Assembly: GCA_006218055.1 (NCBI GenBank)
Contig: VBWD01000018.1
Span: 1 to 64,000 of the forward strand
DNA length: 64,000 nt
Direction of reading: 5' to 3'
Source: Gallionellaceae bacterium
GTDB taxonomy: Bacteria; Pseudomonadota; Gammaproteobacteria; Burkholderiales; Gallionellaceae
Both the position numbers and the translations under genes were made by a program. How positions within the stretch are numbered: position 1 is the stretch's first letter; each line of letters opens with the position of its first letter. Shown here in pieces: positions 1 to 64,000 of the stretch. Below the pieces are notes generated by a model, which was given only the letters and a program-made list of their open reading frames with translations, searched no databases and had not been told where the DNA came from.

Positions 1-134
1 GATTACGGGGGAGGCAGTGAACGTTGTATCCCTCGCAGCTTCTCTGGAAGAAGACAGCCGCCCGTTTGCCTTTGGAGGTCCCGTTTCCTACAGTCCGCGG
101 CCACCCCGGGCAGCCCAGCAAGGACCGAACCAGA

Positions 135-1844
135 ATGCGGATGAGCCAGTACTTTCTGCCGACCATGAAGGAGAATCCGGCAGAAGCGCAGATCGTCTCG
201 CATCGCCTGATGCTGCGGGCCGGCCTGGTCCGCCAGACCTCCTCCGGCATCTATGCCTGGCTGCCGCTCGGCTTTCGCGTCCTGAAGAACATCGAGCGTA
301 TCGTGCGCCAGGAGCAGGACGCCTCCGGCGCTCAGGAAGTGCTGATGCCGACCATCCAATCGGCCGACCTGTGGCGAGAGAGCGGCCGCTACGACGCCTA
401 TGGTGCCGAGATGTTGCGCATCAAGGATCGCCATGACCGAGAGATGCTCTACGGCCCGACCAACGAGGAGATGATCACCGTCCTCTTTCGCGACGGCGTG
501 AAGAGCTACCGCGACCTGCCCCGGAACCTTTACCACATCCAATGGAAGTTCCGCGACGAAGTGCGCCCGCGTTTCGGCGTGATGCGCGCACGCGAGTTCA
601 TGATGAAGGATGCCTACTCCTTCCACAGTAGCTTCGAGAGCCTTGAACAGACTTATCGCGTGATGTACGAGACCTATAGCCGCATCTTCACGCGCTTGGG
701 CTTGCAGTTCCGCGCTGTGGCCGCCGACACGGGCGCCATCGGTGGTAGTGGTTCGCATGAGTTCCATGTGCTGGCCGACTCGGGCGAAGACGCATTGGCG
801 TATTGCCCGACCTCCGACTTCGCCGCCAACGTGGAATTGGCCGAGGCACTCGCACCGACCACTCCCCGTGCCGTGCCGACCGAAACGATGCGCAATGTCG
901 ATACACCCAAGCAGACCACCTGTGAGGATGTCGCCGCCCTACTTGGCCTGCCACTACAACACACCGTCAAACTCATCGCACTGATGGCGAACGACAAGTT
1001 GAACATCGTCTTGTTGCGCGGCGACCATTCATTGAACGAAGTGAAGGTCGGCAAGCTGGAAAGTTTGGCAGATTTCCGCTTCGCACGCGAAGATGAGATT
1101 CGCGCCTTCTTCAATTGCCCCCCCGGATTCCTAGGCGCAGTCGGGATCGACCGCGCTCAAGTTCGCGTCATCGCCGACCGCACCGTAGCTTCCATGAGCG
1201 ACTTCGTGATGGGCGCGAACATCGCCAAGTTCCATACCGCCGGGATCAACTGGGACCGCGACCTACCTGAGCCTGACGTCGTCGCCGATGTGCGTAACGT
1301 CGTCACTGGCGATGCATCACCGGATGGCAAGGGAACACTAGAGATATGTCGCGGCATCGAAGTTGGCCACATCTTCCAACTGCGCACCAAATATTCAGAA
1401 GCGCTAAAAGCCACCTACCTCGATGAGAACGGCAAGGCACAAGTGATGGAGATGGGCTGCTACGGTATCGGTGTATCGCGCATCGTGGCTGCCGCCATCG
1501 AACAGAACTTCGACGAGCGCGGTATCAGCATCCCAGCAGGCATGGCACCGTTCCAAGTCGCTATCGCGCCTATCGGCATCAAGAAGAGCGAAGCGGTACG
1601 CAATGCGGCGGAACAACTCTACGCGGAGCTCACTGCCGCCGGTATCGAAGTGCTGCTGGATGACCGCGACGAGCGTCCTGGTGTGATGTTCGCCGACCTT
1701 GAACTGATCGGCATACCGCATCGCATCGTCATCGGCGACCGCGGATTGAAAGAAGGCAATGTGGAATATCAAGGCCGCAAGGATGCGCAAGCCCAATCTG
1801 TCGCCTTGCAAGATGTGAGCAAGCTCGTACAATCGAAGCTATGA
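135..1844 (+). CDS. proS: Prolyl-tRNA synthetase with editing domain, possibly chimeric
   Basis: Charges tRNA-Pro with proline in the cytoplasm; 569 aa from the ATG at 135 (MRMSQYFLP, the usual family N-terminus; the frame stays open further upstream to a TTG at 24). The class II core, the inserted cis-editing domain (roughly residues 220-390, beginning near [11 protein letters not shown]) and the C-terminal anticodon-binding domain ([18 protein letters not shown]) are all present. Residues 1 to about 170 ([20 protein letters not shown]) read like the alphaproteobacterial short form, whereas the part after [12 protein letters not shown] reads like the beta/gamma form. The following lytic transglycosylase overlaps its stop by ATGA. 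The identity is certain; the chimeric origin is an inference. Confidence 0.95.
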
Positions 1845-2515
1845 AACACACAGGATCGAGGATCGAGGATCGAGGATCGAGCGAAAACAGCCGCTCTGAC
1901 TGTCGCTCGCGTCTCAATCCTCAATCCGTGATCCTCGCGCTGTTCTTATGCTTCGCAACCTCAGCCCACGCGGGAGCACAAAGAGAAGTTGCCTTATCCG
2001 CCAGCGTACGCTCCATGCTGCAACGCGCCGTGTCTGACCAGGCCGCTCCCAAGCTGGCTTTTTCTTCGCAACAGGAAGCTCAGGCTTGGCTGGATGAGAT
2101 GTCTCAACGTTTAGCCAAAAAGATTCCCGATGCGGAATATCGTTTCGATCTGTTGAGTACCGTACATTACGAAGCTACACGCGCAGGTCTTGACCCACAC
2201 ATGGTGCTGGGCTTGATCGAAGTGGAAAGTGGATTCAGGAAATATGCCGTCTCCAAAGTCGGTGCGCGCGGATACATGCAGGTGATGCCATTCTGGAAAA
2301 GGGCGATCGGTGCGAATGACCACAACCTATTCCACCTGCGCACCAACCTACGCTATGGCTGCACCATCCTGAGACACTACTTGGATATCGAGAAAGGCGA
2401 CTTGTATCGCGCCTTGGGACGTTACAACGGCAGTCTGGGAAAACCTGAATATCCGAACTTGGTGAAGGCTGCCTGGCATAAACACTGGGTACCCGGCCGC
2501 CGCACCACCAGCTGA
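1841..2515 (+). CDS. Secreted lytic transglycosylase (SLT domain)
   Basis: Predicted to cleave the glycan strands of peptidoglycan in the periplasm, releasing anhydromuropeptides. It has 224 aa. A hydrophobic signal core lies at residues 29-44 and ends in SAHA. The SLT fold follows, with the catalytic Glu probably at E129 in IEVESGF, then GYMQVMPFW and a late RYNGSLG. The stretch before the signal core is unusually long and polar (about 28 residues) and is encoded by a palindromic repeat of GGATCGA/GGATTGA type. The start overlaps the proS stop by ATGA, suggesting translational coupling. It ends against the convergent thioredoxin-like gene with no spacer. Confidence 0.85.
1852..1938. repeat. 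Palindromic repeat family B, copy 1 (within a coding region)
   Basis: Left arm is a run of GGATCGA units (about four, 1853-1880). The right arm, 1910-1937, reads CTCAATCCTCAATCC followed by GTGATCCTCG. The arms are imperfectly complementary. The same structure recurs at 24841-24931 and 30969-31043. Here it encodes the N-terminal polar part of the lytic transglycosylase; its peptide (GSRIEDRGS) resembles the one made by copy 2 (GFRIEDLGS). Confidence 0.7.
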
Positions 2516-2989
2516 CTACTTCTTTGCTGCTTTACTTTTGATATAAGACTCCACGCTCTCGCGTGACAATAGACCTTCCTGATAGCTCACCAACTCGCCT
2601 TGCGGGTTGTAGAGATAGGAAGTCGGTAGCACCTCTATCTGCCCCACCTGCTCCGCCATATCGTAATCCCCCAACACGATGGGATAAGTGACATTGCGTT
2701 TAGCCACAAAAGCTTTGACGGATTTCTCCGTTGAATCGAGTGCGACGCCGATCACGACCAAATCGGTCTTCTTGTGCGCTTCATGTAACGCAACCAAATC
2801 GGGGACTTCTTCAAGACAAGGCGGACACCAAGTCGCCCAGAAATTCACCAGCACCCACTTGCCGCGATAGTCGTTCAGGCGCTGGGCATTGCCCTGCATA
2901 TCCTTGAATTCAAAGGGCTGAGCAGTTGCCAAGGCGGCGCAGCACATCAGCAGCGCCACACCCAGCAGACGAAACAACGCGGACATCAA
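2516..2989 (-). CDS. TlpA/ResA-like thiol-disulfide oxidoreductase
   Basis: A 157-aa periplasmic or membrane-anchored thioredoxin-fold protein. An N-terminal hydrophobic segment ending ALATAQ looks like a signal peptide. The redox motif WCPPC (in NFWATWCPPCLEEVP) and the cis-Pro region (VLPTSYLYNPQG) are typical of the TlpA/ResA group, which reduces disulfides during cytochrome c or metalloprotein maturation. It starts 4 bases inside the end of the upstream YqhA-like gene, so the two are probably cotranscribed. A second ATG one codon downstream is an alternative start. The specific substrate cannot be told from sequence. Confidence 0.85.
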   Translation of the reverse strand: MMSALFRLLGVALLMCCAALATAQPFEFKDMQGNAQRLNDYRGKWVLVNFWATWCPPCLEEVPDLVALHEAHKKTDLVVIGVALDSTEKSVKAFVAKRNVTYPIVLGDYDMAEQVGQIEVLPTSYLYNPQGELVSYQEGLLSRESVESYIKSKAAKK

Positions 2990-3570
2990 TGACCTGATTT
3001 GTCTTCGTGCTGCACGTCAGTCACGTGAGCATCATCTTCTGCCGAATGTCCATCGGCAGCATGCGTCAAATACAGCGCCAGTGCGATCAAAGCGATAGCA
3101 GCGCCGAAGTAAACCAGATCGAGCGGAGTTGTCATGTGCATGGTGATCGCCTCTTCGAACAAGGTAACGATCATGATCATCAAGATCACTTTTGCCAATT
3201 TCGATTTCAAGTCATCCAGATTGTTGATGACGAGAATCTTGCTGGCCGCCTTGCTGCCGTGCGCCTGATCGATATCGCTGATGAATAGCTCATACAAGCC
3301 CAAGGAAAAGATCAGCATAACCGTCGCCAACAGGTAGCCATCCACCACCTCAACGATGTGCGACACGATGCTGTCGTGCAAAGCCTTGCGTGCTTCTTCG
3401 GTCAGCGAAGAATCGGCGTAGTGCAAGGAATGCTGGAACAGATTGACCACATCGACCGTGGCCATATAAAAGATGGCAAAGCCCGCTAGCAAACTGCCGA
3501 TGACCGCCGCCAAGATGACGAAACGGCTGTTCCACAAAGCACCTTCAAACAAGCTCTCAAAATATTTCAT
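2986..3570 (-). CDS. YqhA/UPF0114-type inner membrane protein
   Basis: A 194-aa integral membrane protein with about four hydrophobic segments: residues ~15-37 (SRFVILAAVIGSLLAGF), ~78-95, ~120-140 and ~150-168. It fits the UPF0114/YqhA family, whose function is unknown. The C-terminus is polar and His/Asp-rich (HAADGHSAEDDAHVTD), longer than in the E. coli protein. It overlaps the start of the thioredoxin-like gene by 4 bases. No motif gives a biochemical function. Confidence 0.8.
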   Translation of the reverse strand: MKYFESLFEGALWNSRFVILAAVIGSLLAGFAIFYMATVDVVNLFQHSLHYADSSLTEEARKALHDSIVSHIVEVVDGYLLATVMLIFSLGLYELFISDIDQAHGSKAASKILVINNLDDLKSKLAKVILMIMIVTLFEEAITMHMTTPLDLVYFGAAIALIALALYLTHAADGHSAEDDAHVTDVQHEDKSGH

Positions 3571-3650
3571 ATTGATTCCCCTAACGTTGATGCAAAAAAT
3601 TTCGGCCGCGCATTAAAGCTGAAAAGCCCGCATACGGCAACCGCCAAAAA

Positions 3651-4862
3651 TCATATAGCCCATACTTCTTTCAAGGTCGGATTGTTCCCCTCGGCCATCT
3701 GTCTTTCTAGGCCGTTGAACCAGGCACGGATGTCGGCATCGCCTGACTGCTTGGGTAATAAGATCACATCCAACAGGAACATACGCGTCAGTTCGGACAA
3801 TTGGATACGCTCCGGTGCGCGCACCATGTTCCAGCCCTGCCCCGATAGTTTGGCGACGATTTTCGCATTCACCAGCTTGTTCAAGATGCGCTCCACATCC
3901 TCGTATCCGATGCGCAGTTGCTTAGAAAGCCCTGGCAAGTCTTGCACCTCACCGCTCTGCAAACCCTTGTGCATCAACTTGAGCATCGCCAAGGCGAAAT
4001 AGAGTTGCGCCGCTTGGTCGAGCTTCAACGCATGCGTGCTACGCCAATGCGAGATAGAAGCTGTGATGATGGCACCGAACAACAGCGTCAGCCACGACAG
4101 ATAGATCCACAGCAAAAAGATCGGCAAGCTAGCAAAAGCGCCGTACACCAACTTGTAAGTTGGGAAGTGCGAGATGTAATAGGCAAAGGCTTGGTTCATC
4201 GACTCGAAGGCGATAGCGGCGATGACACCGCCGATGACCGCATGGCGCATCGGCACATAACGGTTAGGCACCACACGGAACAACAAAGTGAAGGCTGCCG
4301 TCGTCAGCACCACAGGCAGAAGTTTGAGCATCTCGATACCGAAAGCAGGAATCTGCTTCGCGTAGCCCACCGACAAACCGATCAACCAAGAGGTCAACGA
4401 CAAACTGCCGCCGATGAGCAATGGCGCGAGGGTGATGACCGCCCAATACACCAAGATACGTTGCAACATGTTGCGCTGGCGCGATACACGGAAGATGCGA
4501 TGGAAAGCATTGTCGATGGTGACCAACATCCACATCGCGGTAATAGCTAGGAAGACGATACCCACTGCCGTGAGGCGGGATGCACTCTCGGCGAACTGCT
4601 CCATGTAGCGCGAGATCATCTTGCCGCCCGTCTCCGGCAACATGTTCGACAGGATGAAATCCTTCAAATGCGCAGACAGGTCGGTGAACACGGGGAACGC
4701 CGAGAACACTGTCAGCATGATGGTGAGCAAGGGCACCAACGACAGCAAAGTGGTGAAGGTCAGACTCGCCGCCATCTCGGTGCAGCGATCCTGTTGCAGG
4801 CGAACGGCAACAAAGCGCAAGAAGCGCAGCCCATCCATGATGCCAAGATTCGGAAGTTTCAT
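3651..4862 (-). CDS. YihY/UPF0761 family membrane protein
   Basis: A 403-aa integral membrane protein of the YihY family (formerly misnamed ribonuclease BN). The N-terminal signature AASLTFTTLLSLVPLLTI and the central SFWLPIFLLWIYLSWL-type segment (here ASLPIFLLWIYLSWLTLLFG) are typical. About six membrane helices are followed by a cytoplasmic winged-helix-like tail (EVQDLPGLSKQLRIGYEDVERIL). Start chosen at MKLPNLG; the frame remains open to 4913 with another ATG at 4880. It is divergent from the HugZ-like gene. Function unknown. Confidence 0.85.
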   Translation of the reverse strand: MKLPNLGIMDGLRFLRFVAVRLQQDRCTEMAASLTFTTLLSLVPLLTIMLTVFSAFPVFTDLSAHLKDFILSNMLPETGGKMISRYMEQFAESASRLTAVGIVFLAITAMWMLVTIDNAFHRIFRVSRQRNMLQRILVYWAVITLAPLLIGGSLSLTSWLIGLSVGYAKQIPAFGIEMLKLLPVVLTTAAFTLLFRVVPNRYVPMRHAVIGGVIAAIAFESMNQAFAYYISHFPTYKLVYGAFASLPIFLLWIYLSWLTLLFGAIITASISHWRSTHALKLDQAAQLYFALAMLKLMHKGLQSGEVQDLPGLSKQLRIGYEDVERILNKLVNAKIVAKLSGQGWNMVRAPERIQLSELTRMFLLDVILLPKQSGDADIRAWFNGLERQMAEGNNPTLKEVWAI

Positions 4863-4892
4863 AACGTTCAATATACCCATACAATGCCGCGC

Positions 4893-5600
4893 ATGATAAC
4901 CGACAACCCCCAATCAAAAAGCAACGCCCGCACTGCACGCCAGATGTTGCGCGCACATCGTTACGGCGCGCTCTCCACACTCTCCAAGAAGTTCGATGGA
5001 CATCCCTTCGGCTCCATCACACCGTACATGGTGGATCACGACGGCAGTCTGCTCATCCTCATCAGCGGATTAGCAGAGCACACCAAGAACATCCTGAGCG
5101 ATTCGCGCGTCAGTCTCATCACACATGACCAGAACGACCCGCATATCCAAACACAAGGTCGCGTGACATTGGTTGGCAATGCCACGTTCGATCCCGAGCG
5201 TGAGCGTTGCGGCAAACGTTATCTGTGTTACTTCCCCGAAGCGCAGACCTACTTCGATATGGCCGACTTCAACTTCTTCCGCATCGTTCCCTTTGCCATC
5301 CGTTACATCGGCGGGTTCGGTGACATCCATTGGGTGAAAGCCGACAACTATCGCCTTCCGAATTACCCACTGATATCGGAAGAGGTTTCATTGATCGGTG
5401 AATTCGATACCGAACAGCGCAACGCGCTGGCACGATCACTAGGACTAGCCGAAGCTAAGGAAGTCGCATTGATCGGTGTGGATTGTGACGGCTTCGATCT
5501 GCGCATCGACGGCAAGATAGTTCGAAGTGACTTTGCTGAAGTGGTGCTGGACGCCGCCCAGGCTAGCGCGGCGATTCTGACTCAAACGATACGCAGCTAA
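4893..5600 (+). CDS. HugZ/pyridoxamine 5'-phosphate oxidase-like protein
   Basis: A 235-aa protein with the split-barrel flavin/haem-binding fold. The N-terminal half carries LLRAHRYGALSTLSKKFDGHPFGS and later VSLITHDQNDPHIQTQGRVTL; the C-terminal domain (EEVSLIGEFDTEQRNALARSL and GVDCDGFDLRI) is the DUF2470-like domain of HugZ relatives, which bind and in some cases degrade haem. The start is either ATG 4893 or ATG 4884; neither has a good Shine-Dalgarno. Haem oxygenase activity is not demonstrable from sequence alone. It ends in a 4-base overlap with the convergent small gene. Confidence 0.8.
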   Translation: MITDNPQSKSNARTARQMLRAHRYGALSTLSKKFDGHPFGSITPYMVDHDGSLLILISGLAEHTKNILSDSRVSLITHDQNDPHIQTQGRVTLVGNATFDPERERCGKRYLCYFPEAQTYFDMADFNFFRIVPFAIRYIGGFGDIHWVKADNYRLPNYPLISEEVSLIGEFDTEQRNALARSLGLAEAKEVALIGVDCDGFDLRIDGKIVRSDFAEVVLDAAQASAAILTQTIRS

Positions 5601-5878
5601 CCGCGTACACCTTTCAATTCCAAACGCGGTGACAGCTTCTCAATAGGGATGCTTTCCTGCTTAAACTCAGGTTCTCCGACCACACTGGGCTCTATTGCTC
5701 GTGGCTCATCCACCATACTTTCAGTGACCAATGATGGCTGGGGTATTGCGCGCTTAGCTTGATGTACGCGCGCCTTGCCTGCCTTATTTGTGACTCGCAC
5801 TTCAGCAGCCAGTACGAAATTCGAAGCCAATGTCACAGCGCATAACGCTGCCACTTTCAACCCTGTATCGAATCTCAT
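5597..5878 (-). CDS. Small exported protein of unknown function
   Basis: A 93-aa ORF with a clear signal peptide (MRFDTGLKVAALCAVTLASNF region ending in LAA) and a Pro/Glu-rich, low-complexity mature part. A strong Shine-Dalgarno (GGAGGG, about 5 bases before the ATG) supports it as a real gene. I recognise no domain. It lies between leuA and the HugZ-like gene, reading the same way as leuA. Confidence 0.65.
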   Translation of the reverse strand: MRFDTGLKVAALCAVTLASNFVLAAEVRVTNKAGKARVHQAKRAIPQPSLVTESMVDEPRAIEPSVVGEPEFKQESIPIEKLSPRLELKGVRG

Positions 5879-5909
5879 ACCGCCCTCCTTTCGGCATCGC
5901 TGCGTTAGA

Positions 5910-7445
5910 TCACACCTGCGGGTGCGCCCTGTCCATCCCTGTATCCAGCTTGTTCAAGGCATTCAGATAAGCCTTGGCAGACGCCACCACGATGTCGGTA
6001 TCCGCCCCCTGCCCGTTGACCACACGTCCGCCCTTGGCCAAACGCACCGTCACTTCACCCTGCGCATCGGTACCGCTGGTGATGTTGTTGACTGAATACA
6101 GCAACAACTCGGTCTCACTCTTCACGATCTGTTCGATAGCTTTGAACGTCGCATCCACTGGACCGCCGCCTTGCGCATCGGCTTGATGTTCCTTGCCGCC
6201 TACGCTCATCACCACGCGCGCTACCGGCAACGAACCCGTCTCGGAGTGCGCCCCCATGGCTACCAAACGGAAATGATCGCTCAGTTGCGTGACCTCTTCA
6301 TCACTCACCAAGGCTTGGATGTCTTCGTCGAATATCTCGCTCTTACGATCAGCCAGATCCTTGAAGCGGGCGAAAGCGGCATTCAACGCATCTTCGCTGC
6401 TCAACACGATCCCCAATTCCTGCAAGCGGGTACGGAAAGCATTACGGCCGGACAACTTGCCCAAAGACAACTTGTTCGCACCCCAACCCACATCCTCCGC
6501 ACGCATGATCTCATAGGTCTCGCGATGCTTCAGCACACCGTCTTGATGGATGCCGGACTCGTGCGCAAAAGCGTTCGCGCCGACGATGGCCTTGTTCGGC
6601 TGCACCGGATAACCCGTGATGCTGGACACCAACTTCGAGGTCGGCACGATCTGCGTCGTATCGATATTCGTATCGCAAGTGAACACATCGCGGCGCGTCT
6701 TCACCGCCATCACGATCTCTTCCAGTGAAGCGTTACCTGCACGCTCCCCCAAACCGTTGATGGTGCACTCCACTTGGCGTGCGCCGTTCATCACCGCAGC
6801 CAGCGAATTAGCCGAAGCCATGCCCAAATCGTTATGGCAGTGTGTTGACCAGATCACCTTGTCGCTGTTTGGCACGCGTGCGATCAACTGCTTGAAGCGC
6901 TCGCCCCACAACAGCGGGATGCTGTAACCCACGGTGTCCGGCACGTTCAAAGTCTTCGCGCCTGCCTTGATGACCTCGTCGAAGATGCGCACCAAGAAAT
7001 CGATATCAGAACGCACCGCATCCTCAGCAGAGAACTCCACGTCGTCGGTGTATTCACGCGCCCACTTCACCGCTTGCACCGCACGTGTCACTACTTCGTC
7101 TGGCGACATACGCAACTTGTGTTGCATGTGGATGGGAGAAGTCGCGATGAAGGTATGGATACGTCCGTGCTTCGCTGGTTTGATCGCCTCACCCGCCGCA
7201 CGCACATCCTTCTCGCTGGCACGCGCCAAGGAACAAACGGTAGAACGCTCGATCACCTTGGCGATGCTGTTGATGGCATCCGCGTCACCGGGGCTAGCCG
7301 CAGCGAAACCCGCCTCTATGACATCCACGCCCAGCTTCTCCAACTGGCGCGCGATGCGCAACTTCTCTTCTTTGGTCATGGATGCGCCCGGGCTTTGCTC
7401 GCCGTCGCGCAAGGTGGTGTCGAATATGATCAATTTGTCAGTCAT
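5910..7445 (-). CDS. leuA: 2-isopropylmalate synthase
   Basis: First committed step of leucine synthesis: condenses acetyl-CoA with 2-oxoisovalerate. It has 511 aa, normal for the family. The HMGL-like TIM barrel begins [18 protein letters not shown], with the metal site in [11 protein letters not shown], and ends around residue 300. The C-terminal LeuA regulatory domain (leucine feedback) follows from about 370 and includes [12 protein letters not shown]. The start has a GGAG Shine-Dalgarno. The upstream leader holds a small leucine-containing ORF and a sigma-70-like promoter, so attenuation by leucine is plausible. Confidence 0.97.
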
Positions 7446-7496
7446 TTTTTACTCCAATGCAATTGTTCTTCCACGTTTAATACTTATGGGGTGGGT

Positions 7497-7580
7497 TTAG
7501 TTTGCGCGCGAGCGCAGCTTCAGCGCGGCCAGCAGGCTGAAGGTGGAATGCGATTGCGAGATGTGTCTAGAGAAGTGCAT
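7497..7580 (-). CDS. Candidate leuA leader peptide (27 aa)
   Basis: Reads MHFSRHISQSHSTFSLLAAL and then KLRSRAN, stop. It contains four Leu codons, clustered in LLAALKL and all CTG, and ends 51 bases before the leuA start. The ATG has no Shine-Dalgarno and lies 7 bases after a TATATT -10 element, so it may be translated from a leaderless mRNA. An inverted repeat CTTCAGC/GCTGAAG (7518-7524/7536-7542) overlaps the Leu codons. There is no obvious T-tract terminator, so the mechanism, if any, is unclear. Confidence 0.45.
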   Translation of the reverse strand: MHFSRHISQSHSTFSLLAALKLRSRAN

Positions 7581-7587
7581 GGGCAGG

Positions 7588-7616
7588 AATATAGCGGCTT
7601 TTATTTGGGGGCGCAA
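7588..7616 (-). promoter_or_regulatory. leuA: Sigma-70-like promoter for leuA leader
   Basis: TTGCGC (7616-7611) and TATATT (7593-7588) are separated by exactly 17 bases. The expected start point falls at or next to the A of the leader ATG (7580). It is the only good promoter-like pair I see between slmA and leuA. Confidence 0.55.
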
Positions 7617-7624
7617 CCGAAGCC

Positions 7625-8209
7625 TTAATTGAACTGGCTTCTAATGATTCCCCACTGCTGAGGCCATTGCGCCATGGGATCTTTGACATAGCCACTCTTG
7701 CCGAACTGGTTCCAACGTCCGACGACGAAACACAGCAACAGATTGGCATGCGCGCCGAAGTCGGCATCGGCTTCCAGTTTGCCTTGAGTGGAGGCGATAC
7801 GCAGGGATTGTTTGAGGGTCGCTTCGACGCGATCCAGCAGTTGGTTGATACGTTGTTGCAGGCGCTCGTCTTCATTCACCAGTGCGTCACCGATGAGGAC
7901 GCGCGTCATGCCACGGTTCTTTTTGGCAAAACCCAGCAACAGACCAACGATACCTTCGATCTGCTTCATGCCATCTTGCTCTTCTGTGCTGATCTTGTTG
8001 ATGAGCCCAAAGACAGTCTGCTCGATGAAATCGATCAAGCCTTGGTACATCATGAACTTGCTGGGAAAGTGGCGATACAGCGCAGCCTCCGACAGGTCGA
8101 GACGTGCCGCCAACGCAGCGGTAGTGATCTTCTCGCCCTTGGGTTGCTCCAGCATCTCAACGATGGTTTGCAGGATCTGTAGTTTTCGTTCGCCCGGTTT
8201 AGCTGCCAT
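7625..8209 (-). CDS. slmA: SlmA-like nucleoid occlusion factor (TetR fold)
   Basis: A 194-aa TetR-family protein. The DNA-binding domain has ITTAALAARLDLSEAALYRHFPSK, and the next part (LIDFIEQTVF, VGLLLGFAKKNRGMTRVLIGDAL, RLQQRINQL) matches the SlmA pattern rather than a generic drug-responsive TetR. SlmA binds chromosomal sites and inhibits FtsZ assembly over the nucleoid. The order argB–HAD nucleotidase–slmA is typical of betaproteobacteria and supports the call. It starts 12 bases after the HAD gene with an AAGGGA Shine-Dalgarno. Confidence 0.85.
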   Translation of the reverse strand: MAAKPGERKLQILQTIVEMLEQPKGEKITTAALAARLDLSEAALYRHFPSKFMMYQGLIDFIEQTVFGLINKISTEEQDGMKQIEGIVGLLLGFAKKNRGMTRVLIGDALVNEDERLQQRINQLLDRVEATLKQSLRIASTQGKLEADADFGAHANLLLCFVVGRWNQFGKSGYVKDPMAQWPQQWGIIRSQFN

Positions 8210-8221
8210 GTCGTTTCCCTT

Positions 8222-9816
<1,595 letters not shown>

Positions 9817-9838
9817 TCAGCATGAAAATCCCATTCGA

Positions 9839-10315
9839 TTATCTGTGATCCTTCACGGTCGGATCGTTGTAATGCTTATAGCTCAACTCCAGCGCTTTGA
9901 CTTCCGCCTCTAGATCGACCGTCTGCTTCTTGCCGCCCATCTCTATAACAAGACTGACTGGCACACGGTCGCCCACGTTCAACCTTTGCTTCAAGCCGTT
10001 CAACACCAGATAGATACCGCGATTTCCAAAGATGAGTGTGCTATTGGGGATGAGTTTCATGCTATCCACCGTGGAGGTCTCCATCTTGCCGTGGCGTTTC
10101 TCCACGTTCTGGATCTCTCCCGAGGTGGCGAGCGGACTACTCACCGACAGCAGACGCGCCGGTTTGGTCACGTAGAGATTCATCTGCACGGTGACGGACT
10201 TTTGCTCGGGCACACTCTCGCGCATCCACACCTTGTCCACCATCACATCGTTGGCGCCTGCCCATGCTTGGCTCGCCAACATCAACATCGCCAGACTCAG
10301 TAATTTACGCAACAT
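9839..10315 (-). CDS. PCuAC-like periplasmic protein lacking copper ligands
   Basis: A 158-aa exported protein (signal peptide ending AWAGA). The fold pattern follows the PCuAC/DUF461 copper chaperone encoded just upstream: VDKVWMRESVPEQKSVTVQM aligns to its VSDAWTRATAPGQDGAMIQ, and GIYLVLNGLKQRL to its GYHLMLIGLKKPL. The Met/His ligands are mostly replaced: HGKMETSTVDSM remains, but the HLM pair is YLV. It may therefore have lost copper binding or bind differently. A strong GGGGAGG Shine-Dalgarno precedes it; a terminator follows. Confidence 0.7.
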   Translation of the reverse strand: MLRKLLSLAMLMLASQAWAGANDVMVDKVWMRESVPEQKSVTVQMNLYVTKPARLLSVSSPLATSGEIQNVEKRHGKMETSTVDSMKLIPNSTLIFGNRGIYLVLNGLKQRLNVGDRVPVSLVIEMGGKKQTVDLEAEVKALELSYKHYNDPTVKDHR

Positions 10316-10334
10316 GATGAACCTCCCCTACGAA

Positions 10335-10799
10335 TCAATGATGATGCATATGTTCGTGGTGAGCGGATTCCGCCAACGGCTTGATCTTGGAGATCACTTG
10401 CACTTTGGTGTCCTTGCCATCGGCGCCGCGCACCACCATCTCACAGTTGGTCTTTTTGCCAGCCACGAGCGGCTTCTTCAATCCGATCAACATCAGGTGA
10501 TACCCCGCCTCACCCAGGTCCACCGCCTTGCCCGCAGGCAGTTCGATGGCATCCACTTGGCGCATCTTCATCAAGTCGCCTTCCATCACCATGCTGTGCA
10601 TCTCGGACATGTTCGCATCCTTGCAGGCGACGCCCACCAGTTTCGCCGCCTTCTTGCTGGTGATGACAAGTTGAATCATGGCGCCGTCTTGGCCGGGTGC
10701 GGTGGCACGAGTCCACGCATCGCTTACTTTCACATCCGCCGCATAGGCCGTAGTTGCAGCGCTCACCGCCAACATGCCAGCCATCAGAATTCTTTTCAT
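10335..10799 (-). CDS. PCuAC-type periplasmic copper chaperone
   Basis: A 154-aa exported protein starting MKRILMAGML after a GGAGAAG Shine-Dalgarno; signal peptide ends TAYAA. It has the PCuAC (DUF461) pattern: EMHSMVMEGDLMKMR and GYHLMLIGLKKPL, giving the H/M ligand set that binds Cu(I) for delivery to cytochrome oxidase. The C-terminal HHEHMHHH tail adds possible metal ligands. It sits between the copper receptor and a degenerate paralogue, all on one strand. Confidence 0.88.
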   Translation of the reverse strand: MKRILMAGMLAVSAATTAYAADVKVSDAWTRATAPGQDGAMIQLVITSKKAAKLVGVACKDANMSEMHSMVMEGDLMKMRQVDAIELPAGKAVDLGEAGYHLMLIGLKKPLVAGKKTNCEMVVRGADGKDTKVQVISKIKPLAESAHHEHMHHH

Positions 10800-10820
10800 G
10801 CTCTTCTCCATTAAGTTAAA

Positions 10821-10848
10821 ACGCGCCACACCTTGCGATGCGGCGCGT
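10821..10848 (-). terminator. Stem-loop between copper receptor and PCuAC gene
   Basis: Arms ACGCGCC (10821-10827) and GGCGCGT (10842-10848), with extra partial pairing in the loop. On the minus strand TTTTAACTT follows. It could be a partial terminator that lowers chaperone expression relative to the receptor, or only an mRNA-stabilising hairpin. Confidence 0.5.
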
Positions 10849-10870
10849 CATTCTAGCCCGAATCTACCGA

Positions 10871-12913
10871 TCAGAAATCGACGTTCGCCTTCACCCACAG
10901 ATTGCGGCCAACTTCATTGACGCGCGTGGTCTGTGTGAACCCGCTCACCATCGCTCCGGCGCGGCTGATGTGTTCCGCATACATCTTGTTGAGCAGGTTA
11001 TCCACACCGGCAGTGAGTTGCGCTGCCTTGTTGATGCGCCATCCGCCGTTCAAAGACAACACAGCAAAACCTTTCGAGGCGGCGATATCTTGCCCCGCGA
11101 TGTTGCCTTGGTTCACCGCTACGCGGTCTTGTGCTGCGACACCTCGCACCAATCCGCCGAACGACCACATCTTGTTGTCGTAATTCAGCCCCATACGCGC
11201 CTCCAGCGGCGACATCTGCCCCAACGCTGTGCCATCCGTATCGTTGTTGCCATGCACGTAGGCCAAGCTACCATCGACCTTGATGTACTCGGTCAGCTGG
11301 TACACGACGCCAGCCTCGGCGCCATAGGTCGACGCATCCACATTGCGAGTCACCTTCACTAAATCCATACCTTTGGCCACATTCGATTGGATCAGATTAA
11401 AGTCGGTGATCTTGCTGTAGAACGCCGAGACCGAAGCAGACAATGCTCCGCCACGGTGATTCATTCCTACATCTAACTGAGTCGTCTTTTCTGGCTTAGT
11501 GTTGAAAGCACTTGCTGTGGTCATGCTCTCGCTACTGAATAACTCCCAGTAGTCCGGTGCGCGCGAGGTTTGGCCCAGACCAACGTAGGCGGTATATCCC
11601 TCGTTCACATCCAACTCATAGCGAGCAAAACCGCTAGTCAATGTCTCTTTGCGCGTCTTGTTTGCGGTCGGATTCATCACTGAAGTCATCATGCTGCGCA
11701 TCACCATCGAACGCGCATCTGTCGCTTGCCAACTGTCTGCACGCAAACCAACGATGACACGGCTGGCATCCGAGACATCTTGGTGCAACTCACCAAACAC
11801 GCCGACATTTTTGAATTCAGCATCCTTCACGCGCGGGAGCAAAGTGTAATCACCCGGATTCATCATGCCAGCTGGGTAACCCGGCGCTGCTCCACTGCGA
11901 CCAGTATGAACGTTGGATTGCGTATCCACTCCCAACTTGAGCTGACTCACCTCAGCCAGATTCAACGTTCCAGCAAAATGTCCTCCCGTCGTCTTCCGAT
12001 CAGGATTCATCGCCGCCATGGCAGATGCCGGATTGCCACCCGCACGCAGGCTGTAACTATCCATCACGTGGTCGATGTAGTTGTAATACACCTGCGCTTC
12101 GATGCTATCCAACACACCGCCCATGTGCTGCTTATCGAGCTTCAGACCGACGTTGTCACGTGCGAATTTCGAGCCATCCACGCTACGGTCCGCATAAGCA
12201 GCCTTGCCATCACTCTTGGCGACAGTCAGCTCAAGGCGCGTATCGTCGCTTGGCGTCCAGCCCATCGCCGCATTCGCGCTCCAACGGTTGTACGCAGAGT
12301 GTACTGCGACGCCATTGCCATCTTTGTAGTCGTCCGCTTGCGAACGCGTCATCCCTGCGTACAAATAAGCTGAGTCCGAACTTACTTTCGCATTCACTGC
12401 CTCGTCATTGCGACCGAAGCTCCCCGCCATCAGGGATACACTACCCGAAAGCCCCGCCTCATCACGCTTAGTACTTCGTTCAAACAACACCGTACCTGCC
12501 GAATTACCCGCACCGTGAATGACGGTCTGCGGGCCCTTCAACACAGTGATGCTGTCGTAAGAGGAGGGGAACACATACGCCGTCGGCGGATCCATACGGC
12601 CGCCGCAACCACCCAATATCTGCTCGCCATCCAACAAGATGTTCAAACGCGAACCCGCCATGCCGCGCAACACCGGATCACCATCCGTGCCGCCTTTGCG
12701 GATGACGGAGAAACCCGGGATGGTCTTCAGATAATCCGCGCCGTCGTGCGCAGGAACCGGTTGGCGCGGCTTCTTAGGGTCTGTCTTCACGGTCAGCGGC
12801 TGTGTACTTTGCGGCGCAGTCACCACCACTTCGTCCATCGTCGTCGTTTCGGCAGCATAGGTAGCGCCAGTCATCGCCATCAGTACAGCGGCTACGATCA
12901 TCTTTTGTTTCAT
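10871..12913 (-). CDS. TonB-dependent copper receptor (OprC-like)
   Basis: A 680-aa outer-membrane receptor: signal peptide (ends TYAAE), TonB box (TMDEVVVTAP), plug domain (SRLNILLDGEQILGGCGGRM, DSITVLKGPQTVIHGAGN) and a 22-strand barrel ending in Phe (WVKANVDF). GGCGGRMDPPTAYVFP and the Met-rich stretches (PAGMMNPGDY, RSMVMRSMMTSVMN) match the OprC/NosA copper receptor group. Methionine richness fits Cu binding. Start preceded by AGGAGAAGAGC, nearly the same leader as the PCuAC gene. It is divergent from regB, and a RegA-type box lies between them. Confidence 0.88.
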   Translation of the reverse strand: MKQKMIVAAVLMAMTGATYAAETTTMDEVVVTAPQSTQPLTVKTDPKKPRQPVPAHDGADYLKTIPGFSVIRKGGTDGDPVLRGMAGSRLNILLDGEQILGGCGGRMDPPTAYVFPSSYDSITVLKGPQTVIHGAGNSAGTVLFERSTKRDEAGLSGSVSLMAGSFGRNDEAVNAKVSSDSAYLYAGMTRSQADDYKDGNGVAVHSAYNRWSANAAMGWTPSDDTRLELTVAKSDGKAAYADRSVDGSKFARDNVGLKLDKQHMGGVLDSIEAQVYYNYIDHVMDSYSLRAGGNPASAMAAMNPDRKTTGGHFAGTLNLAEVSQLKLGVDTQSNVHTGRSGAAPGYPAGMMNPGDYTLLPRVKDAEFKNVGVFGELHQDVSDASRVIVGLRADSWQATDARSMVMRSMMTSVMNPTANKTRKETLTSGFARYELDVNEGYTAYVGLGQTSRAPDYWELFSSESMTTASAFNTKPEKTTQLDVGMNHRGGALSASVSAFYSKITDFNLIQSNVAKGMDLVKVTRNVDASTYGAEAGVVYQLTEYIKVDGSLAYVHGNNDTDGTALGQMSPLEARMGLNYDNKMWSFGGLVRGVAAQDRVAVNQGNIAGQDIAASKGFAVLSLNGGWRINKAAQLTAGVDNLLNKMYAEHISRAGAMVSGFTQTTRVNEVGRNLWVKANVDF

Positions 12914-12971
12914 GCTCTTCTCCTGTGAAAATTTCGACGCGGATTGTATGGATTTTTTTCACAACGACTCT

Positions 12972-12986
12972 GCGGCATTTTGTCGC
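12972..12986. promoter_or_regulatory. Match to RegA/PrrA binding consensus
   Basis: GCGGCATTTTGTCGC fits the consensus I recall for RegA, GNGRCRTTNNGNCGC, at every fixed position. It lies 59 bases from the copper receptor start and 39 from the regB start, in the only intergenic region shared by both. A TAGAAT (13011-13016) just before regB may be its -10. Confidence 0.6.
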
Positions 12987-13024
12987 ACCCCAATAACGGC
13001 GGGCTTCCGGTAGAATCCGTCGCC

Positions 13025-14467
13025 ATGAACTCCTCCCTACTTTCCACCCAGACGGGTCACTCTCATCTGCGCCGCTTGTTCATGCTGCGCAACTGGGCGA
13101 TCCTGGCGCAGTTCGCCACCCTGATCCTAGTGCATCGATTCCTGAGTACGGATTTCGCTTGGACGCCGATGGTCGGCACGGTGGTGTTCTTGGTGTTGGC
13201 GAACCTGCTCACGTGGTGGCGCTTGTCGCTTGACTATCCAGTGAGCAACCTAGAGTTGTTCTTGCAGTTGTGTCTGGATGTGAATGCGCTGACGGTGCTG
13301 CTGTATTTCGGCGGCGGCTCGACCAACCCTTTCGTCTCGCTCTATCTGTTGCCACTGGTACTCGCCGCCGCCACCTTGCCACGTCGATACACATGGGGCA
13401 TGGCCGCATTGACCGTCGCGTGTTACAGCTTGTTGATGGTGTGGTACGTGCCGCTTCCGACAGGGGATGCACATGCTGCTCATTCAGGTCATACAACAAC
13501 CGTCATCGCCGCGTCCGCTGTAACCGCCGCCCCCGTGCACGACCACACTGCGATGCAGATGGATCACAGCCAACATCAGATGCATCAGCCCGAAGTCACG
13601 CCGTCCGACTACTGCCGCACCGAACCAGAATCTGCACCCGCTAGCGCCAGCGCCGACACTTCCCCACTGGGTGATGCGTTCAATGCTCACGTGCTCGGCA
13701 TGTGGTTGGGCTTCGTCATCAGCGCGACAGTGATCGCCTATTTCGCGGTAGAGATGGCGGCTGCGGTTCGTTTGCGTGAGGCGCAACTCACCCAAGTACG
13801 CGAAGAAACTTTGCGTAACGAACGTATCGTTTCGTTGGGTACGTTGGCAGCGAGTGCAGCACACGAACTCGGTACGCCGCTCTCTACCATGTCGGTGGTG
13901 ATCGGTGAGATGCAGAACGAATGTGAATCGCCAGACCAAAAAGAAAGCCTCACCCTGCTCGACGACCAAGTGCGCAACTGCAAACGCATCCTCAACACCT
14001 TGGTGAACCATGCACAAGCGACACCGGAAGTGATGAGTATCGAAGGTTTTTTGTTGGCGGTATTGGACGAATGGCAATTGTTGCGCCCCACCGTGCATTA
14101 CCACTATCAAGTCGGCGGCCCCCAACCTGCGCCGCAACTACGCCCCTACCCCGCCTTGCGGGCAGCCCTGCTCAATCTATTGAACAACGCCGCCGATGCT
14201 TCCTCGGAGGGTATGCATATCCAGTTGCATTGGGATGACAAACACATCGTGCTGGAGATACAAGACCAGGGGCCGGGTCTCACCGTCGAGGCCGCCTCGC
14301 GTGCGGGTTCGGCTTTCTTCACCACCAAGGAGGAAGGGCGCGGATTGGGCTTGTTCCTCGCCAATGCCACGTTAGAGCGACTAGGCGGCAATGTGAGATT
14401 GTTCAACCGCGACGGCGGCGGTGCGACGACCGAAGTGACGCTACCCCTGCAAGGACTTCGTGCATGA
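13025..14467 (+). CDS. regB: RegB/PrrB-type sensor kinase with His/Met-rich loop
   Basis: A 480-aa membrane histidine kinase that senses redox or electron flow and phosphorylates RegA. Six membrane helices span about residues 22-250. The quinone/redox motif is FGGGSTNPF (95-103). The H-box is AAHELGTPLST (His280), the N-box NLLNNAADAS, and the G-boxes DQGPGL and GRGLGLFLA. The Cys conserved near the H-box in Rhodobacter RegB is absent. Residues 148-187 form a loop with eight His and three Met (HDHTAMQMDHSQHQMH) that I do not know from standard RegB. Start ATG at 13025; the frame extends upstream without a better start. Overlaps regA by ATGA. Confidence 0.9.
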   Translation: MNSSLLSTQTGHSHLRRLFMLRNWAILAQFATLILVHRFLSTDFAWTPMVGTVVFLVLANLLTWWRLSLDYPVSNLELFLQLCLDVNALTVLLYFGGGSTNPFVSLYLLPLVLAAATLPRRYTWGMAALTVACYSLLMVWYVPLPTGDAHAAHSGHTTTVIAASAVTAAPVHDHTAMQMDHSQHQMHQPEVTPSDYCRTEPESAPASASADTSPLGDAFNAHVLGMWLGFVISATVIAYFAVEMAAAVRLREAQLTQVREETLRNERIVSLGTLAASAAHELGTPLSTMSVVIGEMQNECESPDQKESLTLLDDQVRNCKRILNTLVNHAQATPEVMSIEGFLLAVLDEWQLLRPTVHYHYQVGGPQPAPQLRPYPALRAALLNLLNNAADASSEGMHIQLHWDDKHIVLEIQDQGPGLTVEAASRAGSAFFTTKEEGRGLGLFLANATLERLGGNVRLFNRDGGGATTEVTLPLQGLRA

Positions 14468-15003
14468 GCCAGATCAACAACGACACCCCGACACTACTGT
14501 TAGTGGATGACGATGCCACCTTCCGCAGCGTATTAGCCCGCGCTTTGGAAAAACGCGGCTTCAGCGTGTCCACGGCCGACAGCGTCGAGACAGCATTGCC
14601 GCTGGCACAAGCCAACCCACCCGAGTTCGCCGTCATCGACCTGAAGATGCACGGTGCCTCCGGCTTGGTGCTGGTACAGGCCCTGCATGAACTCGACCCC
14701 GCCACCCGCATCGTCATGCTCACCGGCTACGCCAGCATCGCGACTGCGGTGGAAGCCATCAAACTGGGTGCGACGCAATATCTGTCCAAACCCGCCAACG
14801 CCGACGAGATCGTTACTGCCTTCGGCCATAACGCCAACCCCGATGTGCCAGTAGAAGCCCAGCCCGCCACCGTAGACAAACTGGAATGGGAACACATCAA
14901 CCGCGTATTGCACGAGCAGCAAGACAACATCTCCTCCACTGCGCGCGTCCTCAATATGCACCGCCGCACCTTGCAGCGAAAATTGGCAAAACGTCCCTTT
15001 TAA
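14464..15003 (+). CDS. regA: RegA/PrrA-type response regulator
   Basis: A 179-aa two-domain regulator. The receiver has LLLVDDDATF (acidic pocket), VIDLKMHGASGL (phospho-Asp), MLTGYASIATA and YLSKPANADE. A linker leads to a Fis-type helix-turn-helix at the C-terminus (EWEHINRVLHEQQDNISSTARVLNMHRRTLQRKLAK). This compact form is typical of RegA/ActR/PrrA, which controls respiration, carbon and electron-sink genes. Cotranscribed with regB through an ATGA overlap. Confidence 0.92.
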   Translation: MSQINNDTPTLLLVDDDATFRSVLARALEKRGFSVSTADSVETALPLAQANPPEFAVIDLKMHGASGLVLVQALHELDPATRIVMLTGYASIATAVEAIKLGATQYLSKPANADEIVTAFGHNANPDVPVEAQPATVDKLEWEHINRVLHEQQDNISSTARVLNMHRRTLQRKLAKRPF

Positions 15004-15084
15004 GTAGAAAAATATCCGCTAAAGGATTCTGGCTTCCTGCCGAAATACCCCTTGTAAGCTAACAAAACCAACGAGGGGAAAGCC

Positions 15085-15948
15085 ATGAAGCCGTCTATCG
15101 ACCTGAAAAAGGCCATCCAAAATTTGGATAGCCTGCCTGCCATGCCCGTCATCGCGCAGAAGATATTGACCTTATCTCTGGACACCGATGAAGGTGAGTT
15201 GCAACTGCTGAAACTCATCGAGAAAGACCCGCAGATGTCTGCGCGCATCATCGGGCTTTCCAACACGCCACTGTTTGGCGCCTCGAAACAAGTCACCTCC
15301 GTCCAAGATGCCTCCATGTTGCTGGGCCTCACGCGGGTGAAGTCGGTCGCCGTCGGTATCGCAGTGATGTCCTCCATCTCCAAACAGTCCACTGGCCTAT
15401 TGGATATCCAACATCTCTGGCTGCACAGCTTGGGCGTCGCGCTGGGGATGCGAGTGATCTCGCGTGCCATGCCTAGCCGTACCCGTCCGCTTGAGGATGA
15501 GATATTTCTTGCCGGATTGCTGCATGACATCGGCTACATGGTACTGAACCATCTGGATATGCAACTCAGTGATCGCCTGCATCAGAAGTTAGCAGCCGAA
15601 CCGGATCGCCCCGTTTCCGAGGTGGAAGCCGAAGTGATCGAGGTCAGTCACGCCACACTGGGGGCAGAGTTGGCACGCCATTGGGACTTGCCAGATCGCA
15701 TCATCGCAGTGTTGCGTTATCACCACACACCCGATGTCGAGGAAGCCGCCGCAGGACAGCCCCTGATCGCGCTCATCAACTTGGCCGAGAAACTATTGCC
15801 CAGTTTCGGCATCGCTGAAGTGGTGGACACCAACATCAGCGATGAAGATTGGCTCGCGCTCGGCATCGAACCTGAACGTGCCGACGAACTATCCGCCGCC
15901 GTGCATGAACAGGCGGAACAGGCTAAACAACTTGCCAGCAACTTTTAG
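15085..15948 (+). CDS. HDOD domain protein, copy 1
   Basis: A 287-aa single-domain HDOD protein (LPAMPVIAQKILTL, LLKLIEKDPQMSARIIGLSN, FLAGLLHDIGYMVLNHL, YHHTPDVEEA). HDOD proteins are HD-related signalling proteins, often without catalytic activity, in chemotaxis, c-di-GMP or stress circuits. Here the LLHDIG part keeps an HD pair. A GAGGGGAAAGCC leader precedes the ATG. The next gene, 2 bases later, is a paralogue along its whole length, so this is a tandem duplication. Confidence 0.85.
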   Translation: MKPSIDLKKAIQNLDSLPAMPVIAQKILTLSLDTDEGELQLLKLIEKDPQMSARIIGLSNTPLFGASKQVTSVQDASMLLGLTRVKSVAVGIAVMSSISKQSTGLLDIQHLWLHSLGVALGMRVISRAMPSRTRPLEDEIFLAGLLHDIGYMVLNHLDMQLSDRLHQKLAAEPDRPVSEVEAEVIEVSHATLGAELARHWDLPDRIIAVLRYHHTPDVEEAAAGQPLIALINLAEKLLPSFGIAEVVDTNISDEDWLALGIEPERADELSAAVHEQAEQAKQLASNF

Positions 15949-15950
15949 CC

Positions 15951-16811
15951 ATGACCACGGCGGACGATCTCAGGCTTGCTGTACGCGATCTGAACAACTT
16001 GCCAGCGATGCCGGTCATCGCGCACAAGTTGCTTGCATTGAAACTGGAGACGGATGAAGGCGAACGGCAGATGATGTTGCTCATCGAGCAAGACCCTCTC
16101 ATCTCCGCCAAGATCATCGGCTTGGCCAACTCTCCCCTGATTGGTGCGTCACGCAAGATAACCACGGTGAAGGAAGCCTCTCTGCTCCTTGGGCTGAAAA
16201 AGGTGAAGTCTGTCGCCACCGGCATTGCGATGATGACGTTGGTGAGCAAACCCATCGGTCGCTTCGATCCGCAAGAGTTCTGGCTGCACAACATGGCCGT
16301 AGCTTTTGCCATGCTGCCCGTGGTGCGCGCAATGCCACCCGAGCTACGTCCTGCAGACGACCTGATCTTCCTCACCGGCATGTTGCACGACATCGGATTC
16401 CTCGCCTTGGCCCATTTGAACGACCAACTCAGCGATGACCTTCTCACCCGCATGCTCATCGAACCTGAACGCCTAGTGACGTCGATAGAAGATGAATTGA
16501 TGGGCATATCGCATGCCGAACTGGGTGCCGAATTCGCACAGCACTGGGGACTGCCTAGCGAGATCGTTGCCGTGCTGCACTACCACCACACACCCGATGC
16601 AGCAGGTGCTGATGAGGGTTTCCCGCTGGCACGCATCATCAATGTCACCGAGAAGCTGCTCAGTTCGACCGGACTGCATGAGTTCGTTGGTTATCAAGTG
16701 AGCGACGAGGAATGGGCGGCGCTGGGCATCGACCCAGATGATGCGGAAGAGATCACATCACAAGCTGCCGAACAGGCCGATCAAGCATTGCAGTTCGCCG
16801 CGACTTTCTAA
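15951..16811 (+). CDS. HDOD domain protein, copy 2
   Basis: A 286-aa paralogue of the gene before it, matching from LNNLPAMPVIAHKLLALKLE through TGMLHDIGFLALAHLNDQL to YHHTPDAAGADEG and a similar C-terminus (AAEQADQALQFAATF). The spacing of 2 bases and the lack of a separate Shine-Dalgarno suggest coupled translation. Divergence between the copies is substantial, so the duplication is not recent. The signal it relays is unknown. Confidence 0.85.
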   Translation: MTTADDLRLAVRDLNNLPAMPVIAHKLLALKLETDEGERQMMLLIEQDPLISAKIIGLANSPLIGASRKITTVKEASLLLGLKKVKSVATGIAMMTLVSKPIGRFDPQEFWLHNMAVAFAMLPVVRAMPPELRPADDLIFLTGMLHDIGFLALAHLNDQLSDDLLTRMLIEPERLVTSIEDELMGISHAELGAEFAQHWGLPSEIVAVLHYHHTPDAAGADEGFPLARIINVTEKLLSSTGLHEFVGYQVSDEEWAALGIDPDDAEEITSQAAEQADQALQFAATF

Positions 16812-16861
16812 TCTTCTTCACCACGACCACTGTTTTGTGCCGCCGACGTTAGGCACGCCTG

Positions 16862-16867
16862 TATAAT
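16862..16867 (+). promoter_or_regulatory. TATAAT -10 element before the carboxypeptidase gene
   Basis: A consensus TATAAT sits 28 bases before the ATG at 16896. The nearest -35-like TTGTGC (16835-16840) is 21 bases away, longer than usual, so only the -10 is convincing. Confidence 0.4.
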
Positions 16868-16895
16868 CGCGACAGTTGAAACCCTGCCTATCATC

Positions 16896-18026
16896 ATGAA
16901 ACTCGTCCTTCGCCTGCTACTTGTTCTGCCTTTCTTTTTCTCCTCTGCACACGCCTACCCAACCGATCCCGCACTCGCCGCCAAGCATTACGCGCTCTAC
17001 GATTCCACTAGCCAGCAGATGCTGATCGAACACGATGCGAACACGCGCATCGCACCCGGCTCACTCACCAAGTTGATGACTGCCTATGTCGTGTTCGATG
17101 CCTTGAAACAGAACAAGATATCGCTGCGCCAATCCCTGGACCCGACCGCCTATGCCCTGCGTCTGCAGAACGAAGAGCCGCGCATGTTCTTGGAAGTAGG
17201 CAAGGAAGTGCGCGTCGAAGAACTGTTGCGCGGACTCATCGTGCAGTCCGCCAACGATGCGGCACGCGTACTGACCGAAGCCGTTGCCAATCACGAAGTC
17301 GCCTTTGCCGATCTGATGAACAAGCAAGCGCAACACTTAGGCATGCGCAATACCCGCTTTGCCAACGCCACGGGTGTGCCGGAAGAGCAGCATTACAGCA
17401 ACGCACACGACATCGCTTTGCTTGCTGCTGCACTACTGCGTGATTTCCCCGAGTTCTATCCGCTGTACGCCCTGCGTGAATACAAATACAACAACATCAA
17501 CCAGTTCAACCGCAACCGTCTGTTGTGGGTAGACCCCTATGTGGATGGCATGCAGACTGCGCATGACGAAGCCGTCGGATTCTCCTTGGTCGCTTCCTCC
17601 ACGCGCGACAACCGCCGCCTCATCTCCGTCGTGTTGGGCACGGAGAAAGAGAACCTGCGCATTTCGGAGAGCCAGCACCTGCTCAACCTCGGCTTCAAAG
17701 AATTCGAAGCGGTGATGCTGTACCGCAAAGAACAACCTGTCAGTGAATTACGTTTGTGGAAAGGGACGGAGCATCAAGTCGAGGTCGGCTTCCGCGACGA
17801 TCGTTACATCACAGTCCCGCTCGGCCAACGTGACCTGTTACGCGCCAAGCTGGAAACCAAACAACCGCTCATTGCACCGGTGAATGCCGGCCAAGCTATC
17901 GGCACACTGCACTTGCTGTTGAACAACGAACCCTATCTCGACCTGCCGGTGGTCGTGCTGGAAAGCGTGCCCTTGGCAAATGTGTTCTCGCGCGGCGTGG
18001 ATGCGATACGATTGTTCTTCGAATAA
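16896..18026 (+). CDS. D-alanyl-D-alanine carboxypeptidase-like protein, altered KTG motif
   Basis: A 376-aa PBP5/6-type (peptidase S11) protein. Signal peptide is residues 1-20. The SXXK motif is SLTK (56-59). The SXN motif is SAN (118-120, usually SGN). The third motif, normally KTG in DGLKTGHT, reads DGMQTAHDEAVGF, so Lys and Gly are replaced by Gln and Ala (220-222). The C-terminal PBP5-C domain is present, and the tail (NVFSRGVDAIRLFFE) looks like the amphipathic membrane anchor. The family trims the fifth residue of the peptidoglycan stem; loss of KTG suggests reduced or changed activity. First gene of an operon with dat, DUF493 and lipB. Confidence 0.85.
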   Translation: MKLVLRLLLVLPFFFSSAHAYPTDPALAAKHYALYDSTSQQMLIEHDANTRIAPGSLTKLMTAYVVFDALKQNKISLRQSLDPTAYALRLQNEEPRMFLEVGKEVRVEELLRGLIVQSANDAARVLTEAVANHEVAFADLMNKQAQHLGMRNTRFANATGVPEEQHYSNAHDIALLAAALLRDFPEFYPLYALREYKYNNINQFNRNRLLWVDPYVDGMQTAHDEAVGFSLVASSTRDNRRLISVVLGTEKENLRISESQHLLNLGFKEFEAVMLYRKEQPVSELRLWKGTEHQVEVGFRDDRYITVPLGQRDLLRAKLETKQPLIAPVNAGQAIGTLHLLLNNEPYLDLPVVVLESVPLANVFSRGVDAIRLFFE

Positions 18027-18036
18027 GGAGAAGGCG

Positions 18037-18891
18037 ATGACGATCTACCTGAACGGCTCTTTCTTGCCCATCGAAGAAGCTAAAATACCGGTGCTGGATC
18101 GCGGCTTCATCTTCGGCGACGGTGTGTACGAAGTCATCCCCGTCTATTCACGTCGTGCCTTCCGTCTGTCGGAACATCTGCAACGTCTGCAACACAGTCT
18201 TAACGGCATCCAACTGAAGAATCCGCACAGCGAGAGCGAGTGGACGAACATCCTCAACGAACTCATCCAGCGCAACGTATGCGAAGACCAATATCTCTAC
18301 TTGCACATCACGCGCGGTGTCGCCAAGCGCGACCACGCCTTCCCCAATCCGCCTGTGCCACCAACCGTGTTCGTGATGAGCAATCCGCTCACCACACCGA
18401 GCGCCGAACTCCTGAAGAGCGGCATCGCCTGCATCACCGTCACGGACAACCGTTGGTTGCGTTGCGACATCAAAGCTATCGCACTATTGCCGAATGTGTT
18501 GCTCCGCCAAGCGGCAGTGGCGGCAGGGTGTGCCGAGGCCATCCTCATCCGCGATGACGAGTTCATGACCGAAGGCGCGGCCAGCAACATCTTCGTGGTG
18601 AAGAACGGCACACTCCTCGCTCCACCGAAAGACAACCTCATGTTGCCCGGCATCACCTATGACGTGATATTGGAGATCGCCGCCGCGAACGGCATCCCAC
18701 ACGAGGTGCGCAAAGTGATGAAAGAGGAAGTGTTCGGTGCGGACGAACTGCTACTCACCTCCTCCACCAAAGAAGTGATGGCGATCACCACACTGGATGG
18801 CAAGCCCGTGGGCAACGGCAAACCCGGCGCGATGTTCGCCAAGCTGCACCCGCTCTACCAAACTTTCAAACAGGAAGTGATGCGCAAATGA
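18037..18891 (+). CDS. dat: D-amino acid aminotransferase (class IV PLP)
   Basis: A 284-aa fold type IV aminotransferase from the ATG at 18037 (Shine-Dalgarno AAGGAG). Signatures: VLDRGFIFGDGVYEVIPVY, the PLP lysine in CDIKAIALLPNVL, and EGAASNIFVVKNG plus LPGITYDVILEIA. The family interconverts D-Ala and D-Glu with their oxo acids; branched-chain and 4-amino-4-deoxychorismate enzymes share the fold. The D-amino acid assignment rests on the conserved neighbourhood with a DD-carboxypeptidase and lipB. The following DUF493 gene overlaps its stop by ATGA. Confidence 0.82.
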   Translation: MTIYLNGSFLPIEEAKIPVLDRGFIFGDGVYEVIPVYSRRAFRLSEHLQRLQHSLNGIQLKNPHSESEWTNILNELIQRNVCEDQYLYLHITRGVAKRDHAFPNPPVPPTVFVMSNPLTTPSAELLKSGIACITVTDNRWLRCDIKAIALLPNVLLRQAAVAAGCAEAILIRDDEFMTEGAASNIFVVKNGTLLAPPKDNLMLPGITYDVILEIAAANGIPHEVRKVMKEEVFGADELLLTSSTKEVMAITTLDGKPVGNGKPGAMFAKLHPLYQTFKQEVMRK

Positions 18892-19157
18892 CCGTGACCG
18901 AAGACTCCCTCATCGAATACCCCTGCGACTTCCCTATCAAGGTGTTCGGCTTAGCGCATCCCGATTTTGCAAGTGCCATCGCCATCGTCGTTCAAAAACA
19001 TTCCTCCGGGTTCGACGCGAACAGCATCGAGATGCGCAACAGCACGGGCGCCAAATACATCAGCCTCACCTGTACGGTTCACGTCACCTCACGTGAACAG
19101 CTCGACGACCTCTATCGAGACCTAAGCTCTCACCCCATGGTGAAGATGGTGCTATGA
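18888..19157 (+). CDS. DUF493 (YbeD-like) protein
   Basis: An 89-aa protein of the YbeD/DUF493 family, a small ferredoxin-like fold with possible ACT-like ligand binding ([14 protein letters not shown] near the start, [20 protein letters not shown] later). The family is regularly placed immediately before lipB, as here, and its role is unknown. It overlaps dat and lipB by ATGA on both sides. Confidence 0.9.
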
Positions 19158-19816
19158 CCTTCCATCCGCCCATCCACATCCGCGCCCTAGGCCTCGTCGA
19201 ATACGAACCGACTTGGCGCGACATGCAGCGCTTCACCATCGAGCGCACAGCAGATACGACGGATGAGATATGGCTGCTACAACATCCGCCCGTCTTCACT
19301 CAAGGCCAAGCGGGCCTGCCAGAACATCTGCTACGCACCTCACACATCCCCGTGGTGAAGATCGATCGCGGCGGACAGATCACCTATCACGGCCCCGGCC
19401 AGATCGTGGCTTACCTGCTACTCGACCTGCGCCGTTGGAAGATCAACGTGCGCGAGTTGGTACGCCTGATGGAACAGGCTGTCGTCGACCTGCTTGCGGA
19501 ATACGGCGTGAAGTCTGCCGGACGCGAAGATGCACCCGGCGTGTATGTAGGTGATGCCAAGATCGCCGCGTTAGGACTGCGCATAAAGAAAGGTTGCTGC
19601 TATCACGGCCTATCGCTCAACGTGGACATGGACCTCAACCCCTTCGCCCACATCAACCCCTGTGGTTACCAAGGACTGCGCGTCACGCAATGTGTGGAAC
19701 AGGGCATCATCGTGCCGATGGAGGAATTACAAGCAGAGCTCACTCAGAATCTGGTGCATGGCTTGCAGCGACACCTTGCGATTCAGTCCGCCCCCCACTC
19801 CTCCCTTACGGAATAG
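19154..19816 (+). CDS. lipB: Octanoyl-[acyl-carrier protein] transferase
   Basis: Transfers octanoyl from ACP to lipoyl domains, the first step of lipoate synthesis. It has 220 aa. Signatures: [20 protein letters not shown], the catalytic Lys in [12 protein letters not shown] and the Cys in [12 protein letters not shown]. lipA, often its neighbour, does not follow; instead there is a 339-base stretch with a small antisense ORF and then a radical SAM gene of another family. Confidence 0.95.
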
Positions 19817-19851
19817 ACAGATTCCAAACGGCCATAGGGCTGAAAATGACC

Positions 19852-19989
19852 CTATTGCAGATTTCGGTCAGAGCGCGACCTGTCGCCCAGCAACAATTTC
19901 GCTTCCTCCCACACCGCGTTCGTCAGGAACATGAAGAACAAAGTGAGTAACACCACACAGGCAAACAACATGATGAATGGATATTTCAT
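19852..19989 (-). CDS. Small single-pass membrane protein (45 aa)
   Basis: A 45-aa ORF. Residues 4-24 (PFIMLFACVVLLTLFFMFLT) form one hydrophobic helix, followed by a charged tail (VWEEAKLLLGDRSRSDRNLQ). A good Shine-Dalgarno, GGGAGG, lies 7 bases before the ATG. It is the only gene candidate in the stretch 19817-20155. The remaining bases, 19990-20155, show only a short dyad. I do not recognise a family. Confidence 0.55.
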   Translation of the reverse strand: MKYPFIMLFACVVLLTLFFMFLTNAVWEEAKLLLGDRSRSDRNLQ

Positions 19990-20049
19990 GATCGCCTCCC
20001 CACTACACCAGCACACACATCGCGCTGTCATTTAGTTTTTCGGCAACTA

Positions 20050-20063
20050 TCAAGATTTCTTGA
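20050..20063. promoter_or_regulatory. Perfect 14-base dyad upstream of the 45-aa ORF
   Basis: TCAAGATTTCTTGA is a 6-bp perfect dyad with a 2-base centre, 61 bases upstream of the small membrane protein start. It resembles a repressor operator in form, but its position relative to a promoter is unknown. Confidence 0.3.
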
Positions 20064-20155
20064 ACGGAATACTACGCAACATCTCAAATACGTATCGCTG
20101 GAATAGCGGAAAAATCCCCCCGCATCTCACACTGTTCATCCGCAAGAGCCTCGCA

Positions 20156-21190
20156 CTAAAACAAGCTCCCCTGCCCACTCAGATTCGGCCTGATGAACTT
20201 CGACGTATCGAGTGACACACGCTCGCCTTGATTCAAACCCAAGCGATCACACGCCAGCTTGAAACGTTTCACCAACAATTCCGCGAACATGCCGTTGCCA
20301 CGGAAACGCGAGCCGAATTCCGAGTCGTTCTCCTTGCCGCCGCGCATCTCGCGCAATCGGCTCATCACATGCTCCGCCTTCAGCGGGTAGTGCACATTGA
20401 GCCAATCTTTGAACAAGTCTTTCAACTCATACGGCAGACGCAACAAGGTGTAGCCCGCCGTGCGCGCACCGTGTTCATATGCGGCTTGCAACACGTTCTC
20501 CAGTTCGGCATCGGTGAGGAAAGGGATGACCGGCGCGACCATCACCCCGCACGGCACACCCGCCTCGTTCAGCACACGGATGGTGCGCAACCTGCGCTGC
20601 GGTGATGCGGCGCGCGGTTCCAGCTTGCGTGCCACATCGGCATCCAGCGTCGTGACCGTGATGAACACCTGCACCAAGTCGTCGCGTGCCATCTGCGTGA
20701 GCAAGTCGAGGTCGCGCTCGATGAGCGCAGACTTGGTCACGATGGAGAACGGATGCTTGCACTCCGCCAGCACTTCCAATATCTGCCGCGTGATCTTCCA
20801 ATCGCGTTCGATAGGTTGGTAATGATCGGTGTTCGCCCCCAACGCGATGGGTAAGCAACGGTAGGAAGGTTTCGCCAACTCCGCACGCAACAACTGCGCC
20901 GCCTCCGGCTTGGCGAACAACTTGGATTCGAAATCCAATCCCGGCGAAAGATTCATATAGGCATGCGAGGGCCGCGCGTAACAATAGATGCAACCATGCT
21001 CGCAACCGCGATAGGCATTCAGCGAATAATCGAATGGCAGGTCCAGCGAATCGTGACGCACTATGATGCTCTTTGCACTCTCCACCGTCACCGTGGTCTT
21101 GAAGGGTGGTAGCGCTTCATCTGCCGCGCCCCAACCATCGTCCACCCGCTCACGCGCCACCGCACGGCCCTTATTAACTTCATGCTTCAC
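20156..21190 (-). CDS. PA0069-family radical SAM protein
   Basis: A 344-aa radical SAM enzyme. The cluster motif is CEHGCIYC (Cx3Cx2C) preceded by SLNAYRG; further on come LGANTDHYQPIER and SIVTKSALIERDLDLL. It matches the PA0069/Rv2578c group related to spore photoproduct lyase; the reaction is not established. The N-terminus (residues 1-40) is polar. A tail with ENDSEFGSRFRGNGMFAELL is typical. It reads opposite to lipB and the DUF4442 gene. Confidence 0.85.
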   Translation of the reverse strand: MKHEVNKGRAVARERVDDGWGAADEALPPFKTTVTVESAKSIIVRHDSLDLPFDYSLNAYRGCEHGCIYCYARPSHAYMNLSPGLDFESKLFAKPEAAQLLRAELAKPSYRCLPIALGANTDHYQPIERDWKITRQILEVLAECKHPFSIVTKSALIERDLDLLTQMARDDLVQVFITVTTLDADVARKLEPRAASPQRRLRTIRVLNEAGVPCGVMVAPVIPFLTDAELENVLQAAYEHGARTAGYTLLRLPYELKDLFKDWLNVHYPLKAEHVMSRLREMRGGKENDSEFGSRFRGNGMFAELLVKRFKLACDRLGLNQGERVSLDTSKFIRPNLSGQGSLF

Positions 21191-21310
21191 GCTGGCTGTC
21201 CTGAATGTGTTGCGTGCATTTTAGGGAGTGTTTAGAGTGAACACCACGCTTAAAACGGAGCTGGAACCGACCTACTTGATTCTGTTAAGAAAGAAGCAGG
21301 AAAGGCACAG

Positions 21311-21811
21311 ATGAACGATATGAACGGGCTACTAAGACTGTTAAGCGACAGGGCTAGGGAGACCCTCTCTCTACGCTGGTTCGGTCTCACCCAGATCCCC
21401 GTGCTGTTCTACTTCCGCGTATCAGTGGCAGAGATATCGAAAGAGCGCATGGTCGTGCGCATCCCCTTGCGGCGCAGGACGAAGAATCACCTCGGCTCCA
21501 TGTACTTCGGCGCGCTCTGCGCAGGGGCAGACTGCGCAGCCGGCGCATTCGCCATGCACCTCATCAAACGACAACCAACGCACATCTCACTCGTGTTCAA
21601 AGATTTCAGTGCAGAGTTTCTCAAGCGTGCGGAAGGTGATGTGGATTTTTGTTGCAATCAAGGACAAGAGATCGCCAAACTTGTCGCACAAGCCGCCGCT
21701 TCGGATGAACGCGTCGAACGGCAGTTGGACGTGATCGCGACCGTACCGTCGTTGAGCGACGAACCGGTGGCCAGATTCAAGCTGACGCTGTCGTTAAAGA
21801 GGCGGGGATGA
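21311..21811 (+). CDS. DUF4442 hotdog-fold (thioesterase-like) protein
   Basis: A 166-aa protein resembling PaaI/DUF4442 hotdog thioesterases: RIPLRRRTKNHLGSMYFGALCAGADCAAG corresponds to the hot-dog helix region. Followed by LVFKDFSAEFLKRAEGDVDF. Putative acyl-CoA or acyl-ACP thioesterase; no substrate can be named. It stands alone with 120 bases upstream and 125 downstream, both intergenic. Confidence 0.75.
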   Translation: MNDMNGLLRLLSDRARETLSLRWFGLTQIPVLFYFRVSVAEISKERMVVRIPLRRRTKNHLGSMYFGALCAGADCAAGAFAMHLIKRQPTHISLVFKDFSAEFLKRAEGDVDFCCNQGQEIAKLVAQAAASDERVERQLDVIATVPSLSDEPVARFKLTLSLKRRG

Positions 21812-21936
21812 CCCAGCCTACTCGGGCTAAATTTACGCCCAAAATCATCCGGCAGACGCTTAATTGAGGCAGAATGCTCCCGCATCAAAAACTATAAAAA
21901 TCCAGAGAAACTTTTCTGGAAGCACTTGGAGGCGGC

Positions 21937-23493
21937 ATGAACAAAGAAGAGAAATTGCTAGCCATCAGAAAGCTGGTATATGAGCTCGCGATTGCAAGCA
22001 ACATCAATAACGACCTGGATACATTGCTTGCGCACTTGTTCTCTATGCTGGAGAATGTGCGTGATATCCCTCTTGAACAACGCGGGGCAATCATGTTGCT
22101 CAATCCGCGCGGCCGCTATTTCCAAGTAGCCCAATTCGGCATTTCACCCGCTTGGGAAAATCCCATGCAATGGAATTCCGCTTCATTCAAAAATCGGGAA
22201 ATATCAAGAAGCTGCCTTACTGAAGATATCGCATGCGGGGACGAAGCGATCGGGGATGGTCATCTGTCTCGCATGGTGCTCTTGCCAGTACATGCAGGAA
22301 GCAACGGCCTTGGCTACATCGCTCTCTTCACCGCGCCGAATTATGCGATGGATGCGGTGTGCACTGATTTCTTTAATGATCTTTCCAGGGCGTTATCAGG
22401 CCTGGTACAGCGTGCTCTGATCAATGAGACATTATCTGTTCGCGAACTCGAACTTGAAGAAGCGCGCGCGGAGGCTATCCGTAGCTTAGGTATCGCATCT
22501 GAATATCGTGACAACGAAACTGGCTGGCACATCATGCGCATGACGAATTTTGCGCTCGCCATCGGCAAGGCGATGCGCCTGCCGGAAGAGCAGCGTGATT
22601 TGCTCGCCGTAGCCGCGCCAATGCATGATGTTGGCAAGATCGGCATCGCCGATTCGGTTTTGCTCAAACCTGGCAAGCTAACTCCTGCAGAGTTCGAGGT
22701 CATGAAGGGACACGCGAGTATCGGTGCCAAAATTCTGGAAGGAAAAGATTCACTCATCGTGGCAGCTCGGGATATCGCCAACTCGCATCACGAACGCTGG
22801 GATGGAGATGGCTATCCAGAAGGGCTAGCAGGAGAGGCCATCCCTTTGCTCGCACGCATCTGCGCGGTCGCTGACGTGTTCGACGCGCTCACATCAACGC
22901 GCCCATACAAGGAACCATGGACGGTTGATGCCGCCTATCAATGGGTCATCTCCGAATCGGGCAAACATTTCGACCCTGTCATTGTCCGTGCATTCAGTGA
23001 GGCGATGCCGGAGATCTTACGCATCCGTGAGCTCTACCGCGATGACATCATCGATCCGAAACGGGTGCTGACCTTACCCCCTATTCGGCGTCGAGAGAAT
23101 GTCTGGATTCCTTGGGATGAAAGCCTAAGTATCGGCATCGACATCATTGATGAGCATCATCGATACCTATTCGACTTGGTCAATGACCTTTATGCGGTAG
23201 TCATCAACAAGCGAGGCACTCGGCAGGTGGCGCGCTTGATAAAGTCATTGGATGCTTATGCCAAGGTACATTTCCGCGCTGAAGAACAGATGATGGATCA
23301 CTATGCTTATGTCGGGATGGATCGTCAATTACACCAGCACCACGCATTCGAAGAGAAGATTGCCGAGTTCTATGAAGAACTACATGTGAACCCGTTGGTC
23401 GCGCAATTCGACGTTCTCTCCTACCTGAAAGATTGGCTGATCCACCATATCCGCGTTGAGGATGCGCAACTAGCCACTCTCGCGAAAAACTAG
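21937..23493 (+). CDS. GAF-like / HD-GYP / bacteriohemerythrin fusion
   Basis: A 518-aa three-part protein. Residues ~20-160 look like a GAF sensor. The HD-GYP phosphodiesterase domain spans ~175-365, with HD at 230-231 (APMHDVGKIGI) and the GYP motif in HHERWDGDGYPEGL (292-294), consistent with c-di-GMP hydrolysis. A hemerythrin domain follows (390-515: WDESLSIGIDIIDEHHRYLF, HFRAEEQMMDHY, HQHHAFEEK, LIHHIRVEDAQL), giving the usual His/Glu/Asp di-iron ligand set. The combination suggests oxygen- or redox-controlled c-di-GMP turnover. A GGAGG Shine-Dalgarno precedes the start. Confidence 0.88.
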   Translation: MNKEEKLLAIRKLVYELAIASNINNDLDTLLAHLFSMLENVRDIPLEQRGAIMLLNPRGRYFQVAQFGISPAWENPMQWNSASFKNREISRSCLTEDIACGDEAIGDGHLSRMVLLPVHAGSNGLGYIALFTAPNYAMDAVCTDFFNDLSRALSGLVQRALINETLSVRELELEEARAEAIRSLGIASEYRDNETGWHIMRMTNFALAIGKAMRLPEEQRDLLAVAAPMHDVGKIGIADSVLLKPGKLTPAEFEVMKGHASIGAKILEGKDSLIVAARDIANSHHERWDGDGYPEGLAGEAIPLLARICAVADVFDALTSTRPYKEPWTVDAAYQWVISESGKHFDPVIVRAFSEAMPEILRIRELYRDDIIDPKRVLTLPPIRRRENVWIPWDESLSIGIDIIDEHHRYLFDLVNDLYAVVINKRGTRQVARLIKSLDAYAKVHFRAEEQMMDHYAYVGMDRQLHQHHAFEEKIAEFYEELHVNPLVAQFDVLSYLKDWLIHHIRVEDAQLATLAKN

Positions 23494-23543
23494 CCCCCAT
23501 CTCCGGCGTCTGTTTTTGACCCCGATAGCCACTAGAGATTCAC

Positions 23544-26500
23544 CTACTCGACCACTCTCATTCTCGCATCTAAAAAAACTAAAGCACACCTTACGGTCTT
23601 GCCTGCATACACCGATTGCATCGCAGTTTGATATTCCCGCATCTGCAACTGGTAACGCGCCGCATCTTCGCTATCGCCTAGCTTGTAATCCAGCACCCAC
23701 ACTTCGTCGTCGAATTCCACCAGACGGTCGATACGTTTCAACTCACCCTTCGCATTGATGTAGGGCATCTCGTTGTGGGCGTTGCGGTGTTGCTGTGCGT
23801 CGAAGAAGCGCGAGAGATGGGGCGCGGTGAGGATGTGTTGGGCTTGTGGGTAGAGGGCGTCTAACTCTTGCTGAGAAATGGAAAGTCTTTGCTGAAGCGT
23901 CGCCCGCCCCCCCTCTCCCATAGAGTGAGGGGGGATCTCGGTGAGGTATTGCAACATTGAATGTAGCCAGACACCTCGCTGCTGTTGTGCGGTATTGCGG
24001 GTAGTACGTTTTCCTGTGGGTAGGATGGGTGGTATCGCAACTTTCTGTTCAGCACTTCGCTCAGTGTCGTGTGATGTGGCAGCGAGCTTGTTCAATGGAT
24101 TCGTCTGCTCACCTAGCACCGATGCGATACGTCCATACCAAGTTAGTTGCTTGGTTTCCTTCGCGCCTTGGTTGCCGCTGACGATGAGCGCTTGCTGTGC
24201 GCGGGTCATGGCGACGTAGAGTAGGTTCATCTCTTCGCGGGCTTGTTGGGCAGCGTCTAGTTCGAACAACGGCGCACGTTTCTTGCCGCGTGAGGCTTGG
24301 TCTGTGTGGAGGGAGAAGTGCAAAGGTCGTTCTTCGTGCGGCGACCAAGACAACAGAACGTCATTGCCATCACGGTTCTTCTTCTCTGCATTCGCATCCA
24401 ACAGCCAGACGATGGGCGCTTCCAATCCTTTCGATTCGTGCACGGTGTAGATGCGCACCGCATCGCCCGCTGTGCCGAGCTTGCCTTCGTCCGGCGCATC
24501 GTCGCTGCTGTCGCGCAATTCGCGCAACTCTTGCAGGAAGCGCGGCAGACTGGGGTAGCGTCCCGCATCCACACTCAAGGCGATCTCCATGAAGGCGTGC
24601 AGGTTGGCGGTGACTTTGGCGCGCATCTCGACAGGCAATACGGCGCTGTAACGCGCCAACACATCGCCTTCGAAATAGATGCGGTCGAGCAGGTCATGCA
24701 CAGGGAGTTTGTCCGCGAGGAAAAGCCAGCGGTTTAATAATTCGTAGGCGCGTTGTAGCGACGAGTGTTCCCCCACCCCAGCCCTCCCCCGTTGGGAGAG
24801 GGAGCTAGAAGCAAGGTGTTGCAGGCGTTGCCACCAAGAAGATTTAGGAATGAGGATTGAGGATTGAGTAAAACCATCCGCACCTTCCCCACACTCCACA
24901 CTCCTCGATCCTAAATCCTCAATCCTAAATCCTGATAGATGTATCAAGTCGGCATCACTGCAAGCGAAGATGGGCGTGCGCAGCACTTGTGCCAGCGCGA
25001 GGTCGGCGAAGGGCGTGATGAGGAACATCAGCAGTGCCTGTACGTCTTCCGCTTCCAAAGTATCGAGCAATCCTCCACGACGCGAGCTGATGAAGGGGAT
25101 GTGTTGGGCGCGCAGCGCTTCTTCGTACACGGCAAGGTGGGTGCGGCTGCGCACCAGCACCATGATGTCGCCATAGGTGGCGCGGCGTACTTTGCCTTCG
25201 TCGTTCACCGACCAATCGCTGACGATGGTTTTTATCTGGTCGGCGAATTGCACAGCTTCGAGGTGGCGCGCGCCTTCTTCGGTTTCTGCGCGTGGGGTGG
25301 TGAGCGGGTTGCGCAGGGTGAGTTCTTGAAAGTGTTCCCCCACCCCAACCCCTCCCCCAGTGGGAGAGGGGCTATGAGCGGCTTCGATTTCAAGTTCGGC
25401 GACTACAGCCAACGGCAGCACCAGCACATGGCCGGGCAGTTCCGTTTGATGCGTTTGATGTTCGACGAACTCGAAGCCGTCCGGCTGCTCGCGGAACACG
25501 GCGTTCACCGCATCCACCACCGGCTGGGAGTTGCGGCGCGTGAGGCTGTTGCCCAAGGTCGCAGCATTGAAATGTTCTTGCAGATATTCGCGTGCCACAC
25601 CGAACAGGCGCGCATCGGCACGGCGGAAACGGTAGATAGACTGCTTGGGGTCGCCCACGACGAACACGGTGGGTTGCGATTCCACCGCCACTGCCGCATC
25701 GAACCACGCGCGCAGGATCTGCCATTGCAGCGGATTGGTATCCTGGAATTCATCCAGCAACACATGACGATAGCGGCTATCGAGTTTGTACTGCATGGTC
25801 TCGGCGTGTTCGCTCTGTTGCAGCAGGTGACACAACTGCCATTCCAGATCGGAAAAATCCATCTGTTGCTTTTGTGATTTCAATGCTTGGTATCGATCTA
25901 GGAAAGCCACACCGCAATGCAGCACGGCTTCATTCAAACGATAGGCTTGTTGCTCTGCTTGTGTGTCGTGCACTTCTTGCAGACTATCGAACAGCGCATC
26001 GCGTGTGATGAGGAAGGCTTCGGCATCCTGCTTCTTGGTCGGCTTGAAACTGCGCGGCTCGCCTGCCTGTATGAACAGCAAAGGTTGCACGGCATCAAAA
26101 CGGGATCCTGCTTCAGCATCCGTCCATGCCCGCTCCAACTCGCTCGCTTTGCTTTGCTGCACCTCTGTGCCATTACTCGCCAGTTGCCGCACGAAAGCAA
26201 AGAACGCTTCTTCGTTGTTGCCGCACATTCCCCAATCAGCGACCGCATCGAACTCCATGTCCACAGCCAGATCGTTACGCAGATTTTCCAGAGCGAAAGA
26301 AAGTACATCCTTCCGACCCTGGGTGTACGCCCACCACTCGGCGCGTTTGCCTAAGAAGTTGAACAGCAGCTTGCGCGTGTTGAACAATCCGTATTCCTCA
26401 AACAGCCACTGCATGTGCTGTGCGTTCACACCCTCCGGCTGCTTGCGCATCTGCTCCAACAATTCTTCCCACGCTTCTTCCTGTTCGCTGCCTGCGCGTT

Positions 26501-26912
26501 CCAGCAGGGTCATGCCATGCATCACATCGGCATTCAGCGGCGCGCGCTGCATCACCTGCATGAACCAGCCGTGGAAGGTACCGATGGTGATGGCGGGTTG
26601 CGCCAACAGCACCGTGCTGTACAAGCTGCGCGCAAGGGCGACCTGCTCGTCGTTCAACTCTGCGATGCCACGCTCTGCGAAGAACGTGCGCACCCACTGC
26701 TCATCCTTCATCGCCAGATCACGCAACCATTCTTGCAAACGCGCCTGCATTTCCTGGGCTGCTTTGCGGGTGAAGGTGATAGCCAATATCTGCGAAGGCT
26801 GCGCACCATCCAGCAGCAGACGGGCTATGCGCGACACCAGCAGCCAAGTCTTGCCGCTGCCGGCACAGGCTTCGACGACGATGCTGCGTCGAGGATCGAG
26901 GGCGACGCTCAT
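23544..26912 (-). CDS. addA: AddA-like helicase-nuclease with repeat-derived insertions
   Basis: A 1122-aa UvrD-type helicase with a C-terminal nuclease, partner of AddB in double-strand break repair. Walker A EACAGSGKTWLL, motif II DEFQDTNPLQWQIL, GDPKQSIYRFRRAD, TVHESKGLEAP, LYVAMTRAQ and the nuclease motif RIDRLVEFDDEVWVLDYK. Start set at 26912, where ATG overlaps the addB stop by ATGA. Four palindromic repeats sit in frame: near residues 511-526 (SPTGGGVGVGEH), 660-691 (GFRIEDLGSRS), 703-715 (SQRGRAGVGEH) and 993-1002 (HSMGEGG). The frame stays open through all of them, so the gene is probably functional. Confidence 0.9.
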   Translation of the reverse strand: MSVALDPRRSIVVEACAGSGKTWLLVSRIARLLLDGAQPSQILAITFTRKAAQEMQARLQEWLRDLAMKDEQWVRTFFAERGIAELNDEQVALARSLYSTVLLAQPAITIGTFHGWFMQVMQRAPLNADVMHGMTLLERAGSEQEEAWEELLEQMRKQPEGVNAQHMQWLFEEYGLFNTRKLLFNFLGKRAEWWAYTQGRKDVLSFALENLRNDLAVDMEFDAVADWGMCGNNEEAFFAFVRQLASNGTEVQQSKASELERAWTDAEAGSRFDAVQPLLFIQAGEPRSFKPTKKQDAEAFLITRDALFDSLQEVHDTQAEQQAYRLNEAVLHCGVAFLDRYQALKSQKQQMDFSDLEWQLCHLLQQSEHAETMQYKLDSRYRHVLLDEFQDTNPLQWQILRAWFDAAVAVESQPTVFVVGDPKQSIYRFRRADARLFGVAREYLQEHFNAATLGNSLTRRNSQPVVDAVNAVFREQPDGFEFVEHQTHQTELPGHVLVLPLAVVAELEIEAAHSPSPTGGGVGVGEHFQELTLRNPLTTPRAETEEGARHLEAVQFADQIKTIVSDWSVNDEGKVRRATYGDIMVLVRSRTHLAVYEEALRAQHIPFISSRRGGLLDTLEAEDVQALLMFLITPFADLALAQVLRTPIFACSDADLIHLSGFRIEDLGSRSVECGEGADGFTQSSILIPKSSWWQRLQHLASSSLSQRGRAGVGEHSSLQRAYELLNRWLFLADKLPVHDLLDRIYFEGDVLARYSAVLPVEMRAKVTANLHAFMEIALSVDAGRYPSLPRFLQELRELRDSSDDAPDEGKLGTAGDAVRIYTVHESKGLEAPIVWLLDANAEKKNRDGNDVLLSWSPHEERPLHFSLHTDQASRGKKRAPLFELDAAQQAREEMNLLYVAMTRAQQALIVSGNQGAKETKQLTWYGRIASVLGEQTNPLNKLAATSHDTERSAEQKVAIPPILPTGKRTTRNTAQQQRGVWLHSMLQYLTEIPPHSMGEGGRATLQQRLSISQQELDALYPQAQHILTAPHLSRFFDAQQHRNAHNEMPYINAKGELKRIDRLVEFDDEVWVLDYKLGDSEDAARYQLQMREYQTAMQSVYAGKTVRCALVFLDARMRVVE
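23907..23934. repeat. Palindromic repeat family A, copy 1 (in addA)
   Basis: Arms CCCCCCTC (23908-23915) and GAGGGGGG (23927-23934) around TCCCATAGAGT. On the minus strand it encodes IPPHSMGEGGR. Same family as 24767, 25334, 38029 and 58221. Confidence 0.7.
24767..24804. repeat. Palindromic repeat family A, copy 2 (in addA)
   Basis: Reads GTTCCCCCACCCCAGCCCTC then CCCC, GTT and GGGAGAGGG. Nearly identical and in the same orientation to the copy at 25334. Encodes SQRGRAGVGEH on the minus strand. Confidence 0.8.
24841..24931. repeat. Palindromic repeat family B, copy 2 (in addA)
   Basis: Left arm GATTTAGGAATGAGGATTGA (24841-24860) plus GGATTGAG; right arm CTCCTCGATCCTAAATCCTC (24901-24920) plus AATCCTAAATC. 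It lies 36 bases after family A copy 2 and stays in frame, adding about 30 residues that include GFRIEDLGSRS. Confidence 0.8.
25334..25378. repeat. Palindromic repeat family A, copy 3 (in addA)
   Basis: GTTCCCCCACCCCAACCCCT then CCCCCAGT and GGGAGAGGGGC. Encodes SPTGGGVGVGEHF on the minus strand, parallel to GRAGVGEH from copy 2. Confidence 0.8.
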
Positions 26913-29401
26913 GTCCACTCTCCTTTTCTGCACACACCGCGAATCTCACAATAGCCGCACACCGCATCGATGCCATTCGCGGGCAACCCTGCCCCGTCAC
27001 GCAGCGCACCCATCACACGCTCCAGGCGCTCGACATTGAGTTGCGCCAGCAGTGCCGCATCTTCTTTCGGCGCGACCGACCTCACCTTGCCGCTATCGAT
27101 ACTGACGAAGGCGACATCGGCCGCTTCGTGAGCATATGCATAGCAGGCAAGCTGCACGTCTTCGCCCGGCTCTTTGAGTTTGTTGCGCAGTACGCCGTCG
27201 CTCTGCGTCTTGTAGTCGAGTACGCGCTTGTCATCACCACGCACATCCAGGCGGTCGATACGTCCGCGCAGGTTCACCCCTTCCAGCGGCCAGTCGAATT
27301 TCGTCTCCGCCTCGGCATAGCGCCAGCCTTCTGCCTCACCCTCTTGCTGCCACGCCAGATAGGCAGGCAGCGATTGACACCAGCGCGCCAACCATGCGCG
27401 CGCGGCGAAGTCCTGCGCCAGCAGATCAGCGAACACCTGCTCACTGATGTCGCGCAAGGCGGCGTTCATCTTCGCCACATCCTGCCCGCTCACTTGCGGA
27501 TAGCGCTCATGGAAGCGTTGCAATATCTCGTGCACACGTTCGCCGTAATCGCTCTTCTCGATGGCTTCCTGCACCTCGTCGAGTTCGTTCAACTTCAGGA
27601 TATGGCGTGCATAGAATTGATACGGGCAGGCAACCAGTGAGTTGTAGCCGCTGATGCTGACGCTGGTGGGCACGGCTTCCGCCACCACGTTCGGAACTGG
27701 TTGCGCCGACTGCGGCAACGCTACGTGATGTGATTCTTCTGCCGCGAGGTAGTCATGCAACTCAAGCTTGGTGAGATCGTCGCCATGCGTTTGTTCATGT
27801 TCATCGCGCAGCATCTGCAAGAACGGACTCAGTAGGCGCGCTTCCCCGTTCTTATCCTTCTGCCAAGTGACCAGCACAGTGTCGTTCAGCGCCAGCAACG
27901 CCATCAGGTCGGCACGTTGCCGTGCAGCATGCGTAGCGCGTGTCGGTAGATTCAACACGGAGCGCACCGCGTCATTGAACCAGCGCCCGCCGTCACCGGC
28001 ACTGGGCAGATGGTCGGCATCGCAACCCAGCAGCAACACCGCATCGAAGGTACGCCAGCGCGTCGCTGCCAGATGGGTGAAACGCACCGTGCTGTCGATG
28101 CTGCTGTCGCGATAGGTCTGCACATCCATTTGCTGTGACAACCAGCGCCGCCATTCGTGGAAGGCATAACGTCCGCCATCGTTCGCCAGCTCTTGCTGCC
28201 AAGTCTGCAGCGCACTCAACAGTTGCTGCCCCGCGTCGTCTTGTTGCAATCCTTTGGCTATGCTCAACACATCCAGACTCTCACGCAATGCCGCGAGCCA
28301 TTCGGAGAGTGTTCGTTTCTTGCTCTGCTCCAGCAGCGCGGCGGCCTGCCGCAGGCGTGCCAGTGGCACATGCAGAGCCACCTCATACGGAACGAGATCG
28401 ATAAACTTTTTTAAGCCGGACACCACACCGTGTTTGCGCAGCAGTTGCTCCAACTCGTACACGGCTGACTTGCGTTCGCTCGCCGTCATGTCGGCGAAGA
28501 TGAACGGCGACTTGAGCAGGTCGAGCAGATCGTGATGGTAGAAGTCGCTCTGCAATGCGGTGAGCCAACGATCCAGCACCGTACTCACCGAGAGTGTGGC
28601 GAAGGTCCAGCCCGTCTCGTCCGCCACCAGCACTTCGGCTCGTTCCAGCTTGCCTTGTTGCAACCACAATCGCACTTGCATGGCAGCAGCACGGGCTTCT
28701 TGTTCGAGGGAGGAGGCTGCGAAGAAACGGGGGGCTGAAGGTCGCGCCTCCATCTCGCGCAGATCGAACACCTTCACCATCGCACGCTGCTCATATTCTT
28801 CGAGGAAGCGTTTCTCTACCGCCTCCCACTCGGATGCCATCAACACATACAACGGTGACTGAGCTTGTGCGGCCAGCTGCGCCAAGCGCTGCTGATAGGC
28901 ACGCGCCGCATCCAATTCCGGCCCTGCCTGCATGGCGTGCCATAGCTCGAACACCAAGCGCGCTTCCAGTTGCAGCGTGGTGTTCTGTCGCGCTTGGTAG
29001 GCGCGCTCCACTGCCGCGATGAATGCACTCTCATCATCGGGCAACGCATCCAGCGCATGGGTGAGTTCGTCGAACAGTTTGAGCAACTCCTGCGTCATGC
29101 TCCACAGGTCGGCGTTGTCGAACCATTTCCGTTTACGCATGTGCTGATACAGCAAGGCGCTGCGTTGATTGTCGGAAACGACATTTGCGGCTAGCGGAAT
29201 GCTTTGCGCCCATTCGTTCAACGTCACCATCTGCGGCAACAACAATGCAGGACGTTGCGCAATGCGAATCAGTGCTTGTGCCAGCGGTTGCGCCGCATGG
29301 AAGTTGGGCAGAAGGATAGTGATGCCGCGCAGGTCGGGCGCGGGATGCGCAGCGAGGATACGTTGCGCGATACGATCAAAGAGTTGCGTGGCAGGACTCA
29401 C
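26909..29401 (-). CDS. addB: AddB-like nuclease subunit with Fe-S cysteines
   Basis: An 830-aa RecB-family protein. The helicase-like N-terminal part lacks a Walker A ([19 protein letters not shown]). The C-terminal PD-(D/E)XK nuclease has [10 protein letters not shown] and RVLDYKTQ. Four cysteines suit a 4Fe-4S staple: CPYQFYARH before the nuclease, then [10 protein letters not shown] near the end. It starts with GTG at 29401, and GTG overlaps the fdxA stop as GTGA. Forms an operon fdxA–addB–addA with overlapping start-stop at both joints. Confidence 0.88.
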
Positions 29402-29721
29402 CGCTCAAGCAGGTGTGATTTATTTTTCACGTCACGCCACTCATCCGCATCGGCAGGCGCATCGATCTTTTGGGTGATGGTCTTCCACTGCTTCGCCAGC
29501 TCGGCATTGAGGGCGGCGAATAGCTTTTGGTCTTCCGGCAGATCATCCAACGCAAAGATCGCATTAGCCGGACATTCCGGCACGCACAGCGAGCAGTCGA
29601 TGCATTCATCCGGATCGATGACGAGGAAGTTGGGGCCCGCGTGGAAACAATCCACCGGACACACTTCGACGCAGTCGGTGTATTTGCATTTGATACAGTT
29701 TTCGCCCACTACATAGGTCAT
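29398..29721 (-). CDS. fdxA: Seven-iron ferredoxin FdxA
   Basis: A 107-aa ferredoxin with one 3Fe-4S and one 4Fe-4S site: C-x2-C-x4-C-x3-C-type pattern in [19 protein letters not shown] and the second set in [14 protein letters not shown]. The length and tail ([15 protein letters not shown]) are typical of proteobacterial FdxA. It leads the addB-addA operon by a GTGA overlap. Whether it supplies electrons or clusters to AddB is unknown. Confidence 0.92.
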
Positions 29722-29785
29722 TTGACTCTCACCACATCCTTGGGATTCGGGGCGAATTGTACACGCCAGCCTTTCGCCGACTCCA

Positions 29786-29812
29786 ATGAAAAACGCGCCT
29801 TGCGGCGCGTTT
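29786..29812 (-). terminator. Rho-independent terminator after the psiF-like gene
   Basis: Perfect 9-bp stem AAACGCGCC/GGCGCGTTT (29791-29799 and 29804-29812), TTGC loop. On the minus strand it reads into TTTTTCATT. It separates the psiF-like gene from the fdxA operon. Confidence 0.85.
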
Positions 29813-29834
29813 CACTTGGTGGATGATGCTGTGC

Positions 29835-30140
29835 TTACGCGCTCAGGCAAGAACTCATAAAGGCCTTGCGCTCAGACCCCTTCAAAGCTTTTGCCTTGGC
29901 TTCGGCATTGCATGACTTCATCTTGTTCTGTTGCGGCGAAGGTGCGGCGGCATCTGTGCTAGCTGCACTGTCCTTCTTCAGGCAAGTCTTCATGAAGGCT
30001 TTGCGTTCAGCGCCCTTCAAAGCCTGCTGTTTCGCATCGGCATTGCAAGTCTTCATCTTGTTTTGTTGCGCGCCTGCGAATGCAGGTGCAGATACTGAAA
30101 GTGCGATTCCCAAACTGACCAGAGCAATCAATTTCTTCAT
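29835..30140 (-). CDS. PsiF-repeat periplasmic protein
   Basis: A 101-aa exported protein with a signal peptide ending SAPAFA and two repeats of the PsiF type: QQNKMKTCNADAKQQALKG then ERKAFMKTCL, and QQNKMKSCNAEAKAKALKG then ERKAFMSSCL. PsiF was named as phosphate-starvation-inducible in E. coli; its function is unknown. Start at MKKLIALV with GGAGAG in front; the frame is open to 30224. The two repeats are nearly identical. Confidence 0.85.
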   Translation of the reverse strand: MKKLIALVSLGIALSVSAPAFAGAQQNKMKTCNADAKQQALKGAERKAFMKTCLKKDSAASTDAAAPSPQQNKMKSCNAEAKAKALKGSERKAFMSSCLSA

Positions 30141-30257
30141 GTGACTCTCCTTAATAGATGGCAAGTTGCCTGCACGGCCCCTCTGCAGGTCGCAAGATTC
30201 TACGCCTGGCTTTATAAACCGCAATGCGAATTGCTACCCCTGGCAGAATTTAGGGCG

Positions 30258-30965
30258 TTAGTGTGCGAGGCCGCGCAGCCAGTGCCGATAGAGATGCTCG
30301 GCGACGTGATGGAGGGGCGGCAATTTGTCTTGCATCTGTTGTTGCATAAGCGTTGAGGATTGCACTGCGGGACTGTGTCGTGCGGATTCGATCTCGTCCG
30401 CACCGATCTCGCACCAGTCGCGGATCATTTGCTCGGTCATCTCGACATGGCATTGCAGGGCCAGATGTCTGCCGATGGCATAGGCTTGGTTGGTGCAATG
30501 TGTGCTGGATAAAAGATGAACTGCGCCTTGTGGTAAGGAGAAGGTCTCGCCATGCCAATGGAATGAATCGAACTGTTTGGTTTCACCAAACCACTGGCGC
30601 GCGATGTCGTTATTTGCCACCGAGACCTCGCCCCAGCCGATCTCTTTCACGGGATTCTTGCTCACCACGCCGCCTAGTGCCTTGGAGATGAGTTGTCCTC
30701 CAAGGCAGTGACCGAGTAGCGGAATGTCCTTCGCGTATGCATCACGGATTAGCGAAAGTACGGGAGATATCCAAGGCAGGTCGTCGTTGACACTCATCGG
30801 CCCGCCCATGAACACCAGACCGAGAAAATCGTCCGCGTTCGCAGGCACGGCTGCGCCTTCATCGATATGGAACAAGCGCCAGGGAATGGCGTGCTGATTC
30901 AGGAACAGTGCGAAATAACCGGGGCCTTCGGATGGCGCGTGACGGAAGATGGCGATGGGCTTCAT
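30258..30965 (-). CDS. Class I glutamine amidotransferase-like protein
   Basis: A 235-aa class I GATase-fold protein. Nucleophile Cys is in LLGHCLGGQLI and the catalytic His in SFHWHGETF. Near LVFMGGPMSVNDD is the oxyanion strand. It is close to GuaA-type and GMP-synthase-like GATases; the acceptor is unknown. The start ATG (30965) abuts a palindromic repeat, so there is no Shine-Dalgarno in the six to twelve bases upstream. folE2 lies upstream on the same strand. Confidence 0.8.
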   Translation of the reverse strand: MKPIAIFRHAPSEGPGYFALFLNQHAIPWRLFHIDEGAAVPANADDFLGLVFMGGPMSVNDDLPWISPVLSLIRDAYAKDIPLLGHCLGGQLISKALGGVVSKNPVKEIGWGEVSVANNDIARQWFGETKQFDSFHWHGETFSLPQGAVHLLSSTHCTNQAYAIGRHLALQCHVEMTEQMIRDWCEIGADEIESARHSPAVQSSTLMQQQMQDKLPPLHHVAEHLYRHWLRGLAH

Positions 30966-30968
30966 GTC

Positions 30969-31043
30969 AGGATTGTGGATTTAGGATTGATAAAACCCTC
31001 TGCTTCGCTTTTGTCTCAATCCCCAATCTCGCTCCTCAATCCT
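30969..31043. repeat. Palindromic repeat family B, copy 3 (between folE2 and GATase)
   Basis: Left arm AGGATTGTGGATTTAGGATT (30969-30988), right arm CTCAATCCCCAATC plus CTCAATCCTT. The right end supplies the folE2 stop codon (GAT TGA), and the left end lies 3 bases from the GATase start. Confidence 0.75.
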
Positions 31044-31833
31044 TGGTTTTATCTCTTTCGATCAATGCGTAGGCGGAGTGATTGTGTATCGACTCGAAGT
31101 TCTCCGACTCGACCACATAGGCCTCGATACGGTCATCCGCATTCAATGCGGCGGCAACGTCGCGCACCATGTCTTCGACGAACTTCGGATTGTCGTAAGC
31201 CCGTTCGGTGACGAATTTCTCGTCAGGGCGTTTCAATAAACCATAAAGCTCACTGGATGCCTGCTCTTCAGCAACTCGCACCACCTCTTCGATCCACACT
31301 GCACTCTTGGTGCGCACGGTAAGGGTGACATGTGAACGTTGGTTGTGCGCGCCGCGCTCGGAGATTTCTTTTGAGCACGGGCACAGGCTGGTTACCGGCA
31401 CCAACACTTTCATAGTGAAGCGATATTTGCCTTCGACTATCTCGCCGATGAAGGTCACGTCATAATCCAGCAGACTTTGTACACCCGATATCGGCGCAGT
31501 CTTGTTCACGAAATAGGGGAAAGACATCTCGATGTAACCGGACTTCGCTTCCAGTTTTTCCGTCATCTCGCGCAGGATGCTCTCGAACGATTCCACTGAT
31601 ATCTCGCGCCCGTGCTGGTTGAGTATCTGCACGAAACGCGACATGTGCGTGCCCTTGAAGTTGTGCGGCAGATGCACGTACATATTGAAGGTGGCGATGG
31701 TGTGTTGCACACCGATGCTCTTGTCCTTGACCTTGATCGGATGGCGAATGCTCTTGATGCCGACCTTGTTGATCGCCAAGTGGCGGGTATCGGCGCTACT
31801 CTGTACGTCTGCGATAGGTGCTATGGAGTTCAT
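31036..31833 (-). CDS. folE2: GTP cyclohydrolase I type 2
   Basis: A 265-aa FolE2 (COG1469), the metal-flexible alternative to FolE that makes dihydroneopterin triphosphate for folate or queuosine. Signatures: [12 protein letters not shown] near the start, [14 protein letters not shown] with the metal Cys, [13 protein letters not shown] and [17 protein letters not shown]. Its stop codon lies in the edge of a palindromic repeat. It is the only folE gene visible in the window. Confidence 0.95.
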
Positions 31834-31890
31834 TTATTGCTTCCTGAATAGAGTGTCGGGCGGATTATAACCATTGTCCCACTATTTCAC

Positions 31891-33744
31891 TCAAGCTATT
31901 TTTCTTGCTGCAACGGCTTGGATAGAACACACCAAACCAGATGCATCGAGACCGCAATCGGCCAGCAACTGTTTATGCTCCCCTTGCTCGATGAAACGGT
32001 CGGGCAATCCGAGATGCAACAGCGGAACCGCCACGCCATGTTGCGCCAGACATTCCGCGACCGCACTGCCCGCCCCACCCAGGATGGTGTTCTCTTCCAC
32101 CGTCACCAACAGCGTGTGCTCACGTGCCAACTGCAACACCAGTCCTGCGTCCAGCGGTTTGACGAAGCGCATGTTGACGACGGTTGCGCCTAACTGCTTA
32201 CCCGCCGCCAATGCCGGCTCCAGCATGGAACCGAAAGCGAGGATGGCGATATCTTTACCGGTACGGCGTACTTCTCCTTTGCCGATTGGGACAGTTTTCA
32301 AATCCTTTGCTGTCGCCACACCAGGCCCGGTGCCGCGCGGATAACGCACTGCGGTCGGCGAGTTCATTTGGTAGGCCGTACTCAACATCTGACGGCATTC
32401 GTTCTCATCGCTCGGCGTCATGATCGTCATATTGGGGATACAGCGCAGGAAACTCAGATCGAAACTGCCCGCATGAGTCGCACCGTCCGCCCCGACCAGA
32501 CCACCACGGTCAATGGCCAGCATCACCGGCAGGTTCTGAATAGCGATGTCATGGATGAGTTGGTCATACGCGCGTTGCAAGAAGGTGGAGTAGATCGCCA
32601 CCACGGGTTTGTAGCCTTCGCATGCCATGCCCGCCGCGAAGGTGAGTGCATGCTGCTCGGCGATACCCACGTCGAAATAGCGCTGCGGAAACTTCTCGGC
32701 GAACTCGGGCATACCCGAGCCTTCGCACATCGCAGGCGTGATACCGACCAGCTTTTCATCGGCAGCCGCCATGTCGCACAACCAGTTGCCGAATACCTGC
32801 GTGTAGGTCTGTTGTTGGGTGGGCTTGGGAATGATGCCGCTGGTGCGGTCGAACTTGGATACCCCGTGGTAGAGCAGGCAATCCGCTTCCGCCTTGTCGT
32901 AGCCCTTGCCCTTCTGCGTGACGATGTGCAGGAACTGCGGGCCTTCCAGTTTGCGAATATTGCTGAGCGTATCCAGCAACACGTTGATGTCATGACCATC
33001 GATGGGGCCGATGTAATTGAAACCGAACTCTTCGAACATGGTGCCGGGAATGACCATACCTTTGAGGTGTTCCTCGGTACGTTTGGCGAACTCCAGCACG
33101 GGCGGCATGCCCTTCAGCATCTTCTCGCTACGACTACGCACGGCGGCGTAAAAACGACCCGACATCAGCTTCGCCAGATAGTTGTTGAGCGCACCGACTG
33201 GGCGCGAGATGGACATGTCGTTGTCGTTCAAGATGACAAGGACGTTGGCATCCATCGCTCCCGCATTGTTCAAGGCCTCGAACGCCATGCCTCCGGTCAT
33301 CGCACCATCGCCGATGATGGCGACCGCACGTTCATCCGAGCCGCGCAGCTTCGCCGCAGCCGCCATACCGAGTGCAGCCGAAATAGATGTACTGGAGTGC
33401 CCCGTGCCGAAAGTATCGTAGGGACTTTCTTCACGTTTGGGGAAACCAGCGATGCCGCCCTTCATGCGCAGCGTGCTCATCGCGGCACGGCGGCCCGTTA
33501 ATATCTTATGCACGTAAGTCTGGTGGCCCACATCCCACACCAATTTATCTCGCGGCGTGTTGAAGATGGTGTGCAGCGCGAGGGTCAGCTCGACTGTGCC
33601 AAGGTTGGACGACAAGTGGCCGCCCGTCTTGCTCACCGATTCGACCAAGAACTCGCGCAACTCGGCGGCGAGTTGCGGCAACTGTTCGCGCTCCAGCTTG
33701 CGCAGATCTTCGGGAGATTTGATGGTATCTAGAAGTGTGTACAT
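31891..33744 (-). CDS. dxs: 1-deoxy-D-xylulose-5-phosphate synthase
   Basis: First enzyme of the MEP isoprenoid pathway; 617 aa. Thiamine diphosphate site [18 protein letters not shown] with NDN ([10 protein letters not shown]); the transketolase centre ([16 protein letters not shown]) and [23 protein letters not shown] follow. It is the last gene of the xseB–ispA–dxs group, each joined by an ATGA overlap, as is typical of betaproteobacteria. Confidence 0.97.
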
Positions 33745-34640
33745 CAGAATTTCCGTAGCACGATGAAATCGGCCAACTCACGCAGACGGCGTGCTGAATC
33801 GCCGAATTCACTCAAAGAGCCCAACGCCTCGCTGTGCAAACGTTGCACCATCGCTTTTGCTTCTTGCAAACCCAACAAACTCACATAGGTCGGTTTGTCG
33901 TTGTCGGCATCCTTGCCTGCGGTCTTGCCCAGCGTCGCGGTATCCGCTTCACAGTCCAACACATCATCCACCACTTGGAATGCCAGCCCGATGAGCTTGC
34001 CGAAGCGATCCAACTTGTCGAGCTGCGCATCGTTCAATCCATTGCCGCAATGGGCACCCAGCAAGATAGCAGCACGAATCAGTGCGCCGGTCTTGTGGAT
34101 GTGCATCTGCTCCAACTCGGGCAGTGTCAGCTGCTTGCCCACACTGGCAAGATCGATGGCTTGCCCACCCGCCATGCCACGCGAACCGGATGCAACCGCC
34201 AACAACTTCACCATCTGCAATTGCTTGCCGGGTTCGTCGCTCAGATGTTGTTCGGAAAGGAATTGGAAGGCCAGACTTTGCAGCGCATCACCCACCAGTA
34301 GCGCAGTCGCTTCGTCATATTCCACATGGCAAGTCGGCTTGCCTCGACGCAGCACATCATCGTCCATGCACGGCATGTCGTCGTGCACGAGCGAATAAGC
34401 GTGGATGAGTTCGACGGCAGCGGCAGCGTAGTTCACACGCGCTACGTCTGCTCCAGCCAACTCACCTGCCGCAAAAGCCAATAAGGGACGCACGCGCTTG
34501 CCACCATCCAATACGCTGTAGCGCATCGCGGCATGCAGACGTTGCGGCGCGACGTCTGCTGATGGCAACAGGTTGCGCAACACATCTTCGAATCGGGATT
34601 GCTGGTCGGCGACCCAGCTAGAGAATTCTTTCACCATCAT
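33744..34640 (-). CDS. ispA: Farnesyl diphosphate synthase
   Basis: A 298-aa trans-isoprenyl diphosphate synthase. The first Asp-rich motif is in [20 protein letters not shown] and the second in [29 protein letters not shown] is typical of IspA. Start at 34640 overlaps the xseB stop by ATGA; a second ATG lies one codon later. It makes farnesyl diphosphate from IPP and DMAPP for quinone and undecaprenyl synthesis. Confidence 0.95.
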
Positions 34641-34870
34641 GCTTCGCTGCCTGCGGAAAAATCTTTCAGCACACCATCTTCCAACACTCGCACCTGTTGT
34701 TGGGCATCATCCAGCTTGCCTCGGCAGAAGGAAAGCAACTCGGCGCCACGTTTATAGGCCGACAGCGAGTCTTCCAAAGATAGCTTCCCGCCTTCCATGT
34801 CTGCGACGAGTTGATCCAACTCGGTCATCGCCGCTTCGAAACTGACTGTTTTTTGTGCTTTACCGGCCAT
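34637..34870 (-). CDS. xseB: Exodeoxyribonuclease VII small subunit
   Basis: A 77-aa XseB starting MAGKAQKTVSF. Family core: FEAAMTELDQLVADMEGGKL followed by SLEDSLSAYKRGAELLSFCRG. Works with XseA, not in this window, to degrade single-stranded DNA. The frame extends further upstream to 34963, but the family start is here. First gene of the xseB–ispA–dxs operon, divergent from the Rieske gene. Confidence 0.92.
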   Translation of the reverse strand: MAGKAQKTVSFEAAMTELDQLVADMEGGKLSLEDSLSAYKRGAELLSFCRGKLDDAQQQVRVLEDGVLKDFSAGSEA

Positions 34871-35004
34871 GAAAAATGCCCTGCGTGCGAAAGGTCGCCA
34901 TTTTACCCAACCCCCATTGCTTGAGCCAATTATTGTTGCCCCACCCTCTGAATTCGGGGACAATCGCCGCCCCGTTTAATCGTATTCACAGAGGAATCGT
35001 GGGT

Positions 35005-36102
35005 ATGTCCGAAATAGCTAAAACTCAGCAGTTCAATCCCGTCATCGCACAACCGCCGATGGGCTGGTACTTCGATCCAAAAGTGTTGGAGACCGAACGC
35101 CGCGTGCTTTTTGAGAATGGGCCGAATTACGTTGGTCATGAGCTGATGGTGCCGAATCTGGGCGACTATCATGTGCTGGACGGCAATGCGCAGATGTTGG
35201 TGCGCAACCCGAACGGCGTGGAGCTGCTTTCCAATATCTGCCGTCACCGCCAAGCGACGATGCTGGAAGGTCGCGGCAATGCCAAGACCATCGTGTGTCC
35301 GCTCCATCGTTGGACTTACAAGAACGATGGCGAACTGATGGGGGCACCGCACTTCCCGCAGAATCCTTGCCTACACCTGAACAAGTCCCCCCTACAGAAT
35401 TGGAACGGTCTGTTGTTCTCCGGCAAGCGTGACATCGCCAAAGACCTCGCCAACATGGGCGTGATGAAAGACTTGGATTTCTCTGGCTACATGCTGGACC
35501 GCATCCAAGTGGATGAATATGCATTCAACTGGAAGACCTTCATCGAGGTGTATCTGGAGGACTACCATGTGGTGCCATTCCACCCCGGACTCGGCAACTT
35601 CGTGGATTGTGACGACCTCAAGTGGCAGTTCGGCGAACAGTACAGCGTACAGACCGTGGGCATCAGCAATGCGCTGCGCAAGGTCGGCAGCCCGGTCTAT
35701 GGGAAATGGCAGGAACAGGTGCTGCGCTACTACGGCGACAAGCTGCCGCAATACGGCGCGATCTGGCTCACCTATTACCCCAACATCACCGTAGAGTGGT
35801 ATCCCGGCACACTGGTCATCAGCACGCTCATCCCGCGCGGTGCGGAAGCGTGCACCAACGTGGTCGAGTTCTACTACCTTGAAGAGATCGCTATGTTCGA
35901 ACGCGATTTCGTTGAAGCCGAGCAGAAGGCTTATAACGAGACAGCGGTGGAAGACGACATCATCTGCCACCGCATGCACCAAGGCCGCAAGTCACTCTAT
36001 CAGCGCGGCATCGAAGAAGCTGGGCCTTATCAGTCACCGACCGAAGACGGCATGTTGCACTTCCATGAGTATCTGAAACGCAATCTCGCACCGCACCTAT
36101 AA
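35005..36102 (+). CDS. Rieske non-haem iron oxygenase, alpha-subunit type
   Basis: A 365-aa protein. The Rieske [2Fe-2S] motif is CRHRQATML ... CPLHRWTY. The mononuclear iron site is NWKTFIEVYLEDYHVVPFHPGL (His/His plus a distal Asp or Glu). This architecture covers aromatic-ring dioxygenases and choline/phenylpropionate-type demethylases; the substrate cannot be named. No reductase or ferredoxin gene lies nearby. Start ATG 35005, with GAGGA 10 bases before it. It ends at the left edge of a 119-base inverted-repeat element. Confidence 0.85.
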   Translation: MSEIAKTQQFNPVIAQPPMGWYFDPKVLETERRVLFENGPNYVGHELMVPNLGDYHVLDGNAQMLVRNPNGVELLSNICRHRQATMLEGRGNAKTIVCPLHRWTYKNDGELMGAPHFPQNPCLHLNKSPLQNWNGLLFSGKRDIAKDLANMGVMKDLDFSGYMLDRIQVDEYAFNWKTFIEVYLEDYHVVPFHPGLGNFVDCDDLKWQFGEQYSVQTVGISNALRKVGSPVYGKWQEQVLRYYGDKLPQYGAIWLTYYPNITVEWYPGTLVISTLIPRGAEACTNVVEFYYLEEIAMFERDFVEAEQKAYNETAVEDDIICHRMHQGRKSLYQRGIEEAGPYQSPTEDGMLHFHEYLKRNLAPHL

Positions 36103-36221
36103 CCGTCATTCCCGCGCAGGCGGGAATCCAGTGGTTTTATTCAAAATGCCTTTATGGTTTTTCCATCGCTCTGCGATGAATCATCTCAATAACCGGATTC
36201 CCGCCTGCGCGGGAATGACGG
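36103..36221. repeat. MITE-like element with perfect 27-bp inverted ends (family C)
   Basis: A 119-base unit bounded by CCGTCATTCCCGCGCAGGCG plus GGAATCC (36103-36129) and its exact reverse complement (36195-36221). The arms themselves are palindromic (ATTCCCGC/GCGGGAAT). It fills the entire gap between the Rieske gene stop and the transporter start. I know sequences of this ATTCCCGC...GCGGGAAT kind as dispersed repeats in other betaproteobacteria. No target-site duplication is obvious. Confidence 0.85.
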
Positions 36222-36227
36222 ACTAGC

Positions 36228-37082
36228 ATGGGCTCACTCTGGATGCTGGTGGCCGGACTGCTCTTCGCCTGCATGGGCTCGCTAGTCAAACTCGGCGGCG
36301 CCGACTTCACCAGTAGTGAGTTGGTGTTCTACCGCTCCTTCTTCGGACTCATCATCGTGTACGCGATGCTGCATCGCTCCAAACTCGCATTCGCCACCCC
36401 GCATTGGCGCGGGCACATCTGGCGCGGCTTGTCCGGCACTATCGCCATGTTGCTGTTCTTCTACTGCATCAGCGTATTGCCACTGGCGACCGCCATCACC
36501 CTCAACTACACCTCGTCCCTATTCCTATCCGTCTTCACCGTACTGGTGTTGAAAGACAGATTCCATGCTCCTCTCACGAGCGCACTGGTGGTTGGCTTCG
36601 CCGGCATCCTCCTGCTGTTGCACCCGACGCTGGAACAAGATCAACTCTTTCCCGGCTTGCTCGGTCTCATCTCGGGCGTGCTGGCGGGTGTCGCTTTACT
36701 CAACGTACGGCAACTCGGCATGGCGGGAGAGTCAGGCACACGCGTAGTGTTCTATTTCAATCTCAGCGCGACCCTCATCAGCGGCGTATGGATGCTCACC
36801 GACACCCTCCACACGCTCACATTCAGCGACCTTCCTTTGCTCATCGCCATCGGTGCGTCTGCCACCTTCGCCCAACTCTTCATGACGCGCGCCTACCGCA
36901 CAGGACAGACCTTGGTCGTCGGTAGCTTGGCGTACAGCACCGTTGTTTTCTCCGCTCTTTTTGGATTGATATTCTGGAACGAGCTACTGAGCGTCAGCGC
37001 ATGGCTAGGCATCGCACTCATCATCGCCAGCGGCATGTTAAGCTTGCGCCTAGCTCCCACCAACACAGAGGCAAGCAAATGA
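36228..37082 (+). CDS. EamA/DMT-family transporter
   Basis: A 284-aa membrane protein with ten predicted helices in two EamA repeats: [21 protein letters not shown] at the start, and later the second repeat from [20 protein letters not shown]. Substrate unknown. The ATG lies 7 bases after the family C element and has no Shine-Dalgarno. The next gene overlaps by ATGA. The missing signal peptide-type extension is normal for this family. Confidence 0.85.
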
Positions 37083-37426
37083 TCACCATCGAAGACAAAA
37101 CCAACCTCGTCAACATCGCCGTCATGGGTGACTTCACCCTCGCCGATTTCAAGCAGTTCGAAGAACACGCGCTATACAAACTCAAGAGCGGCGACAAGAC
37201 CAATCTGATATTCGACCTGCGCGGCATGATCGACTACACGACGGACGTCGCCTGGGAAGAGATCAAGTTCTTCAGCCGCCAGCACAACCACGACTTCAAC
37301 AAGATCGCCGTCGTCACCGACGACCAGTGGCTCACATGGCAGGCTTGGCTGTCACGCTTGTTTGTGGATGCGGATATTCGGGTGTTCAACGAATACACTG
37401 AAGCGCAGGACTGGGCCAAAGCCTAG
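37079..37426 (+). CDS. SpoIIAA/STAS-like protein
   Basis: A 115-aa small STAS-related (DUF7793/SpoIIAA-like) protein: [53 protein letters not shown]. Overlaps the transporter stop by ATGA, so its translation is coupled. Members of this family sit in diverse contexts; no function is known. A strong bidirectional terminator follows. Confidence 0.75.
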   Translation: MITIEDKTNLVNIAVMGDFTLADFKQFEEHALYKLKSGDKTNLIFDLRGMIDYTTDVAWEEIKFFSRQHNHDFNKIAVVTDDQWLTWQAWLSRLFVDADIRVFNEYTEAQDWAKA

Positions 37427-37448
37427 ATTTTTCTCACCCCCAAAACAA

Positions 37449-37474
37449 AAAACCCGCTTTCGCGGGTTTTCTTT
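37449..37474. terminator. Bidirectional Rho-independent terminator
   Basis: Stem AAAACCCGC/GCGGGTTTT (37449-37457 and 37462-37470) with TTTC loop; T-rich on both sides (TTTTCTTTT plus strand; the A-run before gives T on the minus strand). It ends the SpoIIAA-like gene and rpmG, which converge here. Confidence 0.9.
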
Positions 37475-37496
37475 TACCTACCGGAACTTCACTGAA

Positions 37497-37664
37497 TCAC
37501 TTCAGCTTGGTTTCCTTGTAAGCGACGTGCTTGCGTACCACTGGATCGAACTTCATGAATTCGAGCTTTTCTGGTGTGGTGCGTTTGTTCTTGTTCGTGG
37601 TGTAGAAATGTCCTGTACCAGCAGAGGATTCCAACTTGATCTTTTCGCGAGCGCCTTTTGCCAT
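37497..37664 (-). CDS. rpmG: 50S ribosomal protein L33
   Basis: A 55-aa protein too short for most ORF lists: [20 protein letters not shown] start, then [20 protein letters not shown] and [14 protein letters not shown]. The zinc-free form (no CXXC pairs). It follows rpmB with a short gap, the usual rpmB-rpmG operon. Confidence 0.97.
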
Positions 37665-37675
37665 GACTGTTCCCC

Positions 37676-37912
37676 TTAAATCTTCTCGCCGCGAGCACGC
37701 ATCTCGAACAGGACAGCATCAATGCCGTTCTTATCGATGGTGCGCAGAGCAGCATTCGTTATACGCATAGAAACCCAACGATTTTCAGATTCCACCCACA
37801 AACGACGTTGTTGCAGATTCGGCAAAAAACGACGCTTGGTTTTATTGTTCGCGTGGGAGATATTGTTCCCAACCATTGGGGCTTTCCCCGTTACTTGACA
37901 GACGCGTGCCAT
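37676..37912 (-). CDS. rpmB: 50S ribosomal protein L28
   Basis: A 78-aa L28 starting [20 protein letters not shown]; core [21 protein letters not shown] and [20 protein letters not shown]. Start 37912 has GGAG in front. The frame is open upstream to 38065, but the N-terminal extension is repeat and intergenic sequence. Cotranscribed with rpmG. The single Cys shows the zinc-free form. Confidence 0.97.
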
Positions 37913-38028
37913 GACTAACTCCAGACCAGTTGCAAACAGTTGCAAAAATGAGGCGCGGATTCTACCCCAAACCCTGAAAAGTACACAACTTAAAGTTTCC
38001 TTGGATGCTACAAAGCCTTTCGGCCTTA

Positions 38029-38052
38029 CTCCCTCGCCCTGTGGGAGAGGGG
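38029..38052. repeat. Palindromic repeat family A, copy 4 (intergenic)
   Basis: CTCCCTCGCCCTGTGGGAGAGG then GG. A single unit in the 158-base gap between hisD and rpmB. Confidence 0.6.
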
Positions 38053-38070
38053 ATTGAATCAACACCTTCC

Positions 38071-39369
38071 CTAGCTGTTCTTTCGATACAGCGCAGACTG
38101 CGCGTGGGCCTGCAAACCCTCGCCAAATGCCAAGGTAGAGGCGATAGCTCCTAGCGTTTGCGCCCCTTTGGCGGAGACTTGGATGAGGCTGCTGCGCTTT
38201 TGAAAGTCATATACCCCCAGCGGCGAAGAGAAACGCGCCGTACCAGAGGTAGGTAGGACGTGGTTAGGGCCCGCACAGTAGTCACCCAGCGACTCCGAGG
38301 TGTAACGCCCCATGAAGATGGCGCCAGCGTGCTTCAGCTTGGGCAGCCATGCTTGTGGATCAGCCACGGACAGCTCCAAGTGTTCTGGCGCGATACGGTT
38401 GCTGATGCGGCAAGCTTCGTCCATGTCTTTCACATGGATCAAAGCACCGCGATTCTCCAGGGCGGTCTTGATGATGTCTTTGCGTGGCATCAGCTCCAAC
38501 AGCTTGTTGGCACTGGCCGCCACCGCCTCGATGAATTTAGCATCCTGTGACAACAGGATGGCTTGCGCCAACTCGTCGTGTTCGGCTTGCGAGAACAGAT
38601 CCATCGCCACCCAATCCGGGTCAGTACCTCCATCACAGATGACCAATATCTCGGAAGGCCCGGCGATCATGTCGATACCGCATACGCCGAACACACGGCG
38701 CTTGGCCGAAGCCACATAGGCGTTACCGGGGCCAACGATCTTGTCCACCTTGGGGATGGTCGCCGTGCCATAGGCCAACGCACCCACCGCCTGTGCGCCG
38801 CCGATGGTGAACACGCGATCCACACCGGACAGATAAGCCGCAGCCAACACCAGCTGGTTCTTCACGCCATCGGGTGTAGGCACGACCATGATGAGTTCTG
38901 CCACGCCCGCCACTTTGGCTGGCAGTGCATTCATCAACACGGAAGACGGGTACGCAGCCTTGCCACCGGGCACATAAAGGCCGACGCGATCCAGCGGAGT
39001 GACTTGCTGACCCAGCATGGTGCCGTCTTCGTCCAGATAGCTCCATGAAGCCTGCACTTGTTTCTGGTGATACGAAGTCACGCGCTGTGCAGCTTGCTCC
39101 AAGGCGAGCTTCTGATCGGCAGGTAGGCCTTCAAAGGCCGCCTTCAACTCGGACTGCGGCAATTCCATCGAAGCCTCAGTGATCGAAGGCAAACGGTCGA
39201 ATTTTCGGGTGTATTCCAACACAGCATCGTTGCCGCGTTTCTTCACGTCAGCAAGGATGGTCGCGACGGTCGCTTCCAGTTTGTCATCCGCCGTTTCTTC
39301 AAATGCCAGCAGCTTGGTCAGCGTGGCATCGAAGTCAGCTTGTTGGGTCGAGAGTCTTGTGATGTTCAT
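38071..39369 (-). CDS. hisD: Histidinol dehydrogenase
   Basis: Two-step NAD-dependent oxidation of histidinol to histidine; 432 aa. Zinc and active-site motifs: [47 protein letters not shown], and SRNHVLPT-type [16 protein letters not shown]. The start overlaps the hisG stop by 4 bases. hisG-hisD form one unit after murA, with the other his genes elsewhere. Confidence 0.96.
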
Positions 39370-40001
39370 TGAACGGCTCCAGCAAATGCATCCAGCATGG
39401 GTTGCAGGGTGCTGCGTTTAAGTTTGAGCGAGGCTTGGTTCACCACCAAGCGAGACGATATCTGCGCGATCTCTTCCACTGCGACAAGGTTGTTCGCTTT
39501 CAAAGTGGCGCCACTGCTCACCAAGTCGACGATGGCATCGGACAGCCCAACCAACGGCGCCAACTCCATAGAGCCGTACAGCTTGATCAGGTCGACGTGT
39601 ACTCCCTTGGCTGCGAAGTGTTCGCGTGCCGTCTTCACATATTTGGTCGCCACACGGATGCGTGCGCCCTGCTTCACGGCGGACTCATAATCGAAGTCGC
39701 TACGCACCGCCACCATCATGCGGCACTTGGCGATATTCAGATCGAGCGGTTGGTACAGACCATCGCCGCCATGTTCGTTCAGCACGTCCTTGCCCGCCAC
39801 ACCGATGTCGGCAGCGCCATATTGAACGTAGGTGGGCACATCAGAAGCGCGCACGATGATGAGGCGCACGTCGTCGCGATTGGTTGGCAAGATGAGCTTG
39901 CGCGAAGTCTCCGGGTCTTCCAGCGGTGTGATGCCCGCGGCTTTAAGCAGCGGCAAGGTCTCTTCAAAGATACGTCCTTTGGATAAGGCGATGGTGATCA
40001 T
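39366..40001 (-). CDS. hisG: ATP phosphoribosyltransferase, short form
   Basis: First step of histidine synthesis; 211 aa. [19 protein letters not shown] start, [19 protein letters not shown], and [21 protein letters not shown] (PRPP loop). It is the short form that lacks the C-terminal His-binding domain; such enzymes need the regulatory subunit HisZ, which is not in the window. Typical of many betaproteobacteria. Confidence 0.96.
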
Positions 40002-40013
40002 GATGTCTCTCTA

Positions 40014-41285
<1,272 letters not shown>

Positions 41286-41576
41286 TTAGGAATAATTCAA
41301 GGGTAAGACTTCGGTTAGACCATAAAGATCGACCAAGCTACGCAGATTCATTGGCGCGTGAACAAACGAAAGATTGAGACTCAACGCTTGGGCTTGACGC
41401 ACCCAAGACAGCATCAGGCTCACTGCGGCAGAATCGACGATGTCGACTTGCGATAGATCGACGACCAATGGCTCACTTTTTGTATTGTGATGGAATGGAA
41501 AACGCTGATGCGAACCCACCGAGTCAATGGTCAACGGTCCAGACACGGCGAATCGATTGTCCACGAACACGATCAC
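41286..41576 (-). CDS. mlaB: MlaB-like STAS protein
   Basis: A 96-aa STAS-domain protein, cytoplasmic accessory of the Mla phospholipid transporter: VDLSQVDIVDSAAVSLMLSW is the phosphoserine-type STAS site. The start overlaps the mlaC stop. Part of the mlaF-E-D-C-B operon. It has no MlaB-specific extra motif, so the call depends on context. Confidence 0.85.
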   Translation of the reverse strand: MIVFVDNRFAVSGPLTIDSVGSHQRFPFHHNTKSEPLVVDLSQVDIVDSAAVSLMLSWVRQAQALSLNLSFVHAPMNLRSLVDLYGLTEVLPLNYS

Positions 41577-42214
41577 TTGGCTTGCGCCTTTCTTGCTTTA
41601 CTTGAAGCGGTTGCGGAACGGTTGGTATCAGCCAATTTCTGTATCAGGCCATCAACACCTGCCTGCTGGATCTGATCGCCAAATGAGCCACGATAACTTG
41701 TAACCAGGCTCACGCCCTCCAAAGTCACATCGAATGCCTTCCAGCCCGCCGCTGTCTTTTCCATCTCGTATTCGACTTTTGCCGAGCGACCATCACTGAA
41801 GCTGATGATGGTCTTCACGGGTATCTCTTCCACACCCGCTGCCACTTGAACGTGTTTGGTCTCCACCGTGGGATTTTTATAGGTAGTGAATACCTTGGTA
41901 TAGGTGCGGACCAACATGGTACGGAATTCGTTGGTCAGAGATTGTTTCTGCTCCGGCGTCGCGGTACGCCAAGCTTTGCCGACGGCCAGTTTCGTCATGC
42001 GGCCAAAATCGAAGTGCGGCAATATCTTGGCATCGACCAACTCTAGCAAGCGTGCTTCATCGGCCAGCAAGGCGCTGTCCTTCTTGATGATTTCCAGCAC
42101 TTCGTGCATGGTCTGCTCGATCAACACATCAGGCGGCGTCATCTCTTCGGCCATCGCCGACGATGGCAATACGCTTACAGCCCACAACGCCGCCACTGCA
42201 ATCAACTTACGCAT
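41573..42214 (-). CDS. mlaC: MlaC periplasmic phospholipid-binding protein
   Basis: A 213-aa exported Ttg2D/MlaC protein: signal peptide ending SSAMAE; DVLIEQTMHEVLEIIKKD, PHFDFGRMTKLAVGKAW, KTIISFSDGRSAKVEYEME, VEGVSLVTSYRGSFGDQIQ-type close (LEGVSLVTSYRGSF). Shuttles lipids between the outer-membrane MlaA complex and the inner-membrane MlaFEDB. The C-terminus (NRSATASSKARKAQAK) is basic and low-complexity. Confidence 0.93.
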   Translation of the reverse strand: MRKLIAVAALWAVSVLPSSAMAEEMTPPDVLIEQTMHEVLEIIKKDSALLADEARLLELVDAKILPHFDFGRMTKLAVGKAWRTATPEQKQSLTNEFRTMLVRTYTKVFTTYKNPTVETKHVQVAAGVEEIPVKTIISFSDGRSAKVEYEMEKTAAGWKAFDVTLEGVSLVTSYRGSFGDQIQQAGVDGLIQKLADTNRSATASSKARKAQAK

Positions 42215-42237
42215 GTATCCCTATCTCCGTTTCGAAA

Positions 42238-42705
42238 TCAGTTCGAACTATCTGTCTTATTGAACATGAACTTGCCGATCAACTCTTCCACCACGATGGC
42301 GGATTGTGTCTTCTTGAATTCGCCACCCTCTGCCAGCATCTCGTCTTCGCCTCCGGGCAACAGGCCGATGTACTGCTCACCCAACAAACCCGACGTCAGG
42401 ATATTCGCGAACGTATCCTTGGGGAACTGGTAGCGCTTGTCGATGCTCATCGTCACCTTTGCCTCATACCGCTCGGTATCCAAAGTGATGCTGGTGACGC
42501 GACCGACCAACACACCCGCACTCCTTACCGACGCTGTCGCCTTCAATCCTCCGACGTTGTTGAAGTAAGCCTGCAACTGGTAGGTCTCGGATACGTTATA
42601 AGTGCTTAGGTTCCCCACCTTCAGCGCCAACACCACCAGCGCAGCGATACCCGCCACCACGAATGCGCCTACCCATAAATCCAATTTAGTCCGTTCCATC
42701 ATCAA
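42238..42705 (-). CDS. mlaD: MlaD (MCE-domain lipid transporter subunit)
   Basis: A 155-aa protein with an N-terminal membrane helix ([20 protein letters not shown]) and one MCE domain ([45 protein letters not shown]). Hexamer of the inner-membrane Mla complex. Overlaps mlaE by 4 bases (ATGA). Confidence 0.94.
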
Positions 42706-43400
42706 GCCCCTCTAAACATGAACGCGGTCAATATGACATCCAACATCAAAATCGCCAACGAAGATTGCACCACCGTGCGCGTCGTCGCGCCTGAAACGCC
42801 TTCTGCCGTCGGCGGCGCATCGAATCCTTCAAACAAGGCGATCACCGTGACCGCAAAACCGAATACAAAACTCTTGATCACGCCATTCATGATGTCCGCC
42901 TGAAAGTCCACGGTCGCCTGCATCTGCGACCAGAACGACCCTTCATCCACACCGATGAGCACCACCCCCACCACGTAGCCGCCGAACACGCCCATCGCCG
43001 AGAAGATGGCCGCCAGCAAGGGCATGGAGATAACCCCAGCCCAGAAGCGCGGGGCGACCACACGAGCGATGGGGCTCACCGCCATCATCTCCATCGCGGC
43101 GATCTGCTCGGTCGCTTTCATCAGGCCGATCTCCGCCGTCATCGCGGAGCCCGCACGGCTAGCAAACAAGAGTGCAGCCAATACAGGCCCCAACTCACGC
43201 ACCAAACTCAAGGCCACCAGCGAACCCAAAGCCGATTCCGATCCATAACGCTTCAGCGTCTCAAAACCCTGCAGTCCCAACACCATGCCGACGAACATGC
43301 CCGCCACGCCGATGATGATCAAGGACATCACGCCGCTGGCAAACAATTCTTTCACCACCAGATTACTGCACGCAAACTCTTGGCAATAGGCATCAGACAC
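42702..43400 (-). CDS. mlaE: MlaE permease, short at the N-terminus
   Basis: A 232-aa inner-membrane permease: [60 protein letters not shown], and a close [14 protein letters not shown]. It starts with GTG at 43400, inside the end of mlaF. Compared with the ~260-aa family, about 28 N-terminal residues are absent, and an in-frame TGA sits right before the GTG, so no longer start exists. The missing part is the amphipathic interfacial helix. Confidence 0.88.
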
Positions 43401-44193
43401 TCACTTTCAGATCTTGTGCATAACTGGTCGTGCCGGGATAGTGGAACGGGATAGGCCCATCCATCTCACCATGCACGAATTGATGCACGAAGGGTTTGTC
43501 CGAGGCACGAATCGCATCGGGCGTCCCCTCTGCGACTATGACGCCATCCGCGATGAAGTACACGTAATCCACGATCTTCAAGGATTCCTGCACATCGTGC
43601 GTCACCACCACCGAGGTCGCCCCCAAGGCATCGTTCAATCGGCGAATCAATTGACCGACCACGCTCAACGAGATCGGATCAAGCCCTGCAAACGGCTCGT
43701 CGTACAGGATGAGCATAGGGTCGAGCGCAACGGTACGCGCTAGTGCGACGCGACGCGCCATGCCACCCGACAATTCCGCAGGCATCAGATCATGCGTGCC
43801 ACGCAAGCCAACCGCATGTAGCTTCAGCATCACCAAATCGTGGATGATGTCTTCTGGCAGATTCGTATGCTCACGCATCTGGAACGCCACATTGTCGAAC
43901 ACCGACATATCGGTGAACAACGCGCCGAATTGGAACAACACCCCCATCTTGCGGCGCATCTCATATAAGCCACGGTCATCTAATTCGTGGATGGTCTGCC
44001 CGTCTATTTTGATTGCGCCACGCGTTGGCTTGAGCGCACCTCCGATCAATCTGAGCAGCGTGGTCTTGCCGCAGCCGCTGCCGCCCATCACCGCGATCAC
44101 CTTGCCCTTACCAAAGGACATGTTGATGCCCTTCAGGATGGCTCGCTGATCGTACGAGAAGTTGACGTCGTTGATTTCTACCAGTGCCGACAC
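43393..44193 (-). CDS. mlaF: MlaF ABC transporter ATP-binding protein
   Basis: A 266-aa ATPase of the Mla phospholipid transporter. Walker [12 protein letters not shown], signature [15 protein letters not shown], Walker [14 protein letters not shown], switch [10 protein letters not shown]. It starts with GTG (44193), with AAAAGGT in front. The tail ([11 protein letters not shown]) is the MlaF extension. First gene of mlaFEDCB. Divergent from the sigma-54 regulator. Confidence 0.94.
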
Positions 44194-44333
44194 AATGACC
44201 TTTTGCTTTTGCCAGATTTCAAGGCGCGCATTCTATCATCACCTCCACACTAGCCCCCTGCCCCATCGCCCTTGAGCTTGTCTCCATTAGTAGCTATTCT
44301 CCGCCCGTACTTATTTATAGCCACGCCAATATT

Positions 44334-45752
44334 TTGAATAAAGACGCACTTCCAACCCTTCTGCTTGTGGATGACGACCCCCTCATCCGCGATTCTTTGA
44401 ATCTCGTGCTGTCGGACGATTTCGACATCGTGCTGGCCGAAGACCGCGAACAAGCCATCCGTATCGTGCGCGATCTACCCGCCGCCCCGCAGCTAGCCTT
44501 GGTCGACCTAGGACTCCCCCCGACGCCGCATCGCCCGCAAGAAGGCTTCCGACTGATCACTGAACTGTTGGCGCACTCACCTCAGATCAAGATCATCACC
44601 CTGTCCGGCCAAAGCGAAGAAGGCAATGCGCGCCATGCGCGTACCTTGGGAGCCTTCGAGTTCGTCGCAAAACCCTGCAAGCCAGACGTCATTCGCGCAC
44701 AATTGCACGCCGCATTGGCTGCACAACAGAGCGAGAAACGTTCAGCCGCCCTGAGTCAATCACAACTGGGTATCGTCGGCGAAAGTCCCGTCATCCAGAC
44801 CTTGCGTGAACAGATCAAGCTCTACGCGAGCACACCCTACCCCGTCCTCATCCAAGGCGAGTCGGGTAGCGGAAAGGAATTGGTCGCACTGGCTTTGCAA
44901 AGCCTTAGCAGGAATCCAAATTCCCCCTTCATCGCCATCAACTGTGCCGCCATTGCCCCCAATCTATTGGAATCGACCCTCTTCGGCCATGCCAAGGGGG
45001 CTTTCACTGGCGCGACTGCCGCTCAGATTGGCTTCTTCGAGAAAGCCGAGAGCGGCATCTTGTTCTTGGACGAGATCGGCGAGTTACCTCAAGAGCTGCA
45101 AGCCAAGTTACTGCGCGTGCTTGAGAATGGTGAATACCAGCGTGTAGGCGAGACAGCCACCCGCAAGAGCAATGCGCGCATCATCGCCGCGACCAACTTG
45201 GTGTTGGCACAAGCCATGCGTAGCGGCAACTTCCGTGCCGACCTGTTCCATCGCATGAGCGTATTCACCATCAATGTGCCCCCATTGAATACGATGGGTA
45301 GCGACAAGGCTCTACTGCTGGAACACTTCCGCGATTTCTACTCGAAGCAGATGCAGCGCAAGCCATTTGCGCTCAATGAAGCAGCGCAAACCGCCTGGCA
45401 AAGCTACCCCTTCCCTGGCAACACGCGTGAGCTGCGCAACATCGTCATTCGCCTAGTCACCAAATATGCTGGCGAAAAGATCAGTCCAACACAGCTCGAA
45501 GCGGAGTTCGAACAACAATTCGCCGAGGTGGGCGCGCCCTCCAGCGAATCACCCAACGATCTGAAACGCATCTTGCAGCAGGGGAGCTTCAATCTGGACG
45601 ATATGCTGATGGGCTATACTCAAAGGTATATCGATACCGCGATGGAATTGGCACAAGGAAACGTCAGCGAAGCCGCTAAACTGCTGGGGATAGCACGCAC
45701 CACCCTGTATAGCCGCATGGAAGCATTGCAGAAACACAGGGCGAACCAATAA
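44334..45752 (+). CDS. Sigma-54-dependent response regulator, PrsR-like
   Basis: A 472-aa NtrC-type regulator: receiver (VDDDPLIRDSL, VDLGLPPTPHRP; phospho-Asp in VDLGLPP), AAA+ domain (GESGSGKELVALALQ, GAFTGATAAQ for sigma-54 contact, LFLDEIGELPQELQ) and a Fis-type HTH (GNVSEAAKLLGIARTTLY). The DLGLPP receiver is close to PrsR (PEP-CTERM-box regulator), but I see no PEP-CTERM or exosortase gene here. Start is TTG, as no upstream ATG exists in frame. Probably controls the downstream pilus-like operon, 10 bases away. Confidence 0.88.
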   Translation: MNKDALPTLLLVDDDPLIRDSLNLVLSDDFDIVLAEDREQAIRIVRDLPAAPQLALVDLGLPPTPHRPQEGFRLITELLAHSPQIKIITLSGQSEEGNARHARTLGAFEFVAKPCKPDVIRAQLHAALAAQQSEKRSAALSQSQLGIVGESPVIQTLREQIKLYASTPYPVLIQGESGSGKELVALALQSLSRNPNSPFIAINCAAIAPNLLESTLFGHAKGAFTGATAAQIGFFEKAESGILFLDEIGELPQELQAKLLRVLENGEYQRVGETATRKSNARIIAATNLVLAQAMRSGNFRADLFHRMSVFTINVPPLNTMGSDKALLLEHFRDFYSKQMQRKPFALNEAAQTAWQSYPFPGNTRELRNIVIRLVTKYAGEKISPTQLEAEFEQQFAEVGAPSSESPNDLKRILQQGSFNLDDMLMGYTQRYIDTAMELAQGNVSEAAKLLGIARTTLYSRMEALQKHRANQ

Positions 45753-45762
45753 GGGGAACTGG

Positions 45763-47283
45763 ATGTACCTAGAGCATTTCGGGCTTAACGAGCCGCCATT
45801 CAAGATCACACCCGTCACCGATTTCTTTTTTTCAGGAGCAAATCGCGGCGAGATCTTGGATGCATTGGTATATGCGATCACGGATGGAGAAGGCATCGTC
45901 AAGATCAGTGGTGAGGTGGGTAGCGGCAAGACCATGCTGTGTCGCATGTTGCTGGAAAAACTCCCCACCAATATCAAAGCCATCTATCTAGCCAACCCCA
46001 GCCTGTCTCGTGACGAACTTCTCTACGCCATCGCCGACCGTCTCAGCCTCGACTTAGAAGGTCAGCGCGTCAGCGTCATCCTGCAAAACCTGCAAAATGA
46101 CCTTGAAGCAAAATATGCGAAGGGTGAACGTTGCGTCGTGCTGGTGGATGAAGCGCACGCCATGCCACTGGATACGCTGGAAGAACTGCGCTTGCTCTAC
46201 AACCTGCAAGTAGGTAAGCACAAATTGCTGCAGATCGTGCTGTTCGGACAACCCGAGCTAGATGAGAAATTGTCGCAAAGCAACATGCGCCAACTGAAAG
46301 ACCGCATCGTCCACCACTTCACTATCCTGCCCATTTCACAAAAAGTCATACATACCTACCTGATGTTCCGCATGCGTGCGGCAGGCTACAAAGGCCCGGA
46401 TAATTTCTCCGCCTCCGCGGAGAAACTCATCGGCAAAGCCTCGCACGGCCTCATGCGCCGCGTGAACATCTTGGCAGACAAAGCTTTGCTGGCTGCATTC
46501 GTCGAGAACACGCACACCATAACCGAGCATCACGTCCAAGCTGCCATCCGTGACAGCGAGATGACCCCCATGCATAAATGGGGCAACCGCCGCAATCTAG
46601 CGATGGTCGGCGGGCTCACACTTTTCGCCGCCATCCTTGCGGGTGCGGGGTGGTTCATGGGGCGCGAGCATCAAGACACACCGCCCCCCCCGGTCGCCAG
46701 TCTTGCAACACCCTCTGTGGTGATGGTCTCGCCAACAGTGCATGTGGAGTCCGCGCCACTATCGACAGCTGCCGCTTCTGCTCTTGTACTCACCGAATCG
46801 CTTTCGACAACGCCCTCTCAAACCGTAGGAACTCCCACCACATCGGCATCTGGCAAAGTGGCGAATACATCGACGCCTTCTAACACTGCACATAACAATA
46901 GTGCTCCGCCAGAAAAATCCGTCGCATCGGCCGCCTTGCCCGCTATTCCATCGAATAGCCTGTTGAAACAAAGGCTGGATGCGACCAATGCCATGCTGAG
47001 CTCTACCTCCAAGGGGAGCGTGAGCATCCAATTGTTCTACACCGAGAACGCACAGGCAGATCGCATGGAGGGCTTCTTCAAGCGGGCAGATAAATTAGGT
47101 GTGCTGAATGAGATATATGTCTTACCCATCAAGTTAAGTGGGCGTGATGCCTACCGCGTCATCTATGGCGTCTATCCAAACAGTGATGCGGCTCGTAACA
47201 GCATCGCGACTTTACCGCAGCGATACCAAGAAGCCTTTGCGCCGACTTTACACTTGTTAGACAACTCGCAGAAAAGGCCTTAA
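45763..47283 (+). CDS. MshM/ExeA-like ATPase with C-terminal SPOR-like domain
   Basis: A 506-aa protein with an ExeA-type AAA ATPase (YLEHFGLNEPPFKITPV, GEVGSGKTMLCRML, VLVDEAHAMPLDTLEELRLL), a membrane helix (~residues 280-300), a Ser/Thr/Pro-rich linker (305-395) and a C-terminal SPOR-like domain (~residues 415-500, SIQLFYTENAQADRMEGFF and YVLPIKLSGRDAYRVIYGVY). SPOR domains bind denuded glycans. Suggests a peptidoglycan-linked assembly factor for the secretin. ORF starts with ATG 45763, 10 bases after the regulator. Confidence 0.85.
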   Translation: MYLEHFGLNEPPFKITPVTDFFFSGANRGEILDALVYAITDGEGIVKISGEVGSGKTMLCRMLLEKLPTNIKAIYLANPSLSRDELLYAIADRLSLDLEGQRVSVILQNLQNDLEAKYAKGERCVVLVDEAHAMPLDTLEELRLLYNLQVGKHKLLQIVLFGQPELDEKLSQSNMRQLKDRIVHHFTILPISQKVIHTYLMFRMRAAGYKGPDNFSASAEKLIGKASHGLMRRVNILADKALLAAFVENTHTITEHHVQAAIRDSEMTPMHKWGNRRNLAMVGGLTLFAAILAGAGWFMGREHQDTPPPPVASLATPSVVMVSPTVHVESAPLSTAAASALVLTESLSTTPSQTVGTPTTSASGKVANTSTPSNTAHNNSAPPEKSVASAALPAIPSNSLLKQRLDATNAMLSSTSKGSVSIQLFYTENAQADRMEGFFKRADKLGVLNEIYVLPIKLSGRDAYRVIYGVYPNSDAARNSIATLPQRYQEAFAPTLHLLDNSQKRP

Positions 47284-47396
47284 CTTGATGAAACTATAAA
47301 AATATATAGGCCAAAAGGCGTGTTGCTTGAGTCGACTATTTAGTGTTACCTTGCGCCAAAGCTGTTAAGACCAAAGGCTATAAAGGGGAAAACGGA

Positions 47397-49139
47397 ATGA
47401 AGTTAACCAATGCAGTAACATTAGGTTGCGCTTGCGCCATGCTTGTTGCATGCGGCACAAAGGCGATGAAGCCTTCTGACAAGCACATCCAGCAAACGCC
47501 AGACACCGTCAAACAAGGTAGTGGCGTCATCCCTCAGACTAGCAAAAATGCTGTCATTCTGCCTCCTCCAGCCCCCGCAAAAAAGGTCGAGACCTATAGC
47601 GTCGTCGTCAGCAATCTGCCTGCACGCGACATCCTTTTTGCATTGGCGCGTGATGCCAAACTCAATATAGACATACACCCCGGCTTGATCGGCGAAGTCA
47701 CCATCAACGCCATCAATCAGACCCTGCCACAGATACTGGATCGCATTTCAAAACAGGTCGAGATGCGCTACGAGTTAAACGACAACAATCTGATTGTGAT
47801 GCCAGATAGCCCCTATCTGAAGAGCTACAAGATCGATTACGTGAACATGTCTCGTGACGCTGAAGGAGGAATATCAAACACCAGTCAAGTTGGAGGTGCC
47901 GCTGGAAGTGCGGGTGGCAATAACTCTAAACTATCCATCACCAACACATCCAAGAACCACTTCTGGGACACCTTGGTAAAGAACATCACCGACATCCTGC
48001 GCGAAACCGACAAGATATTGCCAGAGGGATCGAGTGAGACCGTGATAGAGCAAAGCTCGACTAACACGACGACTCCACAAACCAAAAAAACAACCGCAAA
48101 AAATGCCGCCGATGGTAGCGTAGCTGCTGCAACGATAGAAGGAGAAGGGACGACCGTCACCCGACGCAACACCTTCCGAGAAGCCGCCTCTGTCATTCCC
48201 AATCCAGAATCAGGCATTATCACTGTGCGCGCAACTGGTCGTCAGCACGAGAAGATCCAAGAGTTCGTCACACAAGTGATGCGCAATGCACGTCGTCAAG
48301 TATTGATCGAAGCAACGATTGCGGAAGTGCGCCTAAACAGCAACTATCAGCAAGGGATTAATTGGGCCAAGTTGGCCGGCAATGGCCTCTCAATCGGGCA
48401 AGCCGGAACAGCTGTATTACCTACGACTGCAGCTGCCACTTTTGCTGGCGGGCTGGTCGTTAACTATACGAATCCTGCATCAAAATTTGGAAATATAGCC
48501 GGCAGCGTTTCTTTGCTGGAAACTTTCGGCGATGTGAAAGTCCTATCCAGTCCTAAGCTAAGCGTTTTAAATAACCAAACGGCAATGCTTCGGGTCGTAG
48601 ATAACAATGTCTATTTCATCGTAACTTCTACAACGACCACTCCAACAACTGGGCCTGCCGTCACCACTTACACCACAACCGTAAATACGGTTCCAGTTGG
48701 TTTTTCAATGAGCATTACACCTCAGATCAACGAGAATGACACCGTGCTACTCAACGTCAGGCCAACAATCACTCGATTACTGACCCCAGCGACTGATCCT
48801 ACGCCAGGCTTGACCATTAGCAACAAGATCCCTCAAGTCTCAACTCGTGAAATGGAATCCGTGTTGAAAATCGAGAACAACCAAATCGCGGTATTGGGCG
48901 GACTAATGCAAGACGAGATTAACAATCTGTCCAGTGGGATGCCTGGATTATCCGACATACCGTTTGCGGGCAATTTGTTCAAGAATCGCGATGACACCAC
49001 CACAAAAACAGAGCTTGTGATTTTCTTGCGCCCTGTCGTCATTAAAGATTCCAGCTTGGATGGGGATTACAGCGCATACAACAGCAATCTTCCCGATAAG
49101 AACTATCTGAAACCGGAAGATGAAAAGGCAAACAGATGA
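47397..49139 (+). CDS. MshL-like secretin (outer-membrane lipoprotein)
   Basis: A 580-aa secretin. Lipobox LVACG (signal peptide II, Cys at ~residue 19) and an N0/N1-like region (LPARDILFALARDAKLNIDI). Between N domains lies a Gly/Ser/Asn/Thr-rich insert (~residues 165-260; SQVGGAAGSAGGNN, SSTNTTTPQTKKTT). The secretin core carries LIEATIAEVRLNSNYQQGINW, VLSSPKLSVLNNQTA, VPVGFSMSITPQI, IAVLGGLMQDEINN. Forms the channel of a type IV pilus or type II system. Start ATG 47397 after AAGGGGA; a 113-base AT-rich gap before it may hold a promoter. Confidence 0.9.
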   Translation: MKLTNAVTLGCACAMLVACGTKAMKPSDKHIQQTPDTVKQGSGVIPQTSKNAVILPPPAPAKKVETYSVVVSNLPARDILFALARDAKLNIDIHPGLIGEVTINAINQTLPQILDRISKQVEMRYELNDNNLIVMPDSPYLKSYKIDYVNMSRDAEGGISNTSQVGGAAGSAGGNNSKLSITNTSKNHFWDTLVKNITDILRETDKILPEGSSETVIEQSSTNTTTPQTKKTTAKNAADGSVAAATIEGEGTTVTRRNTFREAASVIPNPESGIITVRATGRQHEKIQEFVTQVMRNARRQVLIEATIAEVRLNSNYQQGINWAKLAGNGLSIGQAGTAVLPTTAAATFAGGLVVNYTNPASKFGNIAGSVSLLETFGDVKVLSSPKLSVLNNQTAMLRVVDNNVYFIVTSTTTTPTTGPAVTTYTTTVNTVPVGFSMSITPQINENDTVLLNVRPTITRLLTPATDPTPGLTISNKIPQVSTREMESVLKIENNQIAVLGGLMQDEINNLSSGMPGLSDIPFAGNLFKNRDDTTTKTELVIFLRPVVIKDSSLDGDYSAYNSNLPDKNYLKPEDEKANR

Positions 49140-50269
49140 GCCTACTTCTCGACGCGATGAAAAAATCAGGCGATAAATCCCAAAGCACCGGATTGTCGGG
49201 GATGTCGCTGGAAGAGGTTGCGCCCACTGCGTCTCGCGGCGAACCAACGCCTGATTCAAGCGCTACCTCGGCTTCACGTACCGCAGGCCAGACTTTGTTC
49301 GCAGCCAAGAAGAAAAAAGAAGCGCCTAAGTTCCGCTGGACGTTGGGCCTGGTACCTACGACGTTACTCATCTGCTCCGTCATCGGTAGCATCTATGGCT
49401 ATTACGTTTGGCGAGAGCTGAATCCGCCGCAGCGTGTGGCAGAGCGCCCAGTTGTGCCGCCCGCACCGACTCCGATCTCAGCGCCAGCACCACCGCCATT
49501 GGTCGCAAATATTACGCCTGTAGTTGTCACACCACAGCCACCCGTTGCAGGAACGGCGCCTGCCGTAACAGCACCCACGATAGAAAAACCTGCCCCGCTG
49601 AATTACACGATTGCAAAACCACGCACCAAGGTTGCCGCAAAACCAGCCATACCCAAAACACCTTCCGGCATGTCCATCGAGCGCCAACAAGCGACCGACA
49701 CGATCACGCCTGCCCTCATGGATGCTTATCAGGCGTATCAGCGTGGTGATTACACGACAGCTTCACAGGGCTACAAAGAAGTGCTGAGACGTGACGAGCG
49801 CAACCGCGATGCATTGCTCGGTTTGGGTGCGATTGCTCAACAGCAAGGGCAAGATCAGGCTGCTCAACATTATTATCGTCAAGTGTTACTGCTCGATCCG
49901 CGCGACTCGGTGGCGCTCGGAGCGATGGCGGCATACAGCGCGAACAACGGGGTCGATACCGAAAGCCAGCTTAAGCAGATGCTGACTGAACAACCGCGTT
50001 CCGCCTCTTTGAATTACGCCTTGGGCAATGTGTATGCAGACCAATCACGTTGGGCCGACGCTCAGCAAGCCTACTTCAACGCACGCATGCTGGAGCCGTC
50101 TAACGCGCAGTTCACTTACAACTTGGCAGTGAGCCTCGATCATCTTGGGCAAAGTAACTTAGCGGCTCAGTATTACCAACAAGCGTTACAACTCGACCCC
50201 GCCAACCATGCCGGATTCGACCACGCCCAAGCGCAACGACGCCTGAATGAACTGACACCTTCTCACTAA
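49136..50269 (+). CDS. MshN-like TPR protein
   Basis: A 377-aa bitopic protein. One membrane helix (~75-95, LVPTTLLICSVIGSIYGYY), a Pro/Ala-rich linker (100-180), and TPRs from ~185 (MDAYQAYQRGDYTTASQGYK, NRDALLGLGAIAQQQGQDQA, AQFTYNLAVSLDHLGQSN). The N-terminal MSLLLDAMKKSGDKS resembles the MshN/GspB-type start. Overlaps the secretin stop by ATGA. Probable scaffold of the assembly machine. Confidence 0.8.
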   Translation: MSLLLDAMKKSGDKSQSTGLSGMSLEEVAPTASRGEPTPDSSATSASRTAGQTLFAAKKKKEAPKFRWTLGLVPTTLLICSVIGSIYGYYVWRELNPPQRVAERPVVPPAPTPISAPAPPPLVANITPVVVTPQPPVAGTAPAVTAPTIEKPAPLNYTIAKPRTKVAAKPAIPKTPSGMSIERQQATDTITPALMDAYQAYQRGDYTTASQGYKEVLRRDERNRDALLGLGAIAQQQGQDQAAQHYYRQVLLLDPRDSVALGAMAAYSANNGVDTESQLKQMLTEQPRSASLNYALGNVYADQSRWADAQQAYFNARMLEPSNAQFTYNLAVSLDHLGQSNLAAQYYQQALQLDPANHAGFDHAQAQRRLNELTPSH

Positions 50270-50277
50270 GGACGACG

Positions 50278-51984
50278 ATGGCAGTTCCGCAACAACAGAT
50301 TCAACAGCCTATCGGACAATTGCTCATCGCTAAAGGTGTCATCAGCGAAGACCAGTTGCGCATTGCCACGCAGGAACAAGCCAAATCGCCTCAGCCTCTG
50401 GGGCGTTTGTTGGTGCGCCTAGGTTTCTTGTCTGAAGCCACTATCCGTGACGTACTCTCAGAGAACCTAGGTCAAGAAAGTGTCGACCTTGCCAACGTCA
50501 TCGTCGATTCCTCCGCAGTTTCGATGATTCCTAAAGAGGTGGCACGCCGCTATCTCTTGGTACCTTTGTCAGTCGATCTTGCGAACAAGCACCTCACTCT
50601 GGCCATCGCCGATCCAGACAACATCATCGCGCTCGACCAAGTGCGCGCCTTGTTGCGTGATGAATATCGACTCATCACTTTGCTCGCGAGCGAATCGGAC
50701 ATCCTGCGTGCCATCGACCAGTACTACGGCTTCGAGCTGTCCATCGACGGCATCTTGCACGAGATCGAACCCGGTGAACTTGAACATCAGGGCTTGCAAC
50801 AGGGCGTCAACGAATTCAGCCAGCCCGTCGTACGCTTGATCGACGCGCTGCTCACCGAAGCGGTACAACAGAACGCCTCCGACATCCACTTCGAGCCCGA
50901 GAACAGTTTCCTGCGCATCCGCTATCGTGTGGATGGCGTGCTGCGCCAAGTGCGCAGCTTGCACAAGAGTTTCTGGCCGGCGATGGTCGTGCGCATGAAG
51001 GTGATGAGCGGCATGAACATCGCAGAGACGCGCGCACCACAGGACGGCCGCATCTCGTTACGCCTGTCTGGTCGCCCTATCGATTTTCGTGTCGCCTCGC
51101 ACCCCACCACTTATGGCGAGAATCTGGTACTGCGTATCCTAGATCGCCAAAAAGGTATCGTACCGGTCAATCAGATCGGACTGGATGACGCAGCGCTATC
51201 TACCTTGCTCTCCATCATCTCCAAACCTGAAGGTATCGTGCTGGTGACAGGCCCGACAGGTAGCGGTAAGACGACCACGCTGTATTCCGTGTTGAATCAT
51301 GTGAACACCGAATCGGTCAATATCATGACGCTGGAAGATCCGGTGGAATACCCCATCCCGCTGATTCGCCAAAGTTCTGTGAATGAAGCCGCCAAGCTCG
51401 ATTTTGCGAGTGGCATCCGCTCTTTGATGCGGCAAGACCCTGACATCATCCTTGTCGGCGAGATTCGCGACCATCCGACTGCGGAGATGGCCTTCCGCGC
51501 CGCCATGACAGGTCACCAAGTGTATTCGACACTGCACACCAACTCCGCTGTCGGCGCCATTCCGCGCCTGTTAGACATCGGCATTCTGCCCGACATCTTG
51601 GCAGGCAATATCATCGGTATCGTGGCACAACGTCTGATCCGTATGCTGTGTAAACACTGCAAGTACTCCTATCAGCCTGACGGTGCCGAGCGCAAATTAC
51701 TCGGCCTAGTCCACAACGAGGAAGTGACGCTGTATCGTGCCGCGGGTTGCGAACATTGCCGCCACCAAGGATACACAGGCCGCCAAGCCATCATGGAGAT
51801 CCTCAAGATGGACTCTGAAATTGATGACTTGGTCGCACGCCGTGCGAGCATCCGCGACATCAAACATGCTGCACTAGAGGCAGGTTTCCGGCCATTGGCA
51901 CAAGACGGCATTCGCCGTATTTTGCAAGGCGCAACCTCCGTGGCCGAAGTCTCACGTGTGGTCGATCTGTCCGATCGCCGCTAA
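50278..51984 (+). CDS. MshE-type assembly ATPase with MshEN domain
   Basis: A 568-aa GspE/PilB-family ATPase. Two MshEN repeats open it (IGQLLIAKGVISEDQLRIAT and LGRLLVRLGFLSEATIRDVL) and in the family bind c-di-GMP. Walker A TGPTGSGKTTTLYSVLN; Walker B MRQDPDIILVGEIRDH; His box STLHTNSAVG. A zinc tetracysteine is formed by CKHCKYSYQ and CEHCRHQGYTGR. Likely powers pilus or pseudopilus extension. The adjacent HD-GYP protein at 21.9 kb is one possible regulator of its ligand. Confidence 0.92.
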   Translation: MAVPQQQIQQPIGQLLIAKGVISEDQLRIATQEQAKSPQPLGRLLVRLGFLSEATIRDVLSENLGQESVDLANVIVDSSAVSMIPKEVARRYLLVPLSVDLANKHLTLAIADPDNIIALDQVRALLRDEYRLITLLASESDILRAIDQYYGFELSIDGILHEIEPGELEHQGLQQGVNEFSQPVVRLIDALLTEAVQQNASDIHFEPENSFLRIRYRVDGVLRQVRSLHKSFWPAMVVRMKVMSGMNIAETRAPQDGRISLRLSGRPIDFRVASHPTTYGENLVLRILDRQKGIVPVNQIGLDDAALSTLLSIISKPEGIVLVTGPTGSGKTTTLYSVLNHVNTESVNIMTLEDPVEYPIPLIRQSSVNEAAKLDFASGIRSLMRQDPDIILVGEIRDHPTAEMAFRAAMTGHQVYSTLHTNSAVGAIPRLLDIGILPDILAGNIIGIVAQRLIRMLCKHCKYSYQPDGAERKLLGLVHNEEVTLYRAAGCEHCRHQGYTGRQAIMEILKMDSEIDDLVARRASIRDIKHAALEAGFRPLAQDGIRRILQGATSVAEVSRVVDLSDRR

Positions 51985-51993
51985 ACGATCCAT

Positions 51994-53196
51994 ATGGCGC
52001 TCTATTCCTACAAGGCAATCGACAGTCACGGCAAGTCCGTCAAAGGAATGCAGGATGCGGCCAACCTAATTGACTTGGAGATGCGCCTGAAACGCGGAGG
52101 CCTCGACCTCATCAGCGGCAAAGAAGAAGAGAGCAATGCTTCTTTCGGTGCCAGCAAAGTCAAGCGTATCGACCTCATCACCTTCTTCTTTAATCTGGGA
52201 CAGCTCAGTCGCGCAGGTGTGCCGCTATTGGAGTGTTTGGGCGACTTGCGTGACACCATGGAAGACGCCAAATTCCGCGAGATCATCGCCAGCATGGTGG
52301 AGTCTATCGAGAACGGTAAAAAATTATCGCAAGCGATGGCAGAGAACCCCAACGCCTTCGACAAAATCACTGTCAATCTGACCAAAGCGGGGGAAGACAG
52401 TGGACGTTTGGTGGAGGTGTTCGAACATCTGACCGAGTCGCTGAAGTGGCAAGACGAGATGGCTTCGCAAACCAAGAACATGATGATCTACCCCTTGTTC
52501 GTCGGCACCATCGTGTTGGCCATCACATTCTTCCTTATGATCTATCTGGTGCCCCAACTGGTCGGTTTCATCAAAGGCATGGGCGGGGAACTTCCGATTC
52601 AGACACGCATGTTGCTTGCCACCTCCAATTTCTTCGTGAACTTCTGGTACGTCATCCTGCTCGCCCCCCCCGTTTTGATTGGTATGTATAAAGGCGCACT
52701 GACGATCAACCCGAAATTGCAATACAACGTCGACAATCTAAAACTAAACATCTGGCCAACCGGGCCGATTCTGCGCAAGATCATTCTGGCGCGCTTCGCC
52801 AACACCTTCGCAATGATGTACAGTTCAGGCATCACCATTCTGGACTGCATCGCCAATTCGCGTGATTTGGTCGATAACCAAGTCATCGCACAAAGCCTGC
52901 AGAACGTAATGAAAGAGATCGAATCGGGCAAGAACCTGACACAGAGCTTCCAGCAGACGGGCATCTTCCCGCCGCTGGTGGTGCGCATGCTCAAAGTGGG
53001 TGAAGCGACGGGGCAACTAGATCAGGCGTTGCTCAACGTCAGTTACTTCTACGATCGTGATGTCAAAGATTCCATCAAGAAGGTGCAAGTAATGATCGAA
53101 CCCATGATGACTATCATCCTCGGCGCACTGCTTGGCTGGGTGATGCTGTCTGTGCTATCGCCAATCTACGACATCATCGGCAAGGTACAACTGTAA
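51994..53196 (+). CDS. MshG/GspF-type inner membrane platform protein
   Basis: A 400-aa platform protein with three membrane helices and two GspF domains (FFFNLGQLSRAGVPLLECLGDL and RFANTFAMMYSSGITILDCI). Includes KILSQAMAENPNAF-like motif (KKLSQAMAENPNAFDK) and the signature GEDSGRLVEVFEHLTE. Anchors the ATPase and prepilins. Ends in a single-base overlap (TAATG) with the next gene. Confidence 0.92.
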   Translation: MALYSYKAIDSHGKSVKGMQDAANLIDLEMRLKRGGLDLISGKEEESNASFGASKVKRIDLITFFFNLGQLSRAGVPLLECLGDLRDTMEDAKFREIIASMVESIENGKKLSQAMAENPNAFDKITVNLTKAGEDSGRLVEVFEHLTESLKWQDEMASQTKNMMIYPLFVGTIVLAITFFLMIYLVPQLVGFIKGMGGELPIQTRMLLATSNFFVNFWYVILLAPPVLIGMYKGALTINPKLQYNVDNLKLNIWPTGPILRKIILARFANTFAMMYSSGITILDCIANSRDLVDNQVIAQSLQNVMKEIESGKNLTQSFQQTGIFPPLVVRMLKVGEATGQLDQALLNVSYFYDRDVKDSIKKVQVMIEPMMTIILGALLGWVMLSVLSPIYDIIGKVQL

Positions 53197-54677
53197 TGTC
53201 ACGCACACTTCTATTTCTCAGTGCAGACTCTTTTCAAGGTTTTGTTTGGAAGGGCTCCCACCTTGCAGTAGCTCGCAACTTTTCCAATGATTCCGATGGC
53301 AGAGAACAATTCTCTGAATTTCTGGAACGCTATCGCTACCCCGCGTATCTACTGATTGACATCATTGAGGAAGACTTTCACCTTGAGACCATACCGCACC
53401 TAGTCGGCCCTAGCCGTACTGCCCTGCTAGCGCGCAAATTCGAACAGTACTATCGCAGCACTCCTTTTCATCAAGCCACGTTATTGAAACGCCAGACAGA
53501 TGGAAGGCGCGACGATGAATTCTTACTCTCCGCCCTGACCAATCCCCAGCGTATCTCGCCATGGTTAGATACCTTACATGCGAAAAAAATACCGTTAGCG
53601 GGCATCTTCTCCGTCCCCAACATCAGCACACCATTGCTAAAGGACATCTCGTCTGAGCACGTGTTGTTGCTGACATGGGAAAAAAGCGCAGGACTGCGCC
53701 AGACCTACTTCAACAACAAGCGACTACATTTTTCACGGCTGATCCCCATCAATCAAGGGAGCTCATTCAGTGAGTCTGTGGCGGCAGAAACACCTCGCAC
53801 CCAACAATATCTAAAGAGCCTGTCCTTACCTCCGCCGGGCGAGACGTTGGAAGTCCACCTGATCTGCCACTCAAAGGATATGGCGGAGTTGCGGACCAAA
53901 CTCTCCGGCGACAACGACCTGGCGTTCAACTACATTGACATCGAAGAGTTCGCAAAGCGTCACAAATGCAAACATGACTTCACCGATTCGGATGCGACGC
54001 CACTGTTGCTTGCCCTTCTGGCAACCAAGCCGCCAGCGGCCCACTACGCCAACTCAGATCACACGCACTATCACTTGTTGTGGCAGCTACGGCGCATCTT
54101 CACAGGCCTTGCCATTGTGACGCTACTTGCCGGCTCGTTATGGAGCGGACTCTCGTTCATGCAAGGTAAAGAGTTCTCAGAAGAAACAGAGCCTATCAAG
54201 ACCCAAACTGAAAGCATCCAACGACAGACACAACAGATATTACGCAGTTTCGGCAACACCACGGTACCCGCAGCAGACATGAAGACAGCTGTGTTGCTAG
54301 CTCGAAACCTTAACCAATATTCACACCTGCCTAAAGAACTGCTCTTTGAATTAAGTGCAGTGATGGATAGTTTCCCGCGCATCACCTTGCGCAGCCTGTC
54401 ATGGCAAGCCAGTCCTGCCGATGCCGCGCCATCACCTTATCCCGCACAGATCATTTCTTTTGAAGGCGAGCTCACCGACTTTGGCAGTGACCACAGAAAA
54501 GCATTGGACTACCTTGCCCGCTTTCAGCAAGCGTTGACCCAACATGGCTATACCGTCAGCGCGGAAGCCATGCCATTGGACATCAGCTCCAAAGGAAGCA
54601 TCAGCGGCGATGCAAGCGTCAACGATGGCAAACATACCCAATTCAAATTGAAGATCATATGGAGGCATCCATCATGA
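53196..54677 (+). CDS. MshI/GspL-like bitopic assembly protein
   Basis: A 493-aa protein with a PilM/GspL-type actin-like N-terminal half (TLLFLSADSFQGFVWKG, FLLSALTNPQRISPWLDTL), one membrane helix (~residues 303-323, GLAIVTLLAGSLWSGLSF), and a periplasmic PilN-like part with a coiled coil (SEETEPIKTQTESIQRQTQQ). Resembles a fused PilM-PilN, as MshI is. No recognisable nucleotide motif. The overlap with neighbours shows it belongs to the operon. Confidence 0.75.
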   Translation: MSRTLLFLSADSFQGFVWKGSHLAVARNFSNDSDGREQFSEFLERYRYPAYLLIDIIEEDFHLETIPHLVGPSRTALLARKFEQYYRSTPFHQATLLKRQTDGRRDDEFLLSALTNPQRISPWLDTLHAKKIPLAGIFSVPNISTPLLKDISSEHVLLLTWEKSAGLRQTYFNNKRLHFSRLIPINQGSSFSESVAAETPRTQQYLKSLSLPPPGETLEVHLICHSKDMAELRTKLSGDNDLAFNYIDIEEFAKRHKCKHDFTDSDATPLLLALLATKPPAAHYANSDHTHYHLLWQLRRIFTGLAIVTLLAGSLWSGLSFMQGKEFSEETEPIKTQTESIQRQTQQILRSFGNTTVPAADMKTAVLLARNLNQYSHLPKELLFELSAVMDSFPRITLRSLSWQASPADAAPSPYPAQIISFEGELTDFGSDHRKALDYLARFQQALTQHGYTVSAEAMPLDISSKGSISGDASVNDGKHTQFKLKIIWRHPS

Positions 54678-55273
54678 GTTTCTCAGTTTCAGACATAGCA
54701 GAATTCAAATGGAGTTTGGGAGCATTCGTCCTCAGCATGGTAGTAGCCGCTGGACTTTCCACCTTCAGCGAAGACTACCGACATGGTGCACTCCAAGCCA
54801 AGCAATCTGCGCAAGAGCAATTAAACAAAGCTCGAGAAAATTTCGCCACCGCACAGAACGATTTCGAGAACATGGCGACCTACAAATTAGAGTACGAGGC
54901 GCTAGAGACACAAAAAGTCATCGGTAACGAACAGCGCCTAGATTGGATCGAAGGGTTGGAAAAGATACGCAAGCAAGGAGCCGTCCTCGATTTCAAATAT
55001 TCCGTCGGACCACAACAAAGTTATGCCCCCAACCCACCACTCGATACCGGCAACTTCGCACTCAACCTCAGTCCGATGACCTTGCAGATCGACCTGTTGC
55101 ATGAAGAACAATTGGACCGCCTTTTCTCAACTATGGCGACTCAAATGGAGGGATGGTTCATCTTAGATAGATGCAGCCTATCAGCGGGTGCCAGCGCCAC
55201 AGGAGAAGCAACATCACTCAAAGCAGATTGCGCTGGCGGATGGCTCACTATGAAGAACAGGAGTGCGCCATGA
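54674..55273 (+). CDS. MshJ/PilO-like assembly protein
   Basis: A 199-aa protein with one N-terminal membrane helix (~14-33, SLGAFVLSMVVAAGL), a coiled coil (~40-95, KQSAQEQLNKARENFATAQN) and a small ferredoxin-like C-terminal domain (MTLQIDLLHEEQLDRLFSTM). Shape and place match MshJ/PilO. Start ATG 54674 overlaps the upstream stop by ATGA, with GGAGG before it. Confidence 0.7.
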   Translation: MSFSVSDIAEFKWSLGAFVLSMVVAAGLSTFSEDYRHGALQAKQSAQEQLNKARENFATAQNDFENMATYKLEYEALETQKVIGNEQRLDWIEGLEKIRKQGAVLDFKYSVGPQQSYAPNPPLDTGNFALNLSPMTLQIDLLHEEQLDRLFSTMATQMEGWFILDRCSLSAGASATGEATSLKADCAGGWLTMKNRSAP

Positions 55274-55719
55274 GAACGCGTCTTATTTCATGCGCAGCTA
55301 ACAATCCAACCCAAAAGATAATTTGGGCCGCGTTCGCTTTAATCGCTGCGATTGCATGGTTCGGCAGTGCGAACGCTTCAGAACTTGGCCGCCTCTTCTA
55401 TACCCCGCAACAACGCGCACAACTTGAAGCACAACAATTAAGCGGCGCGACCATAGAAGGCGTAAAACGCAACTTCATCGTGGTCAACGGCGTCATCCAG
55501 AAGCACGGCGGCAATCGCATCGTGTGGCTGAATGGAGAAGCCCAAACTCCCGTGCGTGCGAATAACAACCCAGCGAGTATCGATGTGGCGGTGCCGGGAA
55601 AATCAAAACATGTCCAGGTGAAGGTCGGGCAACGATTGATGCTGGACACGCCTGTACCTGATGATTCTTCCGGCACCCCGACACAAAGCCAGCCCAAGCC
55701 AGCCTCTGATGATGATTGA
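55270..55719 (+). CDS. MshK/PilP-like small periplasmic protein
   Basis: A 149-aa protein with an N-terminal helix (KIIWAAFALIAAIAWFGSAN) and a short periplasmic part (GRLFYTPQQRAQLEAQQL, GVIQKHGGNRIVWLNGE). Position and size match MshK; TIEGVKRNFIVVNGVI looks like a PilP-type β-strand. Start 55270 overlaps the previous stop by ATGA with AGGAG before it. Confidence 0.65.
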   Translation: MRTRLISCAANNPTQKIIWAAFALIAAIAWFGSANASELGRLFYTPQQRAQLEAQQLSGATIEGVKRNFIVVNGVIQKHGGNRIVWLNGEAQTPVRANNNPASIDVAVPGKSKHVQVKVGQRLMLDTPVPDDSSGTPTQSQPKPASDDD

Positions 55720-55721
55720 CT

Positions 55722-57134
55722 ATGGCTCGCTCGCCTTATATCCAATCCAGCACCACTGCCACCCAGCACTCGCAACAAGGCGCGGCCTTCATTGTGATGC
55801 TAATCATTCTGGTATTAGGCATCACCACTTTCTTCGTTAGCGGCTTAAGCACCGCCTCTCTACAAAATGCTCAAGATAAGGTAACAGCGGAAGCAATGGC
55901 TCAAGCCAAAGAGGCTCTCATTGGTTACGCAATCAAAGTCCAAATCAGCAATTCGAATGGTTGCATCCCCAATTGTCCACGCCCAGGCGACCTCCCTTGC
56001 CCCGACACGAACAACGATGGCCTACAGGAGTCCTCTTGTGGAAACGCTTCGGGCAGCACCGGCCAATCAAGCCGCATAGGCCGACTCCCATGGAAAACAT
56101 TGGGACTCCCCGATTTGCGCGACGGCAATGGTGAACGTCTATGGTATGCCGTCTCTAACAACTTCAAGTACAACACAAGAAGCACCACCCTATTGAACGG
56201 CGACACCCCCGGAACCATTAGTTTGTATGCCTCCAATGGCGAGTTACTTAACGATGGTGGTGCAGCTGGCACCGGTGTGGCCGCTGTCATCATCGCCCCT
56301 GGATCACCACTCTCCCGACAGGACTCGGGCAACTTGCAAGATCGGTCGACCGCGAACGAGAACAATCCCGTCAACTATCTGGATTACGCTAGTCTTGGTG
56401 GCAACAATCACGATAACGCATCATTCCTTGACGGCTCGTCATCTGATGGATTCATCGCTGGGCGTATCCGCCTGTACGACCCCGCCACGAAGTCAGATTT
56501 CGTCGCAGTGAACGATCAAATCCTACCTATCACAACCGATAGCTTGTTAGTCGGTATACAAAGACGTGTCGCTATGGAGGTAAAGAACTGCCTGATCGAT
56601 TACGCAGACAACAACCTTGACCGCTACCCTTGGGCGACTCCATTGAGCGACACAGGCTCCACCTACAATGATAATTCAGATGAGATGTTTGGGCGCATCC
56701 CTGATGATTTCAGTGACACCTACAATGACAGTAGTGGGAATATGGATAGTCAATGGGGCAATTGCAACACCCACAACAACAACACTCCCGCAGGATGGTG
56801 GCTCAATTGGAGAGAGCAGGTGTTTTATGGACTCGCTAGACGATATCGTCCAAATGACACTACCGCATCCAGCTTTCCTGCAGCTTGCGATTCAATAGGT
56901 CGCTGTCTTTATATAAACGACACCAGCACCCCTGCACGCTTCGTAGTGATCGTGGCAGGTAAAAAGCTAATCTCGCCCGATCAAACAGATCGAAATTCAA
57001 ACAAGGGGAATGCCTTTTACTATCTTGAAGGTGGCAATCAGAACGCCGATCCAGCCCCTCCTAGCGATGTGAGCAACCTTTTCACCATGATGCCGAGTAA
57101 TGCATCTTTCAATGACGTATTGGTATACCAATGA
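55722..57134 (+). CDS. PilX-like large prepilin-type protein
   Basis: A 470-aa protein. Residues ~19-43 (QQGAAFIVMLIILVLGITTF) form a prepilin-type hydrophobic helix with Gly at the likely cleavage site; the usual Glu at position 5 after it is absent. The long mature part carries Ca2+-like Asp-rich loops (CPDTNNDGLQ) and a module GRLPWKTLGLPDLRDGNGER that reappears in the next protein as [20 protein letters not shown] 55722 chosen over TTG 55716. Perhaps a tip or adhesin-like minor pilin. Confidence 0.75.
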   Translation: MARSPYIQSSTTATQHSQQGAAFIVMLIILVLGITTFFVSGLSTASLQNAQDKVTAEAMAQAKEALIGYAIKVQISNSNGCIPNCPRPGDLPCPDTNNDGLQESSCGNASGSTGQSSRIGRLPWKTLGLPDLRDGNGERLWYAVSNNFKYNTRSTTLLNGDTPGTISLYASNGELLNDGGAAGTGVAAVIIAPGSPLSRQDSGNLQDRSTANENNPVNYLDYASLGGNNHDNASFLDGSSSDGFIAGRIRLYDPATKSDFVAVNDQILPITTDSLLVGIQRRVAMEVKNCLIDYADNNLDRYPWATPLSDTGSTYNDNSDEMFGRIPDDFSDTYNDSSGNMDSQWGNCNTHNNNTPAGWWLNWREQVFYGLARRYRPNDTTASSFPAACDSIGRCLYINDTSTPARFVVIVAGKKLISPDQTDRNSNKGNAFYYLEGGNQNADPAPPSDVSNLFTMMPSNASFNDVLVYQ

Positions 57135-57856
57135 AACATCATCCCTCTTTGAATTCCCACAAATTAGGCTTCTCACTGGTGGAGATGGCCATCGTACTTA
57201 CGATCGTCGGTTTGCTTATGGCTACCATGTTGCCAAGCCTGACCGCCCAGCTTGAACAACAGCGTCGTAGCGAGGCAAAGAAACAACTGGCAGATATTCA
57301 ACAGGCCTTGTTGGGATTCGCGATCATGAACAAGAAGTTCCCATGCGCTATCATCCCTGGAACAAATGAAGCGAACCCTTCGCATGCAAACTATGGGCAA
57401 GCCCCCACCAGCTGTTCAAGTAGCCCTGCATCTGAGGGATATCTACCCTGGAAAACATTGGGCGTTCCCGAAATCGATCCGTGGGGCAGCAAACGGAACA
57501 ACAGCAGTGACCCATGGACAGGGCATGGCTATTGGGCATATCGAGTAGATCGAAATTTCGCCAGTACCATCACAATGTCAACAGGTTTCGGAACATGTGG
57601 AGGTTCTCCCACATCAGACTGCCTCGTTATTCAGGATAGTTCAGGTGCTGCTCTTAACAATTCGACTGAGCGCCCAATTGCCGTAATTTTCTCGACGGGA
57701 CCGGATTTGGCTGCAAACGGACAGAATGCAACATTCGCTGCAACGGGCGATACTTATCAGAGCGATGTTTCAGGGAGTAACTTTGATGACATCCTGCTAT
57801 GGATCGCACGACCCCAGCTCTTCAATCGTTTAGTCTCCGCAGGCCAGTTACCCTAA
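57131..57856 (+). CDS. Prepilin-like protein (type IV pilin N-terminus)
   Basis: A 241-aa protein with a class III-type signal, [20 protein letters not shown] (G/F cleavage, Glu at +5). It also shares the [12 protein letters not shown] module with the gene before it, and its end ([14 protein letters not shown]) parallels FNDVLVYQ there. It may be the main structural prepilin of this system. Starts by ATGA overlap with the previous gene and ends in a 3-base overlap with cysS (opposite strand). Confidence 0.8.
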
Positions 57857-59289
57857 GCCCTGCGCCAAGTCGTTCCCTGCGGGGTGTCTTCCAAAACGAT
57901 TCCAACTTCCAGCAACTCTTTGCGGATGCGGTCGGCCTCGGCGAAGTTCTTGGCTTTCTTGGCGTCAATGCGGGCTGCTATCCGTTCACTGATAGCGCCA
58001 TCATCCAACCCACCTTCGTTTACATCGCCCTGTAAGAAGTCTTGTGCATCACGTTGTAGCAAACCAAGTACGCTCGCCAATGCCTTCAATTGTGCCGCGG
58101 CTTGTATTGATTGACTGCGGTTCACTTCGTTGGCGAGATCGAACAACACCGCCACCGCTTCCGGTGTATTGAAATCATCATCCATCGCGGCTTTGAAGCG
58201 GGCGGCCAAGTCAACAGATTTACCCCCTCCCTCAATCCCTCCCCCGATGGGAGAGGAAAGCAAGCCACCTTCTCCCTCCGGGGGAAGGGCTGGGGAAGGG
58301 GGAACACTTTTCAGCGCCGTATATAACCTAGTCAGCGCGCCCTTGGCATCATCCAGATGCTGGTCGGAGTAGTTCAACGGGCTGCGGTAGTGCGCACGCA
58401 GGATGAAGAAGCGTACGACTTCGGCATCATATTTCTTCAGCACTTCACGGATGGTAAAGAAGTTGCCCAAGCTCTTGGACATCTTCTCGTTGTCCACGCG
58501 CACAAAGCCGTTGTGCATCCAATAGTTCACGTATTGGCACTGGTGCGCACCTTCACTCTGCGCGATCTCGTTCTCGTGATGCGGGAACTGCAAGTCCGCA
58601 CCGCCGCCGTGGATGTCAAAATGGTCGCCGAGCAATTCAGAACCCATCGCAGAACATTCGATGTGCCAACCGGGACGTCCTTTACCCCACTTGGAATCCC
58701 ACTTCACTTCGTCCGCTTCACTCTCTTTGGCAGACTTCCACAACACGAAATCGAGCGGGTCCTTCTTGTCCGTCGCTATATCCACGCGTTCACCCGCACG
58801 CAGGTCTTCCAACGATTTGCCAGAGAGCTTGCCGTAGCCATCGAACTTGCGCACGGCGTAGTTCACATCACCATCCGCTGCTTGATAGGCCAGCCCGTTC
58901 TTTTCCAAAGATTCGATCATCTCCAACATCTGCGGCACGTATTGGGTCGCACGCGGCTCATGGTCTGGGCGCTGCACGCCCAGCGCATCGGCATCCTGAT
59001 GCATCGCGTCGATGAAGCGTTGCGTCAGCGCATGGATGGATTCCTTGTTCTCCGCCGCGCGCTTGATGATCTTGTCGTCGATGTCGGTGATGTTGCGCAC
59101 GTAGTTGACGTCGTAACCGCTCGCTTTGAACCAGCGCTGCACCATGTCGAACACCACCATCACACGTGCATGGCCGAGGTGACAGTAGTCGTACACCGTC
59201 ATGCCGCACACATACATGCGAACGGTGTTCGGGGTGATGGGTTTGAAGTCTTGCTTATCGCGGGTGAGGGTGTTGTATATCTTCAGCAT
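57853..59289 (-). CDS. cysS: Cysteinyl-tRNA synthetase with repeat-derived insert
   Basis: Charges tRNA-Cys; 478 aa. Zinc and HIGH-type motif [24 protein letters not shown] motif [13 protein letters not shown], and [16 protein letters not shown]. Two inverted family A repeats are inserted in frame at residues ~328-356 ([28 protein letters not shown]), in the anticodon-binding helical domain linker. The frame stays open, so the enzyme probably tolerates the insert. Confidence 0.95.
58221..58307. repeat. Palindromic repeat family A, paired inverted copies (in cysS)
   Basis: Copy 5: CCCCCTCCCTCAATCCCTCC then CCCGATGGGAGAGG (58222-58255). Copy 6: its inverse, CCACCTTCTCCCTCC then GGGGGAAGGGCTGGGGAAGG (58265-58307). 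Two units in opposite directions make one larger hairpin. Confidence 0.8.
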
Positions 59290-59294
59290 TGGAT

Positions 59295-59645
59295 TTACAC
59301 AGGCATTGGTTTGTTATCGTTCAGATTGAGCCAACCTTTGATGATGCGATAGAGCATCCAGCAGAAACTCGCGAATAACACCACGAAACCGATCAGGATG
59401 ATGAGGGTCGCCCAGCCGATCGCCGCCCACAGCAGACCATACCAGAAGGTACGTATCTGCCAAATGAAGTGGCTTTCCAGCCATGTGCCTGCCGCATCTT
59501 CACGCTTGATGTAGTTGATGATGATGCCGGCGATCGCGGTGACGCCCGTGAAGTAAGACAAGGCATACAACACATACACGATCTGCGTGATGGTCTTGAG
59601 CGACTTGATCTGGTCTTCCTGCGGGATGATGATCTCTTCGTTCAC
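59295..59645 (-). CDS. Small inner-membrane protein (DUF4870/YidH-like)
   Basis: A 116-aa protein with about three membrane helices ([40 protein letters not shown]). Resembles the DUF4870/YidH type but without certainty. Starts with GTG (59645), 3 bases after the glnS stop, so it is cotranscribed with glnS. Between glnS and cysS on the same strand. Confidence 0.65.
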
Positions 59646-59648
59646 GCC

Positions 59649-61325
59649 TTACTCCTTCGTCCAAGAGTCTTTCAAGGTCACAGTGCGATTGAACACCAAC
59701 TTGCCGCCGACTTGGTGCTCGCGTCTGTCAGTCACAAAATATCCGAGACGTTCGAACTGGTAGCGCGTCTCCGGTGCCGCATCCTTCACACAGCTTTCAA
59801 CCCAGCCTTGCACCACAGTAAGGGAGGCCGGATTGAGATAGGTGCAAAAATCCACGTCTTTGTCCGCGTCCGGTTCCGACACGGTGAACAAGCGGTCATA
59901 CACGCGGATCTCGGCGGGCAGCGCATGTTCATGCGATAAGAAATGAATCACGCCTTTCACTTTGCGTCCTTCCGGGTTCTTGCCCAGCGTGGCGTGGTCG
60001 ATACTGCACTTGAGTTCGATGACGTTGCCCGCCGCGTCCTTCACCGCTTCGTCGCAGCGCATCACATAGCTGTGGCGCAGACGAATCTCGCCGCCAAGGG
60101 TGAGGCGCTTCCAACCTGCGGGCGGGATTTCGGCGAAGTCATCGGCTTCGATGAGTAGCGAGCTGCTGAACGGCACGACGCGCTTGCCAAGTTCCGGCAT
60201 GTTGGGATGGAAGTCCGCTTCGCGTGTGAGTGCACCGTCGGCATTGGTGATGGTCACTTTGAGTGGATTGATAATGGCCATCACACGCGGTGCGCGTAGC
60301 TCCAAATCTTCGCGGATCGCGCCTTCCATGATCGCCATGTCCACGCTGTTCTCGCTGCTCTTGGAAACGCCGATGCGCTTGGCGAATTCGCGGATGCCTT
60401 CCGGTGTGTAGCCGCGCCTTCTCATGCCTGAAATCGTGGGCATACGCGGGTCGTCCCAACCGCTCACATGCTTTTCGCTCACCAGTTGCAGCAGCTTGCG
60501 CTTGCTGGTGATGGTGTAGTGCAATTCCAAGCGAGAGAACTCGTACTGGCGCGGATGGCAAGAAATGGTGATGTTGTCCAATACCCAGTCATACAGCGGA
60601 CGGTGGTCTTCGAATTCCAGCGTGCAGATGGAATGCGTGATGCCTTCCAGCGCATCTGAGATGCAGTGCGTGTAGTCATACATCGGGTAGATGCACCACT
60701 TGTCACCGGTCCGGATGTGGTGAGCGCGGCGGATGCGGTAGATGGCTGGGTCACGCATGTTCATGTTGGGCGAGGCCATGTCGATCTTGGCACGCAGCAC
60801 CATCGCGCCGTCGGCGAACTCACCTTTCCTCATGCGCGTGAACAGATCAAGGTTCTCGGCGACAGAACGGTCGCGATTGGGACTATTCCTGCCGGGCTGA
60901 GTCAACGTGCCGCGATATTCGCGCATCTGCTCGGGCGTCAGATCATCCACATAGGCCAAGCCTTTGTTGATGAGCTCCACCGCAAAATCGTACAGCGCAT
61001 CGAAATAGTCCGACGCCCAGCGAACTTCTCCGTTCCACTGAAAACCCAACCAGCGCACGTCGTCCTGAATGGACTGCGCATATTCGTTGCTCTCTTTTTC
61101 CGGATTGGTATCGTCGAAGCGCAGATTACACAGGCCGTTGTAATCCTTCGCCAAACCAAAGTTGAGGCAGATGGATTTCGCATGCCCCACATGCAGATAA
61201 CCGTTCGGCTCTGGCGGGAATCGGGTTGTGATACTCAGGTGCTTGCCCGAGGCTAAGTCCCCATCAATGATGGTGCGGATAAAATTGGAAACGGGGGCGG
61301 CTAGAACGGGGGTATTACTGCTCAT
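59649..61325 (-). CDS. glnS: Glutaminyl-tRNA synthetase
   Basis: Charges tRNA-Gln; 558 aa. HIGH-type motif [16 protein letters not shown], and the second catalytic motif (MSK-like) in [21 protein letters not shown] and [18 protein letters not shown] are typical. Its presence shows direct glutaminylation, as in most beta/gammaproteobacteria. It lies upstream of a small membrane gene and cysS. Confidence 0.97.
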
Positions 61326-61498
61326 TTTGTATCCAAAGATGTTCGGTGAATAAGGTGCAGGATTTTACCCGAAACCAGCCCCTATCCAATGGCCAGTTAG
61401 AGGATTCGGCAACCCGTGTAAGTCCTCGTCTTATTTGATAGAATCGCGCCCTGCCGATGGGCTGTCCCCGTCAACAACCGATATCGAAAAAATATACG

Positions 61499-62545
61499 AT
61501 GGCTATGTTAAATAAATTCACTCTGACCGCTTCACTGTTTGCGCTGATCTCATTCAGCTCTCCGAGCTTCGCGGATGACATCCAAGACGCTAACAAGCTG
61601 TTCAAGCAAGGGCAGAACGCGCAAGCACTTGAGAAGGTGAATGCGTTCCTTGCCACCAAGCCCAAAGATGCTCAAGCGCGTTTCCTCAAAGGCTTGATCG
61701 TGAATGAACAGGGCAACGCCAATGAAGCCATCAGCATCTTCACCGCACTGACCGACGACTACCCTGAATTGCCAGAACCTTACAACAACCTCGCCGTGCT
61801 GTATGCCGGACAAGGCCAATATGAGAAAGCGAAGATCGCATTGGAGATGGCGATCCGCACCCACCCTAGCTATGCCACTGCACACGAGAATCTGGGCGAC
61901 ATCTACGCCAAGATGGCCAGCCAAGCCTACGACCGCGCCCTGCAATTGGATAAGAGCAACACCAGCACACAAACCAAGCTGGCCTTGATCCGCGACTTGT
62001 TCATCAAGACACCGCGCGCGACCAAACCAGCCCCTGTTGTCGTGGCTACTGCAGCCGTTGAAACAGCAACACCTGCCGCCCCAGTTGCGCCGGTTGCCCC
62101 CGCAGCATCCGCGACCGTGGCGACCAAGCCAGTAGTGGCTGCTAGTGCCCCCACACCTGTCGTTGCCGTAAAAGCGCCCGCTAAGGCAGAACCCGTTGTT
62201 GATGTCAGCGCCGAAATCTTGAAGGCGACTCGTGACTGGGCTGCGGCATGGTCTGCCCAAAAGAGCGACAAGTATCTGGCGTTCTACGCCAAAGATTTCG
62301 CCACTCCCGATGGTTTGAACCGTAGCGCTTGGGAGGCACAACGCAAAGAACGCATCGCCAAACCCAAGTCCATCAAAGTCGAAGTTTTAGATGCCAAAGT
62401 CAAAGAGCAAGACGGCAAGCATGCCAGCGTCAGCTTTAAACAAAGCTACCGCGCTAGCCACCTCAAGACCTCTTCCAGCAAGGTCTTGGTGTGGGTAAAA
62501 AGCGATGGGCACTGGCAGATCACGGAAGAACGCTCAGGTAAGTGA
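61499..62545 (+). CDS. TPR protein with Cif/SnoaL-like C-terminus
   Basis: A 348-aa exported protein. Signal peptide to SFADD; three TPRs at ~30-150 (DANKLFKQGQNAQALEKVNA, PEPYNNLAVLYAGQGQYEKA); an Ala/Pro/Val-rich linker (~180-250); and a C-terminal NTF2-like domain (ATRDWAAAWSAQKSDKYLAF, HASVSFKQSYRASHL). The next gene has a related NTF2-like end. Such TPR + L,D-transpeptidase pairs are usual in betaproteobacteria. ATG 61499 or 61505. Confidence 0.8.
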   Translation: MAMLNKFTLTASLFALISFSSPSFADDIQDANKLFKQGQNAQALEKVNAFLATKPKDAQARFLKGLIVNEQGNANEAISIFTALTDDYPELPEPYNNLAVLYAGQGQYEKAKIALEMAIRTHPSYATAHENLGDIYAKMASQAYDRALQLDKSNTSTQTKLALIRDLFIKTPRATKPAPVVVATAAVETATPAAPVAPVAPAASATVATKPVVAASAPTPVVAVKAPAKAEPVVDVSAEILKATRDWAAAWSAQKSDKYLAFYAKDFATPDGLNRSAWEAQRKERIAKPKSIKVEVLDAKVKEQDGKHASVSFKQSYRASHLKTSSSKVLVWVKSDGHWQITEERSGK

Positions 62546-63717
62546 ATCTCATGAAGCTTCAGTCGCTCAGCGCATTATTGCTTTCCGCCTGCTTCACGAC
62601 GCTAGCATCGGCTGAGCCAGCTTCACGTGATATGGAGCAAGCACTGGCAAAAAGTCTGCAGGCGGTTGGCAACAACCGCCTCGACATCGCACTGAACGAG
62701 GTCGACTCACTCCTCAAGGCGCATCCCAATTTCAAACTAGCGCAGTTGGTTCGCGGCGATCTGCTAATGGCACGCTCCAAGCCGATCAACAGCTTTGGTG
62801 ATGCACCGAATGCGCCGGCGGATCGTGTGCAAGATCTGCGTGAAGAAGCCAATGCCCGTTTGCATCGCGTGCAGCAACAGCAACCCATCGCCGTTCCTAA
62901 ATATCTGTGGCAACTCGATGCGCAGCAACGCTTTGCTGTGGTGGTGGACACCAGCAAGTCCACGCTCTACCTCTATGAGAACGTGAAGGGTGAACCGCGC
63001 TATGTGGCGGATTACTATATCAGTGTGGGCAAGAAGGGCTCGGCCAAGGTCAGTGAAGGCGACAAAAAGACGCCTCTCGGTGTGTATTTCGTTGACGACC
63101 ATATCCCTAGTGCAAAACTCACCGACTTCTACGGTCCAGGTGCTTACCCCATCAGCTACCCCAATGAATGGGACAAACGTCAAGGTCGCGATGGTCATGG
63201 CATCTGGCTGCACGGCACACCGAGCGATACCTATAGCCGCCCACCGCGCGCCAGCAACGGCTGCGTCGTACTTTCCAACAACGACTTCACCCATCTGGGT
63301 AAGAACCTGCAAGTCGGCGTCACGCCCGTCATCATCACCAACCACATGGAGTGGAGCGATGAGAACGACGTGATCGAACGCGCAGCCCTCTTGAGCTCCA
63401 TCGAAAAATGGCGCGATGACTGGGAGAGCCGCAAGACTGAAGCCTACCTGACGCATTACGCACGTGATTTTTCTACCGGCAGCACTGCCCTCAAAGACTT
63501 CGCCGAACAGAAGCGCAAAGTCAATTCCGGCAAGACTTGGATCAAGGTGAAACTTTCCAAACTCAGCGTCTTCCCCTACCCCAGTCAACAAGGCCTGGTG
63601 GTGGTCAATTTCGAGCAGGATTATTCGAGCAACAATCTTTCCAACCGCATGCTCAAGCGCCAGTACTGGATGAAACAGGATGGACGCTGGAAGATCATTT
63701 ACGAAGGTTCCGCATAA
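62542..63717 (+). CDS. L,D-transpeptidase (YkuD) with NTF2-like C-terminus
   Basis: A 391-aa exported protein; YkuD domain with active HGTPSDTYSRPPRASNGCVVL (His/Cys). Signal peptide LSALLLSACFTTLASA. The C-terminal NTF2-like domain (KWRDDWESRKTEAYLTHYARD) pairs it with the previous gene. Crosslinks peptidoglycan or anchors proteins. GTG 62542 overlaps the upstream stop (GTGA), or ATG 62551 is used. Confidence 0.87.
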   Translation: MNLMKLQSLSALLLSACFTTLASAEPASRDMEQALAKSLQAVGNNRLDIALNEVDSLLKAHPNFKLAQLVRGDLLMARSKPINSFGDAPNAPADRVQDLREEANARLHRVQQQQPIAVPKYLWQLDAQQRFAVVVDTSKSTLYLYENVKGEPRYVADYYISVGKKGSAKVSEGDKKTPLGVYFVDDHIPSAKLTDFYGPGAYPISYPNEWDKRQGRDGHGIWLHGTPSDTYSRPPRASNGCVVLSNNDFTHLGKNLQVGVTPVIITNHMEWSDENDVIERAALLSSIEKWRDDWESRKTEAYLTHYARDFSTGSTALKDFAEQKRKVNSGKTWIKVKLSKLSVFPYPSQQGLVVVNFEQDYSSNNLSNRMLKRQYWMKQDGRWKIIYEGSA

Positions 63718-64000
63718 ATGAAAATCGTTCGCCTATTCACCTCGATATTTTTGGCAGCACTATTCGCATTGCCAGTTCACGCCGCTTCAACTTCAACTCA
63801 AGGAAAAACCAAGATGGTCAAGCTCCACACCAACCACGGCATCATCACGATTCAACTCGACGCTGAAAAAGCACCAATCTCTACCCAAAACTTTCTCGAC
63901 TACGTGAACGCCGGCTTCTACAGCAACGTCGTGTTCCACCGCGTCATCCCTAACTTCATGATCCAAGGCGGCGGGTTCGAGCCTGGCATGAAACAAAAGG
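63718..64000 (+). CDS. ppiA: Secreted cyclophilin-type peptidyl-prolyl isomerase (partial)
   Basis: Starts ATG 63718 and runs off the window end (94 codons visible). Signal peptide [20 protein letters not shown] then HAAS; cyclophilin start [20 protein letters not shown] and [20 protein letters not shown] then [10 protein letters not shown]. Likely PpiA-like periplasmic isomerase. Joined to the L,D-transpeptidase by zero spacing. Confidence 0.85.

Follow-up and report, generated by a model that had tools for sequence, protein, structure and literature searches.

A conserved PBP5-family protein with a dismantled active site, probably a membrane-tethered pseudo-DD-carboxypeptidase, in the Gallionella/Sideroxydans group

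The dacA-type gene in the window (the whole stretch of 64,000 nucleotides analysed) is best read as encoding a conserved, membrane-tethered pseudo-DD-carboxypeptidase, and a role as a non-catalytic cell-wall protein is considered probable. PBP5 is the textbook DD-carboxypeptidase, and the effect of its loss on cell shape is still debated. A lineage in which the active site of PBP5 has been dismantled and the anchored protein appears to be under normal selection would be a clean natural experiment on a role independent of catalysis, with the sister genus supplying intact orthologues for comparison. It is also a warning for annotation pipelines, in which such genes get labelled carboxypeptidases. 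No description of an inactive PBP5 or of Gallionella carboxypeptidases was found in the open part of PubMed Central.

Identity, Fold and Operon of the Window Protein

The S11 domain, the PBP5_C domain and the PBP5 fold are all present in the window protein, which is encoded by an open frame of 376 aa (Table 1). The Pfam matches to Peptidase_S11 (213 bits) and PBP5_C (66 bits) are well above cut-off, 4k91 is the top phmmer match (E 2e-85), and the AF2 model (pLDDT 87.8, pTM 0.84) adopts a PBP5 fold with 4k91_B, the PBP5 of P. aeruginosa, as top Foldseek match (E 3e-39, TM 0.85/0.93). Alignment with E. coli DacA equates Ser56, Lys59, Ser118 and Asn120 with Ser44, Lys47, Ser110 and Asn112, respectively, and places Gln220-Thr221-Ala222 at Lys213-Thr214-Gly215 and Arg255 at Arg248 of E. 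coli PBP5. The initial annotation, which had reported QTA for KTG together with SLTK and SAN, was therefore exact; two separate codons are changed, without a frameshift. SAN is a regular form of the SxN motif and no anomaly by itself, active relatives having mostly SGN.

A lipoprotein-like nature, which had also been suggested, is not supported, since the signal peptide has an SPase-I-like AHA-Y end, the N-terminal region contains neither a Cys nor a lipobox, and an amphipathic helix is present at the C-terminus. The hydrophobic moment of this helix (LANVFSRGVDxIRLLFQ) is 0.60, compared with a shuffled mean of 0.28, and is reached by 1.1% of shuffles; sequence and model thus make it a likely inner-membrane anchor.

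The gene order dacA-DAAT-DUF493-lipB, with a dacA-DAAT gap of ~10 bases, is conserved throughout the genus, in agreement with the earlier report of an operon with a D-amino acid aminotransferase, and is also found for most degenerate copies elsewhere. The E. coli locus reads dacA-ybeD-lipB, without the transaminase. Directly upstream in the window is a tandem pair of HDOD-domain genes (15085-15948 and 15951-16811, plus strand), and across related genomes the orientation of the HDOD neighbour varies by lineage, with the same strand in some and an inversion in others. Promoter and terminator scans at the locus gave signals not above those of shuffled sequence, and an Rfam scan of window positions 12000-24000 gave zero matches at the gathering threshold.

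Table 1. Features of the dacA-type gene and its operon in the window.
Feature	Position	Strand	Evidence
dacA-type gene, predicted pseudo-DD-carboxypeptidase, PBP5 family	16896..18026	+	Pfam Peptidase_S11 + PBP5_C, Foldseek
Signal peptide, residues 1-20, ending in AHA before YP, without lipobox Cys	16896..16955	+	Sequence; low-pLDDT segment 1-20; predicted cleavage site
SLTK, SxxK motif, residues 56-59	17061..17072	+	Sequence, alignment
SAN, SxN motif, residues 118-120	17247..17255	+	Alignment
QTA at the place of KTG, residues 220-222, codons CAG ACT GCG	17553..17561	+	Sequence, alignment
Arg255, equivalent of E. coli PBP5 Arg248, kept	17658..17660	+	Alignment
PBP5_C beta domain, about residues 262-352	17679..17951	+	Pfam, AF2 model
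C-terminal amphipathic helix LANVFSRGVDAIRLFFE, likely inner-membrane anchor	17973..18023	+	AF2 helix 363-375; hydrophobic moment
Class IV aminotransferase, D-amino-acid transaminase-like (DAAT), next operon gene	18037..18891	+	
DUF493 (YbeD-like)	18888..19157	+	
lipB, lipoyl(octanoyl) transferase	19154..19816	+	

Loss of Catalytic Residues across the Genus

The window's genus, the iron-oxidising Gallionella/Sideroxydans group of the Gallionellaceae, was surveyed in 34 genomes, a data set dominated by MAGs; the named relatives found for the locus are MAGs of Sideroxydans and Gallionella. dacA is present in 31 of them, including all 21 genomes of at least 90% completeness; the remaining three are 62-89% complete. 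The genus orthologues group in a single clade (SH-aLRT 98). The KTG lysine is missing in all 30 genomes with a readable motif (QTA, QTS, ATG, AAS, STS, QAA and others), and 13 of the 29 readable members have His, Gln or Ala instead of the nucleophilic serine, a change that rules out S11 serine chemistry in them.

Clade B, the half of the genus that includes the window, shows QTA or QTS and a single QAA, with Gln at the Lys position in 16/16 members; the serine is kept in 14, and the other two have Ala instead. Clade A, the other half, has Ala or Ser at the Lys position (ATG, AAS, AAA, AAG, STS), and the nucleophilic serine is changed to His or Gln with the single exception of L025. The dacA copy of genome G029 is both Ser-less and Lys-less; that of G076 is intact. 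The sister genus g37 has intact KTG, SLTK and SGN, and KTG, the serine and SGN are likewise kept by most of the family. The presence of both Lys and Ser in 44/44 active family orthologues used for comparison is true by construction, since these orthologues were picked for intact motifs, and the compared sets are phylogenetically unequal. What is informative is the contrast between the window's genus, without a single intact copy, and the sister genus together with most of the family, which are filled by intact copies. From these motif patterns, the predicted absence of carboxypeptidase activity is well supported, as the initial annotation had proposed in calling the protein a possible pseudoenzyme: the case is strong for the Ser-less members, and inactivity is likely for the QTA members that keep the serine.

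Several loci deviate from these patterns. In L110 (G028:C14:19861-20981), dacA is divided between two overlapping frames around residues 83-100; this is a frameshift or an error of assembly in a single MAG, and its close relatives are intact. A genome of another genus (L056, G135:C109) contains an intact dacA and a degenerate one of the window-genus type; this second copy probably stems from a contaminating contig, the contamination of this genome being 5%. L104, L105 and L108 (g32, g39) combine an intact KTG with SxS (SAS/SGS) at the SxN position, possibly another route to an inactive PBP5.

Retention and Selective Constraint

Nei-Gojobori estimates for close pairs with dS of 0.2-1.2 give a median dN/dS of 0.20 in the genus vs. 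0.18 among active orthologues, the pairs not being independent. For the DacA/DAAT protein distance ratio, the genus gives 1.69 (IQR 1.43-2.56), compared with 1.84 (1.57-2.14) for active relatives, indicating that the whole protein is not relaxed in the genus. Mean pairwise identity, genus vs. active, is 0.71 vs. 0.69 for the catalytic domain and 0.65 vs. 0.65 for PBP5_C. Decay is local to the motifs: identity is lower in the genus at SxxK (0.93 in the active set, 0.80 in the genus) and KTG (0.83 and 0.59), but higher at SxN (0.89 and 0.97) and in the C-terminal anchor (0.75 and 0.82). The equivalents of Lys47, Ser110, Asn112, Asp175, Arg198 and Arg248 are nearly invariant, and in-frame stops are absent from full-length genus copies. 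These comparisons support the view that the putative pseudoenzyme is retained, with purifying selection about as strong as that on its active orthologues.

Other Wall-Trimming Enzymes

A protein of the S13 (PBP4/DacB) type scores above cut-off in 29 of the 34 genus genomes, one of these hits being perhaps a weak match to DacA itself. Many genus genomes also carry a protein of the P0002 type, a short S11 of 266 aa with intact SLTK, SAN and KTG; one gene of this short S11, at G033:C48:14216-14979, is broken across two frames. Displacement of DacA by the short S11 was rejected as a general cause, because it is absent from the near-complete genomes G004, G015, G020 and G024, in which DacA is predicted to be dead, and because many g36 genomes combine a short S11 with an intact DacA. 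G004 and G024 are single-contig, 99% genomes. The short intact S11 is thus common, yet neither necessary nor sufficient for DacA loss. Replacement by an S13 protein fails as a general cause in the near-complete G020, which lacks it, and replacement by VanY is countered by zero M15 VanY proteins in seven genomes tested. Within the S11, S13 and VanY search, G020 (99% complete) retains a PbpG-like S11 alone beside the presumably dead DacA. Near-complete genomes without the short S11, one of them also without S13, indicate that redundancy is not the general driver of loss. Pentapeptide-rich peptidoglycan is predicted for species like that of G020.

Parallel Decay Elsewhere in the Order

A scan with the back-translated motif [AV]DGxKTG over 399 genomes of the order found it in 314, and 47 motif-negative genomes were followed up. 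Some of these are actually intact, their IDGMKTG having been overlooked by the pattern (L165, L166). PBP5-type dacA is absent in f31/g45, f41/g55, f25/g105 and g141, and in part of f44, where only PbpG-like S11 matches are left; for f31/g45, f41/g55, f25/g105 and g141, the absence is seen in near-complete genomes. The gene can therefore be dispensable.

Degenerate copies are found in f37 (MTG/ETG/GTG/ATG), in f18/g71 and f2 (MTG and an altered SxN), in f18/g21 and f20 (every motif gone), in f19/g22 (KTG lost, other motifs altered) and in f44 (Ser to Ala, or KAG). Parsimony on a 120-row tree requires at least nine changes for the Lys loss and at least four for the Ser loss, on what is a quick tree with masked motif columns and many weak forks, from which the most degenerate copies were excluded. 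Beside the degenerate operon copy (L163, L164, L167, L169), family f37 (genus g51) has another PBP5 that is intact and lies away from the operon (L193-L196), which leaves the operon copy there free to change; this split is an independent case. For the order searched (Betaproteobacteria), it is tentatively proposed that the operon PBP5 has many times independently become a membrane-bound non-enzymatic cell-wall protein, which would reveal an ancestral structural or partner-binding role that is separate from trimming and able to outlive catalysis.

Proposed Role and Alternative Explanations

The KTG lysine would have been lost once at the base of the genus, and the serine would have gone as well in one of its halves and, separately, within a branch of the other. 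The protein would be exported and held at the inner membrane via its C-terminal amphipathic helix, and the remaining cleft (the Lys of SxxK, SxN and Arg248) and/or the protein surfaces could bind pentapeptide peptidoglycan or partners in cell-wall synthesis, in a non-catalytic role as scaffold, decoy or sensor. Where DD-trimming proper takes place, it would be performed by other enzymes, of the S13 (PBP4/DacB) or short S11 type. The data suggest a repurposing of PBP5 as a non-enzymatic cell-wall protein, for which we infer a peptide-binding or scaffold role with putative ligands or partners. The kept Lys47, SxN and Arg248 equivalents may also be structural instead of ligand-binding.

As the window protein keeps Ser, Lys and SxN, it could show slow acylation or penicillin binding. 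The Ser-keeping QTA members, including that of the window, might accordingly retain an acylation that is slow or directed at another ligand, with Gln for Lys, and serve as a weak hydrolase or as a sensor that binds penicillin or pentapeptide. The Ser and Lys of SLTK, SAN and Arg248 are intact in 14 of the 16 clade-B orthologues, the Gln fixed in all 16 resembles a maintained new motif, and a K213R variant of E. coli PBP5, in which carboxypeptidase activity is abolished, is cited as still binding penicillin (Malhotra and Nicholas 1992, cited in PMC9430164). This explanation is nevertheless considered unlikely, because proteins of the same operon and fold lack the serine in clade A (all but one) and in two clade-B members, the Gly of KTG is also lost in clade B, and few parts of the genus proteins are less conserved than the KTG block. 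The initial annotation had considered the use of another residue for catalysis; as an S11 hydrolase this is contradicted in the Ser-less relatives and conceivable only for Ser-keeping members; of its other proposals, the pseudoenzyme and operon assignments are supported and the lipoprotein-like character is not.

Still less probable is a decaying relic, i.e., a dacA made redundant after another DD-carboxypeptidase took over, drifting to loss and held in place by polar effects in the operon. Repeated independent loss in the order, the several families without dacA, the position of the most degenerate copies on long branches (L125, L126) and the S13 and/or short intact S11 in most genus genomes are in line with such a drift, but the genus shows no overall relaxation, its full-length copies are free of in-frame stops, all near-complete genomes have the gene, and the anchor and SxN are better conserved than in active relatives. 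In addition, two near-complete single-contig genomes have no short S11, and one near-complete genome has neither short S11 nor S13. A sequencing or binning artefact, for which only the draft state of the window genome (71% complete) could be invoked, has a negligible probability: the survey found the KTG lysine in none of the 30 genus genomes, contrary to the notion that orthologues would all have KTG and the change be a sequencing error, and the identical Lys loss occurs in 30 separate assemblies, including the single-contig near-complete G004, G024 and G029, with two codons altered and the frame unbroken. A conserved, membrane-tethered pseudo-DD-carboxypeptidase thus remains the preferred reading.

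Comparison with Known Systems

The window protein shares with E. coli DacA and P. aeruginosa PBP5 (4k91) the fold including PBP5_C, the signal peptide, SxxK, SxN, Arg248, the C-terminal amphipathic helix and the synteny with ybeD-lipB. It differs in having QTA where these have KTG; in many orthologues the nucleophile is missing, and the family-defining activity is predicted to be absent. The short S11 P0002, a paralogue or xenologue in the same cells, has the S11 domain in common with it, but is too short for PBP5_C, lies outside the operon and combines intact motifs with a patchy presence.

In E. coli, the S44G exchange abolishes both penicillin binding and activity of PBP5, and PBP5(S44G) neither complements the shape defect nor localises to midcell, being spread evenly over the envelope (PMC2909392); no useful role is therefore known for a dead PBP5 in E. 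coli. Active E. coli PBP5 without its anchor still cleaves pentapeptides, yet fails to restore shape (PMC2909392). PBP7 (PbpG) of E. coli is likewise an S11 protein with a C-terminal helix, and its midcell localisation is directed by this helix and not by its catalytic residues or activity (PMC11586513), although natural PBP7 is an active endopeptidase and the window protein is predicted from its motifs to be inactive. Together, the literature on E. coli PBP5 and PBP7 mutants makes an anchored non-catalytic S11 protein plausible.
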